48,560 nt of DNA from Gammaproteobacteria bacterium (lineage in GTDB: Bacteria; Pseudomonadota; Gammaproteobacteria; Acidiferrobacterales; Sulfurifustaceae), in contig JACQFZ010000025.1 of the NCBI GenBank assembly GCA_016199745.1, forward strand, positions 1-48,560, in the 5' to 3' direction. This document shows, piece by piece, positions 1 through 48,560 of the stretch. Made by a program: the position numbers and the translations under genes. The notes under the pieces were generated by a model that saw nothing but the letters and a program-made list of their open reading frames with translations, was not told where the DNA came from and ran no database searches. Within the stretch, counting starts at the first letter, position 1. Each line of letters starts with the position of its first letter.

Positions 1-110
1 ACAAGAACGCGTTGCGACGACGGCGGCGCCCCTGTCGGATCCACCGTTCTAGGAAAATACCTCGTGCCGGTTTCTGTTTCCGACGAATTCGCTCAGGCGC
101 TTGCCAGCAT

Positions 111-248
111 TTAGGCGCGGATTTGGACCGCCACTAACACGGCGTCGTAGATGAGCGTGGGCGGCGGTGCGGGAACGAACGCGTGGTACCCTTCCGGTGT
201 TCGTACAACCGCTCCGGCGTCGCGGCAAACAAATGCTTTGGGGTCCAT
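111..248 (-). pseudogene. Fic-family protein, N-terminal fragment
   Basis: Reading leftwards from an ATG at 248, 45 codons give a protein that starts MDPKAFVCRDAGAVVRTP and continues with GYHAFVPAPPP. This matches the usual N-terminus of Fic adenylyltransferase-type proteins (the Fic_N region: M-P-x-x-F, an A-G-x-V-x-x-T-P stretch, then G-Y-x-A-F-x-P-x-P-x-P). It stops at TAA (111-113) before any Fic core motif. Beyond the stop, another frame shows L-S-E-F-V-G-N, which could be frameshifted continuation, then more stops. A ribosome-binding-like AGAGGGA lies just upstream of the ATG. I read this as a truncated, frameshifted remnant; it lacks the HxFx(D/E)GNGRxxR catalytic loop and cannot be an active AMP transferase. 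The family call rests on about 35 residues. Confidence 0.55.
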
Positions 249-345
249 GTGCGGCGATCCCTCTTTTAAAGGTTTTTTAAAAGCTGTTTTAGCTTTTAAA
301 GATATTAACAGTATTTTTTAAAAGCGTTAAACGGTCGAATACCCT
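249..345. promoter_or_regulatory. AT-rich region with repeated TTTTAAA motifs
   Basis: This stretch is strikingly AT-rich in a GC-rich window. It carries TTTTAAA-type boxes several times within about 60 bases (near 265, 275, 292 and 315). It sits directly upstream of the fic remnant, so it probably held that gene's promoter. Such tracts are typical of horizontally acquired promoters and of nucleoid-protein binding, but no specific operator can be named. Confidence 0.35.
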
Positions 346-392
346 ATTCCGCTGAGCGCCCGGCTTCTGCTATGCAACTAGTGTCCCGAGCC

Positions 393-684
393 GAATGACA
401 CTTACTTAAAGCAAAAACCGAGATGCATCAGTCGCCACTCACTCCCCTCAAGGGGGGTGAGTCGGAGCTTTCGCAAGTGTCCAGTGGACACTTGCGCCGC
501 CGAACGGGCGCACGTGATTTTCGTGCGCATGGGTGGGAACAGCTGGGGTGGGGGTAGATTTTTTTATAGCGATCGCAACCCACCCCCATCCTGTCCTTCC
601 CCCTGAAGGGGAAGGGACCTGCTAATAAGCTCGGGGTATGTCAGTTAGTTTTAGTAACATAGTCGAGTTAAGTAAGTGCCATTC
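393..684. mobile_element. IS4-type miniature element (MITE), copy 1
   Basis: The left end reads GAATGACACTTACTTAA and the right end TTAAGTAAGTGCCATTC, an imperfect terminal inverted repeat of about 17 bp. The element is flanked by TGTCCCGAGCC (382-392) and TGTTCCGAGTC (685-695). These agree at 9 of 11 positions and fit an ageing 11-bp target duplication. It encodes no transposase; the interior holds C/G-rich palindromes and a hairpin module. Copies with the same ends lie at 13334 and 16056, with a degraded one at 47743. The ends resemble the terminus of the IS4-family element at 48433. Confidence 0.75.
440..560. repeat. Structured repeat B, copy 1 (inside MITE copy 1)
   Basis: This contains a perfect 11-bp hairpin, CGCAAGTGTCC (472-482) with GGACACTTGCG (486-496). 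The shared block GCCGCCGAACGGG follows, then a second stem GCGCACG/CGTGCGC (508-514 with 522-528). The same order of elements occurs at 38055-38180 with different stem sequences but intact pairing. Confidence 0.6.
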
Positions 685-717
685 TGTTCCGAGTCGTTAA
701 TTCGTTTATTAAATGTG

Positions 718-767
718 GGGTGCGCCCTGCGCACCGATCGACAGAAAACGGTGCGCAGGGCGCACCC
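718..767. repeat. Perfect 19-bp inverted repeat
   Basis: GGGTGCGCCCTGCGCACCG (718-736) is the exact reverse complement of 749-767, with a 12-base loop. No T-run follows on either strand, so it is more likely an intergenic palindromic repeat than a terminator. Confidence 0.6.
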
Positions 768-825
768 TACATGCATAGATGTCTTCAATGAATTAATGGC
801 TCGGGATACTAGCTCGACGCCGCTT

Positions 826-864
826 CCCTCTCCCCTAGCCCCTCTCCCGCTCGCGGGAGAGGGG
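826..864. repeat. CCCTCTCCC/GGGAGAGGG palindromic unit
   Basis: This is a short C/G-rich palindrome of the type seen in many intergenic gaps of this window. It lies just past the stop codon of the leftward GH8 gene and may help end its transcript. Confidence 0.5.
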
Positions 865-892
865 AATACTGCTGTAGGGTTTCAACAGACGG

Positions 893-2767
893 TTATTGCA
901 ATTGGCTCGCCAAACTCTTCGTGACGCTTGTGCTCGTGGTGATGCTGTTCGTGCTCACAGCGAAGGCGCCCGGCGTTAGGCTGCCGTTCGGCGCAGCAGT
1001 CTGAACACTCGACGTAGAGGTCTGTACAACGGGGGCAGTTGCGGCACTGCTGGTAGTAGCGGTAGTAGCGACCGTGTTAACACTCGCCGTGCTACTCGCG
1101 GCAGTAACAATCTTTACCTCCGTCAGGCTGTTCCACAAGTTCAGGTTATTGCCGTTACCTACGATGCGTACATAACGTGCGGCTTGGTCGGGAACGTCGA
1201 ATCGTTGGAAGCCGAGGCTCGTGCCGTTGCTTTGGCCGGTAAACACTTTCGTCTGCTGTCCGGCGGCGTTAGTGAGATAGATTTCAAACGATGCCCGGCG
1301 TTCGTTGCCTTTGAAAAAAGCCAAGTCAACGGCTTGGACGGTTTGCGATTGTCCGAGATCGTATTCAATCCATTGGCCACGTCCGTAGGCGGACCAACGA
1401 GAGTTGGGGTCAAGGCTGCCGTCTAGGGTGTTCGGCGCGACGTAGATACTATCAGCGGCGCTGGCGCGGGCGGTGATTTGGCTGGGGGTTTCGCCGCCGC
1501 CGCTGCCGCCATCGCTCGCAATGGGTGCCCACCAGTTACCGGAGATGAACAGCATCGACAGTAAATTGATGGAGTCGTCGTAGTAGCTGTCTTTCTGGGT
1601 GACCATCACGTCCCAGCCGCGGTTGACGAAGGTTTGGTGGTTACCGGTGGCGACGGTGGCCGCGGCAATGAACGGAGCGGTAAACGCCATGCTGGAATAA
1701 CCCACCATCGGTGAACCGTTCAAACGGTAGCCGGCGAGGATGCCTGACGGTTGTTGGTTGGTGGTGTTTTCGAGCCAGCCAATGACTTTAGTCATGGCGG
1801 CTTTCGCTTCGGGGCGCTGGAAGTGGGCGGCATCCATGGCAATGCGCAATGGATAGCGACAGGAGTTCCAGGAGTAGTCGTCGTCGGTGGCGGCTTCGAG
1901 AAAGTTCGGTGGTGCCGGGCGTGGCGTGGAGCCGATAACGAAGTCGGAGATTAAGCCGGTACCGGGCGAGTAAGTACGAGTGAAGCTGTCGATCATGCTG
2001 TAGACGGTCGTGGCGGTATCGTTCCAGAACGGATCTTTCGTTGCCTCGAAGTAGGCGTGCATGTGGCCGGTCATCCAATCAGAAGGACGCGTGGCCCATT
2101 GGTCTGTGCTCCAGTCGCCGAGCATGGTGCGTTTGGAACTGGTGTGAACGTCGCTGCCTTTGAGGCCGAGATTGATGATGCGTTTTGCTTCGTTGAGATA
2201 GTTGATCTTGCCGGCGGAGCCCCATTGGTAGTGCGCGAGCAATAGCGCGTAAGCGATGTCCATGTCGCCGTCGGTGGCGGAGTCGGAATCGGCGCTGGTG
2301 CTTTCGCTTTGATCGATGATCCACGACATTAAATTGCGATTGATCGTCGACCGGTGCTTGTCGTACATGTTGTACATGCCGTCGAAGTATTGCTGCGCTT
2401 GCGCATCTTTCCCGCCCATCAGCGCGAACAGGATCATGCCGTAGCCGTGCGCTTCCGACGTGGTGATCTCATTGCCGGTGCCACCGGTGCCGGTCATGGC
2501 GACGTAGTAGCCGCCGCCGGGTGTTGCGCCATTAGAAGACTTGACGTATTTCTGCTTCCAGTAGCCGTAGTAGCTGGCAACGGCCGTGTTCATTTGCGTT
2601 TGGGTAACGTGGCTGGGTTTGATTTTGCCGACGTAGTTGCGTTGTTGTGGGAACGGTCGGTTGGCGGCGTAAGCGTTACCGACGTTCATCACGAACGATA
2701 GACACAACGCGAGTGCCACGGTTAACGGCGCTCGCGATTTCCCTTTTGGTGTATTCCAGACACGCAT
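893..2767 (-). CDS. Secreted glycoside hydrolase family 8 protein with C-terminal discoidin-like domain
   Basis: This is a 624-residue exported glycosidase, probably an endoglucanase or chitosanase-type enzyme cleaving beta-1,4 glycans outside the cytoplasm. I start it at the ATG at 2767 because AAGGA lies 9 bases upstream and a clear signal peptide follows (basic start, hydrophobic core, cleavage near AYA-A). The GH8 (alpha/alpha)6 domain covers about residues 35-430. T-S-E-A-H-G-Y-G-M (Glu about 105) is the expected acid catalyst and T-D-G-D-M-D-I-A-Y-A (about 165-174) carries the conserved aspartates. Residues about 440-560 look like an F5/8-type carbohydrate-binding domain. The last 65 or so residues are Ser/Thr/Ala/Val-rich low complexity. 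It stands alone with no co-directional neighbour. Substrate cannot be decided from sequence. Confidence 0.85.
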   Translation of the reverse strand: MRVWNTPKGKSRAPLTVALALCLSFVMNVGNAYAANRPFPQQRNYVGKIKPSHVTQTQMNTAVASYYGYWKQKYVKSSNGATPGGGYYVAMTGTGGTGNEITTSEAHGYGMILFALMGGKDAQAQQYFDGMYNMYDKHRSTINRNLMSWIIDQSESTSADSDSATDGDMDIAYALLLAHYQWGSAGKINYLNEAKRIINLGLKGSDVHTSSKRTMLGDWSTDQWATRPSDWMTGHMHAYFEATKDPFWNDTATTVYSMIDSFTRTYSPGTGLISDFVIGSTPRPAPPNFLEAATDDDYSWNSCRYPLRIAMDAAHFQRPEAKAAMTKVIGWLENTTNQQPSGILAGYRLNGSPMVGYSSMAFTAPFIAAATVATGNHQTFVNRGWDVMVTQKDSYYDDSINLLSMLFISGNWWAPIASDGGSGGGETPSQITARASAADSIYVAPNTLDGSLDPNSRWSAYGRGQWIEYDLGQSQTVQAVDLAFFKGNERRASFEIYLTNAAGQQTKVFTGQSNGTSLGFQRFDVPDQAARYVRIVGNGNNLNLWNSLTEVKIVTAASSTASVNTVATTATTSSAATAPVVQTSTSSVQTAAPNGSLTPGAFAVSTNSITTSTSVTKSLASQLQ

Positions 2768-3151
2768 TGTCTTTTTTCCTTTTTTGAAAACGGACTCGCC
2801 GGCAGAATTTCCAAATGACGACGGGGTTCGGTCAGCGGATTTAACGAACAAATCGACGCGGTGTTCCCATGCCATGCAACGGGATTAACCCAAGACGGCA
2901 ATAGGCGCAGCGAGAGGTTTGGAAGAATGAGCAAGCGGTCGAGATGGCGGAACGAACAGCGGACGTCAAAAATTCTTTGATCGAAACGCTCGATGGTCTC
3001 ATTGTTGTTCCTCCCTTCTTTGTTTATCGATCCCGTGACCACCGAGATCGTCGACAGGCCGTGAACCTACGGATTACGAATGGCGATGGCAATGACACAC
3101 TGACTACCGCTGGCACATGTAGGATAAGCGGCGGCGCAATGGCGCCTCGCG
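2768..3151. other. Intergenic region upstream of the GH8 gene
   Basis: These 384 bases must contain the GH8 promoter and the end of the MNIO operon transcript. I see no convincing conserved gene, tRNA or terminator hairpin here; open frames in it lack recognisable domains. Confidence 0.5.
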
Positions 3152-3727
3152 TTAAAGGGATGACTTATTGCAGGGTGATCGAGTCGATAACCGAGACACC
3201 ATCGGCGCGAGATAGAAAATCACTTGGTTTAGTTTGCCGCCGCCGGAACGCCAGAGAATTTGAATCGCCGGGCACGAGCCGGTGCGGATCTCGGTGTGAC
3301 GGCTGAAGTGAATGGAGAAGCGGCGGTTCTCGAAAGTGAACTGCAGGCGATGGTATTCGGGGAGATAGAGCGTGCCGCGGACGTGGTCGACTAGATAGCG
3401 GCCGAAGGTAACGGCGTCTTCTCGATGGCGAGTGTGGTTTTGGGGCCAGAAGGTTTGGGCGTAAGCGAAGAACAGCGACTCGGCGCGATCGGCTAATTGC
3501 CTGAAGGTTTTCGGGAGGAAGCGCCGCACCTCGCACAAGCGTTTGCGAACGAGTGTCTCGGCTTGGGCGTCGAGATGTTCCGGTGCGAGTGCGAGGAAAG
3601 CCGGCTTGTCGGATTCGCGAATCGACATCTGCCGCGTGCATTCGTCGCGGTCGCGGCGGAATAGATCGCGTAAGTCGCGGTCGGTGAGCAGCTTAGCGAG
3701 GGCGGTGGTGAAATCAATCTCAGGCAT
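3152..3727 (-). CDS. Putative partner protein of the DUF692/MNIO enzyme
   Basis: This 191-residue soluble protein has no family I can name with certainty. Its ATG (3725-3727) lies inside the end of the MNIO gene (8-base overlap), so the two are translationally coupled. The N-terminal 60 residues have the pattern L-x-x-L-L-T-D-x-x-L-R-x-x-F-x-x-D followed by an alanine/glutamate stretch ending V-R-K-R. This resembles helical N-terminal domains of proteins that accompany DUF692 enzymes (as MbnC, TglI and BufC do). The remainder has many aromatics and ends with a basic, Ser-rich tail. By analogy it would present the peptide substrate to the oxygenase. The role is inferred from position; the sequence gives no catalytic motif. 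Confidence 0.6.
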   Translation of the reverse strand: MPEIDFTTALAKLLTDRDLRDLFRRDRDECTRQMSIRESDKPAFLALAPEHLDAQAETLVRKRLCEVRRFLPKTFRQLADRAESLFFAYAQTFWPQNHTRHREDAVTFGRYLVDHVRGTLYLPEYHRLQFTFENRRFSIHFSRHTEIRTGSCPAIQILWRSGGGKLNQVIFYLAPMVSRLSTRSPCNKSSL

Positions 3728-4517
3728 GAGCCGGCTCTAGCATGGCCTGGAGCAATTCCAAGTCGGCGGCAAATTCAACGGGCGACGGGAAGTGGTGGTC
3801 GCGCTCGACGATCACTGCCTGCACTGGCGCATAGTCGAGGACGTTGGCGATCAGCACCAGTAGGTCTTCTTGAATGGCTTCGGCGTGCAGGTCTTCCCAG
3901 CGGCCGTTGTGCTTCGAGTAGCCGACGACGTGCAGCTGCACGATGCGTTTCGGATCGATCTCGTGCAGCCATTGCTCGGGATCGAAGTTGTGGTTGCGGG
4001 CGTTGATATAAAGATTGGTTACATCCAGCAACAATCCGCAACCGGAACGGTCGCACAACCGATTCAGGAACTCGGTCTCGGGCATCGTTCCGTCGAGCCG
4101 CAAGTGCGAGGTGATGTTCTCGAGGATCAGCGGCTTGTTGCAACGCTCCAGCAACTCACGCGCATGGTCGGCGAAGATGGCCAACGTTTCTTCTGTTGGC
4201 AGGACGGGATTGAGATGGCCGAGGTCGACATCGGCAGTGCGTGTGAAGGCGACGTGCTCGCTGATCCATAACGGATCGGCTGCCTTAACGACACGTACAA
4301 ACTGGGCCAACGTTTCGGCATCGAGTGGGCCGGGTGTGCCCAACGATAGTCCCAGGCCATGCACGAACAACGGATAGTCGCGGCGCAATTCCTTGAGGCG
4401 CTCCTCGCCGGCGTCGAAAAAATGCTCGGCGGTGATTTCCAGGCAACTGATCTGCGCAGGACGCGTATCGATCCAGCGCGCCAGCTCACGCCGATAACCG
4501 ATGCCTAGCCGCCGCAT
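3720..4517 (-). CDS. DUF692 / MNIO family iron-dependent peptide-modifying enzyme
   Basis: A TIM-barrel protein of about 265 residues in the DUF692 (PF05114) family, multinuclear non-heme iron oxygenases that rework cysteine residues of ribosomal peptides (MbnB, TglH, BufB and ChrH are characterised members). Family landmarks appear in order: L-E-I-T-A-E-H-F-F, F-V-H-G, W-I-S-E-H, L-I-L-E-N-I, L-L-L-D-V-T-N-L-Y-I-N-A-x-N-H, Q-L-H-V-V-G-Y, D-L-H and V-E-R-D-H-H. These supply the His/Asp/Glu/Asn metal ligands. The start is either ATG 4517 or GTG 4526; a GGAGG lies upstream of both, inside the neighbouring gene. The beginning of this gene overlaps the codons of the Cys/Gly tail of the preceding gene, and its end overlaps the partner gene. 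The natural substrate is inferred to be that tail. Confidence 0.88.
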   Translation of the reverse strand: MRRLGIGYRRELARWIDTRPAQISCLEITAEHFFDAGEERLKELRRDYPLFVHGLGLSLGTPGPLDAETLAQFVRVVKAADPLWISEHVAFTRTADVDLGHLNPVLPTEETLAIFADHARELLERCNKPLILENITSHLRLDGTMPETEFLNRLCDRSGCGLLLDVTNLYINARNHNFDPEQWLHEIDPKRIVQLHVVGYSKHNGRWEDLHAEAIQEDLLVLIANVLDYAPVQAVIVERDHHFPSPVEFAADLELLQAMLEPAHA

Positions 4518-5128
4518 CCGCCGCACCCCCCTCCGCAGCTACTGCTGCCGCAGCCGCCGCCACAACCGCCACTCGAATTGCCGTTGCTCGAATTCCAATT
4601 GCGGGAAATTTCGGTACGTGCCGTCAAAAAGAAAAAACCAAAGACCATGAGAACAAACAAACCGAAAAATTTGCTCATACCCTGCGAGAGCCCGTAGAGC
4701 AGGCGTTCGACGCCGATGCCTTCGAAGATCAGCAACGACAGATAATTGGGCACATCGCCTTCGCCGAAAAAGCGGAGCAGATAAGTACCCAGGAAAGAAA
4801 GCAGGAGTGCAAAAAAGTAGAACACGAGGAATTCGGGTCCGTCAAATCCCGTCTGCACGCGATAGGCAGACAACAACACGAGTACCGTCAACAATAGTCC
4901 ACACACCCAGAACACGGTCTGACTAGGCGCCGCTATCGTTTCCGCGAAAGCAGCCGTTGCCGACTTTGTATCGGTTTTGAACGGAAGCGCGTTGCGAAAT
5001 TCGAAGTCGCGTCTGCAACGTGGGCAACGCAGTTGATCCCAAGGCGCAGGCTTGCCAATCGTGCGTTGCTGCGCCAGACACGCCGGGCAACGGACGATGG
5101 TTCCGGCTAATGTGTCGGTCGTGGCCAT
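4505..5128 (-). CDS. Zinc-ribbon membrane protein with Cys/Gly-rich C-terminal tail; candidate MNIO substrate
   Basis: A 207-residue protein with three parts. Residues 14-38 form a C-x2-C...C-x2-C zinc ribbon. Three hydrophobic segments follow at about 72-90, 100-118 and 154-170. The tail, after about 177, is Asn/Ser-rich and then almost only Gly, Ser and Cys, with five cysteines spaced C-x3-C-x4-C-x3-C-x2-C and ending Gly-Gly. Large membrane proteins with such tails are known to occur beside DUF692 enzymes (NCBI family TIGR04222 is the case I recall), but this zinc-ribbon N-terminus is a different architecture. I start at ATG 5128, with GGAGGT close upstream; ATG 5143 is possible. It overlaps the nucleotidyltransferase gene upstream and the MNIO gene downstream. 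Inference: the tail is the ribosomal peptide substrate and the rest anchors it. Confidence 0.8.
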   Translation of the reverse strand: MATTDTLAGTIVRCPACLAQQRTIGKPAPWDQLRCPRCRRDFEFRNALPFKTDTKSATAAFAETIAAPSQTVFWVCGLLLTVLVLLSAYRVQTGFDGPEFLVFYFFALLLSFLGTYLLRFFGEGDVPNYLSLLIFEGIGVERLLYGLSQGMSKFFGLFVLMVFGFFFLTARTEISRNWNSSNGNSSGGCGGGCGSSSCGGGCGGCGG

Positions 5129-5847
5129 TTGACCTCCATCCATTGCACGGCGCTATCGAGCAGACGGAACAGGCGGGAATGAAAATTCTCTATCTCGTCC
5201 GCTGAAAGCCGATGCGAATCCTGCTTCAGCTTCAACAGGTCATGCAATACCGACGCATCTACACCGAGATGCTGTTCTAGCGGGGCAATACGCGCATCGA
5301 AGTCGTTAGCGACCTCGATCCCTGAAAGCCGTAAGAGCTCGGACAGGTCGGTAAATATTTTAGCGATGAGACCTAACAGAAACTGCGGATAACGACGGCG
5401 GTCGTTGCCCGACACGACGAAGAAATGCACGCAGCGCAAGCGCAAGTTCCGCAGCGATTGCTCGCAGAGAAAACGCAAGATGTCTTGGCTCACGTTGATA
5501 CCGTCGAACGGATCGACGCCGGCAAGAACGCGATAGTGGCGTTTGATGCTACGAAATTTTATCGGGAAGCACTCGACGGTTCGCTCCATTCCGCGACGTC
5601 CGACAATGAATGGACTAACGACGACCTTTCCGCGAACCGCTGCCGCAATCGCCGAATGCGCTTCTGGCGTGGATTCGTTCAGGACCAATAACAAATTAAT
5701 GTCGGAAACTTTCGGAACGATGTCGCCACGCACTGCGCTGCCGTATAGCACACAGGAATAGAGATTTTCGCCGAGCCCTTGCGTGAGGGCGGCGGTCACC
5801 TGTTCGATCGCAGTCTGATAGTACGAAGGGACATTAGCGACTTCCAC
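5107..5847 (-). CDS. Nucleotidyltransferase-fold protein with altered catalytic residues
   Basis: A 246-residue protein beginning at GTG 5847, with GGAGG about 10 bases upstream. The motif L-Y-G-S-A-V-R-G-D (Gly36-Ser37) and following S-D-I-N-L-L-L-V-L mark the pol-beta/minimal nucleotidyltransferase fold. Later F-P-I-K-F-R-S-I-K and R-V-L-A-G-V-D-P-F match the usual P-x-E-F-x-x-I-K...VLxGxDPF region. The second acidic residue of the D-x-D pair is Asn51, and the usual Glu in P-x-E-F is Lys97, so catalysis is doubtful. The C-terminal half is helical. It is the first gene of the overlapping four-gene operon; its end overlaps the Cys/Gly-tail gene by about 22 bases. It may bind nucleotide or act as a regulator; function unknown. 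Confidence 0.7.
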   Translation of the reverse strand: MEVANVPSYYQTAIEQVTAALTQGLGENLYSCVLYGSAVRGDIVPKVSDINLLLVLNESTPEAHSAIAAAVRGKVVVSPFIVGRRGMERTVECFPIKFRSIKRHYRVLAGVDPFDGINVSQDILRFLCEQSLRNLRLRCVHFFVVSGNDRRRYPQFLLGLIAKIFTDLSELLRLSGIEVANDFDARIAPLEQHLGVDASVLHDLLKLKQDSHRLSADEIENFHSRLFRLLDSAVQWMEVKWPRPTH

Positions 5848-5986
5848 GGCGTGTGATCCTCCAAATGTTTGTTATGCGCGCCCGACCTACCGTTGTCGTT
5901 AAATTATGGTAACAGTTGCATTTTAGTACAGCGTAGTGAACCGCGCGCGAATATGAGGTAAGGCTGGAAACAACTGAAGGGAAATA

Positions 5987-6029
5987 CCCCCTCCCTAACC
6001 CGCCCCCCGCTAACGCAGGGACGGGAATG
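5987..6029. repeat. C/G-rich intergenic palindromic unit
   Basis: CCCCCTCCCTAACCCGCCC followed by CCGCTAACGCAGG and GGGAATG. The same pattern occurs at 7000-7040 and 23270-23301. It sits between the DUF4349 gene and the MNIO operon. Confidence 0.5.
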
Positions 6030-6061
6030 CAAAAAATGGCGACGGCCATCGGCTCAATCAA

Positions 6062-6847
6062 TCATATTTTTTTGCGACGCCAAAGCTTACGAACTATCAC
6101 AACGAATATTAAAAGTATGATTGACCATGGCAGAATATAAGCGAGGGCCCAGACGGTGCTGGATATTCCGTTCGATAGATCGCCGGAAAAATCTGCAACG
6201 GCATTTGCAATCGGCGACCAAAATGAACGATTGATATGGGTGCCGATAGAGATTGTCAGAACCTCAAGGTTTACGCGCTCCAGCAGATAAACGCTTTGCC
6301 CCGCGGCTTGCTCAATCTCGGATTGGACAGTCGCCAGCTCCTTGGAAACCTTAATCAGTGCATCGACGTCGTTATTCGCTTTTTGCTCGAGCTTCATCAA
6401 CCGCAGCTGGTATTGCTTGAGCATCTCCAGGCGTTTGTTGTTGTCGGTGATCGGTAGCGCCAAATCTTCAACGTGCGTTGCCTGATTGATCAGCTCGCCG
6501 CCGGCAGAAACGATGCCAATGATATTTTTGATGCCAGCCGGTTTCGCTTGAATCTTTATTTGTGCCGAGATACTGCGACCTGTTGTTAGATTTGAATCAA
6601 GCAATGTGCAACCGTTCGGCTTGTCGGCCTTGCACGTGGAAATTATTTTTTCGTAGAGGCTACTTGTGCCGTCTTCCGTTGTATCGACGGAGATGGAATG
6701 TTCATACGCCAGATATTTGTTTCTAGCGCCATCTGCCTCGGCGGCAACGGGACTCTCGGCAAAGCGTCCTGCTTGCGGGTTGGCTTCTTTGCCGCTGCAG
6801 CCGATCAACGTCGAAAATACAATTAAGAGAATGAATACGGGTTTCAT
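6062..6847 (-). CDS. DUF4349-family lipoprotein
   Basis: A 261-residue envelope protein. It starts at ATG 6847, eight bases after AAGGGAG. The first 17 residues form a lipoprotein signal ending in the lipobox L-I-G-C. The central region has the DUF4349 pattern: A-Y-E-H-S-I-S-V near the start, a C-x(10)-C pair likely to form a disulfide, S-A-Q-I-K-I beta strands, a coiled coil at about 130-185 (LEMLKQYQLRLMKLEQKA and following), then L-E-R-V-N-L-E-V-L-T-I-S-I. One transmembrane helix (about 232-254) and a basic end R-R-K-K close it. Membrane-tethered with the coiled coil in the periplasm is the simplest topology. The family has no established biochemical function. Single gene flanked by palindromic repeats. 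Confidence 0.8.
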   Translation of the reverse strand: MKPVFILLIVFSTLIGCSGKEANPQAGRFAESPVAAEADGARNKYLAYEHSISVDTTEDGTSSLYEKIISTCKADKPNGCTLLDSNLTTGRSISAQIKIQAKPAGIKNIIGIVSAGGELINQATHVEDLALPITDNNKRLEMLKQYQLRLMKLEQKANNDVDALIKVSKELATVQSEIEQAAGQSVYLLERVNLEVLTISIGTHINRSFWSPIANAVADFSGDLSNGISSTVWALAYILPWSIILLIFVVIVRKLWRRKKI

Positions 6848-6999
6848 TTTTATAACTCCCTTCTTGTAAGTATATGGGGACGTAATTTAGTACAAAAAGC
6901 GGGTGACAGGTTTAGCACCAGCATATGCCGGCGACTAGGGCGAATTATTTCTTATTTTCGCGCTCTCGGCGCTTGAGGATCGGTAGTTAAATTGAAATG

Positions 7000-7040
7000 C
7001 CCCCGCCCTAACCCTCCCCCGCTGTGCGAGGGAGGGAATG
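7000..7040. repeat. C/G-rich intergenic palindromic unit
   Basis: CCCCCGCCCTAACCCTCCCC then GCTGTGCGAGGGAGGGAATG. Same family as 5987-6029. It lies just beyond the stop of the GDSL esterase gene. Confidence 0.5.
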
Positions 7041-7072
7041 CTATTTATATTCTTTCAGCGGCGTGGGCAGCA

Positions 7073-8059
7073 TCATTTTCGGAAATGGTGGTGCCTTAGT
7101 GCGTGGTGATGGTCTGGTAGTACCTCTTCGACTTGATCGGCCAACACGGCATGGCCGGCGCGCGTTGGGTGGATGCCGTCCCAGAATAAAAATTGATCGG
7201 GTTGGTCGCAGACGGGGTCGGCCGTTGTGCCGGGCGTGATGCACGGCGCTGCGACCTCGGTGAAGCCGTAGGCGTCGGGATGGGCAACGGCGTCGTTCAA
7301 TATCGCGTACACATCTAATTTGTGAATCGTAATCGGGAAATGGGTTTCTAGTTGCGCCAACGTGTTGGCCAGCGCGTCGTTGAAAGCCACCGACATCGAT
7401 TGCGCGGCCGCTTGCACGGGCGGGCTTTCTAGGCGGATGGCGGGCGTCAGCGCTAGGTTGGGTACGTTCGGGACTAGAAATTCGCGGGCGCCGGCGGATG
7501 TGAGGATGAGGATATTATTAGTGATCGCCTCGATCGCGTCGCCGATGATGTCGGTGCTGCTGGCGCCGGACGGATCGGTCGCGAGCGCGGCGATGGCATC
7601 GCGCGCGTCGTTGGCGCCGATGTACACAACGTAGAGCGAGTCGGCGCTGGCGGTGCCGGAATGGCCGGCCAAGAATGACAATACCTGCGACGACAAATCG
7701 AACGGATCGCCGGGACGGGCGCGGCCGGCGCCGGTGGCGTAGTTGGTGAATTTACCAGGGGCGCGCAACGCTGGGCCGACCGTGTTTTCCAGATTGACGT
7801 CCTTAGCGTATTGCTCGATCCAGGTTTCGCCGTTGCTAAAGTGATGACCGCCGATGGCGTAGGGTGCGCTCGGGATCAGGTCGTACGGCGGCACCGAAAC
7901 TTCGTGGAGCACGACAAACGCATTTCCCGGGTCGGATAGGCTGTCGCCGAAGACGACCAGGCGGTCGAAGCGATCGTTCGCGTAAGCAGTGGTGGAAAAA
8001 ACTAATGCAGAGAAGACTAAAGCAACTAACGCCTGGTACCGATGAGTACGATTTTTCAT
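7073..8059 (-). CDS. Secreted GDSL/SGNH lipase-esterase
   Basis: A 328-residue SGNH hydrolase, expected to hydrolyse carboxylic esters outside the cytoplasm. It starts at ATG 8059 after GGAGGAG. The signal peptide ends at AYA-N (about residue 28). Block I is F-G-D-S-L-S-D-P-G (nucleophile Ser about 41). Block III is Y-I-G-A-N-D (oxyanion Asn). Block V is W-D-G-I-H-P-T (Asp and His of the triad). The three blocks are in the right order and spacing for the plant/bacterial GDSL type. The protein ends with a histidine-rich stretch D-H-H-H-A-L-R-H-H-H, unusual for the family and possibly metal-binding. No autotransporter domain follows. It is probably a separate transcription unit from the DUF2959 gene 49 bases upstream. 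Confidence 0.87.
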   Translation of the reverse strand: MKNRTHRYQALVALVFSALVFSTTAYANDRFDRLVVFGDSLSDPGNAFVVLHEVSVPPYDLIPSAPYAIGGHHFSNGETWIEQYAKDVNLENTVGPALRAPGKFTNYATGAGRARPGDPFDLSSQVLSFLAGHSGTASADSLYVVYIGANDARDAIAALATDPSGASSTDIIGDAIEAITNNILILTSAGAREFLVPNVPNLALTPAIRLESPPVQAAAQSMSVAFNDALANTLAQLETHFPITIHKLDVYAILNDAVAHPDAYGFTEVAAPCITPGTTADPVCDQPDQFLFWDGIHPTRAGHAVLADQVEEVLPDHHHALRHHHFRK

Positions 8060-8108
8060 GGCGGTGCTCCTCCAAGTTGAGCATTTTTGTTAGTACAGTC
8101 AGGGACTT

Positions 8109-8768
8109 CTAACTCTTATCTGCCTCCATCTCCTTAATGAAGGTGTCTGCTTCGTTGATCGAGCGATTCATATCCGTCACTAAAGCGCCGATGTCCGATT
8201 CGATTTTCGCGCGCTCGTTGCGGAGCGAGGCAATGGCGCGGGCGTTGAGGTTGTGCTTTAGCACCAGGTAGCGATCGCGGTACGCGGCGAGTACCGGATC
8301 GAGCTTCTTCTCGGCGCGCTTCATGACGGTAATGAGTTTTTGATAGCGGCTACGCGTCGCTTCCAGCTGGCGTTCGCTGGAGTGGCGCAGGTCGGGATTC
8401 GAATATTGTTTGAGCTCTTTATTCCACTCGTCGAACAAATCACCCGCCACCCGTTCGACGTCGGCGACGCGCTTACGCACGGCGTCGGCATGCTCCTCGC
8501 TGTCTTCGTAAGCCTTCTTCAGTTTGTTGTACTGCTGCTCCAACTGGCCGCCGGAGAAATTAGTGACGCTGATGAACTGGGCGAGCGCCGATTCGAATTG
8601 TTGCTTCGCTTGTTGCTGCGATTTACGCGCGTCGTCGACACGATCGATAAGAATGTCGCGCTTCTCGTAGCCGAGTTTCTCCATCGCGCCGTAATAGGCT
8701 TGTTGGCAGCCAATGGTTATCAGCGCGGCGGCAATGAGCGCGGCGCACGCGATGTTGCGCGCGTTCAA
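8109..8768 (-). CDS. DUF2959-family lipoprotein
   Basis: A 219-residue protein with a lipoprotein signal (lipobox I-T-I-G-C at about 17-21) followed by C-Q-Q-A-Y-Y-G-A-M-E-K, the typical opening of DUF2959 proteins. The rest is nearly all charged alpha helix with long coiled-coil segments (about 35-120 and 130-215) rich in Lys, Glu, Gln and Arg. It probably sits on the inner face of the outer membrane or the periplasmic face of the inner membrane. Its start overlaps the stop of the yidB-like gene as ATGA (8765-8768), so the pair is translationally coupled. Function of the family is not established. Confidence 0.8.
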   Translation of the reverse strand: MNARNIACAALIAAALITIGCQQAYYGAMEKLGYEKRDILIDRVDDARKSQQQAKQQFESALAQFISVTNFSGGQLEQQYNKLKKAYEDSEEHADAVRKRVADVERVAGDLFDEWNKELKQYSNPDLRHSSERQLEATRSRYQKLITVMKRAEKKLDPVLAAYRDRYLVLKHNLNARAIASLRNERAKIESDIGALVTDMNRSINEADTFIKEMEADKS

Positions 8769-9178
8769 TGGCGGAGGAAACGACTGACGAGTTGCGCTAG
8801 CGCGTCGTTGGCTTTGTCGCTTTCCGGGAGCTTGCTGTCGGGCGTTAGCTTGTCGACCAGCTGCAGCAACACGTTTGCCAGACCGCGCGAGGCGTCGGGT
8901 TCGGACAGGCCGGCGGCGTTAGCGATTTGCCGTAGGCGATCTTCGCCGAGCACGGTCTGCAACTCTTGTGGTGAGATCGGCCGATTTTCGCCGGCGGAAA
9001 TCCACGAAGCGATGGTGTCGCCGTGGCCCTGCTTGTTGAACAGCTGCGCCAGGCCGCTCAAGCCGCCGACGTTGTCACTGGTGATCAAATGCGCGGCGGC
9101 ACCGATCAAGCTGTTCTGTTCTCTGTCGCCGGTCAGCTGGCCGATGATGCCTTTGCCGATGCTGTCGAAGAAACTCAT
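8765..9178 (-). CDS. YidB-like DUF937 protein
   Basis: A 137-residue protein resembling E. coli YidB (DUF937). It opens with M-S-F-F-D-S-I-G-K and has a glycine-rich G-G-L-S-G-L-A-Q-L-F stretch. It then shows the diagnostic I-A-S-W-I-S-x-G-E-N-x-P-I-S-x-x-E-L-Q and L-L-P/L-x-L-V-D-K-L-T-P patterns. GGAGG lies six bases before ATG 9178. It is cytoplasmic, with no signal peptide. First gene of a two-gene unit with the DUF2959 lipoprotein. Role unknown; the family is common in proteobacteria. Confidence 0.85.
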   Translation of the reverse strand: MSFFDSIGKGIIGQLTGDREQNSLIGAAAHLITSDNVGGLSGLAQLFNKQGHGDTIASWISAGENRPISPQELQTVLGEDRLRQIANAAGLSEPDASRGLANVLLQLVDKLTPDSKLPESDKANDALAQLVSRFLRH

Positions 9179-9484
9179 ACGCTGCCTCCTAATGCGAACC
9201 CGCTAGCGTCAGGACGAGTTGTGTTTTTTGGATGCTAGGGTATCAGGTAAGTTCGCAGCGGCGCTTCGGGGTTTGCTCGCATAACCAAACAAACAACAGG
9301 GTATTGTCCACCCGCCTCCTGCGGGAAATGCCACCTACCGTCTAACCACAAGTGCGCACACGACGCCCATATTCGCGCACCGGCATGCCGCTGGAATTCA
9401 GCTCGCGCACCCTGCGCCGGCGCCGGAAACCGTACGACAGCGGCGGGTCCTGATGAAAAGCGATGGTGAAGAAATAAATTCCCG
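9179..9484. other. Intergenic region without recognisable gene
   Basis: These 306 bases lie between the nuclease-like gene and the yidB-like gene. Short open frames exist but have no recognisable domain, start signal or codon pattern. I see only the presumed yidB promoter zone near 9185-9240. Confidence 0.45.
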
Positions 9485-9967
9485 TCAACGACGCTTGTGA
9501 TATTTCCACGGCGGCACCGGTGCCGGATCCTGCCACAGGCCGATCTGTTTGGTGCGTGCCGACTCTTCGGCTTCTTGATAAGCGCGCTGATCATCGGCCG
9601 ACAACTCCGATTGATTCGGCTCGGAATACCAAGCGCGGCCGGTATACAACTGGTGCATACCGAGATCGCGGCTACCAGCCAGCACCTTGCCGATGATCCG
9701 GTTGTTGTGGTCGCGCTTTTGCCATTGGACGGCGACTGTTTGGCCGACGGCGAGCAGCCCTAAGGATCGGCGCGATGCATCGCTGAATGCCTGACCGCGC
9801 TTCGGCGCCTCGATGCCGGCGAGTCGCACGCGAACTTGGCCGTGTGTCGAGTCGTCTTGCACGACCAAGATATCGCCGTCGGTGACGCGAACAACCGTGC
9901 CGGCGAAATTAGCGGCATAGCTGCTCGCTGACAGCAGCAGTAGAAGAAAGCTGGCGGTGAGTTTCAT
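9485..9967 (-). CDS. Secreted thermonuclease-fold (SNase-like) protein with altered active site
   Basis: A 160-residue protein with a signal peptide (cleavage near SYA-A, residue 18-19) and a staphylococcal-nuclease OB fold. Conserved features are V-T-D-G-D (Asp30, Asp32), V-R-L-A-G-I (Arg48, matching SNase Arg35) and N-N-R-I-I-G (Arg90, matching Arg87). The usual A-G-I-D-A-P-E is A-G-I-E-A-P-K. So the calcium ligand position is Glu53 and the general-base position (SNase Glu43) is Lys56. Nuclease activity is therefore doubtful; it may bind nucleic acid or ligand only. Its ATG overlaps the TGA of the DUF3014 gene (ATGA, 9964-9967), so the two are co-translated. The last residues are basic (K-Y-H-K-R-R). 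Confidence 0.8.
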   Translation of the reverse strand: MKLTASFLLLLLSASSYAANFAGTVVRVTDGDILVVQDDSTHGQVRVRLAGIEAPKRGQAFSDASRRSLGLLAVGQTVAVQWQKRDHNNRIIGKVLAGSRDLGMHQLYTGRAWYSEPNQSELSADDQRAYQEAEESARTKQIGLWQDPAPVPPWKYHKRR

Positions 9968-10833
9968 CGGCTTAGCGAAGTGATCTCGCGGCGGATCTCC
10001 TGTAACTTCGCCTTAACGCGGGCGGCATTATCGCTGCCCATGCGGAGCATAATCTTCTTGCCGGCCGAGAGTCCTTCGAGCTTGGGATCGGCGAATTCGT
10101 AAAACACCTTGGGCTGCACGAGCTTTACCGGTTGTTTGACATCGGGCGCGGCCAACAGATCGTCGATCACTTCGACCACGCGATCGTTGAAGTAGCGCTT
10201 CGGATCACCCAGGTTTTTGTACTCTTCCTGAAACAACGGATAGAAATACACATACGCCGCGATCAGCTTCTTGGTATCGACCGATTCCGCCAGCTGGATA
10301 TAGGCGCTATAGCGTCGATAATTTTCCGGGCTGAGAGTGATGCCGCTGTCGCGCTTACCGCTAACGACGAATTTACCCTCGGCCGGCTTCGCCAAGTAGT
10401 AACGCTGCGGCACACTCTCGTGCGTCAGGTTGTCGATCGTTACGACAAATCGGCGGACGATACTGTCGAGATACACGAAGCGGGCGAGCGAATTTTTATC
10501 GACAAAGCCGGCCAGCGTTTCCTGCACGGCAGCGTCGCTTTCCATCAACGGCGGCAACGGCTTGGCCTGCTCGGGCTCGGCGGTTTTGATCGGATAACGA
10601 ATCGGCGGCGCGGGCGCCGGCGCGGGTGCAGCGGCTGGCAGTGCCGGCGGCGGCGCGGCTCGCTGCTCGCCATGGATCCAGTAGTAATACAAACCGGCGC
10701 AGGCGCCGATCAAGACGATGACGAGAATAGCCGGCACAAATTTCTTCATCGTCGCATCGCCGCCGCGATTCGGCTCGCGATACAACAGCGACTCGTCACT
10801 CAAGCTTTCCTTCTTTGTCGGTTGCTCGGTCAT
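9964..10833 (-). CDS. DUF3014-family membrane-anchored protein
   Basis: A 289-residue protein starting at ATG 10833 behind GGAGG. The N-terminal 28 residues are cytoplasmic and charged, then a single transmembrane helix (about 31-50). A linker made almost wholly of Pro and Ala (about 58-78) follows, then a folded domain of about 200 residues. The block S-D-A-A-V-Q-E-T-L-A-G-F and R-F-V-V-T-I-D-N-L at about 95-130, and Y-V-Y-F-Y-P-L-F-Q-E-E-Y-K-N-L-G later, identify DUF3014. The folded part is probably periplasmic, held off the membrane by the Pro/Ala linker. Co-transcribed with the nuclease-like gene through a 4-base overlap. Function unknown. Confidence 0.82.
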   Translation of the reverse strand: MTEQPTKKESLSDESLLYREPNRGGDATMKKFVPAILVIVLIGACAGLYYYWIHGEQRAAPPPALPAAAPAPAPAPPIRYPIKTAEPEQAKPLPPLMESDAAVQETLAGFVDKNSLARFVYLDSIVRRFVVTIDNLTHESVPQRYYLAKPAEGKFVVSGKRDSGITLSPENYRRYSAYIQLAESVDTKKLIAAYVYFYPLFQEEYKNLGDPKRYFNDRVVEVIDDLLAAPDVKQPVKLVQPKVFYEFADPKLEGLSAGKKIMLRMGSDNAARVKAKLQEIRREITSLSR

Positions 10834-10895
10834 GTGCCCCCTCCGAAAATCTGTTTCACCTATCTTTGTATATTAAAGAATCGCGCGCGCCAGGG

Positions 10896-12558
10896 TCACG
10901 ACGTCGCCGGCTCACGCGCGGCGGCTTGCGCCAGTACCTCTTCGAGAATGCGCGGGTCCACCGGCTTAACCAGATGGTAGTCGAAGCCAGCCTCGCTGGC
11001 ACGACGATGATCTTCTTTTTGGCCCCAGCCGGATAACGCGATGACCACGATTTCTTGCGGTGCCGATTCCTGGCGGATTCGACGCACCACTTCGTAACCA
11101 TCCATATCCGGCATACCAGACGGTCAGCCAGATATGCCCGCCCTCATCGGTGAACTTGGCGGCGTTATTCAAGAGATTCGCTAACACCTGCACCAGCCGT
11201 ACCGGATCTGCCTCCAGTAGCAACGGCTCGGACGGCAACGCGATATGCAACTGCTGGCGTTGCGCATCGATTAGCGGACGACTTACCTCGACCGCATGTT
11301 GCACGATCGCTGCCACCACCGTCTGCGCTTTGCGCAAATCGATCTTGCCCTCGGTAATGCGCGAGACATCGAGCAGGTCGTCCACTAACCGTACCAAGTG
11401 GTCTACCTGCCGCTCCATCAACGATTGCAATTCCCGGGTGTCGCCAGCAACACCGCCTTTTAAGCGCAGGACATACAGCGAATTGCGGATCGGCGTGAGC
11501 GGATTACGCAACTCGTGCGCCAGCGTTGCCAGAAATCGTCCTTACGCCGATGCGCCTGTTGCAATGCCTCCTCCACCTGCGTGCGCTCGATTAAATCTGC
11601 CGCCTGCCGCGCTAACAAATCGAGCAGCCGCAATTGGCGATCGTCGGGTCGATGCGGTACCCGAAAATGGGTCGACAATACGCCCAGCAATTTGCCCGAT
11701 CGACTCCGCAACGGCGTCGATTGCATAGCACGCGCCCCTACCCGCAACATCAGCTCGAGCAGCTCTGGGTCGAGAGAAATCGGGCTCCGCGTCAAGTCGT
11801 CGATGATGATGCGCTCGCCTCGATACAGTGCCATACCGCAGCTAGTGCGCTGCATTGGGACCGACGCAAAATAATCGACGAATGCCTGATCGAAACCGCG
11901 ATGCGTAGTAATTCGCAAATGTCCCGACAGCAGATCGTACATCTTCAGGTTTCCCAGGTCGGCGCCCATGATGGCGATCGACGCATCGAGAATCTGCTCG
12001 AACAATGCGCGCGAATCGTCTTGGCGCACCAGACAAATACTGATTTCATGCAACCGCTGCATATCGGCGAGATCGGCCGCGAGGTGCTTGCTAAGCGCGG
12101 CAAACTCCAACTCGGCACGCTTGCGCTCGGTGATGTCGGCGATCAGCAATACCACGCCGGTGGCTGACGGATAGGCGTGGATCTCGAACCATCGACTCCA
12201 ACTCGGATAGAAAAATTCGAACGTTGCCGGCTTTTGCTTGGCCACAGCATCGCGCAAATCGCGCTCGAAGGCGGTGCCGATGAGATCGGGGAATACCTTC
12301 CAGATACTTTCGCCAAGCAACTCGTCGCGCGACTTGCCGGTGACGGCGATCAAGAACACTCAGCACGGTGGTCAGCAGCCCGGGGCCAAGCCCACCTAAC
12401 CACGCAGCCGCCATAATTGGCGGCACAAAGATGAGCAACAATGTCGACAGCGCGAGGATCGATCCGAGCAACTGATGCAGAAGCAACGCCAGTATCGCCG
12501 CCAACACCGCGATGGCGTAACTACTCCATGTCCATGATGGGAAGGTTGTCATGCGCAC
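10896..12558 (-). pseudogene. Hybrid sensor histidine kinase, broken by deletions and a frameshift
   Basis: Read from 12558 leftwards, this is the wreck of one protein in four pieces. First come hydrophobic helices typical of a DUF4118/KdpD-like membrane domain. Near 12358 the frame jumps into the second half of a PAS domain (F-L-I-A-V-T-G-K-S-R-D-E-L-L-G), so the rest of DUF4118 and the PAS start are missing. A GAF domain follows. At about 11531 a one-base loss separates R-R-K-D-D-F from L-A-T-L-A-H-E-L-R-N-P-L, the H-box of the HisKA domain. The ATPase domain reaches N-L-L-N-N-A-A-K-F-T and G-G-H-I-W-L-T-V. At about 11115 it is joined, in another frame, to the middle of a receiver domain (M-P-D-M-D-G-Y-E-V-V, later L-V-K-P-V-D). 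The ATP lid motifs and the phospho-acceptor Asp are gone. It cannot signal. Confidence 0.85.
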
Positions 12559-12734
12559 AACCCCTCCGCCCAGCCTGGGGATTGATAAGCGCTAATTATG
12601 CGCTCATTGGCAACAGACGGTGCGGCATCGGCGGACTAATTATCCGGACTAACGGAGAGATTGGCCGATGAACTTGCTTAGTCAGCCGGTAGAGCCACCG
12701 ACGCAACGAAGATGACCAACGGCGGCAACCGGCT

Positions 12735-13160
12735 TTACCCCGATGCACCGGAATGATCGTCGGCCGCGTCTTTCATCGTCCGCGCCATCACCCCATAAAC
12801 GTCGGTCCAGGCATTTTTGACCGGCGCCGTAAATGCATCGCCCAGCCCTTGGGCCAATGTGATCAATAATGCGGCGCCGACGGTTTCGTAGTGAGAATCC
12901 TGAACACCGTACTGCGCATGGCGCTTCCCTAAATCTTGCAAGATTGGAACGAGTCGATCGAGATCGTTGAGTTGGTTAACGGCGGTGCCAAGCAACTGCA
13001 TTAACTTCTCGCCCTGCGCGTTGATATCGCCTTTGAACATCGACTTCAAGTTCGGGTCGATGCTGAACAAATTTTTATAAAAAAGCGCTCCCGCTTGCGG
13101 GGCGATGGGGACGACCTTCGAAAAGCTATCCTGCACGAGCCTTACAGTTTCCGGTGTCAC
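12735..13160 (-). CDS. Single-domain bacterial globin
   Basis: A 141-residue globin without the reductase part of flavohaemoglobin. The start is GTG 13160 with AGGAGA six bases upstream. The fold is readable through the A-B helices (V-R-L-V-Q-D-S-F), Tyr28 in F-Y-K-N-L-F (B10 position), F-x-x-D-P-x-L-K-x-M-F-K-G-D (C-D region) and L-G-K-R-H-A-Q-Y-G-V, where His81 is the proximal haem ligand. It belongs to the flavohaemoglobin-like single-domain class (Vitreoscilla-haemoglobin-like). Expected roles are oxygen delivery or nitric-oxide handling; a partner reductase is not encoded nearby. It is a single gene next to the dead histidine kinase and a MITE. Confidence 0.88.
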   Translation of the reverse strand: MTPETVRLVQDSFSKVVPIAPQAGALFYKNLFSIDPNLKSMFKGDINAQGEKLMQLLGTAVNQLNDLDRLVPILQDLGKRHAQYGVQDSHYETVGAALLITLAQGLGDAFTAPVKNAWTDVYGVMARTMKDAADDHSGASG

Positions 13161-13333
13161 AACGGATCTCCTATGGTGTATTGAGTAAGGTCCTTTTTAC
13201 GAACGTTGGATGAGACGTGAAGCCAGTGCCGCACCAAGCGATGACGGCCAGCGCGTTATCGGGACCGATAGAACAGATGAAGATTACCAAAGGCGCCGTG
13301 ACAAAACCGAGCCTGTATTAACCTACCTGATTC

Positions 13334-13521
13334 GAATGACACTTACTTAAGCGCCATCGACAACAGATGCCACGATTGACTCCTCCCCCCTTCAGGGGGG
13401 AGGTTGGGAGGGGGGTGGGTTTTATGGCAGCGATAACCGAGTAAAAAACCCACCCCCACCCCAGCCCTCCCCCTGAGGGGGAGGGTGCTAGAACGTGCCG
13501 CGGCTTAAGTAAGTGCCATGC
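13334..13521. mobile_element. IS4-type miniature element (MITE), copy 2
   Basis: The ends are GAATGACACTTACTTAAG and CTTAAGTAAGTGCCATGC. A perfect 11-bp target duplication, CTACCTGATTC, lies at 13323-13333 and 13522-13532. The interior (188 bp in total) is non-coding, with facing CCTCCCCC/GGGGGAGG palindromes and a GGGTGGGTTTTATGGCAGCG block that reappears inverted in the copy at 47743. The duplication shows that the element arrived by transposition. Confidence 0.88.
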
Positions 13522-13600
13522 CTACCTGATTCTTATTGTTCCATAACGGACAACAGCACAGATCATATGCCCGGTCGGAGGAATACTGCCACTATTTTCA

Positions 13601-14437
13601 TCAGCCGAGCGCTGGCAAAAAGGTCAGCACATCGTCCGCTGGCACACCGTCACATAAACCGGCAAGACAACGATCGATCGCAACGCGCGCCGCGGCGGAC
13701 AATCGCTCGTGCGTCGCCTTACCTTCGGCACGCAGGTAAAACTCGAGCAAAATAGCGCGCAAATACTGCAGACTATGCATCACATGCGTATTCATATCGG
13801 CGGCCAGATAGGCGAATTTCTCGGCGAAAACAGGGTCGGCGACATATGTCGCAAACGTCCCCTGCTCGATGGCCCGATCGAGCCGTTGCGCGAATTGGCG
13901 CTGGGCGATGTGCTGCGTAGGATCGTGAAAAAACTGCCAGGCGTGCTCGAGATCGTGACAAACGAAAGCGAAGGCATCGGCCTTGTCATGCACCGGCGCC
14001 AACAGCCGCGGATAATCGGCGATCAGCGTTACCGGCCGCGTGCCGCGCGTTTGCATACGTAACACCTCGCGCGTATCGGGCACATGCTCGCACAAGGTCA
14101 GTTGCCAAGCACCACGCAACCAGCCGACCAAGGCGATGTTCACGCGTCGACGTACTTCGCGCAGATCGTAACGCTCGAGCAGCTCGGCCAACCGCGCCGC
14201 CGCATCGGCGCGCGGCAGCGCCTCGAGCTGCGCCCACCAAACGGCGCCATCGGGCCGAGGATCGCGATGCGAACGGCGTTGCGCCAACCGATTGCCATAA
14301 CGCAAAAACTGCCAAAGCAGCACATAGCGCGCGGCATACTGCGCCGCCGGAAATTCGCCGGCGTGATAGCGGGCGGCAAGCTCGGTTAAGGCACGGTATT
14401 TATCGGGCGCACTATCGGCAGCGTTCACAGCGGTCAT
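13601..14437 (-). CDS. Hypothetical protein with HDxxH motif
   Basis: A 278-residue soluble protein that I do not recognise. It is rich in Ala, Arg and Leu and almost entirely helical. Its most telling feature is F-V-C-H-D-L-E-H-A-W-Q-F-F-H-D-P at about 159-174, with His162, His166 and His173. An HDxxH core of this kind binds metal in some helical proteins (Coq4 has one), but nothing else here supports that family. A second conserved-looking block is F-A-E-K-F-A-Y-L-A-A-D-M-N-T-H-V-M-H. No signal peptide or membrane helix. The start at ATG 14437 lacks a clear ribosome site, and the gene is divergent from DUF4139. Coding potential is good: it has the same GC-rich third positions as its neighbours. 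Confidence 0.7.
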   Translation of the reverse strand: MTAVNAADSAPDKYRALTELAARYHAGEFPAAQYAARYVLLWQFLRYGNRLAQRRSHRDPRPDGAVWWAQLEALPRADAAARLAELLERYDLREVRRRVNIALVGWLRGAWQLTLCEHVPDTREVLRMQTRGTRPVTLIADYPRLLAPVHDKADAFAFVCHDLEHAWQFFHDPTQHIAQRQFAQRLDRAIEQGTFATYVADPVFAEKFAYLAADMNTHVMHSLQYLRAILLEFYLRAEGKATHERLSAAARVAIDRCLAGLCDGVPADDVLTFLPALG

Positions 14438-14546
14438 TCATCGATGGGTAGCGGCGAATTCTAGCAATAACCGCTCACTTAACCCCATCCCGGCAGCCGT
14501 TACGTTAACAGTCACAGTTCCGAAGAACGATGACAGGAGAAACCCC

Positions 14547-15992
14547 ATGCTATTGAAGAAATCGCGTGTCACGGCCGCCGTCGCCTTGGCGCTTTACTCC
14601 TTGTGTGCGACCGCACTCGAGGAGCGCCGCAGCACCCTGACCGACCAGCAATCGGTGGCAATAACGATTTATAACGAGGACCTGGCGCTAGTGAAAGATA
14701 CGCGCAAGTTGACGCTCGATACCGGCGTCAACCAGCTGGCACTACGTGAGGTCAGCGCGCTGTTGCGGCCGGAGACGGCGCAGTTGCGCAGCCTGTCGCA
14801 CCCCGGGGCGTTCACTCTGTTAGAGCAAAACTTCGATTTCGATTTGCTGACACCGATGAAGTTGTTGGAAAAATACGTCGGCCGCAACGTGCGCATCGTC
14901 AAAACCCACCCGACCACGGGTGCGGAAACGATCGAGACGGCGCAGGTGTTGAGCGTGAACGACGGCGTCGTCCTCAAGATCGGCGACCGCATCGAGACCG
15001 GCGTGCCGGGGCGCATCGTCTACGATGAAGTGCCGAAAAATCTGCGCGACCGGCCGACACTAGTAACGCTGTTACAAAACACACAAGCCGGCGAACAGAC
15101 GCTGGAACTGTCGTACCTCAGTGGCGGCTTGGCGTGGCGCGCTGACTATGTCGCCGAGCTCAACAGCAACGACACGGCACTCGATCTAAACGGTTGGGTC
15201 ACGCTGACTAACAAAAGCGGCACGGCCTATCCGAATGCACGTCTGCAGTTGGTCGCCGGTGAAGTGAATCGCGTACGCGAAGAATTCCGGCTGGCAACAG
15301 CCAAGACCACGGGTGTCGCCATGGAAGCCGACGCACCGGCGCCACAGATGCAGCAAGAGCAATTGTTCGAGTACCACCTGTACACGATGAACCGGCCGAC
15401 GACGATCGCCGACAATCAAACGAAACAAGTAGCGCTGCTGAGCGCCGGCAACGTACCGGTGACAAAAGAGCTGTTGCTGCAAGGAAATGATTACTACTAC
15501 CTGTCGAGCGTCGGTCAGATCGGCCAAAAGCTGAAGGTCGGCGTGTATGTCGAATTCGACAACCGCGAAGCGGCGCACCTCGGCATGCCGATGCCACGCG
15601 GCGTCGTGCGGGTGTACAAAAAGGACAGCGCCGGTAACGCGCAGTTCGTCGGCGAAGATCAAATCGATCACACACCAAAGAACGAGAAGGTACGGCTACG
15701 CCTCGGCGAAGCGTTCGACATCACCGCCGACAAGAAACAAACCGATTTTCGCCGGCGCGAACGTTCCAACCCGACGAGCTACGTATACGAAAGCGCCTAC
15801 GAGATCGTGCTGAAGAACGGCAAGAGCGACGCGGTCAGCGTCACCGTGCGCGAGCCGGTGCCGGGCGAGTGGAAAATGCTGGAGGAGTCACAACGACATA
15901 CGAAGGTGGCGGCAGGTACGGCCGAATGGCACGTAAACGTACCAGCGAATGGGCAGACGACGCTGCGGTATCGAGTGTTGGTACGACACTAA
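14547..15992 (+). CDS. Exported DUF4139-domain protein
   Basis: A 481-residue protein with AGGAG eight bases before its ATG. A signal peptide ends near A-T-A-L (about residue 23). It starts its mature part with T-L-T-D-Q-Q-S-V-A-I-T-I-Y-N-E-D-L-A-L-V-K-D, the standard N-terminus of DUF4139 proteins. It continues as beta-rich sequence (L-S-Y-L-S-G-G-L-A-W-R-A-D-Y-V is another family landmark at about 188-202) to the end. It is probably periplasmic or surface-located; the family has no known enzymatic activity and is often annotated only by this domain. Length is normal for the family. A terminator-like hairpin follows at 16008-16042. Confidence 0.85.
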   Translation: MLLKKSRVTAAVALALYSLCATALEERRSTLTDQQSVAITIYNEDLALVKDTRKLTLDTGVNQLALREVSALLRPETAQLRSLSHPGAFTLLEQNFDFDLLTPMKLLEKYVGRNVRIVKTHPTTGAETIETAQVLSVNDGVVLKIGDRIETGVPGRIVYDEVPKNLRDRPTLVTLLQNTQAGEQTLELSYLSGGLAWRADYVAELNSNDTALDLNGWVTLTNKSGTAYPNARLQLVAGEVNRVREEFRLATAKTTGVAMEADAPAPQMQQEQLFEYHLYTMNRPTTIADNQTKQVALLSAGNVPVTKELLLQGNDYYYLSSVGQIGQKLKVGVYVEFDNREAAHLGMPMPRGVVRVYKKDSAGNAQFVGEDQIDHTPKNEKVRLRLGEAFDITADKKQTDFRRRERSNPTSYVYESAYEIVLKNGKSDAVSVTVREPVPGEWKMLEESQRHTKVAAGTAEWHVNVPANGQTTLRYRVLVRH

Positions 15993-16007
15993 ATTTATTA
16001 TTTAACC

Positions 16008-16042
16008 ATGTCGGGTGGGCAGCACGCCCGCTCGACATTTTT
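16008..16042 (+). terminator. Rho-independent terminator after the DUF4139 gene
   Basis: ATGTCGGGTGGGC (16008-16020) pairs with GCCCGCTCGACAT (16026-16038) through 11 Watson-Crick and two G-U pairs, with a 5-base loop. A run of five T follows (16038-16042). It lies 16 bases past the DUF4139 stop codon. Confidence 0.75.
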
Positions 16043-16055
16043 ATCCGTCTTACAC

Positions 16056-16240
16056 GAATGGCACCTACTTAAGCAAAAGCCGAAACCTATCCGCCGCCAC
16101 TCCCTCTCCCCTTGCGGGAGAGGGCCGGGGAGAGGGGTGATATAACGTTGCTAATGGTTCCCCCTCTCCCTGTCCCTCTCCCGCAAGGGGAGAGGGAACG
16201 CTGCTGTTATGGCGGTGAATCTCTTAAGCAAGTGTCATTG
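16056..16240. mobile_element. IS4-type miniature element (MITE), copy 3
   Basis: The left end is GAATGGCACCTACTTAAG and the right end CTTAAGCAAGTGTCATTG. A perfect 11-bp target duplication, CCGTCTTACAC, lies at 16045-16055 and 16241-16251. The 185-bp interior consists of CCCTCTCCCCTTGCGGGAGA-type palindromes facing each other. The right-hand duplication includes the stop codon of the c-di-GMP protein gene, so the element landed exactly at that gene's 3' end without harming it. Confidence 0.9.
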
Positions 16241-16245
16241 CCGTC

Positions 16246-19188
16246 TTACACTTTTGAACCGGCGCGTGCCCCAACATTTAACGTTTGCACGCGCTGTTCC
16301 ATCCAATCTTTAAACTTGTCCGCCGGCAACGGCTTGCTAATGTAATAACCCTGGGCCGTATCGCAACCAAGCGCCGCCAACTGCTGCCAGACTGCTTCGC
16401 TCTCGATACCTTCGGCGACGACTTTGAGGTCGAGATCGTGCGCCAAACCGACGGTCGAGCGGACGATGGCGGCGGAGTCGTTGTTGGTCAGCATGTCCAT
16501 GACAAACGATTTGTCGATCTTCACGGCGTCGACCGGCAGCTTTTTCAAATAGCTGAGCGACGAATAGCCGGTGCCGAAATCGTCGATGAACAGCGGGATT
16601 CCCATGCCGCTGATACGCTTCAAGATCGCCAGCGCCGCCTCCGGATCGAACATGACGGCGCCTTCGGTGATCTCGATTTCGAGCCATTCCGGGTCGGCGC
16701 GCCAAGCGGCGCATTGCTGGTCGATAAGGTATATCAGCTCTTTGTCGTGCAGCGTCCGTGCCGAGATGTTGACCGCGATCGGTAGTGGCATACCGCTTTC
16801 GCGCCAGGCGACCGACTGCCGCAAGGCCGCGCCGATCACCCAATCGGTGAGCGGCTTGATCAGGCCGGTGTGCTCGGCGAGGCCGATAAAGTCATCCGGT
16901 GGAATCATGCCGCGGCTCGGATGCATCCAGCGCACCAATGCTTCGGCGCCGCAGACGCTGTTGTCGCGCATATTGATCTTTGGCTGATAGAACAACGTCA
17001 GCTCGCTGTGCTCGATTGCACGCCGCAATTCGGCGGCCATCGACAATTGGCGCGTGCCGTCTTTGTGTTGCTCGGGTGCATAAAACACGTAGCCCTGCCC
17101 CATCCGTTTCGCCTGTTGCATGGCAACGTCGGCATAACGAATCAGCAGCATCGGCTCAGAACTATGATCCGGGAACAACGAAATACCGATGGCGGCACTG
17201 ACATCGAGATTGAGACCGCTGATGGCAAACGGTGCACGCAGCGCGTCGAGGATTTGTTGGCCGACCTCGGCCGCATGTTCCTGGTCGCGTACCGGCACGA
17301 GCGTACCGAATTCGTCGCCGCGCATGCGCGCCAGTAACACGTTTTCTTTGAGCGCGCCGCGAATGCGAGCGCCGACTTGCTTCAGTAACAAGTCGCCTTG
17401 ATGGAAACCCAGAGCGTCGTTGATCTCGCGCAGGTGGTTTAGGTCCATGACGTACAACGCCAACATCTGCCCGCCGGCCTCGGGCAACTCATGCCGCAAG
17501 TGCTCTTCGAAGCGTGCATGGTTCGGCAAGCCGGTGACACTGTCGAAATACGCCATGCGCGTGATCGTTGCGTTCGCTTCATCGTGTTGGCTGCGAGCCC
17601 GCAACACCGACATACCGAACGCCAGGTCGCGCGCCGCCTCTTCGAGCAGCTCCAACTCTTCGGCATCGAACGCGTCGGGCTCGCTCGAATAAATCGACAA
17701 GGCACCGATTGGCTCGTCATCGACATTGAGCGGAAAAGCGACGCAAGAACCATAGCCGACGCGGAGTGCCAGCTCGCGCCACGGCGCATAGTTAGGATCC
17801 GTTAGGATATTGCGGCCGATATAAGGCTCGCCGGTGCGGATCACCATGCCGGCCGGTCCGCGACCGCGTTCGTCGTCGGCCCAGCTCACGCGTCCGATCG
17901 CTTCCGATAGCGCCTTGCTACCGCCCTCGAAACCGAACTCCGCCATCAACCGCACGGTCTTGCGCGAATCGTGCTCGGCCAAGCCGATCCAGGCGAATCG
18001 GTAACCGCCGACCTTAACGATGATGCGGCACATCTCCGCCAACAGCGCGCGCTCGTCGGTGGCGCGTACGACGGTGCGATTGCCTTCGCTCAATGTCTTG
18101 AGCGCGCGATTGACGCGCTGCAATGCCGTCGCCATGTCGTCGAACGTGCGCGCCAGTTGGCCGAGCTCTTCGGTACCGTGCGGCAATCCGGAACGAGCGC
18201 TTAGATCGCCTTTCGCCAATCGACGCGCGGCATCGGTCAGTGCATATACGCGCCGCAGAATAAAAACATCACTTCCCACCCACGCCGCTACAATCGCCAG
18301 CACCCCGACCACGAACAACAACACCAAGCTGCGGCTGAAGTCTTCATCGGCCCTGGCATATGCCACCGCCGGTGGAATACCGATGCAGATATAAACTTTA
18401 TCCAATCCGCTCTCGTACAACGGTGCAAACATTTGCAACCGTGGTACACCGTCCAAGCCGTCGAGCAGGGTCACACCGGCGCGCTGCTGCGTCAGGATCG
18501 CTTTCACCAGCGGCGCATCGACCATCGACTTTCCCATCCATCTTTCGGCGTCGGGATAACGCGTCAGCACCGTACCGTTGCTATCGACGACTACCATGGC
18601 CGAGCCGGCAGGTAGCTCGACACCGGCAACGAGCTGCTGCAACCAGTTCAAGTCGAGTGCGGCGTAAACAATATCGACCACGTTACCGTTAGTGTCGACG
18701 ATCGGATAACCGAAATTAATCGCCGGCTGGCCAGTCACGCGGCCAATTTGATAATCGCCGATACCGAATTCACGCGATTGCACGGTGCGGCGGAAATAAC
18801 TGCGATCGGCGATGTTGATCTTGCGCGCAAGCTTACGTGATGTGCACATGAGGTCGCCGTTCAAATCGGCGACGCCAAGATTCGTATAGTAAGGATAAGA
18901 TTTCTGCAGCTGCCGCAGCGTTTCGGAACAACGCGGACTGCCGTACGCCGGTTGTCGCAACGCCGGCATCTGCGACATACCGATCAGCAGCTGGCGAGTC
19001 AATTCGATCAACCGGCCCTGCTCGCGAGCGGCCAGGCGCATCAGATTGACTGCCTCTTTTTCTGCATCCTGGGTCGCGTGCTGGCGCTGCGCGATGGCGG
19101 TATAGCCAATGACGCCGAATGCCGGAATCACGGCGAATAGCACCAACAGCAGCAGCCGCGCCCGTAGGCCGGCAGTCGAACGCCCCAT
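16246..19188 (-). CDS. Membrane sensor c-di-GMP protein (dCache-HAMP-GAF-GGDEF-EAL)
   Basis: A 980-residue protein controlling the second messenger c-di-GMP at the inner membrane. Its order is: transmembrane helix 11-31, periplasmic double-Cache ligand domain about 36-280, helix about 287-311, HAMP 312-360, GAF about 375-520, GGDEF about 540-695 and EAL about 705-960. The GGDEF signature reads R-M-R-G-D-E-F (623-627), a variant that is active in some proteins and inactive in others. The EAL domain looks complete: E-A-L at 749-751, N-I-S-A-R-T-L, E-I-T-E-G, D-D-F-G-T-G-Y-S-S-L, K-I-D-K-S-F-V and A-E-G-I-E-S. Net phosphodiesterase activity tuned by a periplasmic ligand is the likeliest role. 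The small molecule sensed is unknown. A MITE abuts the stop codon. Confidence 0.9.
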   Translation of the reverse strand: MGRSTAGLRARLLLLVLFAVIPAFGVIGYTAIAQRQHATQDAEKEAVNLMRLAAREQGRLIELTRQLLIGMSQMPALRQPAYGSPRCSETLRQLQKSYPYYTNLGVADLNGDLMCTSRKLARKINIADRSYFRRTVQSREFGIGDYQIGRVTGQPAINFGYPIVDTNGNVVDIVYAALDLNWLQQLVAGVELPAGSAMVVVDSNGTVLTRYPDAERWMGKSMVDAPLVKAILTQQRAGVTLLDGLDGVPRLQMFAPLYESGLDKVYICIGIPPAVAYARADEDFSRSLVLLFVVGVLAIVAAWVGSDVFILRRVYALTDAARRLAKGDLSARSGLPHGTEELGQLARTFDDMATALQRVNRALKTLSEGNRTVVRATDERALLAEMCRIIVKVGGYRFAWIGLAEHDSRKTVRLMAEFGFEGGSKALSEAIGRVSWADDERGRGPAGMVIRTGEPYIGRNILTDPNYAPWRELALRVGYGSCVAFPLNVDDEPIGALSIYSSEPDAFDAEELELLEEAARDLAFGMSVLRARSQHDEANATITRMAYFDSVTGLPNHARFEEHLRHELPEAGGQMLALYVMDLNHLREINDALGFHQGDLLLKQVGARIRGALKENVLLARMRGDEFGTLVPVRDQEHAAEVGQQILDALRAPFAISGLNLDVSAAIGISLFPDHSSEPMLLIRYADVAMQQAKRMGQGYVFYAPEQHKDGTRQLSMAAELRRAIEHSELTLFYQPKINMRDNSVCGAEALVRWMHPSRGMIPPDDFIGLAEHTGLIKPLTDWVIGAALRQSVAWRESGMPLPIAVNISARTLHDKELIYLIDQQCAAWRADPEWLEIEITEGAVMFDPEAALAILKRISGMGIPLFIDDFGTGYSSLSYLKKLPVDAVKIDKSFVMDMLTNNDSAAIVRSTVGLAHDLDLKVVAEGIESEAVWQQLAALGCDTAQGYYISKPLPADKFKDWMEQRVQTLNVGARAGSKV

Positions 19189-19252
19189 GAAGGCTAAGTC
19201 CCTTTTTAAGCTGCCTTAAGTTAAGCACATACTGTGCCCAATCTTATGTTGA

Positions 19253-19293
19253 CCCCCTCTCCCCTTGCGGGAGAGGGGTTGGGGAGAGGGGGC
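19253..19293. repeat. CCCTCTCCC/GGGAGAGGG palindromic unit
   Basis: A hairpin with arms CCCCTCTCCCC and GGGAGAGGGG around TTGC, followed by TTGGGGAGAGGGGGCG. It is a solo unit like those inside the MITEs and lies between the c-di-GMP protein and the SemiSWEET gene. Confidence 0.5.
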
Positions 19294-19436
19294 GACGAAC
19301 GGAGAGCCCCAACTAGCACCCCCCCTGGCGCCAACGACGTCCCCACCAAAGCCCCATCGAAGCAGGTTTTACCAAGCGGCTAAGCTGTGCGCCGATTCAG
19401 CCCCCCATAACCCCGCACCGGCAATCGTTTCGCCGA

Positions 19437-19691
19437 TTAACCAAAACGCAGCTTGAAATACAGGATGGCGAGCGACAGACCGAGGGTAACCGTATTGGCG
19501 GCAATGATCGGCCAAGAGTCTATGAAGATTCCGTAAATCAGCCAAAGCACGACGCCCGAACTGAACAAACAAAACATACCGAGCGAAACATCGCGCGCCG
19601 AGCGCGTGCGCCAGGTTTGGACGACTTGCGGGACAAAGGCGACGGTCGTGAGAGTACCGGCGGCAAGACCGAGCAGATTGGTAAATTCCAC
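19437..19691 (-). CDS. SemiSWEET family sugar transporter
   Basis: An 84-residue membrane protein of the SemiSWEET/PQ-loop type, which dimerises to pass sugars across the inner membrane. Three hydrophobic helices (about 7-24, 38-56, 62-80) form the triple-helix bundle. The diagnostic F-V-P-Q-V-V-Q-T-W-R-T-R-S-A-R-D-V-S includes the PQ hinge at helix 1, and W-L-I-Y-G-I ends helix 2. The gene starts 10 bases after the stop of nadA, so the two are probably one transcript, although no functional link to NAD synthesis is obvious. The substrate cannot be predicted. Confidence 0.88.
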   Translation of the reverse strand: MEFTNLLGLAAGTLTTVAFVPQVVQTWRTRSARDVSLGMFCLFSSGVVLWLIYGIFIDSWPIIAANTVTLGLSLAILYFKLRFG

Positions 19692-19701
19692 GCGAAAGGC
19701 G

Positions 19702-20778
19702 CTAGGCGTCGTCGTCGACGCGGCTGTTCAATCGCTTGGCGAAGTCGAGCATGCGTTGGGTAGCACGTAACGCGCGCTGGCGGATCTGCTCATCGACACG
19801 AATCTCGTTGGCGCCGGTTTCAAGCACGTGCGCCACGGTCTGTAGGTTGTCCATCGCCATCCACGGACAATGCGCACAACTCTTGCACGTTGCGCCCTTG
19901 CCGGCAGCCGGCGCTTCGAGCAGCAACTTGCCCGGTGCCGCCTGCTGCATCTTATAAAAGATGCCGCTGTCGGTGGCGACAATGAACTTCTGGTTCGGCA
20001 GTTTCTTTACTGCATCGATCAACTGGCTGGTCGAACCGACGGCATCGGCGAGCGCGATCACACCGGCCGGCGATTCCGGATGCACCAACACCGCCGCATC
20101 TGGATGCTGCTTTTTCAAATCGGCCAATTCTTGCGCCTTGAACTTGTCGTGCACGACACAGGCACCGGGCCAGAGCACCATATCGGCGCCGGTGGTCTTC
20201 TGAATATAAGCGCCGAGATGTTTATCAGGTGCCCACAGAATTTTCTTACCTTGATCGCGCAGATGCTCGACCAGCTTGACGGCGATCGACGACGTCACGA
20301 CGTAATCCGCGCGCGCCTTCACGGCGGCGCTGGTATTGGAATAAACCACGACAGTGCGGTCGGGGTGCGCATCGCAGAACGGGGCGAACTGTTCAGGCGG
20401 ACAGCTCAAGTCGAGCGAGCACTCGGCCTCGAGCACCGGCATGAGCACGCGCTTTTCCGGATTGAGGATCTTGGCGGTCTCGCCCATGAAGCGCACGCCG
20501 GCGACGACCAACGTCGTCGCCGGATGCTGATTGCCGAATCGGGCCATGTCGAGCGAGTCGGATACGTGCCCGCCGGTGTCCTCGGCCAGCCGCTGAATCT
20601 CGGCATCGACGTAATAGTGCGCAATCAGCACGGCATCCTGCGCCTTGAGCAGACGCTTGATATGGTCGCGCAACTGATCGCGCTCGCTGTCGCTCAGCTG
20701 GGGCGCACATGCCAATACCTCATCGGTATCGGGGACGACGATAGTGGGAATGGAAATCTTAAGGCCGGCAGCATTCAT
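19702..20778 (-). CDS. nadA: Quinolinate synthase
   Basis: A 358-residue NadA that condenses iminoaspartate with dihydroxyacetone phosphate to make quinolinate, the NAD precursor. It has three pseudo-repeated domains. Motifs are [29 protein letters not shown] and H-P-E-S. Cysteines in [14 protein letters not shown] and [10 protein letters not shown] supply the [4Fe-4S] ligands. Length is normal. Upstream on the same strand is the HemY-type oxidase (70-base gap) and downstream the SemiSWEET gene. NadB is not in this window. Confidence 0.95.
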
Positions 20779-20848
20779 AACGACGTCTCGAAATACTCAC
20801 TACCATTATTATAAGTGTGAAGCACCAGCGCTAAAACCCAAATAAGTG

Positions 20849-22171
20849 CTAAACACCGCGCAGAATGTTCTCGGCGACACCCTTAGCTTGACTCACACTA
20901 TCGGCCAACGACACGCCGTCGCGCCAATTGCCGCCCAACTGCAGCCGCGGAAAACCCTTTAAGACGGCGTCGATGCGCGCCAGCCGCTGCTGGTGACCCA
21001 GTTCGTACTGCGGGATCGCTTGCGGCCAGAGGGTGACGTGCTGTAACGCCGGCGCCGCCGTTACCCCGAGCAATGGCCGCAAATCCGCCAACACTTGTTC
21101 GACCAGCATCGTGGCGTCACGCTTGCCGACCGAGGGATTTTGCGCACCACCGATAAAAGCCGTCAGCAACACCTGACCGACAGGGGCGCGCCCCGCGAAC
21201 AGCGACGACGAAAAAATAACACCCAATGTTTGCCGCTGCGCTCGACGCGGCAATAACGCACCGAAACCGTCGAGCGGATGGCGCACCTGCGCGCGGGCGA
21301 AACCAAGGGCGACGGAAGCGACCGGCGGATAGAAAATGCCAGCAAGCTCACGCGCCAGATCGGGCGCCAGCGGTTCCATTAACGCCGCCGCTCGGTGCGC
21401 CGGCAACGCCAACACCAGCCGCTCGGCTCGATACTCTGCGGTCGCGGTACGAGCGACCCATTCGCCATTACCGGCACGAGCGATACCGGTCACCGCCGCA
21501 TCGACGTGCAAAGCATCGCCCAGCTCTTGGGCAATAGCGCGCGGCAATGTCTGCATGCCGCGCTTGAACGAAATCAACCGCGCCGGCGCACCGCCTCGAC
21601 ACTGGAGCGCGCCGAGAAACAGCGAGCCATACTCCGCTTCCAGCGCATATAAACGCGCGGTCGCCGCCCGCGCCGACAATCGTTCGGGATCACCGGCGTA
21701 TACGCCCGACACAAACGGATCCACCGCCCAATCGAGAAACGCCGCGCCCAACCGCCGCCGCACGAACTGCGCGATCGATTCCTCGACTTGGCCACGCGCC
21801 TGAAACGGCTCCGCCAACAGGCGTAACTTGGCACCGATACTGAACAGCGGCGTAGTCAGGAACGCGAGCGGTCCGAGCGGCAACGGCAACAAGCGATCGT
21901 CTTTGACGATATAGCGCGGTGCCCGGCGATCGCCGTCGATCAATTCTCCGTCGAGCGCCAACCCCTGAATCAACTCGCCGAGCGCGCCGCCACGATACTG
22001 CGTCGAATTCGGACCGCTTTCGATCAGAAAGCCATCGCGCTCAAGCGAACGAATATTGCCGCCGACTTCAGCTTCGGCCTCGAGCACAGTGACGTGCACG
22101 CCCTGGCGACGGAGAAACCAGGCGCATGAAAGACCGGAAATACCGCCACCGACGATCAGTGCACGCGTCAT
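20849..22171 (-). CDS. hemY: Protoporphyrinogen/coproporphyrinogen oxidase, HemY type
   Basis: A 440-residue FAD enzyme of late haem synthesis. The dinucleotide motif G-G-G-I-S-G-L-S is at 8-15, followed by V-L-E-A-E-A-E-V-G-G-N-I-R-S, which binds the FAD ribose. I-E-S-G-P-N-S-T and D-P-F-V-S-G-V-Y-A-G-D-P are typical of oxygen-dependent porphyrinogen oxidases. The end R-L-Q-L-G-G-N-W-R-D-G-V-S-L-A-D is the second FAD-binding block. Sequence alone cannot separate protoporphyrinogen from coproporphyrinogen preference, but a Gram-negative host favours protoporphyrinogen. The family is also called HemG in some databases; it is unrelated to the flavodoxin-like E. coli HemG. Divergent from the glycine-zipper gene. 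Confidence 0.9.
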   Translation of the reverse strand: MTRALIVGGGISGLSCAWFLRRQGVHVTVLEAEAEVGGNIRSLERDGFLIESGPNSTQYRGGALGELIQGLALDGELIDGDRRAPRYIVKDDRLLPLPLGPLAFLTTPLFSIGAKLRLLAEPFQARGQVEESIAQFVRRRLGAAFLDWAVDPFVSGVYAGDPERLSARAATARLYALEAEYGSLFLGALQCRGGAPARLISFKRGMQTLPRAIAQELGDALHVDAAVTGIARAGNGEWVARTATAEYRAERLVLALPAHRAAALMEPLAPDLARELAGIFYPPVASVALGFARAQVRHPLDGFGALLPRRAQRQTLGVIFSSSLFAGRAPVGQVLLTAFIGGAQNPSVGKRDATMLVEQVLADLRPLLGVTAAPALQHVTLWPQAIPQYELGHQQRLARIDAVLKGFPRLQLGGNWRDGVSLADSVSQAKGVAENILRGV

Positions 22172-22390
22172 GAAATAAAGCTCTTCCCCATGGCGTTACT
22201 CTAACAGACCCCCCTTCACCCACACCCGCTTGTCCGACGCCGCCGACAATTAGTCGGTCTATACCCCGCATCGCAACACTGACAAACTTAGAATCGCGCC
22301 ACCCTAGATCACGACCTCGCTCCAGTTGCTGTCAACCCGGCGGGGCGACAACTCGTTAATAGCAACAGCTATCCCAAGCTGGAGGTAATA

Positions 22391-22975
22391 ATGTCCGAAG
22401 CCGTAAAACTACCGATCGTCAAAATCGCCGCCATCGCCGTCGTCATCTTCTGTGGTGTCGGCGTCGCGGCCATGACCGGCCTGCTTCCTGGCGTATCGCC
22501 CCAGGAAAAATCATCGCCAGCCGTTACCGAGACCGACAAGCCAGTGGAAGCCGAGGCTCCTGCGCCGACTAAAACGGCGCAGCCCAAACCCGTCAAGAAA
22601 GATCCGATCCGAGTTGCCAAAAAAGCCCCGCCCGCCCCGGTATGCGCAATCTGCGGCATCGTTGAATCGATCCAGACGATCGAAGTTAAAGGCCAAGGCA
22701 CCGGCGTCGGCGCCGTCGCCGGCGGTGTTACCGGTCTAGTCATCGGCAACCAAATCGGCAGCGGCCGCGGCAAGAAACTCGCAAAGGTCGCCGGCGCCAT
22801 CGGTGGCGCTGTCGCCGGTAATGAGATTGAAAAAAACATCCGTAAGAAGATCGAGTTTCAGATCAATGTGCGCATGAACGACGGCTCGCTGCGGACGGTC
22901 AAGCAGGAAAGCGACGGTGGGTTGATCACGGGTGAGCGGGTACGGGTTACTAACAATACGGTTGTGCGTGAGTAA
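22391..22975 (+). CDS. Glycine-zipper 2TM-domain envelope protein
   Basis: A 194-residue protein with a strong ribosome site (GGAGG five bases before ATG). One transmembrane anchor covers about 10-32. A Pro/Ala/Lys linker runs to about 78, then C-A-I-C-G-I-V-E-S-I opens the SlyB-like 17-kDa-antigen/glycine-zipper domain. The repeat G-x3-G-x3-G pattern is clear at about 104-140 (G-A-V-A-G-G-V-T-G-L-V-I-G-N-Q-I-G-S-G and G-A-I-G-G-A-V-A-G-N-E-I-E). The tail V-R-M-N-D-G-S-L-R-T-V-K and G-E-R-V-R-V is the usual small beta domain. It is expected to sit in the envelope and affect membrane integrity. Structured repeat A follows at once after its stop codon. Confidence 0.85.
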   Translation: MSEAVKLPIVKIAAIAVVIFCGVGVAAMTGLLPGVSPQEKSSPAVTETDKPVEAEAPAPTKTAQPKPVKKDPIRVAKKAPPAPVCAICGIVESIQTIEVKGQGTGVGAVAGGVTGLVIGNQIGSGRGKKLAKVAGAIGGAVAGNEIEKNIRKKIEFQINVRMNDGSLRTVKQESDGGLITGERVRVTNNTVVRE

Positions 22976-23270
22976 TGATTGAATCGCCCTCTTACGAGGG
23001 CGATGCTGGTCGAGATAATAAATGTAATCAGCGGGATGCTCCGCCCCGCACCCAGGGTTACTTTCTCTTGCTTGTGCAAGAGAAAGTAACCAAAGAGAAG
23101 CACACCCCCGGTGGCGCAAGCATGCCACTGCGCTTCTCGGGTTTAGGCCGGCGCTGTCGCACACGCCATCCTGGCGTGAGCGACAGGAACCGCCATCCCT
23201 GGCGGTTCCCCTTCGGGCTTTTGCCTAAACCCTGCGAGGCTCGGGCATGCGCCACAGGGGGATTCACCCT
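22976..23270. repeat. Structured repeat A, copy 1
   Basis: It begins right after the glycine-zipper gene. It contains a 16-bp perfect hairpin GGTTACTTTCTCTTGC (23056-23071, loop TTGT, mate 23076-23091). An outer stem GGGTTTAGGC/GCCTAAACCC (23139-23148 with 23223-23232) encloses two inner hairpins; one pairs GGAACCGCCA (23186-23195) with 23200-23209. A second copy lies inverted at 23485-23759. The two copies differ in most stem sequences but keep every pairing. Confidence 0.8.
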
Positions 23271-23484
23271 AACCCTCCCCCGCTTCGCAGGGGAGGGAAT
23301 AAAAAAAGAAAATCTAACCCTGTCGGGTGGGCAGCGTTGCTGCCCACGCGTTATTTGAACCCGCGTGGGCAAAAAGGCGTTGCCCACCCTACAAAAGACA
23401 CATTCCCTCCCCTGCAACAGCGGGGGAGGGCTAGGGTGGGGGGTGAGTGAAATAGGCAGTTGTTGTTGCAGTTGCGGTTGCGGT
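23271..23484. other. Spacer between the two structured repeats, filled with palindromic units
   Basis: It holds CCCTCCCC...GGGGAGGG units (23270-23301 and 23402-23445) around a GTCGGGTGGGCAGCG...GCGTTGCCCACCC unit (23330-23390). No gene is seen. The whole 22976-23759 stretch is thus repeat-only. Confidence 0.6.
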
Positions 23485-23759
23485 TAATCCCCGTGTGGCG
23501 CATTCCGAGCATCGGAGCTTTTGGCTTCGAGCGCGCAGGAGGCGCGCGTCTGGCTCAACACAGGGAGGTGTTGTGCCAGACATAGTTAGCCGCCAAAAGT
23601 GAGAAGCGCAGGATGCTTTGCGCCACCCCGGGGGGTGCTTTCTTTTGGTTCCTTTTCTTTGCACAAGCAAAGAAAAGGAACCCTGGGCTGCGGGGCGGAG
23701 CATCCCGCTGATTACATTTATTACATCGACCAGCATCGCCCCATAGGGGCGATTCAACC
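23485..23759. repeat. Structured repeat A, copy 2 (inverted)
   Basis: In reverse complement this runs parallel to copy 1 from the GATTGAATCGCCC edge through TAATAAATGTAATCAGCGGG to the far end. Its main hairpin is GGTTCCTTTTCTTTGC (23647-23662, loop ACAA, mate 23667-23682). The outer stem is CTTTTGGC/GCCAAAAG (23518-23525 with 23592-23599) and an inner stem pairs GTCTGGC with GCCAGAC. It ends next to the stop codon of the debranching-enzyme gene. Confidence 0.8.
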
Positions 23760-25925
23760 TCACACCACCACCGCCACCTCAATATCACCTTCTTTACGCA
23801 TCACATTGATACCAACATCATGCGGATGCCGTCGAATCATAAGATCCAGCACCGCTCCACCAAACCGCAGATTCTTAATCTCCAACCAATGCAAATAATC
23901 CGGCAACAACGGATGCGCGAAACGAAGCTGCGGCTTCTCGGCTGAAAAGCTCAACCCTAGACACGCCTGCAACAAATGAAACACGGCGCCGCTCGCCCAC
24001 GCCTGCGGAATACACGCCACTGGATACAACGTCGGCCCCTGCCCGGGCAACCGATCGAAACCACAAAACAACTCCGGCAAGCGATGCAGCTCAAACGCAA
24101 TGCTGGCGTCAAATAGCCCCATAACCAACTTCAACACATGCTCGTGATAACCATAACGCGCGAGCCCCATGGCGACGATGCCGTTATCGTGCGGCCAGAT
24201 CGAACCATTGTGATAAGACATCGGATTGTAGCGACGCTCGGTCCGCGCCAGCGTGCGCATACCCCAGCCGCTGAAAAACAACGGCGACAACAAGAGATCG
24301 GCAGTACGGCGAGCATACGCCTCGTCGGCAATGCCGGTAAAAAGCGTGTGACCGACATTCGACGACGCGACCCGACACGGGCGCTTATCGGCATCGAGTG
24401 CTAACGCATAGGTGCCGAGATCGTCTATCCAAAATACACGATTGAAATTTTCCTTGAGCGTTTGCGCTTCTCGGTCGAGCCCGTCGGCACGCGTGGCATC
24501 GTCCAGCAATCGCGCCAGCCGCGCGGCCGCGCGCTTCGCCGCGTACACGTAGCCCTGCACTTCGCACAACGCAATCGGCGGCCGCGCCAGTGTGCCGTCG
24601 GCATGGAACACCGAATCTTCGGAATCTTTCCAACCCTGATGCAGCAAACCGCGTGGATTGCGTCGCTGATACTCGACGAAACCGTCGCCATCGCAATCGC
24701 CGTACTTATCGATCCAGTTTAACGCCCGCTCGATGTGCGGCCACAACGTGGCGATAAAGGCGCGGTCGCCGGTACGGTCGTAATATTCTCCGGCAAGCAT
24801 GACGAACAACGGCGTTGCATCGACACTGCCGTAGTAACGGCCGAACGGAACCTCGCCGAGCGCCGCCAGCTCACCACCGCGCATCTCGTGAAAAATCTTG
24901 CCGGGCTCGGCGTCTTTCAACGGATCGTCGTCGATCGCCTGATGCGCCGCCAGAAACGCGAGCACACCGCGCGCCAAGCCGGGATCGATCCAAAGCATTT
25001 GCAATGCTGTAATGATGCCATCGCGACCGAACGGTGTGCTGTACCACGGCACACCCGCGTACGGGTACGGGCCATGCGCGGTTTGCGACGTCAACATGCG
25101 CAAATCGGCAACCGAGCGGTTTACCCAGTCGTTGAACTGCTCATTCGACGTGAACATCCCTCCACCGGCGACACTAGCGGCGCCGATCTCGGCCTCGATG
25201 CTCTGCAGTGCCTTGCCGTAAGTCAGGCGCTCGAGCCGCGGCTGGTCGATTTCGCACAATACCGTCAGATAAAGGTCGCACTGCTCGCCCGGCACGAGCT
25301 TCAGCAGATACACCATGTCGCCGTCGCCGATTTTGTCCGGCGGCTGATCGGCAATGACGCGTGTGCGTCGGCCGATGCGATCGAGGCCTTCGTAACCGAA
25401 TATAATTTCGCCGGGTTGTCGCTCGATCGGCAACAACCGACCACGCTTACTACGTTGCACCCCACGCACTTCAAAAATATCGGCAAAGTCGGTGGCAAAA
25501 TATAGACCAAGCTTGAGCTCGGCGGTGGTATCGCCGTAGTTCACTAGACGTACATGCTCATGATGTGCGCCGTCGCACAACAGCTTCGAGCGAAAAATGT
25601 GTAGTGTGCTTTTGCGAATGACGAGCTCGCCGTCTCGATAGAGATCCGGCGTCGTTTGGTCGACCACCAACAGGCTGTTGTCTTCCTTGACGGTCGAATT
25701 CAACAACAACGGCCGACGGTCGTTGATCCGCAAATCGAAATGCGACAGAAAGCGTGTACCTTGGTGGTACAACCCCTGCTCGCCGGTGCCGAGATGTTGT
25801 ATATCGCCGTAACGATCGAACAAGCCGAACGTCTCGCCGTGTTTCAACACGCGCGTGCGATCGTCGGCACGCGACGAGGTGGCGAGGACGTACCAGCGGT
25901 CTTCGATCTGGACGACGTCGTCCAT
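23760..25925 (-). CDS. Amylo-alpha-1,6-glucosidase / glycogen-debranching-type protein
   Basis: A 721-residue cytoplasmic glycosidase. The start at ATG 25925 shares one base with the stop of the glycosyltransferase gene (TGATG), so translation is coupled. Residues about 1-210 form the beta-rich N-terminal debranching-enzyme domain (W-Y-V-L-A-T-S-S-R, G-L-Y-H-Q-G-T-R-F-L). Residues about 260-690 are the (alpha/alpha)6 catalytic domain: G-V-P-W-Y-S-T-P-F-G-R-D-G-I-I-T-A, V-D-A-T-P-L-F-V, G-W-K-D-S-E-D-S, C-E-V-Q-G-Y-V-Y-A-A and S-I-W-P-H-D-N. It should hydrolyse alpha-1,6 branch points or related alpha-glucosidic bonds. With the adjacent glycosyltransferase it suggests local making and trimming of an alpha-glucan or a glucosylated compatible solute. 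Confidence 0.87.
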   Translation of the reverse strand: MDDVVQIEDRWYVLATSSRADDRTRVLKHGETFGLFDRYGDIQHLGTGEQGLYHQGTRFLSHFDLRINDRRPLLLNSTVKEDNSLLVVDQTTPDLYRDGELVIRKSTLHIFRSKLLCDGAHHEHVRLVNYGDTTAELKLGLYFATDFADIFEVRGVQRSKRGRLLPIERQPGEIIFGYEGLDRIGRRTRVIADQPPDKIGDGDMVYLLKLVPGEQCDLYLTVLCEIDQPRLERLTYGKALQSIEAEIGAASVAGGGMFTSNEQFNDWVNRSVADLRMLTSQTAHGPYPYAGVPWYSTPFGRDGIITALQMLWIDPGLARGVLAFLAAHQAIDDDPLKDAEPGKIFHEMRGGELAALGEVPFGRYYGSVDATPLFVMLAGEYYDRTGDRAFIATLWPHIERALNWIDKYGDCDGDGFVEYQRRNPRGLLHQGWKDSEDSVFHADGTLARPPIALCEVQGYVYAAKRAAARLARLLDDATRADGLDREAQTLKENFNRVFWIDDLGTYALALDADKRPCRVASSNVGHTLFTGIADEAYARRTADLLLSPLFFSGWGMRTLARTERRYNPMSYHNGSIWPHDNGIVAMGLARYGYHEHVLKLVMGLFDASIAFELHRLPELFCGFDRLPGQGPTLYPVACIPQAWASGAVFHLLQACLGLSFSAEKPQLRFAHPLLPDYLHWLEIKNLRFGGAVLDLMIRRHPHDVGINVMRKEGDIEVAVVV

Positions 25926-26974
25926 CACGCCACCGATTGGCGCACGGCGGCGTTGATGCGCACCGTCTGATAGGCCGCGAGATAGTCGCGCGCCATGCGG
26001 CGCGCGGAGAAGCGTTCTTCGAACGTCCGCCGGCAACGTTGCCGGCTCAAGGTATGAACGCGGCCGACCGCCGCGACCGCGGCGTCGACGCTATCGACGA
26101 CGAAACCGCTCTCGCCGTCGCGAATAATCTCCGGTACCGAGCCGCGGTTCCAAGCGATTACCGGCGTGCCGCAGGCCAGCGCCTCGATCATCACCAACCC
26201 GAACGGTTCTGGCCAATCGATCGGAAACAACAGCGCCGCTGCATTGCCGAGAAATTCACTCTTGTCGCGGTCGCCGATCTCGCCAATGAATGTCACTCCG
26301 CGATGGCCGAGCATCGGCCGCACACGCGTTTCAAAATAGTCGCGATCATTTTTATCGATCTTAGCGGCGATACGAAGCTCCATACCGACACGCTGCGCAA
26401 TCTCGATGGCGCGATCGAGCCGCTTCTCCGGTGACACGCGTCCGAGGAACGCGAGATACTTTCCGGGCCCCGGTTGAAATTTATAAATATCTTCCGGTAG
26501 ACCGTGATACATCGTCGCCACCCAGTTGGCGAACGACAACGGCACGCGCTGGTGATTGCCGATCGAAATCAACGGCACATCATCGAAGATCCGATACAGC
26601 GGCGGCAAATCGGGCATATCGAGTCGGCCGTGTAACGTGGTCACGTGCGGCGTCTCGAGCGCACGCGTCAGTGGAAAGTGAAGATAATCGGTATGAAAGT
26701 GGATGATGTCGAAGGCGCGCGCCTTGCGCAGAACTCGCTCTAGCATAATCATGTGGTACGGCAACGTATCCACACAATTGGCATCGAACCGCAGAGCATT
26801 GCAGGGTATTGGTTCCAATCGTGCGCGGGTAACGGAGTCAGCGCTGGCGAACAGCGTGACCTCATGCCCTTGGTGGATGAGTTCCTCCGTCAAATACGAA
26901 ACAACGCGTTCGGTTCCTCCGTAATATTTTGGTGGCACACTCTCATACAGCGGCGCGACCTGAGCGATTCTCAT
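25925..26974 (-). CDS. Glycosyltransferase family 4 protein
   Basis: A 349-residue GT-B fold glycosyltransferase. I start it at ATG 26974 (M-R-I-A-Q-V-A-P-L-Y-E), the usual opening; upstream residues look non-native. The N-domain has P-P-x-x-Y-G-G-T-E-R-V-V-S-Y-L-T-E-E-L and I-I-H-F-H-T-D. The C-domain has L-G-R-V-S-P-E-K-R-L-D-R-A-I, I-G-E-I-G-D-R-D-K-S and P-E-P-F-G-L-V-M-I-E-A-L-A-C-G-T-P-V-I-A, the E-x7-E donor-binding element. The donor is probably a nucleotide sugar with retaining chemistry. It is first in a two-gene unit with the debranching-type enzyme, which starts at its stop codon. Acceptor unknown. Confidence 0.88.
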   Translation of the reverse strand: MRIAQVAPLYESVPPKYYGGTERVVSYLTEELIHQGHEVTLFASADSVTRARLEPIPCNALRFDANCVDTLPYHMIMLERVLRKARAFDIIHFHTDYLHFPLTRALETPHVTTLHGRLDMPDLPPLYRIFDDVPLISIGNHQRVPLSFANWVATMYHGLPEDIYKFQPGPGKYLAFLGRVSPEKRLDRAIEIAQRVGMELRIAAKIDKNDRDYFETRVRPMLGHRGVTFIGEIGDRDKSEFLGNAAALLFPIDWPEPFGLVMIEALACGTPVIAWNRGSVPEIIRDGESGFVVDSVDAAVAAVGRVHTLSRQRCRRTFEERFSARRMARDYLAAYQTVRINAAVRQSVA

Positions 26975-27130
26975 AATTCCGTTTCCATGGATTCTGAATC
27001 GTTTCCTTGTCCGGGCGTTCCGGCCGAGCAAAAAAATTAGACGGCTGAATAGCTACCCCGTTCCACATCACCGTACCGACATTCATACTCCTTATTGTTT
27101 CTAAGACCAAGAATTCGTTAGAGTTCGCTC

Positions 27131-27925
27131 ATGGATACTACTCGCAAAATTGCTTCATATGTATTGACGGCCGCGATCGCTATTGGCGTCGCCTGCACTA
27201 CTGTGCCGGAAACCGGGCGCTCGCAGCTGTCGCTGGTTAATTCGGATGAAGTGTTGCAAATGAGCTTGACCGAGTTCGACAAGATCAAAGGCTCGACGCC
27301 GATCTCCAAAGATGCGCAACAAAATGCGTTGGTCAAACGCGTCGGCGAACGTATCGCCAAAGTCGTGCAGTTGCCGAACGCCAAATGGGAATTCGTCGTG
27401 TTCAATAAGCCGGATGTGCTCAACGCCTTCGCCTTACCCGGCGGCAAAGTCGGTGTCTACAGCGGCTTGTTTCAGGTAACGAAGAACGAAGCTGGCCTAG
27501 CGACCGTCTTGGGCCATGAGGTGGCGCACGCGGTCGCACGTCATGGTCAGGAGCGTGTCTCTCAAGGCTTACTACTTCAGCTCGGTGGCGCCGCACTCTC
27601 GCAAGCGGTACAGGCGCGGCCAGAGACGGTGCAACAAATCGTCCAAACGGCGTATGGTGTCGGTGCTAATGTCGGCTTCATGCTGCCACACTCGCGCCAA
27701 CAAGAGCTCGAAGCCGATCATCTCGGACTCCTTTTCATGGCGCGCGCCGGTTACGATCCCCACGAGGCGGCTCAATTTTGGAAGCGGTTCCGCGATTACA
27801 ACCAGCAACACGGCGGTGGTAAGGGCATCGAATTCTTGCAAACACATCCGCTCGACGGAAAGCGCATCCAGCAAATCGAAGAGTTAATGCCGAAGGCAGA
27901 GGCCGAATATCAGAAAGCGCACTGA
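27131..27925 (+). CDS. M48 family metalloprotease
   Basis: A 264-residue zinc protease of the envelope (LoiP/YcaL type). The N-terminus is a signal with Cys22 in G-V-A-C-T, a weak lipobox, so it may be a lipoprotein. The zinc site is H-E-V-A-H-A (about 129-134), with the third ligand Glu in E-L-E-A-D-H-L-G (about 195-202). N-A-F-A-L-P-G-G-K-V-G-V-Y-S-G-L precedes the site as in all M48C enzymes. H-P-L-D-G-K-R-I-Q-Q-I-E closes the domain. It probably degrades misfolded envelope proteins. Divergent from the glycosyltransferase and followed 79 bases later by the desaturase. Confidence 0.9.
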   Translation: MDTTRKIASYVLTAAIAIGVACTTVPETGRSQLSLVNSDEVLQMSLTEFDKIKGSTPISKDAQQNALVKRVGERIAKVVQLPNAKWEFVVFNKPDVLNAFALPGGKVGVYSGLFQVTKNEAGLATVLGHEVAHAVARHGQERVSQGLLLQLGGAALSQAVQARPETVQQIVQTAYGVGANVGFMLPHSRQQELEADHLGLLFMARAGYDPHEAAQFWKRFRDYNQQHGGGKGIEFLQTHPLDGKRIQQIEELMPKAEAEYQKAH

Positions 27926-28004
27926 GCGATAAATATTCAGTGCTTGCAAAAGCAGCGCCTCGCCCCTATTTTGGTTTGGGTCCATTCACCCACAGCGAGG
28001 CGCT

Positions 28005-29198
28005 ATGACTCTCAATGGCTTAATCGATCTTCCGTGGTGGGGCTACATTCTCGTCACGCTCGTTCTGACGCACATCACTATCGCGTCGGTTACGATCTTC
28101 CAACACCGTCATCAAGCGCACCGCGCACTCGATCTGCATCCCATCGCCTCGCACTTCTTCCGCTTTTGGTTGTGGCTGACGACCGGCAACGTGACCAAAG
28201 AATGGGTCGCGGTACACCGCAAGCATCACGCGCGAGTGGAAGGCCCGGAAGATCCGCATAGCCCATGGCAGGCTGGCATCAAAAAAGTTTTGCTCGACGG
28301 CACCGATCTCTACCGCCAAGAAACCCGCAAAGCGGAAACGCTCGAGAAGTACGGTCGCGGGACGCCCGACGACTGGATCGAGCGTAATCTTTACACACCG
28401 CGTAACGTTTACGGCGTGGTATTAATGATGGCGATCGATTTGATCTGCTTCGGCCCGATCGGCTTAACGATGTGGGCGGTGCAGATGATGTGGATTCCGT
28501 TCTTCGCCGCCGGCGTCATCAACGGCCTCGGCCATTGGTGGGGCTATCGTAATTTCGAGCCCATCGACGGCAGCACCAACATTTCGCCGATCGGTTTTTT
28601 GATCGGCGGTGAGGAACTGCACAACAATCATCATGCGTTTCCGAGCTCGGCCAAGTTTTCATCCAAGTGGTGGGAGCTCGATTTCGGCTGGTACTACATC
28701 CGCGTGCTGGAAGCACTCGGGCTCGCCACGATCCGCCGAATTCCGCCGGAGTTAACGTATGACAACACCAAGCAGCATATCGACCGAGAAACGGTAAAGG
28801 CGGTGGTGCAGGCGCGCTTCATCGTGCTGTCGCATTTCGTGCGCGACGTCATGCTGCGGGTGCACCGCGAAGAACTGAAAAAAACTAAATCGGTGGATCG
28901 TGCATCGTGGGAATTGCTCAAGCATGCACGACCCGCGTTAGTGCGCGAACGCAGCCTGCTGAACGAACCGTCGCAAAAAGATCTGCGGCGGGCGCTCGAA
29001 AAGAACCAAACGCTGATGACGGTCTATGCCATGCGCGAGAAGCTGATCGACATTTGGCGCTTGTCCGCCACTAGTCAGGAACAATTAGTCGCCGCGCTCA
29101 AGCAATGGTGCCAAGACGCCGAGGCAACCGGCATCGATGCGCTCAAGCGGTTCTCGCAGAAACTGCGCACCTACCGGTTGGTAACCGTGTTGACGTAA
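28005..29198 (+). CDS. Acyl-lipid/acyl-CoA delta-9-type fatty acid desaturase
   Basis: A 397-residue integral membrane di-iron desaturase that puts a double bond in fatty acyl chains. GAGG lies five bases before the ATG. The three histidine boxes are present: H-R-H-Q-A-H (box 1), H-R-K-H-H (box 2) and H-N-N-H-H (box 3). Hydrophobic helices lie before box 1 and between boxes 2 and 3 (about 140-180). The C-terminal 110 residues are soluble, basic and helical, longer than in minimal desaturases. Such enzymes adjust membrane fluidity at low temperature. A hairpin at 29209-29241 follows. Confidence 0.9.
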   Translation: MTLNGLIDLPWWGYILVTLVLTHITIASVTIFQHRHQAHRALDLHPIASHFFRFWLWLTTGNVTKEWVAVHRKHHARVEGPEDPHSPWQAGIKKVLLDGTDLYRQETRKAETLEKYGRGTPDDWIERNLYTPRNVYGVVLMMAIDLICFGPIGLTMWAVQMMWIPFFAAGVINGLGHWWGYRNFEPIDGSTNISPIGFLIGGEELHNNHHAFPSSAKFSSKWWELDFGWYYIRVLEALGLATIRRIPPELTYDNTKQHIDRETVKAVVQARFIVLSHFVRDVMLRVHREELKKTKSVDRASWELLKHARPALVRERSLLNEPSQKDLRRALEKNQTLMTVYAMREKLIDIWRLSATSQEQLVAALKQWCQDAEATGIDALKRFSQKLRTYRLVTVLT

Positions 29199-29208
29199 TG
29201 TCGAGAGG

Positions 29209-29241
29209 CTTGTCCTGCCGGATGTTATACGGCGGGACAAG
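29209..29241. terminator. Hairpin between convergent desaturase and stress-protein genes
   Basis: CTTGTCCTGCCG (29209-29220) pairs with CGGCGGGACAAG (29230-29241) over 12 bp with one G-U pair and a 9-base loop. It lies between two converging genes and could end both transcripts, but no clear T-run follows. Confidence 0.5.
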
Positions 29242-29289
29242 TTGCTGCTGGTGTGGCACTCGCTTTATCGCCCGCCGGTAAACAGCCGG

Positions 29290-29718
29290 TTATTTAACGA
29301 TCGTTATCGGCACGTCCGCCAAGTGAACGACCTTCATCGTCACACCGCCGAGCAACGCGCTGCCGACCATGCCTAAACCACGCGCGCCTATCACGATCTG
29401 ATTGCAACGCTGCTCGCGCGCAAAATGGCCGATTAGATGCGCCGGGTCGCCGACACTGATATGAAAATCGTACGTCAGGCCGGATGCGTCCAGCGTTGCG
29501 CGCGCCGCAGTCAGTGCTTTCAAACCTTCTTCGCGATGGTAGTTTTGGATTTGCTCGCGGTTGATGAACATAGCGACATCGCCAGGCAATGACGGCTGCA
29601 CATTAAGCAAGTGCACCTCCGGCTTCTCCCGGTACACTTGGCGCGCACTGTCGATTAGCCACTCTAGCGCTCGGAGCGACGGCACCGAGCCGTCGACCGG
29701 AATCAATACACGCAACAT
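29290..29718 (-). CDS. Universal stress protein (UspA family)
   Basis: A 142-residue UspA-fold protein. ATG 29718 is chosen because AAGGAGG lies five bases upstream and the domain begins at M-L-R-V-L-I-P-V-D-G-S. The ATP-binding type signature I-G-A-R-G-L-G-M-V-G-S-A-L-L-G-G-V is present near the end, with V-P-I-T-I-V closing the last strand. Members of this class bind ATP and support survival under stress. The gene begins 10 bases after terC's stop, so the two form an operon. Confidence 0.9.
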   Translation of the reverse strand: MLRVLIPVDGSVPSLRALEWLIDSARQVYREKPEVHLLNVQPSLPGDVAMFINREQIQNYHREEGLKALTAARATLDASGLTYDFHISVGDPAHLIGHFAREQRCNQIVIGARGLGMVGSALLGGVTMKVVHLADVPITIVK

Positions 29719-29728
29719 ACCGCCCTCC

Positions 29729-30460
29729 TTAACGATCGCGCTTGGCAAGATCGACGATCGGCGCGGCCGCACATTGCCGCAATTGACGCGCCGCCAGCCA
29801 TTTGCCGACGACGATCGTGAAAATGACGGCAACGAACGGCACGGCCCAGTGCAGCCAATGCGCGGTCATCGCTATCCAATCTTTGATCGCCGGATCGGTC
29901 ACCCACATCTCGCCGGCGACCCAGCCGAGCAAACCACCGCCGATAGTAATAATGACCGGAAAGCGCTCCATCAGCTTCAATAGAAACGTACTACCGAAAA
30001 CGACCAATGGAATGCTGATGGCCAAACCGATCGTCAGTAGCAACACGCTGCCTTTAGCGGCGGCAGCAACGGCGAACACATTGTCCAGACTCATGACGAC
30101 GTCGGCGATAAGAATGGTGCGAATGGCGGCGAACAGCGTCGCATTCGAACCCGCGCTCGTGCCGCCCTCGTGTTCTTCTTCCGGCAACAGCAACTTGATG
30201 CCGATCCATAGCAACAACACACCGCCGGCAATCTTGAGATACGGCAACTTCAACAGCTCGATCGCCGCCAGCGCCAGCACAATACGCATCACGACGGCGG
30301 CACCGCTGCCCCACAAGATGGCTTGCCGCTGCTGCTGCGGCGGCAACGAACGCGCCGCCAAGGCGATGACAACGGCGTTGTCGCCGGACAAGATAAGATC
30401 GAGACCGATGATTTGCAGAAAACCGATCCAGAACTGCTGAGAAAAAATTTCTTGTGCCAT
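29729..30460 (-). CDS. TerC family integral membrane protein (YjbE type)
   Basis: A 243-residue protein with about seven transmembrane helices. The signature aspartates are in D-L-I-L-S-G-D-N-A-V-V-I-A (helix 1) and I-L-I-A-D-V-V-M-S-L-D-N-V-F-A-V (helix 4), the paired motif that defines TerC. A charged loop P-E-E-E-H-E-G-G-T-S separates the halves. Related proteins export manganese or help load metals onto secreted proteins. The ribosome site is weak. It is followed by the universal stress protein in the same transcript. I found no convincing manganese riboswitch in the 130 bases upstream. Confidence 0.88.
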   Translation of the reverse strand: MAQEIFSQQFWIGFLQIIGLDLILSGDNAVVIALAARSLPPQQQRQAILWGSGAAVVMRIVLALAAIELLKLPYLKIAGGVLLLWIGIKLLLPEEEHEGGTSAGSNATLFAAIRTILIADVVMSLDNVFAVAAAAKGSVLLLTIGLAISIPLVVFGSTFLLKLMERFPVIITIGGGLLGWVAGEMWVTDPAIKDWIAMTAHWLHWAVPFVAVIFTIVVGKWLAARQLRQCAAAPIVDLAKRDR

Positions 30461-30589
30461 ACCGGCTTGCGCCCGCCCCTTAAAGAATGCCAGCGATCTT
30501 AAAGACGGCGGTGATCACAGGCAATGACGTAGGCGCTGAGGCATTTGTCGGGTGTCGCGGTGATACGCGTTCGTGCATGATTTATCGGC

Positions 30590-31512
30590 ATGCCGATCGC
30601 TAACGCTGACATTGCCAAGGTTTTCGATGAGGTCGCCGATCTGCTCGAGATCAGCACCCCCGAGCAACTGCACGCGGCCGCGCACGAAGCTAAGATTCGC
30701 GAGCTAGTACTCCGTCAGATAAGTTTTTCTCGATGACGACGGCACGAACTGACCCCCTCTCCCTCCGGGAGAGGGCTGGGGTGAGGGAAAACATCGGTGA
30801 TCGTAGCCACGCCGTCCCTCACCCCTTCCCCTCTCCCGGAGGGAGAGGGGTTTACGCACGGTGGCATGCGGAAAAAGTATTCGGCAGCGTCGACTTGCCA
30901 TTCATTCCGCCGGAGCTGCGCGAGAACCGCGGCGAAATCGAAGCGGCGCACGCCGGGCAACTGCCGACGCTGATCGAACTCGCCGACATCAAAGGCGATC
31001 TCCATGCGCCTACGAACGCGACCGATGGCCGTGACACGCTCGCCGCCATGGCCAGGGCGGCACAAGCACGTGGACTGCAATATCTCGCCGTCACCGAGCA
31101 CTCACCACGGCTCAACGGCCTCGACGTCGACCGGCTACGCCGGCAAATGGGCGAAATCGACCAGCTGAATGACACGCTCAACGGCTTTACCCTCCTCAAA
31201 GGCATCGAAGTGGACATTCTGGAAAACGGCGCCATCGACAACCCTTATGTCACCATCTTGGCGCACCCTGCCGACCGGATCCTGCAGGAGCGCCCGGCGC
31301 TCGACATCGACCTGCCCGATAGGTACTGCCGCATGGCCAAAGAGGAAGGCGTGCCGATTGTCATTTGCACCGATGCCCATAGCAGCGGCGATCTGGCGCA
31401 CGTGCGTTATGGCGTCGGCTATGCACGCCGCCGCTGGCTGGCCGCCAATGACGTGGTAAATACGTGGCCACTGGCGGACCTGCGTGCACTCATTAAAACG
31501 ACGCGCGGCTGA
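30590..31512 (+). pseudogene. polX: DNA polymerase X (PolX) remnant with PHP domain
   Basis: The start M-P-I-A-N-A-D-I-A-K-V-F-D-E-V-A-D-L-L-E-I is the classic PolX N-terminus, but it jumps to a later helix-hairpin-helix piece (P-E-Q-L-H-A-A-A) and stops at 30736. Then come palindromic repeats (30753-30850). The reading resumes with L-P-F-I-P-P-E-L-R-E-N-R-G-E-I-E-A-A and the C-terminal PHP domain. Within it, G-D-L-H-A-P-T replaces the metal-binding G-D-L-H-A-H-T. I-E-V-D-I-L-E-N-G joins directly to D-N-P-Y-V-T-I-L-A-H-P, and I-D-L-P joins to D-R-Y-C-R-M-A-K, so two more blocks are missing. The polymerase palm is absent. The frame from 30733 to 31512 is open, but both enzymatic parts are disabled. 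Confidence 0.85.
30753..30850. repeat. Facing palindromic units inside the polX remnant
   Basis: CCCTCTCCCTCCGGGAGAGG at the left and CCTCTCCCGGAGGGAGAGGG-type sequence at the right face each other around 26 unique bases (30789-30814). The layout is like the core of the MITEs, but the GAATGGCACTTACTTAAG ends and target duplication are not visible. Confidence 0.6.
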
Positions 31513-31598
31513 CGACAGCGCACGTGAGGATTGTGAATCTGCTTTTGAGTGCTCGATACTGCGGCTACAATGCGGCATCTCTATAAGGAGTAAATTCC

Positions 31599-32342
31599 GT
31601 GGCAAAAAAGAAGGCGCGCGTCAAAGCGAAAGTTAAATCGAAGTTGAAGACCAAGACCAAAACAAAAACCAAGAAAGCCGCCGTTAAGGCACGCGGCCGG
31701 GTGGTCGCGAAAAAAGCCAAGCCGGCAGCTAAACCCAAGCCAGCGAAAGTAAAAGCAAAAGCGAAGGTTAAGGCGAAAGCCAAGCCGAAGACGAAAGCGA
31801 AGGCCAAACCGGCCAAAGTAGCTCCTGTCGCCGCCGTCGCTCCCACCGTAGCTCCGGCTCCGGCTCCAGCAACGGCCCCGGCAACACCGACGATCGACAC
31901 CTTGCCGGACGTCGAGGTCGCAACCACCAACGGCGGACGGCTGCAGCTGTCCAGCCTCAAAGGTAAAAACGTCGTTCTGTATTTCTACCCGAAGGACGAT
32001 ACCCCGGGCTGCACCACTGAAGGCTGCGACATCCGCGACCGTTACACCGATTTCCAGAATCTCGAAACCGTTGTACTCGGTGTGTCGCGCGACGACCTCG
32101 ATTCGCACGAGCGCTTCAAGGCCAAGTTCGGCTTTCCGTTCGAGCTGGTTACCGATCCGGAAGAGAAACTGTGTCAGTTACTGGGTGTCATCCAGGAAAA
32201 GCAAAACTACGGCCGTACCTACATGGGCATCGACCGTTCGACCTTTGTCTTCGACAAGGAAGGAAAACTGCGCAAAGAATGGCGCGGCGTGAAGGTCCCG
32301 GGCCATGCCGAGGAGCTGCTCGAGGAAATTCGTAAGCTCTAG
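31599..32342 (+). CDS. Bcp-type peroxiredoxin with histone H1-like lysine-rich N-terminus
   Basis: A 247-residue fusion. Residues 1 to about 74 are Lys/Ala/Val/Thr/Pro repeats (KAK, KPK, KTK), very like histone H1 or AlgP-type tails. A Pro/Ala/Thr linker follows to about 97. Residues 100-247 are a complete BCP/PrxQ peroxiredoxin: Y-F-Y-P-K-D-D-T-P-G-C-T-T-E-G-C-D-I-R-D, with peroxidatic Cys138 and a likely resolving Cys143 five residues later, and G-V-S-R-D-D-L-D-S-H. It should reduce hydrogen peroxide and organic peroxides using thioredoxin. The basic arm suggests it is held on DNA or RNA; that is inference. An ATAAGGAG site precedes the ATG and a strong terminator follows at 32374. Confidence 0.88.
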   Translation: MAKKKARVKAKVKSKLKTKTKTKTKKAAVKARGRVVAKKAKPAAKPKPAKVKAKAKVKAKAKPKTKAKAKPAKVAPVAAVAPTVAPAPAPATAPATPTIDTLPDVEVATTNGGRLQLSSLKGKNVVLYFYPKDDTPGCTTEGCDIRDRYTDFQNLETVVLGVSRDDLDSHERFKAKFGFPFELVTDPEEKLCQLLGVIQEKQNYGRTYMGIDRSTFVFDKEGKLRKEWRGVKVPGHAEELLEEIRKL

Positions 32343-32373
32343 CATCGGTCGGTAGAACGTATGACAACCAGCG

Positions 32374-32402
32374 GGCGGCACAGGATGTGCCGCCTCGTTT
32401 TT
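32374..32402 (+). terminator. Rho-independent terminator after the peroxiredoxin gene
   Basis: GGCGGCAC (32374-32381) pairs perfectly with GTGCCGCC (32387-32394) around AGGAT, followed by TCG and five T (32398-32402). It lies 31 bases after the stop codon and separates this gene from phoH. Confidence 0.85.
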
Positions 32403-32464
32403 GAAATAGCAGTCGAAAGAGCAAGTCCAAGGTGGGACTCTTTCAGCACCTGCAAGGTTAGCTA

Positions 32465-33856
32465 ATGACGAAAAAGCGGAAGATTTTCGTACTCGATACC
32501 AACGTCCTCATTCACGATCCCACAGCAATTCTTCGGTTTCAGGAACACGATGTTTACCTGCCGATCGTCGTGCTCGAAGAGCTTGACCGAGCCAAAGTCG
32601 GCATGTCCGAGGTCGCGCGCAACGTCCGCCAAGTCAGCCGTTTTCTCGATGAATTGATCGAAAACGCGAACGGCGATATCGGCGGCGGCATCAAGATCCC
32701 GGCGGCATCGCCGAGCATCGAGAAGGGTCGTTTGCACTTCCACATGGAAGCGGTGCACAGCGTGCTGCCGAACGGTATGCGCGCCGAATCGGCCGACAAC
32801 ATGCTGCTCGGCATCACCCTCGACCTCGCCAAGAGCCATGCCGGCCGCGACGTGATGTTGGTAACGAAAGACATCAACCTGCGCATCAAAGCGCATGCGC
32901 TCAACGTGCACGCCGAGGACTACACCACCGATCAGGTACTCGACGACGCCAACCTGCTGTACACCGGCACCGAGCGCATGACCGCCGATTTCTGGGAACA
33001 GCACGGCCGCAACATGGAGTCGTGGAAGCAGGACGGGCGTACGTATTACCGCATCAGCAACCCGCATGTGCGTTCCTGGCAACCGAACCAGTTCATCTAC
33101 ACCGAAGACTCGCATCCGTTCGAAGCGGTCGTGCGCCGCGTCGAGAACGAGACGGCGACCATCGAAGTGTTGCGCGACTTCCGCCACGAGAAGCACAAGG
33201 TGTGGGGCATCAACGCCCGCAACCGCGAGCAAAATTTCGCGCTCAATCTGCTGATGGACCCGGATATCGATTTCGTGACGCTGCTCGGCCATGCCGGCAC
33301 CGGCAAGACGCTGATGACGCTGGCGGCGGCGCTGGCACAGACGCTCGAAACCCGACGCTACGCCGAGATCATCATGACCCGGCAAACGGTGCCGGTCGGT
33401 GAAGACATCGGCTTCCTGCCCGGTACCGAGGAAGAGAAGATGGGTCCGTGGATGGGCGCGCTCGAAGACAACCTCGACGTGCTACACGACACCGGCGGCC
33501 AAGCGCAAGGCGCCTGGGGTCGTGCCGCGACCAACGACTTGCTGCGCTCGCGTATCCGCATCAAGTCGCTCAACTTCATGCGCGGGCGCACATTCTTGCG
33601 CAAGTTCTTGATCATCGACGAAGCGCAGAACCTGAGCCCGCATCAGATGAAGACACTGATCACGCGCGCCGGCCCCGGCAGCAAGATCGTCTGTCTCGGC
33701 AACATCGCCCAAATCGATACGCCGTACCTCACGGAAACGACCTCGGGCCTGACGTACGTGGTCGATCGCTTCAAACCGTGGGACCACAGCGGTCACGTCA
33801 CGCTGCAACGCGGCGAGCGTTCGCGCTTGGCGGATTTCGCGTCGGAAAGCTTGTAA
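32465..33856 (+). CDS. PIN-PhoH family ATPase (PhoH2/YlaK type)
   Basis: A 463-residue protein joining a PIN nuclease domain to a PhoH helicase-like ATPase. The PIN part (about 5-150) starts with F-V-L-D-T-N-V-L-I-H-D-P and keeps acidic residues at L-E-E-L-D and D-V-M-L-V-T-K-D-I-N. The ATPase (about 235-460) has Walker A G-H-A-G-T-G-K-T (275-282) and Walker B F-L-I-I-D-E-A-Q-N-L. Related proteins unwind and cut RNA. It starts at ATG 32465 after the upstream terminator, so it has its own promoter within 32403-32464. It converges with rimI. Confidence 0.93.
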   Translation: MTKKRKIFVLDTNVLIHDPTAILRFQEHDVYLPIVVLEELDRAKVGMSEVARNVRQVSRFLDELIENANGDIGGGIKIPAASPSIEKGRLHFHMEAVHSVLPNGMRAESADNMLLGITLDLAKSHAGRDVMLVTKDINLRIKAHALNVHAEDYTTDQVLDDANLLYTGTERMTADFWEQHGRNMESWKQDGRTYYRISNPHVRSWQPNQFIYTEDSHPFEAVVRRVENETATIEVLRDFRHEKHKVWGINARNREQNFALNLLMDPDIDFVTLLGHAGTGKTLMTLAAALAQTLETRRYAEIIMTRQTVPVGEDIGFLPGTEEEKMGPWMGALEDNLDVLHDTGGQAQGAWGRAATNDLLRSRIRIKSLNFMRGRTFLRKFLIIDEAQNLSPHQMKTLITRAGPGSKIVCLGNIAQIDTPYLTETTSGLTYVVDRFKPWDHSGHVTLQRGERSRLADFASESL

Positions 33857-33870
33857 AGCGCTACTGCTGG

Positions 33871-34374
33871 CTAGCGGCGTTCGAGGGAAGACGGATCGCG
33901 ATCGAGGGTTAAATCGCGCGCGAGAATGATGGCGTCTTCACGACCATCGCGCGCCGGGTAGTAATCTTTACGAATACCGATTTCGTCGAAACCGAGGCTG
34001 GTATACAGCTTATAGGCCGCGGTGTTGGACACGCGCACCTCCAACAACGCCACGCGCGCGCCTTGGCGACGCGCCAGCTTGACCAAGTAGTTAACCATGG
34101 CCCGGCCGAGACCGCGCCGCTGGTAATCGGGGCGCACACAGATGTTGAGTAAGTGACACTCACCGGCACCGATCGACATGAGGCCGTGGCCAATCACACC
34201 GGCCGGTGTTTCGTAGACATAACAAAAATAACCGACTCGCAGACAATCGCGAAAAATCGATCGCGTCCAGGGGAATTCGTAAGACGCGCGCTCCACATCC
34301 ATGACCGCCGTCAAATCCGCTTCGCGCATCGGCCGTAGCCGCGCGCGTTCGGGGGCGACGACGGCGGCGCTCAC
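33871..34374 (-). CDS. rimI: Ribosomal protein S18 alanine N-acetyltransferase
   Basis: A 167-residue GNAT acetyltransferase that modifies the N-terminal alanine of ribosomal protein S18. I use GTG 34374, which overlaps the uracil-DNA glycosylase stop as GTGA. Landmarks are Y-E-F-P-W-T (the RimI substrate-site tryptophan region), [19 protein letters not shown] (acetyl-CoA loop) and [29 protein letters not shown]. Its pairing with the glycosylase gene is common in gammaproteobacteria. Confidence 0.92.
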
Positions 34375-36128
34375 GTCGGCGCCTCCGCAATCTTGCGGGC
34401 GATACACAAATCATCCCAAGCGCGGCGCTTGTCGCCCGGCGTGCGCAATAAATACGCCGGATGATACGTCACCACCAACGGCGTTCCTTGATACGACAAC
34501 CGTTGACCGCGCAGCCGCGACAACGGTGCATCGGTCTTGAGCAGGCTATGCGCGGCGTGACGGCCGAGAGCGACGATCAGGCGCGGTTGTATCAACGCGA
34601 TCTGGCGGATGAGGTAAGGCTCGCAGCAAGCGACTTCGTTCGGTTGCGGATCGCGATTACCGGGTGGACGGCAATTGTGCACGACGCCGCCGGCGGTGAC
34701 GAAATTGTGCGTTTCATCGACGTCGATACAAAAGAACGTTGTATCGGTGCGCGGCTGGTCGGTGATATCGGAAATCTCAAAATCGTCATACAAAACTTCG
34801 ACTGGCGCAGGATCGAAACGACTGGGATCGAACGATATTGCATCCGCCACCTGCGGATGCAACTTGTAGCGCATTACCGGAGGTACGTAGGGAGCGATGC
34901 ACTCAGACAACGCTTTCGTCGCTTCAACATCGAAATGCAGCCGACCCCTCGCGGCCTTTGCCCGAAGCCCCAATCGCGCAAGTGCTTGCAGCAGAATCGG
35001 GAAATCCGCTTCCGGAAATCCATGCGCCGCAATTTCAGACAACGGCTGACGCCCGTCGCGGATGCGGGTATACCCGTCATCCATGAACCAAAACGCAAGC
35101 ATTCGATCATTGAGTCGATCGGCAATCCAAGAGGGTACCCGCTTTGTCGGCCGATAAAAGTCTTTGCGCAGAATACGCAGGGCGCGATTGGCACGGGTGC
35201 GCACCTGCACCGCCGGATACGCCCGTGGCCCGCCCGCTACGGCCGCAACCGTCAACTCATCTATCTGCGGACACAACTCTCGGAGCAAATCGGCTTTGAA
35301 TAACGCGTACGCGCGTTGAGCGGCCGAGTGGCTGAATGAAAGCAAGGTTCTGGTCGAGGCGATATAACCGTCACCCAAGACGGTGCCACACACGACATCA
35401 AACGCCAGCGGACTCAACCCTTGTCCGGTCGCGACTTGATCGCCAGATTGAAGCGCTTCGACAGGCACAAACCCGCGCCGCGTTAATACCTCGTGATCTC
35501 CAGTCAGCTGGACACTTACCCGTCCGCTGCCAGCATTTTTTGATGATTGATACGTCAAACGAAAAACGCGTCGCCCCCCAAGCGGGGATTCATGCCATCC
35601 GGTAACGCGACGTGGCACGAGCCTGCCGGCAGCATCAACCGACATCACCTCACCGCTATAACGCTGGCGAACTAAACGACCAATACGCTCCCATGAACCG
35701 TCGGCAAGCTGAACCAGTGCGTTATATCTCAAACATTTTAAAACGTTCGCTATGTACACCTCTTCGCGCTTCAGACCGAGCGCCTGGATCATGGCGTTCA
35801 GCAGCTGACCGGCACGGCCAACGAAGGGCTCGCCCTGACGATCCTCGTCCGCGCCCGGCGCTTCGCCGACGAACAACCATTGCGCCGAACGATTACCGAC
35901 ACCGAATACCGTTTGCTTGCGGGTTTTGTGCAAGTCGCAGCGGGTACAACCGGCGACCGCCTGCTGCAGGGGTCCCCACTCGGTGAGCGTGGGCGCGTCA
36001 ATCGCTACCGTCGGCGCGGCGACAGTACCAACCGCCGCTGGATCGGCGGCGGCAGACGCACGCGGTTGCCATAGCGTAACCCCCAGGGCTTCAAGATAGG
36101 CGCGGCGGATTGATTCAGGAGTCGACAT
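34371..36128 (-). CDS. Family 4-type uracil-DNA glycosylase precursor, interrupted by an intein
   Basis: A 585-residue precursor. The extein halves (1-131 and 486-585) join to a 231-residue iron-sulfur uracil-DNA glycosylase that removes uracil from DNA. Motifs are [20 protein letters not shown] (89-107) and V-V-T-Y-H-P-A-Y (553-559). Cluster ligands should be Cys61, Cys64, Cys486 and Cys502. A 354-residue intein (132-485) sits between N-V-L-K and C-R-P-P-G-N-R-D-P, so the splice nucleophile at +1 is itself the third cluster cysteine. The precursor starts at ATG 36128; its stop overlaps rimI. The N-terminal 55 residues are a Pro/Ala-rich extension typical of proteobacterial members. Without splicing the enzyme could not form its cluster. 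Confidence 0.93.
34674..35735 (-). other. Intein with LAGLIDADG homing endonuclease in uracil-DNA glycosylase
   Basis: These codons encode residues 132-485 of the precursor. The splicing block A is [14 protein letters not shown]. Block B is [12 protein letters not shown] (His212). Blocks F and G are [21 protein letters not shown] followed by Cys. All residues for canonical class 1 splicing are present: Cys132, His212, His484, Asn485 and Cys486 (+1). Between them are two LAGLIDADG-like motifs, V-L-G-D-G-Y-I (Asp253) and F-W-F-M-D-D-G-Y (Asp350/351), so the homing endonuclease also looks intact. Base composition is somewhat less GC-rich than the extein, consistent with separate origin. Confidence 0.93.
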
Positions 36129-36244
36129 ATAAGCTAACGATATCAGATCGCTACGGGTCTACCATCGTCGATTTGCAGACGAACAGCGACGCGCGCGGAT
36201 AGACAGCGGCGATGCTTGCGGGTAATTCCCACCGCGACTTAATG

Positions 36245-37792
36245 CTATATCGACGGACCAACCTGCGGGTGGGTACGCGCAACCGGCACGATTAACTTAT
36301 TCAGCGCGTTCAAATACGCCTTGGCCGAAGCGATGACGATATCGGTATCGGCACCGTGGCCATTGACGATGCGCCCACCCCTTTCCAGCCGCACCGTCAC
36401 CTCGCCCTGCGAGTCGGTACCGCTGGTGATGTTGTTGACCGAGTAGAGCTGCAACTGCGAACCGCTATTGAGAATGCTGTCGATCGCTTTGAACGACGCA
36501 TCCACCGGCCCGCCGCCGGCGGCGCCGGCCTGATGCTCGACACCCTCAATCTCGACCGTCACTTCGGCAAATGGCGTGGTGCCGGTCTGCGAGCACACCT
36601 TGAGCGAGACCAAGCGGAACCGTTCGTTCTCGCTCTCGAGCCCTTTTTCGGTAACGAGCGCCTGCAAATCGTCGTCGAAGATCTCGTGCTTCTTGTCGGC
36701 CAGTTCCTTGAAGCGATCAAACGCCGAGTTAAGCTCGGCATCGTTCTGGAACTCGATGTTCAATTCCTTCAAGCGCTGGCGGAAAGCATTACGGCCGGAG
36801 TGCTTTCCCAACACCATGCGGTTGGCGGTCCAGCCCACATCTTCGGCGCGCATGATCTCGTAGGTTTCGCGCATCTTGATGACACCGTCCTGATGAATGC
36901 CGGACTCGTGGGCAAAGGCGTTGGCGCCGACGATCGCCTTGTTCGGCTGCACCGGAAAGCCGGTAATGCTCGACACCAAGCGCGACGCTGGCACGATGTG
37001 CGCGGTATCGAGCGAGCTATCGCACGGAAACACATCTTGGCGGGTGCGCACGCCCATGACGATCTCTTCCAGCGATGCATTACCGGCGCGCTCGCCGAGA
37101 CCGTTGATGGTGCATTCGACCTGACGCGCACCGTTCAACACCGCCGACAACGAATTGGCCACGGCTAATCCGAGATCGTTGTGACAGTGCACCGAGAAGA
37201 CCGCCTTGTCCGAATTCGGCACGCGCTCGCGCAGTATACGAATCAACTCACCGAACTGATGCGGCAGGTTGTAACCGACGGTGTCGGGAATATTCACTGT
37301 GCGCGCGCCGGCGGCGATTACCGCCTCGAGTACGCGGCAGAGAAAATCGGTTTCGGAACGGCCGGCATCTTCCGGCGAGAATTCGACATCGTCGGTGTAA
37401 TTGCGCGCCCGTTTCACCGCCCATACGGCCCGCTCCAACACTTGATCGGGCGTCATCCGCAATTTGTTCTGCATGTGGATCGGCGAGGTAGCGATGAAGG
37501 TATGGATGCGGCCGCGCTTGGCCGGTTTAATCGCCTCGGCCGCTCGATCGATATCGTGCTCGACCGCCCGCGCCAGACCGCAAACGGTGCTGTCGCTGAC
37601 AGCTCTGGCGACCGCTTCGACCGACTCGAAATCGCCTTTGCTAGCGGCCGGAAACCCGGCCTCGATAATGTCGACGCGCATACGTTCCAGTACGCGAGCT
37701 ATGCGGACCTTCTCATCGCGCGTCATCGACGCCCCCGGACTCTGCTCGCCGTCGCGGAGGGTGGTATCGAAGATAATCAATTTTTCTTTCAT
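36245..37792 (-). CDS. leuA: 2-Isopropylmalate synthase
   Basis: A 515-residue LeuA that condenses acetyl-CoA with 2-oxoisovalerate, the first committed step to leucine. The N-terminal TIM barrel begins [15 protein letters not shown], with the metal site completed by [21 protein letters not shown] is also present. The C-terminal regulatory domain (about 395-500) contains [10 protein letters not shown] and should bind leucine for feedback inhibition. It is the last biosynthetic gene of the ilv-psd-pss-leuA group, but a 440-base gap with a structured repeat separates it from pssA, so it likely has its own promoter. Confidence 0.96.
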
Positions 37793-38233
37793 AACGCTCT
37801 CTACCTAAGAGGTTGCGCCCGACCTTCACGGAAGGTCACGGCTGGGTTCGTATCATTTTAGGTGCGTATTGTTTCCTCGCCAGGAATTGATGGTTGCGCT
37901 TAACGGCGCAGCAGCAGAGCAAGCAGGCTGGGAGCGGCCAAACGGCCGGCAGCGAGGGCAAGCGAAGGATCTATTTGGGGTCGGCGGAACGACATGATCA
38001 AAGCATAATTCAACATTTGCCGAATTTGAACACCCGGTCATTCAACGCGCCGCGACCCTACTCCCCCACCCCCCTCGCGGGGGGGTGAGGCGGGGATTTC
38101 GCGAGCACACTTAACGTGTGTTCGCGCCGCCGAACGGGTGCGCGCGGTTCTGGCGCACCCTGGGCGGGAATGGCTAGGGGAGAGGGGGCGCGAAACAGAG
38201 CCAAAGCTGGTTCAAGGACAGAATTCTTCCCGG
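37793..38233. other. Gap between pssA and leuA containing structured repeat B
   Basis: It has the leuA promoter zone (37793-38040) with no clear operator or leader peptide, followed by the repeat at 38055-38180. No gene is seen in the 441 bases. Confidence 0.5.
38055..38180. repeat. Structured repeat B, copy 2
   Basis: The hairpin CGCGAGCACAC (38100-38110) pairs with GTGTGTTCGCG (38116-38126) with one G-U pair. The shared GCCGCCGAACGGG block and the stem GGGTGCGC/GCGCACCC (38136-38143 with 38153-38160) follow. Same layout as 440-560 but different stem sequences. A CCCCCCTCGCGGGGGGGTGA palindrome precedes it. Confidence 0.6.
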
Positions 38234-39034
38234 CTACGGATGCGGCGACTTGTCCACCGGCGCCGTCGGCGCCGGCCGTAGCAACCGCACCGCCCACGAT
38301 GCCGGGCCAGAAATGGCATAGCCCAAGAAAATCGCGAACAACACCTGCGGCGGATCGAGAAAAACCAACACGAACACCAGCGGCACAATGATCACCGCCA
38401 CAAACGGCATACGCCCGCGCATGTCGAGATCTTTGAAGGTACGGTAACGAATATTGCTGACCATCAATAGGCCGGAAACCACTGTTACCACCAGCGCCAA
38501 AATACTAATGTCTCGGCCCGGCACACCGGTCGTGTACAGCACCCAAACGAAGCCGACGACCAATGCCGCGGCCGATGGGCTCGGCAAGCCACGAAAGTAG
38601 CGCTTGTCGCTCGCTGGCTTGCTGGCGAGCGCGTTGAAACGCGCCAAGCGCAAACCGGCGCCGGCGGCGTAAATAAAAGCGGCGAGCCAACCGAGCTTAC
38701 CCATACCGGCCAACGCCCATTGATACATGATCAACGCCGGCGCCAGCCCGAATGAAACCATGTCGACCAAGCTGTCGTAGTGAAAACCGAATTCGCTTTC
38801 GGTATGCGTCAGGCGCGCCACCCGACCGTCGATGGTGTCGAGCAGCATGGCAACGAAGATGGCGAGTGGCGCCAACTCGAAATTGCCATTCATCGATTGG
38901 GCAATCGCGTAAAAACCGGCGAATAAATTAGCGGTGGTGAAAAGACTGGGGAGAATGTAGATCCCTTTCGGTCGGGTTCGCCCTTCTTCGACTGTTACGG
39001 TATCTGTCTCGCGGGGAAGGCGGGCGCGGCTCAT
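38234..39034 (-). CDS. pssA: CDP-diacylglycerol--serine O-phosphatidyltransferase
   Basis: A 266-residue integral membrane enzyme making phosphatidylserine from CDP-diacylglycerol and serine. The CDP-alcohol phosphotransferase signature D-G-R-V-A-R-(x8)-G-x3-D-x3-D is exact (D-G-R-V-A-R...F-G-F-H-Y-D-S-L-V-D at about 68-91). About seven hydrophobic helices follow, and the N-terminal 25 residues are charged and cytoplasmic. GGAGGT lies eight bases before ATG 39034. It follows psd by 19 bases on the same strand, so both steps to phosphatidylethanolamine are co-expressed. Confidence 0.93.
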   Translation of the reverse strand: MSRARLPRETDTVTVEEGRTRPKGIYILPSLFTTANLFAGFYAIAQSMNGNFELAPLAIFVAMLLDTIDGRVARLTHTESEFGFHYDSLVDMVSFGLAPALIMYQWALAGMGKLGWLAAFIYAAGAGLRLARFNALASKPASDKRYFRGLPSPSAAALVVGFVWVLYTTGVPGRDISILALVVTVVSGLLMVSNIRYRTFKDLDMRGRMPFVAVIIVPLVFVLVFLDPPQVLFAIFLGYAISGPASWAVRLLRPAPTAPVDKSPHP

Positions 39035-39053
39035 CGGATCTACCTCCGAAACA

Positions 39054-39701
39054 CTACTGTTTGAAGTGGGCGATGATGTCGGATCCGCCGGTCACTTTGT
39101 CGCCCAACGAAACGCGAAAGTCGACATTCAACGGCAGATAGACTTCGACGCGCGAACCGAAACGGATGAAACCGTAACGCTGGCCCAACTCGACGCGATC
39201 GCCCGGCTTGATGTAACAAAGTATACGCCGGGCGACGAAGCCGGCAACTTGGACCACGACGACGTCGTGACCCTCGTCGGTCCGCAGCCAGACCGCATTG
39301 CGCTCATTCGCGTGCGATGCCTTTTCGAGCGCGGCATTGACGAATTGACCCGGGTGATACCAAGCGTCTTTCACCTGCCCGGCCAATGGCATGCGATTCG
39401 AATGCACATTGAATGGGCTCATGAAAATGCAGAGACGCTTGGCCGGACGCTTTAGATAGGGATCTTCCCCTTCGCCGACGGCGATAACCAAACCGTCGGC
39501 CGGACAAATGACCGCGCCGACAACATTAGGAAGACGCCGCGGCGGATCGCGGAAAAACTGCACGACAAGAATAGCTATCAACCAGGCGGGAATCGCCGCA
39601 AGCCATCCGAAAAAATGAGTGACCACCCACGCCGCTGTCAGTACGACAACGACGTGGACCCAACCCTCACGCGCGAGGAGCGGATATCTGACGTTTGCCA
39701 C
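39054..39701 (-). CDS. psd: Phosphatidylserine decarboxylase, short (PSD-like) type
   Basis: A 215-residue proenzyme that decarboxylates phosphatidylserine to phosphatidylethanolamine. It starts at GTG 39701. Two membrane helices occupy about 14-48. The self-cleavage site forming the pyruvoyl group is the Gly-Ser in I-R-F-G-S-R-V-E-V (Ser about 183). His-containing F-N-V-H-S-N-R and the Asp in C-P-A-D-G complete the expected processing triad. It is the compact type also found in archaea and many proteobacteria, not the long E. coli type. It lies 16 bases after ilvC and 19 before pssA. Confidence 0.92.
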   Translation of the reverse strand: MANVRYPLLAREGWVHVVVVLTAAWVVTHFFGWLAAIPAWLIAILVVQFFRDPPRRLPNVVGAVICPADGLVIAVGEGEDPYLKRPAKRLCIFMSPFNVHSNRMPLAGQVKDAWYHPGQFVNAALEKASHANERNAVWLRTDEGHDVVVVQVAGFVARRILCYIKPGDRVELGQRYGFIRFGSRVEVYLPLNVDFRVSLGDKVTGGSDIIAHFKQ

Positions 39702-39717
39702 GATAGGCGTGGACTTC

Positions 39718-40767
<1,050 letters not shown>

Positions 40768-40780
40768 TTAAAATCGCTTT

Positions 40781-40859
40781 CCCTCATCCCCGACCCTTCT
40801 TCCGAAGGGAGAAGGGAGTTAGAACCCCTCTCCCTCCGGGAGAGGGGTTGGGGTGAGGA
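40781..40859. repeat. Palindromic units between ilvN and ilvC
   Basis: CCCTTCTTCCGAAGGGAGAA and CCCCTCTCCCTCCGGGAGAG hairpins lie in tandem in the middle of the ilv operon. They may act as an mRNA-stabilising or partial stop structure, as known for REP-type sequences. Confidence 0.55.
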
Positions 40860-40871
40860 AATCAGTTGCGT

Positions 40872-41408
40872 TCAGGAATTTGCTGCGGCCTTAGGTGTTA
40901 CCGTCGCCAGCTTCTCATCCACGCGCAAACTACGTTCGCCGCGAGCAATGCCGGAGACGCCGGAGCGCACCACTTCGATAATGCCGGCCGGGCGCACGGC
41001 TTGGACGAAGGCGTCGAGCTTTTCGCCGTTACCGGTGAGCTCGATGATGTACGTGGTGTCGGTGACGTCGACGATGCGGCCGCGAAAAATATCGACTAAG
41101 CGCTTCACTTCATCGCGCATGTCACCGGTGGCGTTGGTCTTGATCAACATCATCTCGCGCTCGATATGTGCGCCTTCGGTCAGGTCGGTCAGCTTGACGA
41201 CTTCGATCAGCTTGTTCAATTGCTTCGTGATCTGCTCGATGATCTCGTCACTGCCGCTGGTAACGAGCGTCAGGCGCGACAGCGTCGGGTCCTCGGTGCG
41301 CGCCACGGTGAGCGACTCGATATTGTAGCCGCGCGCCGAAAACAGTCCGGCCACGCGCGACAGCGCGCCCGGTTGATCTTCCAACAAGATTGAAATGATA
41401 TGGCGCAT
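40872..41408 (-). CDS. ilvN: Acetolactate synthase small (regulatory) subunit
   Basis: A 178-residue regulatory subunit. The N-terminal ACT domain reads I-S-I-L-L-E-D-Q-P-G-A-L-S-R-V-A-G-L-F-S-A-R-G-Y-N-I-E-S-L, whose glycine/asparagine positions bind valine for feedback control. The C-terminal domain ends about residue 160 with G-I-A-R-G-E-R-S-L. Its ATG overlaps the ilvB stop by one base (TGATG), so the subunits are made in balance. Confidence 0.96.
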   Translation of the reverse strand: MRHIISILLEDQPGALSRVAGLFSARGYNIESLTVARTEDPTLSRLTLVTSGSDEIIEQITKQLNKLIEVVKLTDLTEGAHIEREMMLIKTNATGDMRDEVKRLVDIFRGRIVDVTDTTYIIELTGNGEKLDAFVQAVRPAGIIEVVRSGVSGIARGERSLRVDEKLATVTPKAAANS

Positions 41409-43138
41409 CAGGCGAGCTCCCGGTCGGCAACGTTCTTCTGGTTCGGCGACAAATGCATTTCATTGTGCGCCTTACCGCTGGCGATCATCGGGAAAACGTT
41501 TTCAGCTTGATCAGTAATGAAGTCCATAAACACCAACCGATCTTTCAGACGCAACGCTTCTTTCAACGCATTTTCCACGTCACCCGGCTTGTCGATGCTC
41601 AGGCCGACATGGCCATAGGCTTCGGCAAGCTTCACGAAATCGGGCAATGCGTCCATGTAGGAATGCGAATAACGGCGATCGTAAAAGAACTCCTGCCACT
41701 GCCGAACCATGCCCATATAACGGTTGTTCAGGTTGACGATCTTGATCGGCAAGTCGTATTGCTTGCAGGTCGACAACTCCTGAATGCACATTTGGATCGA
41801 CGCCTCGCCGGTGACGCAGGCGACCGTGGCGTCCGGATGCGCGAACTGCACGCCCATGGCCGACGGCAGGCCGAAGCCCATGGTGCCGAGGCCGCCGGAA
41901 TTGATCCAGCGCAGCGGCTTGTCGAATTTATAGAACTGCGCCGCCCACATCTGATGCTGGCCGACATCGGATGTCACGTACGCGTCGCCGCCAGTCAGCT
42001 CGTACAGTTTTTCCAGCACGAATTGCGGCTTGATCAACGGGCTCTTGCGGTCGTACGCCAGGCAATCGAGGCCGCGCCATTCGTTGATCTGCTTCCACCA
42101 GGCGGCCAGCGCCGTGGCATCGGGCTGGGTCTTGGCCGCTTTAAGCAGCTTGAGCATGTCTTGCAGCACCGACTTGGCGCTGCCAACGATCGGCACCTCG
42201 ACCTTGACGGTCTTAGAGATCGACGATGGATCGATATCGACATGGATAATGTGCGCTTGCGGGCAGAACTTGGCGGGATCGCCGGTAACGCGGTCGTCGA
42301 AGCGGGCGCCGATGGCGATCAACACATCGCATTGATGCATCGCCAAATTGGCTTCGTAGGTGCCGTGCATGCCGAGCATGCCGACAAACAACGGATCGGG
42401 CGACGGATAACCCCCCAAGCCCATCAACGTATTGGTACACGGATAGCCCAGCAGCCGCACGAACTCGGTGAGCTCGGCCGAGGCGTTATCGAGAATGATG
42501 CCGCCACCGGTGTAGATCATCGGCCGTTTGGCCGACAGGATCAGGTCGACCGCCTTCTTGATCTGACCCGGGTGACCCTTGGTCACCGGCGCGTACGAGC
42601 GCATCTGCACGCTCTTCGGATAGGAATATTCGGTCTTGTGCGCGGTCACATCCTTCGGAATATCGACCAGCACCGGACCGGGACGGCCGGTGGTGGCGAT
42701 ATAGAAGGCTTTTTTAATGGTGGTCGCCAGATCTTTGACGTCCTTCACCAGGAAATTGTGCTTCACGCACGGCCGGGTAATACCGACGGCGTCGCATTCC
42801 TGGAACGCATCTTGACCGATCAGGTGGCTTGGCACCTGACCGCTGATGATGACCATCGGAATCGAATCCATGTACGCGGTGGCGATACCGGTAACGGTAT
42901 TCGTGACGCCCGGACCGGAAGTCACCAGTACGACGCCTGGCTTGCCGGTCGAACGGGCGTAGCCGTCGGCGGCATGGGTCGCGCCCTGTTCATGGCGCAC
43001 CAGGATGTGCTTTACCTTGTCCTGTCGGTAGAGCGCATCATAGATGTGCAACGCTGCCCCACCGGGGTAGCCGAAGATGTATTCGACCCCCTCGTCTTGC
43101 AGGCAGCGCGTGAGAATATCAGCGCCGGATAACTCCAC
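41408..43138 (-). CDS. ilvB: Acetolactate synthase large (catalytic) subunit
   Basis: A 576-residue thiamine-diphosphate enzyme making acetolactate or acetohydroxybutyrate. I prefer GTG 43138 (M-E-L-S-G-A-D-I-L) over GTG 43150, because GAGGA lies five bases before it and this matches the usual N-terminus. Landmarks are F-G-Y-P-G-G-A-A-L-H-I-Y-D with the catalytic Glu in V-R-H-E-Q-G-A, T-S-G-P-G-V-T-N in the FAD region, and the ThDP motif G-E-A-S-I-Q-M-C...L-N-N-R-Y-M. It is first in ilvBNC-psd-pssA, behind a nested hairpin at 43162-43199. Confidence 0.97.
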   Translation of the reverse strand: MELSGADILTRCLQDEGVEYIFGYPGGAALHIYDALYRQDKVKHILVRHEQGATHAADGYARSTGKPGVVLVTSGPGVTNTVTGIATAYMDSIPMVIISGQVPSHLIGQDAFQECDAVGITRPCVKHNFLVKDVKDLATTIKKAFYIATTGRPGPVLVDIPKDVTAHKTEYSYPKSVQMRSYAPVTKGHPGQIKKAVDLILSAKRPMIYTGGGIILDNASAELTEFVRLLGYPCTNTLMGLGGYPSPDPLFVGMLGMHGTYEANLAMHQCDVLIAIGARFDDRVTGDPAKFCPQAHIIHVDIDPSSISKTVKVEVPIVGSAKSVLQDMLKLLKAAKTQPDATALAAWWKQINEWRGLDCLAYDRKSPLIKPQFVLEKLYELTGGDAYVTSDVGQHQMWAAQFYKFDKPLRWINSGGLGTMGFGLPSAMGVQFAHPDATVACVTGEASIQMCIQELSTCKQYDLPIKIVNLNNRYMGMVRQWQEFFYDRRYSHSYMDALPDFVKLAEAYGHVGLSIDKPGDVENALKEALRLKDRLVFMDFITDQAENVFPMIASGKAHNEMHLSPNQKNVADRELA

Positions 43139-43161
43139 GGTTTTCCTCACGAGAATAAGAA

Positions 43162-43199
43162 AGGCCCACTCTTGCCCAATAACCGGGCACTGCGGGCCT
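43162..43199 (-). promoter_or_regulatory. Nested leader hairpin upstream of ilvB
   Basis: On the minus strand AGGCCC pairs with GGGCCT (43194-43199 with 43162-43167), and inside it TGCCC pairs with GGGCA. TTTCTTATT follows directly. This looks like an attenuator-type terminator 12 to 24 bases before the ilvB start. I see no leader peptide rich in Ile, Val or Leu codons before it. A TTGACC box lies further upstream at about 43247-43252. Confidence 0.5.
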
Positions 43200-43325
43200 A
43201 GGTAATTTGCCGGGTTTGCCGAGAGAAGTTACTTATAAGTATAAGCAGGGTCAATAGTAGTGCCGGAAAAAGTCGGGAAACGACTCTTTTAAAACAGGTA
43301 ATGCGAAAATGTCCGGCGTTTCTGC

Positions 43326-44720
43326 CTAGCCCCGGCGCCAAGTCGTGTTGCCGGCGCTGTCTTCGATAATGATCCCGGCGTTGACCAATACCCCCCGAAT
43401 ACGATCCGCTTCCGCAAAATTCTTAGACTGACGGGCCGCCATACGTTCGCCAATCAGCCGCTCGACCTCGGCCGCGGTCATCTCGCCGGCTGACGCCGTG
43501 TCCGCGCCGCGCAGATAAGCGTCGGGATCCTGCTGGAAGAGTCCCAATATCGCCCCGAGCCGACGCAACATGCCGGCCAACCGCGCTGCTTTGGCGGTAT
43601 CGCCGTCGGCCTTGGCACGGTTGACCTCGCTGACCAACGCCGACAACTGCGCGAACGCCTTGGGCGTGTTGAAATCGTCTTCCATGGCGTTGTGAAAGCG
43701 CGCCTCGAATTCGTCGCCTTCTAATTGCGGTCCGACCGGCAACCCGCGCAGGCCGATGTAAAACCCGTCGAGCGCTGCCTTGGCGGCGCGCAGGTTTTCC
43801 TCGGAATAGTCGAGTGGGCTGCGGTAGTGGCTCGCGAGCAGGAAGTAGCGCACGACCTCCGGCACGAACTTGGCCAATACGTCGCGCAGCGTGAAGAAGT
43901 TGCCGAGCGACTTCGACATCTTCTCGTCGTCGACCCGCACGAACCCGACGTGCATCCAGACGTTGGCGAATCTCTCGCCGGTCGCGCCTTCGCTTTGGGC
44001 GATCTCGTTCTCGTGATGCGGGAACGTCAGGTCCATGCCGCCGCCGTGGATATCGAAGTGATTGCCGAGGCAGCTGGTCGACATCGCCGAGCATTCGATG
44101 TGCCAGCCCGGCCGACCTTCGCCCCAGGGCGACGGCCACTGCGGCTCGCCCGGCTTGGCGCTCTTCCACAACACGAAGTCGAGCGGGTCTTCCTTGCCTT
44201 CGTCGATCTCGACGCGTGCGCCGGAGCGCAGATCGTCGACCGATTTTCCGGAGAGCGCGCCGTAGTGATCGAACTTGCGCACGCGATAGTAAACATCGCC
44301 GTTGGCCGCGCGGTAGGCGTAACCGCGCTCGATCAGCCGCGAGATCATCGCCTCGATCTGCGGGATATGCGCCGTCGCTCGCGGCTCGGCATTCGGCGGC
44401 GCCACACCGAGCGCGGCCGCGTCTTCGTGCATCGCCTGAATGAAGCGCGCCGTCAGCGTGTCCACGTCCTCGCGATTTTCGGCGGCGCGCTTGATGATCT
44501 TGTCGTCGATGTCGGTGATATTGCGGACGTAGGTGACGTCGTAGCCGCGCGCGCGCAGATAACGCGCAATCATGTCGAATACCACCATCACCGAGCGCGC
44601 ATGGCCAATGTGGCAATAGTCATAGACGGTGACGCCGCACACGTACATGCGTACCTTGCCCGGCACCAGCGGCTGAAACGGTTCTTTTTTACGGGTAAGG
44701 CTGTTGTAGATCGTTAGCAT
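43326..44720 (-). CDS. cysS: Cysteinyl-tRNA synthetase
   Basis: A 464-residue class I synthetase charging tRNA-Cys. I use ATG 44720 ([15 protein letters not shown]), the usual family start. The HIGH motif is Y-C-H-I-G-H-A-R (about 34-41) and KMSKS is [10 protein letters not shown]. Zinc ligands are Cys in Y-V-C-G-V-T-V-Y, Cys in W-H-I-E-C-S-A-M-S and the H-E-N-E pair. The DALR and C-terminal domains are complete. It lies 188 bases upstream of ilvB on the same strand and 165 bases after gltX. Confidence 0.96.
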
Positions 44721-44760
44721 TGCATTTCTCAAAACACCGTCGCGTGCTTATTCCGGCGTC

Positions 44761-44850
44761 TCCCTCCCCCCTTGCGGGGGAGGGAACAAGGGAGAGGGGG
44801 ATTAATGACACCCCTCTCTCCTGTCCTCTCTCCCGCAAGGGGAGAGAGGG
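44761..44850. repeat. Palindromic units between gltX and cysS
   Basis: CCCTCCCCCCTTGCGGGGGA and CCTCTCTCCCGCAAGGGGAG hairpins face each other around ATTAATGACA. Same family as the units in the MITE cores. Confidence 0.55.
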
Positions 44851-44885
44851 ACCCTTCGATTAAATGGCGTGGCGACTGAACTAAA

Positions 44886-46301
44886 TTAATTTAATTGTTG
44901 ACCGGCCCGGGCAAAGCGCTGGCGGGCACGATCGACGCCGAGCAGCGGCAGCAGCTTCGCCATCTCCGGGCCGTCGAGCTCGCCGGTAAGCGCCGCGCGC
45001 AACGGTTGGAACAGTGCCTTACCCGAACGGCCGCTCGCTTGCTTCAGCGATTCGCTCAATCCCTTGAACTCAGCACCATGAGTCACGAGCGCCGCCGCCG
45101 CTTGCGCATAGAAGCTTTCGCCGGCAGCCTGCATGGCATCACGTGCCGCATGTGTCGGCGTGAAATCTTGACCGAACAGAATCTGTGCCCAATGCAAGGC
45201 ATCAGCAGCAAACAACAAGTTACCGCGCACGCAATCGATAAACGCCTGGCGCCGATCGGCCGGAACGAGCGCGTGCACCGACGCATCCATCCAGGTCCAT
45301 ATATCGTCGGCCGGCAAATGCAATACCGCTTCGCGCTGCCAATGCAACAACTGCGCTTCGTCATAACGCGCCGGCGACTTGTGCAACCGCGCAAGATCGA
45401 AATGTTGCGCGAGCTCGGCAAGGCTTAAGAACGCGTTACTCTCGAACGTATGACCGAGGCGCGCCAAATAATTATTGATAGCGAGCGGCAAAAAACCACC
45501 AGCACGCAACTCCTGCACCGATTTGCTGCCGGTGCGCTTCGACAGCGGCGCGCCATCGTTGCCCATCACCAAGGCGATGTGCGCATAACGCGGCACCGGC
45601 AAGCCAAGCGCTTCGAGCAACAACACTTGCCGCGGTGTGTTGGTCAGATGATCTTCGCCACGGACGGCGAGCGTTACGTTCATCAACGCGTCGTCGACCG
45701 CGTTGCAAAAGAAAAACGCCGGTGTGCCGTCGGAACGGCGAATCACGAAATCGCCGATGTCATCGGTCTTGAACGATTGCGGCCCATGCACGCCGTCGTC
45801 GAACTCGATGGTGCGACCATCAGGCACGTGAAAACGCAACGTCGCCGGCAATCCGCTGGCGCGCCGCTGCTCGACCTCGGCGGCTGCTAACCCGCGGCAT
45901 TTACCCGAATACCGTGGCGGCTTGCTGGCGGCGATTTGGGTTTTACGTTCCACTTTCAGCTCATGCTCACTACAAAAGCAGGGATATGCCAGCTTGCGGT
46001 CGGCGAGTTGCGCAAAATACGTGGCGTACACCGCCCCGCGTTGCGACTGCTCGTAAGGTCCCAGCGTGCCACCCGCTTCCGGTCCTTCGTCCCACATCAG
46101 GCCCAGCCAACGCATATCTTCCATGAGCGCGGCAGTGTATTTCTCCTGGCCGCGCATGGCATCGGTATCTTCGATGCGCAGCAAGTAAATACCGCCGGCG
46201 TGCTTCGCCAGCAAGTAATTGAACAAGGCGGTGCGGATGTTACCGAGATGGAGTAGCCCGGTGGGGCTCGGCGCAAAGCGCGTCTTAGTCAGCGAGTTCA
46301 T
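44886..46301 (-). CDS. gltX: Glutamyl-tRNA synthetase
   Basis: A 471-residue class I synthetase charging tRNA-Glu. ATG 46301 is chosen because the conserved T-R-F-A-P-S-P-T-G-L-L-H-L-G-N begins six residues later. HIGH is H-L-G-N; the KMSKS loop is P-L-S-K-R-T-G-S. A zinc-type element C-F-C...Y-S-G-K-C (about 117-146) is present. The C-terminal anticodon domain is complete. The form resembles the GltX2-like branch of proteobacteria; whether it charges tRNA-Glu only or also tRNA-Gln cannot be decided here. It is divergent from ppiB. Confidence 0.93.
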   Translation of the reverse strand: MNSLTKTRFAPSPTGLLHLGNIRTALFNYLLAKHAGGIYLLRIEDTDAMRGQEKYTAALMEDMRWLGLMWDEGPEAGGTLGPYEQSQRGAVYATYFAQLADRKLAYPCFCSEHELKVERKTQIAASKPPRYSGKCRGLAAAEVEQRRASGLPATLRFHVPDGRTIEFDDGVHGPQSFKTDDIGDFVIRRSDGTPAFFFCNAVDDALMNVTLAVRGEDHLTNTPRQVLLLEALGLPVPRYAHIALVMGNDGAPLSKRTGSKSVQELRAGGFLPLAINNYLARLGHTFESNAFLSLAELAQHFDLARLHKSPARYDEAQLLHWQREAVLHLPADDIWTWMDASVHALVPADRRQAFIDCVRGNLLFAADALHWAQILFGQDFTPTHAARDAMQAAGESFYAQAAAALVTHGAEFKGLSESLKQASGRSGKALFQPLRAALTGELDGPEMAKLLPLLGVDRARQRFARAGQQLN

Positions 46302-46451
46302 GCGGCCGAATGGTAGCGGAATCATGCGAAACAGCGAAGCCTCTGATGTTGCGCGCAAAACCACAGCCGGTCACAATGCGCCCGTCCGTCGCGTCACGCC
46401 GGCAGAAAACCCACGGACGGTGCCGGCCGAAAACCTTTAGAGAGCCACTTC

Positions 46452-46952
46452 ATGATCCACATACAGACCAATCACGGTGTCATCATTGTCGACCTGTACG
46501 AGGACAAAGCACCGAAAACCGTCGCCAACTTTCTCGCCTATGCGCGCGAGGGCTTCTACGACGGCACCATTTTTCACCGCGTCATCAACAGCTTCATGGT
46601 CCAGGGCGGCGGCTTCAATCCCGGCATGACGCAGAAAGTGGGCCGGCCGCCGATCGAGAACGAAGCCAAGAACGGCCTGCGCAACGAGCGCGGCACCCTG
46701 GCCATGGCGCGCACCAGCGACCCACACTCGGCCACCAGCCAGTTCTTCATCAACGTGGTCGATAACGATTTCCTGAATTACACCGCGCCGACGCCGAGCG
46801 GCTGGGGCTATTGCGTGTTCGGCAAAGTGATCGAGGGCCTGCAAGTGGTCGACACAATCAAAGGCATACCGACCGGCTCGAAGCTTGGCTTCAAAGACGT
46901 ACCGTTGACCGACGCCATTATCGAGAAGGTGCAGGTCGTCGGCGTTAAGTAA
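46452..46952 (+). CDS. ppiB: Cytoplasmic cyclophilin peptidyl-prolyl isomerase
   Basis: A 166-residue cyclophilin without signal peptide. Active-site residues are in [13 protein letters not shown] (catalytic Arg about 35), then [17 protein letters not shown] and [12 protein letters not shown]. It speeds up proline isomerisation in folding. Its stop lies 15 bases before the lpxH start, a very common pairing in gammaproteobacteria. Confidence 0.95.
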
Positions 46953-46967
46953 ATCGCCTCGCCGCCG

Positions 46968-47699
46968 ATGACGACGCTGTTCATCTCCGACCTGCATCTC
47001 ACCGCCGACCGGCCGAAAATCACCGCGCTGTTCCTCGATTTCCTTAAAGGCGAAGCGCGCACCGCCGAGGCGCTCTACATCCTCGGCGATTTTTTCGAGT
47101 ACTGGATCGGCGACGAAGCCGTCGCCCAGGCTGAGTTCCAACCGATCATCGACGGCCTGCGAGCGTTGACTGCCAGCGGCGTGCCGACTTACTTCATGCA
47201 CGGCAATCGCGATTTTTTAGTGGGCGAAGGTTTCGAACGTGCCACTGGTTGCCGCGTCATCGCTGACCCGACCGTCGTCGATCTCTACGGCACACCAGTG
47301 CTGCTGATGCACGGCGATTCGCTCTGTACCGACGACGTCGAACACCAAAAATTCCGCGCGATCGTGCGCGACGAACAATGGCAGCAAGCATTCCTTACTA
47401 AGAGCGTCGCCGAACGCGTCGCGATCGCTCGCAGTTATCGAGAAATGAGCCGCGAAGCGACCTCGCAGAAAGCGGCCGAGATCATGGACGTCACCCAAAC
47501 CGCCGTCGCCACCGCTCTTAAGCAACACAACGTGCGCCTACTCATCCACGGCCATACTCACCGTCCCGCTGTACACACGCTCGACATCGACGACGCACCC
47601 GCGCGCCGTATCGTTCTTGGGGATTGGTACGAACAAGGCAGCGTACTGCGCTGCGATGCCAACGGCTGCGAGCTCAGCGCGTTGCCGTTGGCGAGATAA
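46968..47699 (+). CDS. lpxH: UDP-2,3-diacylglucosamine diphosphatase
   Basis: A 243-residue calcineurin-like phosphoesterase that cleaves UDP-2,3-diacylglucosamine to lipid X in lipid A synthesis at the inner membrane. Metal ligands are in I-S-D-L-H-L, L-G-D-F-F-E, H-G-N-R-D-F, M-H-G-D and I-H-G-H-T-H-R-P. The signature F-F-E-Y-W-I-G-D-E is present. Its presence shows a lipopolysaccharide-type outer membrane. It follows ppiB in the same transcript. Confidence 0.95.
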   Translation: MTTLFISDLHLTADRPKITALFLDFLKGEARTAEALYILGDFFEYWIGDEAVAQAEFQPIIDGLRALTASGVPTYFMHGNRDFLVGEGFERATGCRVIADPTVVDLYGTPVLLMHGDSLCTDDVEHQKFRAIVRDEQWQQAFLTKSVAERVAIARSYREMSREATSQKAAEIMDVTQTAVATALKQHNVRLLIHGHTHRPAVHTLDIDDAPARRIVLGDWYEQGSVLRCDANGCELSALPLAR

Positions 47700-47742
47700 G
47701 GCGTCGCAGTATCGTTGACTAAACTTTTATTACCTTTGGCCC

Positions 47743-47909
47743 GAATGGCACTTACTTAAGCCGCGGCACGCACTAGCTCCCTCCCCCTCAGGGGGAGGGC
47801 TGGGGTGGGGGTGGGTTTTTTAAAAACAGGGATCTCGGTTATCGCTGCCATAAAACCCACCCCCTCAGATCGACGGAGTCAATGGCGGAGACTTAAGTTT
47901 ACTCCAACT
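47743..47909. mobile_element. IS4-type miniature element (MITE), degraded copy 4
   Basis: The left end GAATGGCACTTACTTAAG is intact at 47743-47760. The interior has CCCTCCCCCTCAGGGGGAGG and the block AACCGAGAT... seen inverted against copy 2 (CGGTTATCGCTGCCATAAAA). The right end shows only CTTAAGT (47892-47898) and no target duplication, so the right boundary is uncertain. Confidence 0.65.
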
Positions 47910-47940
47910 CAACAGAGACCTATGTCTATGGTGAAAAATC

Positions 47941-48408
47941 ATGAGGCCCGTCTCGTTCATGCATGTCGTTACGGCCGCCCTACTATCAATTTTTAGTATG
48001 TTGACCGGCTGCTCCCATGCAGACGAGGCGACCAGCGCCTTTGTTCGGGATTTACAGAGCGCATCAGCAGCATTGAAGGTAGATCAAGAGTTAAGAATGG
48101 ACGTCGTTAACAAAGGGGAGTGGAGCCAAATGTTTATCTTTTCGCCCTACACACCGCTGTCAGAAATAGAGGCTTCAATCAAATTAAAAGCCTCCTCAGC
48201 TATTGAAAGCGCCAGGATAAGTGAGCGAGACGACATCAACCTACTCGTCTTCCTAAAAGGAAATAACATACAAGTCGTTGCAGCGGTTCCGCGTTACGTC
48301 GTCGATCTTTCTGTTACTAAGAATGCCCAACCGCTCAGTCGAAACTCAGCCGTGTTCAAAAAAGTGGGTCCTGGCAGCTTGTTTGCTTGGACGGGCAACC
48401 GAAAATAG
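47941..48408 (+). CDS. Small hypothetical lipoprotein
   Basis: A 155-residue protein with a lipoprotein signal: a hydrophobic stretch 8-22 ending in the lipobox L-T-G-C. The mature part begins S-H-A-D-E-A-T-S and has no family I recognise. It is less GC-rich than its neighbours and lies between a degraded MITE and an IS4-family element, which suggests recent acquisition. No convincing ribosome site precedes the ATG (GTGAAAA only), so the exact start (M1 or M7) is open. Confidence 0.55.
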   Translation: MRPVSFMHVVTAALLSIFSMLTGCSHADEATSAFVRDLQSASAALKVDQELRMDVVNKGEWSQMFIFSPYTPLSEIEASIKLKASSAIESARISERDDINLLVFLKGNNIQVVAAVPRYVVDLSVTKNAQPLSRNSAVFKKVGPGSLFAWTGNRK

Positions 48409-48432
48409 GAGGGAACCATTGGGTAGCGTCCC

Positions 48433-48560
48433 CAATGGCACTGCTTTAAGCCCACCGCTTACGTCGCTGTTGCCGTCGGCGTAGCTGCGCCTGCAAGACG
48501 TGTCGCGGCTTCGTCAGTAGCCAATGCTGTTTCGGTCGTCGCTTAACGACACGCGGCTCC
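48433..48560 (-). mobile_element. IS4-family insertion sequence, 3' end (runs off the window)
   Basis: The terminus reads CAATGGCACTGCTTTAAG (48433-48450) and overlaps the transposase stop codon. It agrees at 14 of 18 positions with the MITE end GAATGGCACTTACTTAAG. IS4-family elements are known to make target duplications of about 10-13 bp, matching the 11 bp seen around the MITEs. Confidence 0.7.
48446..48559 (-). CDS. IS4-family transposase, C-terminal end (partial)
   Basis: Only the last 37 residues are inside the window: E-P-R-V-V-K-R-R-P-K...L-L-T-K-P-R-H, then an Arg/Gln-rich end. The K-R-R-P-K-x-x-x-x-L-T-K-P-R pattern is the usual C-terminus of IS4-family DDE transposases. The catalytic DDE residues are outside the window. 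The stop codon lies within the terminal repeat. Confidence 0.7.
   Translation of the reverse strand, partial: EPRVVKRRPKQHWLLTKPRHVLQAQLRRRQQRRKRWA

What the first reader, a model, noticed from the sequence alone, without database searches (positions are those of the whole stretch)
3152..5847. Candidate new peptide-modification system: MNIO enzyme, partner, and a membrane protein with a Cys/Gly tail
Seen: four minus-strand genes overlap end to start. One is a DUF692/MNIO enzyme. The gene immediately before it encodes a zinc-ribbon, three-helix membrane protein ending in five cysteines among glycines (C-x3-C-x4-C-x3-C-x2-C-GG). Known: MNIO enzymes (MbnB, TglH, BufB, ChrH) alter cysteines of ribosomal peptides using a partner protein. 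Inference: the tail is modified while tethered to the membrane, and may bind metal. A membrane protein with its own zinc ribbon as substrate is unlike the short leader-core peptides of the studied systems.
Basis: partly seen in the sequence, partly recalled or inferred. Interest (0 to 1): 0.92.

Follow-up and report, generated by a model that had tools for sequence, protein, structure and literature searches.

The report
Membrane protein tail beside MNIO enzyme
Four overlapping bacterial genes form a conserved module in which an iron enzyme of the kind that chemically modifies cysteines sits next to a zinc-ribbon membrane protein with a cysteine/glycine tail; the tail is a plausible target, but related proteins carry the same tail in genomes where no such enzyme was found.

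Summary
Four overlapping minus-strand genes recur, in order, at 11 of 11 loci of this MNIO clade, otherwise planctomycete: nucleotidyltransferase-like protein (interrupted at one locus), zinc-ribbon membrane protein with Cys/Gly tail, MNIO, short partner. The tail protein fails the TIGR04222 model, but its membrane core is homologous to that of TIGR04222 proteins, which carry the same tails and are already proposed in print as MNIO substrates (PMC12452194). It fits that paper's 'adjamnio-I' numbers, though the alignment could not be checked. So this is a variant of a known, untested kind. Homologues indicate four membrane helices, putting the tail on the zinc-ribbon (probably cytosolic) side. 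For the tail as target: MNIO is always beside this family and was found beside none of nine TPM proteins, without Cys tails, that adjoin the same nucleotidyltransferase-like gene. Against: of 47 tailed TIGR04222 genes examined in planctomycete genomes, 36 have no MNIO found beside them, and 26 of 35 such genomes have none at all. The nucleotidyltransferase-like protein lacks the catalytic DxD and elsewhere adjoins TPM or TIGR04222 proteins, mostly glycine-tailed. No modification has been shown.

The parts
5107..5847 (-). nucleotidyltransferase-like protein, 246 aa, no DxD motif (SDIN in the window)
   Evidence: conserved upstream of the tail gene in the clade
4505..5143 (-). zinc-ribbon, probably four-helix membrane protein with Cys/Gly tail, 212 aa, 10 Cys
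5015..5089 (-). zinc ribbon, residues 19-43 (CPAC...CPRC)
   Evidence: read; C19 and C22 invariant in 9 aligned proteins
4595..4921 (-). membrane core, residues about 75-183, four predicted helices; homologous to the TIGR04222 membrane core
4508..4564 (-). Cys/Gly tail, residues 194-212 (five Cys, ends CGGCGG)
   Evidence: 14 of 15 family proteins have CGGCG in the last 12 residues
3720..4526 (-). MNIO (DUF692, PF05114) enzyme, 268 aa; GTG start, alternative ATG at 4517
3152..3727 (-). partner protein, 191 aa: N-terminal helical domain with weak LigA/Os1348 resemblance, then strands; candidate PME-type 2

Best explanation
The module is a divergent, compact form of the TIGR04222/MNIO arrangement. 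Shown: the tail protein, MNIO and partner are encoded side by side in one conserved order, the MNIO keeps all iron ligands, and the membrane core is related to TIGR04222. Inferred: the partner brings the C-terminal tail of the membrane protein to the MNIO, which oxidatively modifies one or more tail cysteines. The even helix count puts the tail on the same side as the zinc ribbon, so the reaction could happen in the cytosol on the already inserted protein, with no leader peptide, cleavage or export. The product would be a membrane-anchored tail with altered cysteine chemistry, most simply for binding a soft metal such as copper. The nucleotidyltransferase-like protein is probably a non-catalytic companion of the glycine-tailed membrane protein rather than part of the modifying enzyme.
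For: Module conserved at 11 of 11 loci of a single MNIO group with support 100/100. A search from the membrane-protein side gave 10 loci in 9 of 397 genomes whose matches span the whole membrane core, each with an MNIO next to it, one cut by a contig end. Nine of nine TglH iron ligands kept in 35 of 35 MNIOs aligned. Different scaffolds directly upstream of planctomycete MNIOs share a Gly-rich, Cys-bearing C-terminus: zinc-ribbon proteins, TIGR04222, and in one genome a small single-helix protein ending GCGGGD. Among loci of the nucleotidyltransferase-like gene, MNIO is beside 11 of 13 Cys-tailed proteins and 0 of 9 TPM proteins without a Cys tail (Fisher p 2.2e-4; loci are not independent and two TPM loci lie on short contigs). 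Even helix numbers in 13 of 15 proteins.
Against: Tails of the same kind occur without MNIO: of 39 recognised TIGR04222 genes in the loci have no MNIO found beside them (L097 ends at a contig edge and L099 has under 1 kb downstream); with the 8 tailed genes of the same 198 genomes already held as L041 and L043-L049, all beside an MNIO, that is 36 of 47. 26 of 35 such genomes have no PF05114 match at all (assemblies may be incomplete). 25 of the 36 share the CGGCG ending. At L173 and in genome G804 (L177, contig end) the nucleotidyltransferase-like gene adjoins a Cys-tailed TIGR04222 gene with no MNIO seen next to it. No modification, metal binding or expression has been measured. Topology is inferred from hydropathy and a low-confidence model.
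Confidence: 0.5

Rival explanations
1. The Cys/Gly tail is a structural or metal-binding element of its own, inherited with the TIGR04222-like membrane core, and MNIO acts on another residue of the membrane protein or on another protein. The tail then needs no modification to work.
For: Tails kept in 36 of 47 examined TIGR04222 genes without an adjacent MNIO found and in 26 of 35 genomes with no MNIO. The zinc ribbons supply other cysteines; total Cys per protein is 10 to 21.
Against: In the zinc-ribbon family MNIO was present at every locus examined. The small single-helix protein upstream of the G804 MNIO has no zinc ribbon, yet ends in a Gly-rich segment with one Cys.
Confidence: 0.3
2. The whole module is a membrane-associated complex built on Gly-rich tails: the nucleotidyltransferase-like protein recognises Gly-rich tails of TPM, TIGR04222 and zinc-ribbon proteins, as part of membrane maintenance, and MNIO is a late addition in Cys-tailed versions.
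For: In all 11 loci of the nucleotidyltransferase-like gene found outside the zinc-ribbon family a neighbour is a TPM protein (9) or TIGR04222 (2); 8 of the 9 TPM proteins have Gly-rich tails; a LemA gene is present at L167.
Against: None of 12 MNIO-adjacent TIGR04222 loci, and only one of the 36 without MNIO (L097), shows a nucleotidyltransferase-like gene in the stretches fetched, so it is not needed by the tail as such. Direct binding is untested.
Confidence: 0.25
3. The membrane protein is a conventional RiPP precursor whose tail is cut off, released or exported after modification, as in methanobactin or bufferin systems.
For: MNIO and a partner follow the candidate precursor gene, as in known clusters (PMC12452194).
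Against: No protease or exporter was recognised among the four proteins. The N-terminus is a zinc ribbon, not an evident signal peptide (reading; no predictor run). The even helix count suggests a cytosolic tail.
Confidence: 0.1

Closest known systems
TIGR04222 membrane proteins associated with MNIO enzymes (PMC12452194; passages and sections 13, 17, 18 read)
   Same: Multi-helix membrane protein with unstructured Gly/Ser/Cys C-terminal tail; gene often next to MNIO; partner lacks the DUF2063 signature; homologous membrane core; related MNIOs and partners.
   Different: No match to the TIGR04222 model; zinc ribbons at the N-terminus and no domain between the membrane helices; tail predicted here on the cytosolic side, whereas the paper predicts a periplasmic tail for TIGR04222; nucleotidyltransferase-like gene in front; MNIO present at every locus examined.
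adjamnio-I family (PMC12452194, Table 2)
   Same: No family signature, 8 to 21 Cys, 122-293 residues, order precursor - MNIO - PME-type 2; here 10 to 21 Cys, 10 of 15 proteins 212-265 residues, same order.
   Different: The passages read do not mention membrane helices, zinc ribbons, Gly tail or a nucleotidyltransferase-like gene for adjamnio-I; its alignment (Fig. S3) was not readable here, so identity is likely but unproven; 5 of 15 proteins here exceed 293 residues.
Bufferins and oxazolin-type MNIO operons, including two look-alikes in the same genome (L050, L051; assigned by eye)
   Same: MNIO with the same nine iron ligands, a Cys-bearing small gene upstream and a partner-sized gene downstream.
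   Different: Their precursors are small, with signal peptides according to PMC12452194; the L050/L051 MNIOs fall in a separate group with support 100/100; the partner here lacks DUF2063.

Membership tests
MNIO enzymes (PF05114) | match to the Pfam model over its cut-off | tested here: met
   230.1 bits against 25
MNIO enzymes (PF05114) | iron ligands of TglH (H71, H107, E151, D184, N187, H216, D229, H231, E258) | tested here: met
   ligands from PMC10880893; H56, H91, E136, D168, N171, H199, D212, H214, E241 by alignment
MNIO enzymes (PF05114) | oxidative modification of a peptide substrate | not testable with these tools
   needs expression and mass spectrometry
TIGR04222 membrane proteins | match to the NCBIfam model over its cut-off | tested here: not met
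   no match for the window protein at E 1 or for 4 homologues at E 10, while 5 of 5 TIGR04222 proteins scored 70-100 bits (cut-off 43)
TIGR04222 membrane proteins | shared membrane core | tested here: met
   profile comparison score 45.6 with the inserted domain left out, against a maximum of 16.4 in 100 column shuffles and 16.9 and 15.5 reversed; without leaving it out 36.5, probability 58.7%; 46 single TIGR04222 sequences score above 35 control membrane ORFs, p 3e-8
TIGR04222 membrane proteins | C-terminal Gly/Cys tail | tested here: met
adjamnio-I | size, Cys count and gene order of Table 2 | tested here: met
   window protein 212 aa, 10 Cys, followed by MNIO and a non-DUF2063 partner; 5 of 15 family proteins are longer than 293
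adjamnio-I | alignment to the published family (Fig. S3) | not testable with these tools
PME-type 2 partner | encoded after MNIO without the DUF2063 signature | tested here: met
PME-type 2 partner | structural likeness to NGO1945 (3dee) or TglI (8hi7) | tested here: inconclusive
   low-confidence model (pLDDT 56.7); neither entry in the rows shown; weak match to Os1348 (Z 5.9, rmsd 5.1, 72 aligned) and to LigA/SonA by sequence
Bufferins | DUF2063 partner (PME-type 1) | tested here: not met
   no DUF2063 model among the Pfam matches of 10 partners at E 1
Bufferins | Sec signal peptide on the precursor | not tested
   no predictor at hand; by eye the N-terminus is a zinc ribbon
Active aminoglycoside-type nucleotidyltransferases | GS ... 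DxD/E catalytic motif (recalled) | tested here: not met
   SDIN in the window; no DxD in the motif stretch of any of the 9 aligned proteins

The most novel reading that the evidence does not exclude
MNIO enzymes modify, in place and on the cytosolic side, the C-terminal tails of integral membrane proteins that are never cleaved or exported: a post-translationally modified membrane protein rather than a peptide natural product. The same Gly-rich tails form a wider system, read by a dead nucleotidyltransferase-fold protein, that spans TPM, TIGR04222 and zinc-ribbon membrane proteins; MNIO chemistry was added where the tail carries cysteines.
Probability: 0.25. Interest if true: 0.75.

Novelty: new variant of a known kind. 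Interest (0 to 1): 0.5.

Why it matters
MNIO substrates shown so far, as far as the abstracts and passages seen here tell, are peptides. A membrane protein modified in place would extend this chemistry to ordinary membrane proteins. The compact zinc-ribbon family, linked to MNIO at every locus examined, is a cleaner test case than the large and loosely linked TIGR04222 family. The link between a dead nucleotidyltransferase-fold protein and Gly-tailed membrane proteins gives a first handle on a set of uncharacterised membrane genes.

Tried and rejected
TIGR04222 membership of the window protein: rejected by model score, kept as distant homology.

Tail as a marker of MNIO in general: rejected for the superfamily.

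Three-helix topology with an external tail: disfavoured.

A hidden small precursor: the four genes overlap, leaving no room between them, and no Cys-rich ORF of 50 residues or more stood out in the flanks listed (by eye; shorter ORFs were not listed).

Plasmid relatives of the tail protein: none. Relatives near the host: of 60 relatives searched for the tail protein only the own genome matched; in its phylum only the own MNIO at E 1e-60 among 398 genomes; in its class 10 other genomes of 185 have an MNIO at E 1e-40, 30-39% identical.

Partner fold: Foldseek and VIA-align on a weak model gave no convincing match; 3dee and 8hi7 were not in the rows shown, which proves nothing.

I kept the rows over 75 bits (8 genomes) and G955, whose match spans positions 45-205. 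I also looked at G1021 and G936, which have no tail or MNIO. The other listed rows, some reaching positions 140-156, were not examined, so orphan members could hide there.

TIGR04222 count: of 50 over-cut-off hits, 40 were fetched and 8 more were already in L041 and L043-L049; G695 and the second G736 hit were not fetched at length. In L120 my profile recognised no TIGR04222 ORF, so it was left out, giving 39 and 47.

Literature: searches for MNIO with nucleotidyltransferase and for multinuclear non-haem iron with zinc ribbon returned no paper. Searches returned PMC12452194 among others; one search returned only the NGO1945 structure paper (listing seen); (TPM domain, LemA, nucleotidyltransferase, two of three) found 115 papers, 10 listed, none relevant by title. 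This covers only the held open library.
Full report
WHAT IS THERE. Four minus-strand ORFs overlap by 37, 22 and 8 bases. In order of transcription they are a 246-residue nucleotidyltransferase-like protein (weak matches to aminoglycoside nucleotidyltransferase models, E 3.9e-6 at best and far below their cut-offs), a 212-residue membrane protein with an N-terminal zinc ribbon and a Cys/Gly tail, an MNIO (PF05114, 230 bits) and a 191-residue partner without a clear family. The AlphaFold2 model from three sequences has four helices there but low confidence (pLDDT 47.8).

CONSERVATION. A scan of public genome contigs with the MNIO gave two planctomycete MAG loci, L016 and L017, with the same four genes in the same order. 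A search of 297 genomes of that class with the MNIO profile found 16 at E 1e-50 or better, of which 6 belong to the close group (E below 1e-120). Fetched neighbourhoods and profile searches show the tail protein, MNIO and partner at 11 of 11 loci: the window, L016, L017, L035-L039, L152, L153 and L154. The nucleotidyltransferase-like gene is at all 11 too, but in L153 it lies in two pieces with a transposase-like ORF between them. Starting from the membrane protein instead, a search of 397 genomes of the class gave 8 genomes with strong matches over the membrane core plus a divergent one (G955), 10 loci in all, each with an MNIO next to it; in G955 (L157) the MNIO is cut by the contig end. Weaker rows of that search, mostly zinc-ribbon matches, were left unexamined except for two.

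RELATION TO TIGR04222. Of the 10 weaker MNIO matches, 9 lie next to a TIGR04222-type protein with the same kind of tail (model match checked for five). The zinc-ribbon proteins do not match the TIGR04222 model. Their membrane cores are nevertheless homologous: profile comparison of the whole proteins without tails gives probability 58.7%; with the domain inserted between the TIGR04222 helices left out it scores 45.6 (probability 94.7%), against a maximum of 16.4 for 100 column shuffles and 16.9 and 15.5 for reversed profiles; each half alone scores 28. As single sequences, 46 TIGR04222 proteins score a median of 18.8 and 35 control membrane ORFs 11.8 (maximum 19.6), p 3e-8; only 22 of the 46 exceed every control, so the signal is moderate. 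In the MNIO tree the 11 zinc-ribbon-associated enzymes are one group (100/100), placed with nine TIGR04222-associated ones (90/96, not decisive, midpoint root); three other TIGR04222-associated MNIOs fall elsewhere. The window enzyme sits among planctomycete rows, next to L153 (92/91, not starred), which suggests horizontal acquisition. GC content around the module is 53-57%, slightly under most of the contig (57-61%).

IS THE TAIL THE TARGET? For: MNIO was present at every zinc-ribbon-family locus examined. Upstream of planctomycete MNIOs, different scaffolds share a Gly-rich, Cys-bearing C-terminus, including in G804 a small single-helix protein ending GCGGGD. The nucleotidyltransferase-like gene gives a contrast: it matches in 17 of 297 genomes, 6 with the zinc-ribbon module and 11 others. 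At those 11 it adjoins a TPM protein (9; PF04536 in 9 of 9) or a TIGR04222 protein (2). None of the 9 TPM loci, whose proteins have Cys-free Gly tails (8) or no such tail (1), showed an MNIO in the fetched stretch, two of which are short contigs; of 13 Cys-tailed loci, 11 have one (Fisher p 2.2e-4; the loci are related, so the number is only indicative). Against: in 198 genomes of the class, TIGR04222 exceeds its cut-off in 47 (50 hits). Of 40 fetched loci, 39 had a recognised TIGR04222 ORF, all with C-terminal cysteines (2 to 9 in the last 60 residues), and only 3 had an MNIO beside it. Counting the 8 already held through the MNIO search, 11 of 47 have an MNIO beside them and 36 do not; of these 36, L097 ends at a contig edge and L099 has under 1 kb downstream. 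Of 35 genomes with such tails and no adjacent MNIO, 26 have no MNIO anywhere in the assembly. So a Cys/Gly tail does not imply MNIO, and I put the tail-as-target claim at about one half.

MECHANISM. All nine TglH iron ligands (from passages of PMC10880893) are kept in 35 of 35 aligned MNIOs, so the enzyme should be able to hold its irons. The partner family has an N-terminal helical domain with weak likeness to LigA/Os1348-type RiPP domains (PF07746 in 3 of 10 members, best E 3.7e-6, not in the window member; SonA at E 0.03; Os1348 at Z 5.9) and lacks DUF2063. It is homologous by profile to the proteins encoded after MNIO in L040-L049 (10 of 10 loci), which matches the published PME-type 2 class by position. 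Even helix numbers put tail and zinc ribbon on one side, the cytosol if the zinc ribbon is intracellular (inference). This differs from the periplasmic tail that PMC12452194 predicts for TIGR04222, and it would let a cytosolic MNIO act on the inserted protein. The nucleotidyltransferase-like protein shows no DxD in the motif stretch of any of the 9 aligned proteins and is best read as a non-catalytic companion of Gly-tailed membrane proteins.

NOVELTY. PMC12452194 (passages and sections 13, 17 and 18 read) already proposes membrane proteins with Cys/Gly tails as MNIO substrates, with PME-type 2 partners, and lists 'adjamnio-I' (100 sequences, 122-293 residues, 8 to 21 Cys, followed by MNIO and PME-type 2). 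The present family (10 to 21 Cys, same order) probably is, or overlaps, adjamnio-I; the supplementary alignment was not available. What I did not find in the held library is the zinc-ribbon and four-helix architecture, the membrane-core homology to TIGR04222, and the nucleotidyltransferase-like gene. Verdict: a new variant of a known, still untested kind.

Noticed in passing
L050 and L051 (own genome, contig C22): Two further MNIO loci in the same genome: one preceded by a small protein with CKGK-type repeats (oxazolin-like by eye), one by a DUF2282-like small protein with a sigma-factor-like gene upstream (bufferin-like by eye); no family search was run on them.
   Followed up: partly
L176:5184-5714: In planctomycete genome G804 the gene directly before the MNIO encodes a small single-helix protein with a Tyr-rich stretch and an Asp/Gly-rich tail ending in GCGGGD, a scaffold unlike zinc-ribbon or TIGR04222 proteins.
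   Followed up: partly
L178:4488-4811: Upstream of another planctomycete MNIO lies a short ORF ending in repeated CRRGC/CNRGC units (8 Cys), which looks like a precursor peptide; not compared with known families.
   Followed up: no
L166-L175: Nucleotidyltransferase-like genes stand next to TPM-domain genes (9 of 9 loci without TIGR04222), mostly with Gly-rich tails ending in ASW, GSW or GGW; a LemA gene is present at L167.
   Followed up: partly
L153:8020-10393: The nucleotidyltransferase-like gene of this module lies in two pieces with a transposase-like ORF (8297-9661) between them, while tail, MNIO and partner genes remain open.
   Followed up: no
window 34371-36128: A uracil-DNA-glycosylase-like ORF appears to contain a long inserted domain resembling an intein (by eye and recall).
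   Followed up: no
L038:6273-7370, L154:6587-7687: In two loci the tail protein has eight predicted helices, as if the membrane core were duplicated.
   Followed up: partly
L035:5808-7355, L152:6312-8347, L153:6376-7992: Three loci carry two tandem tail-protein genes before one MNIO.
   Followed up: no
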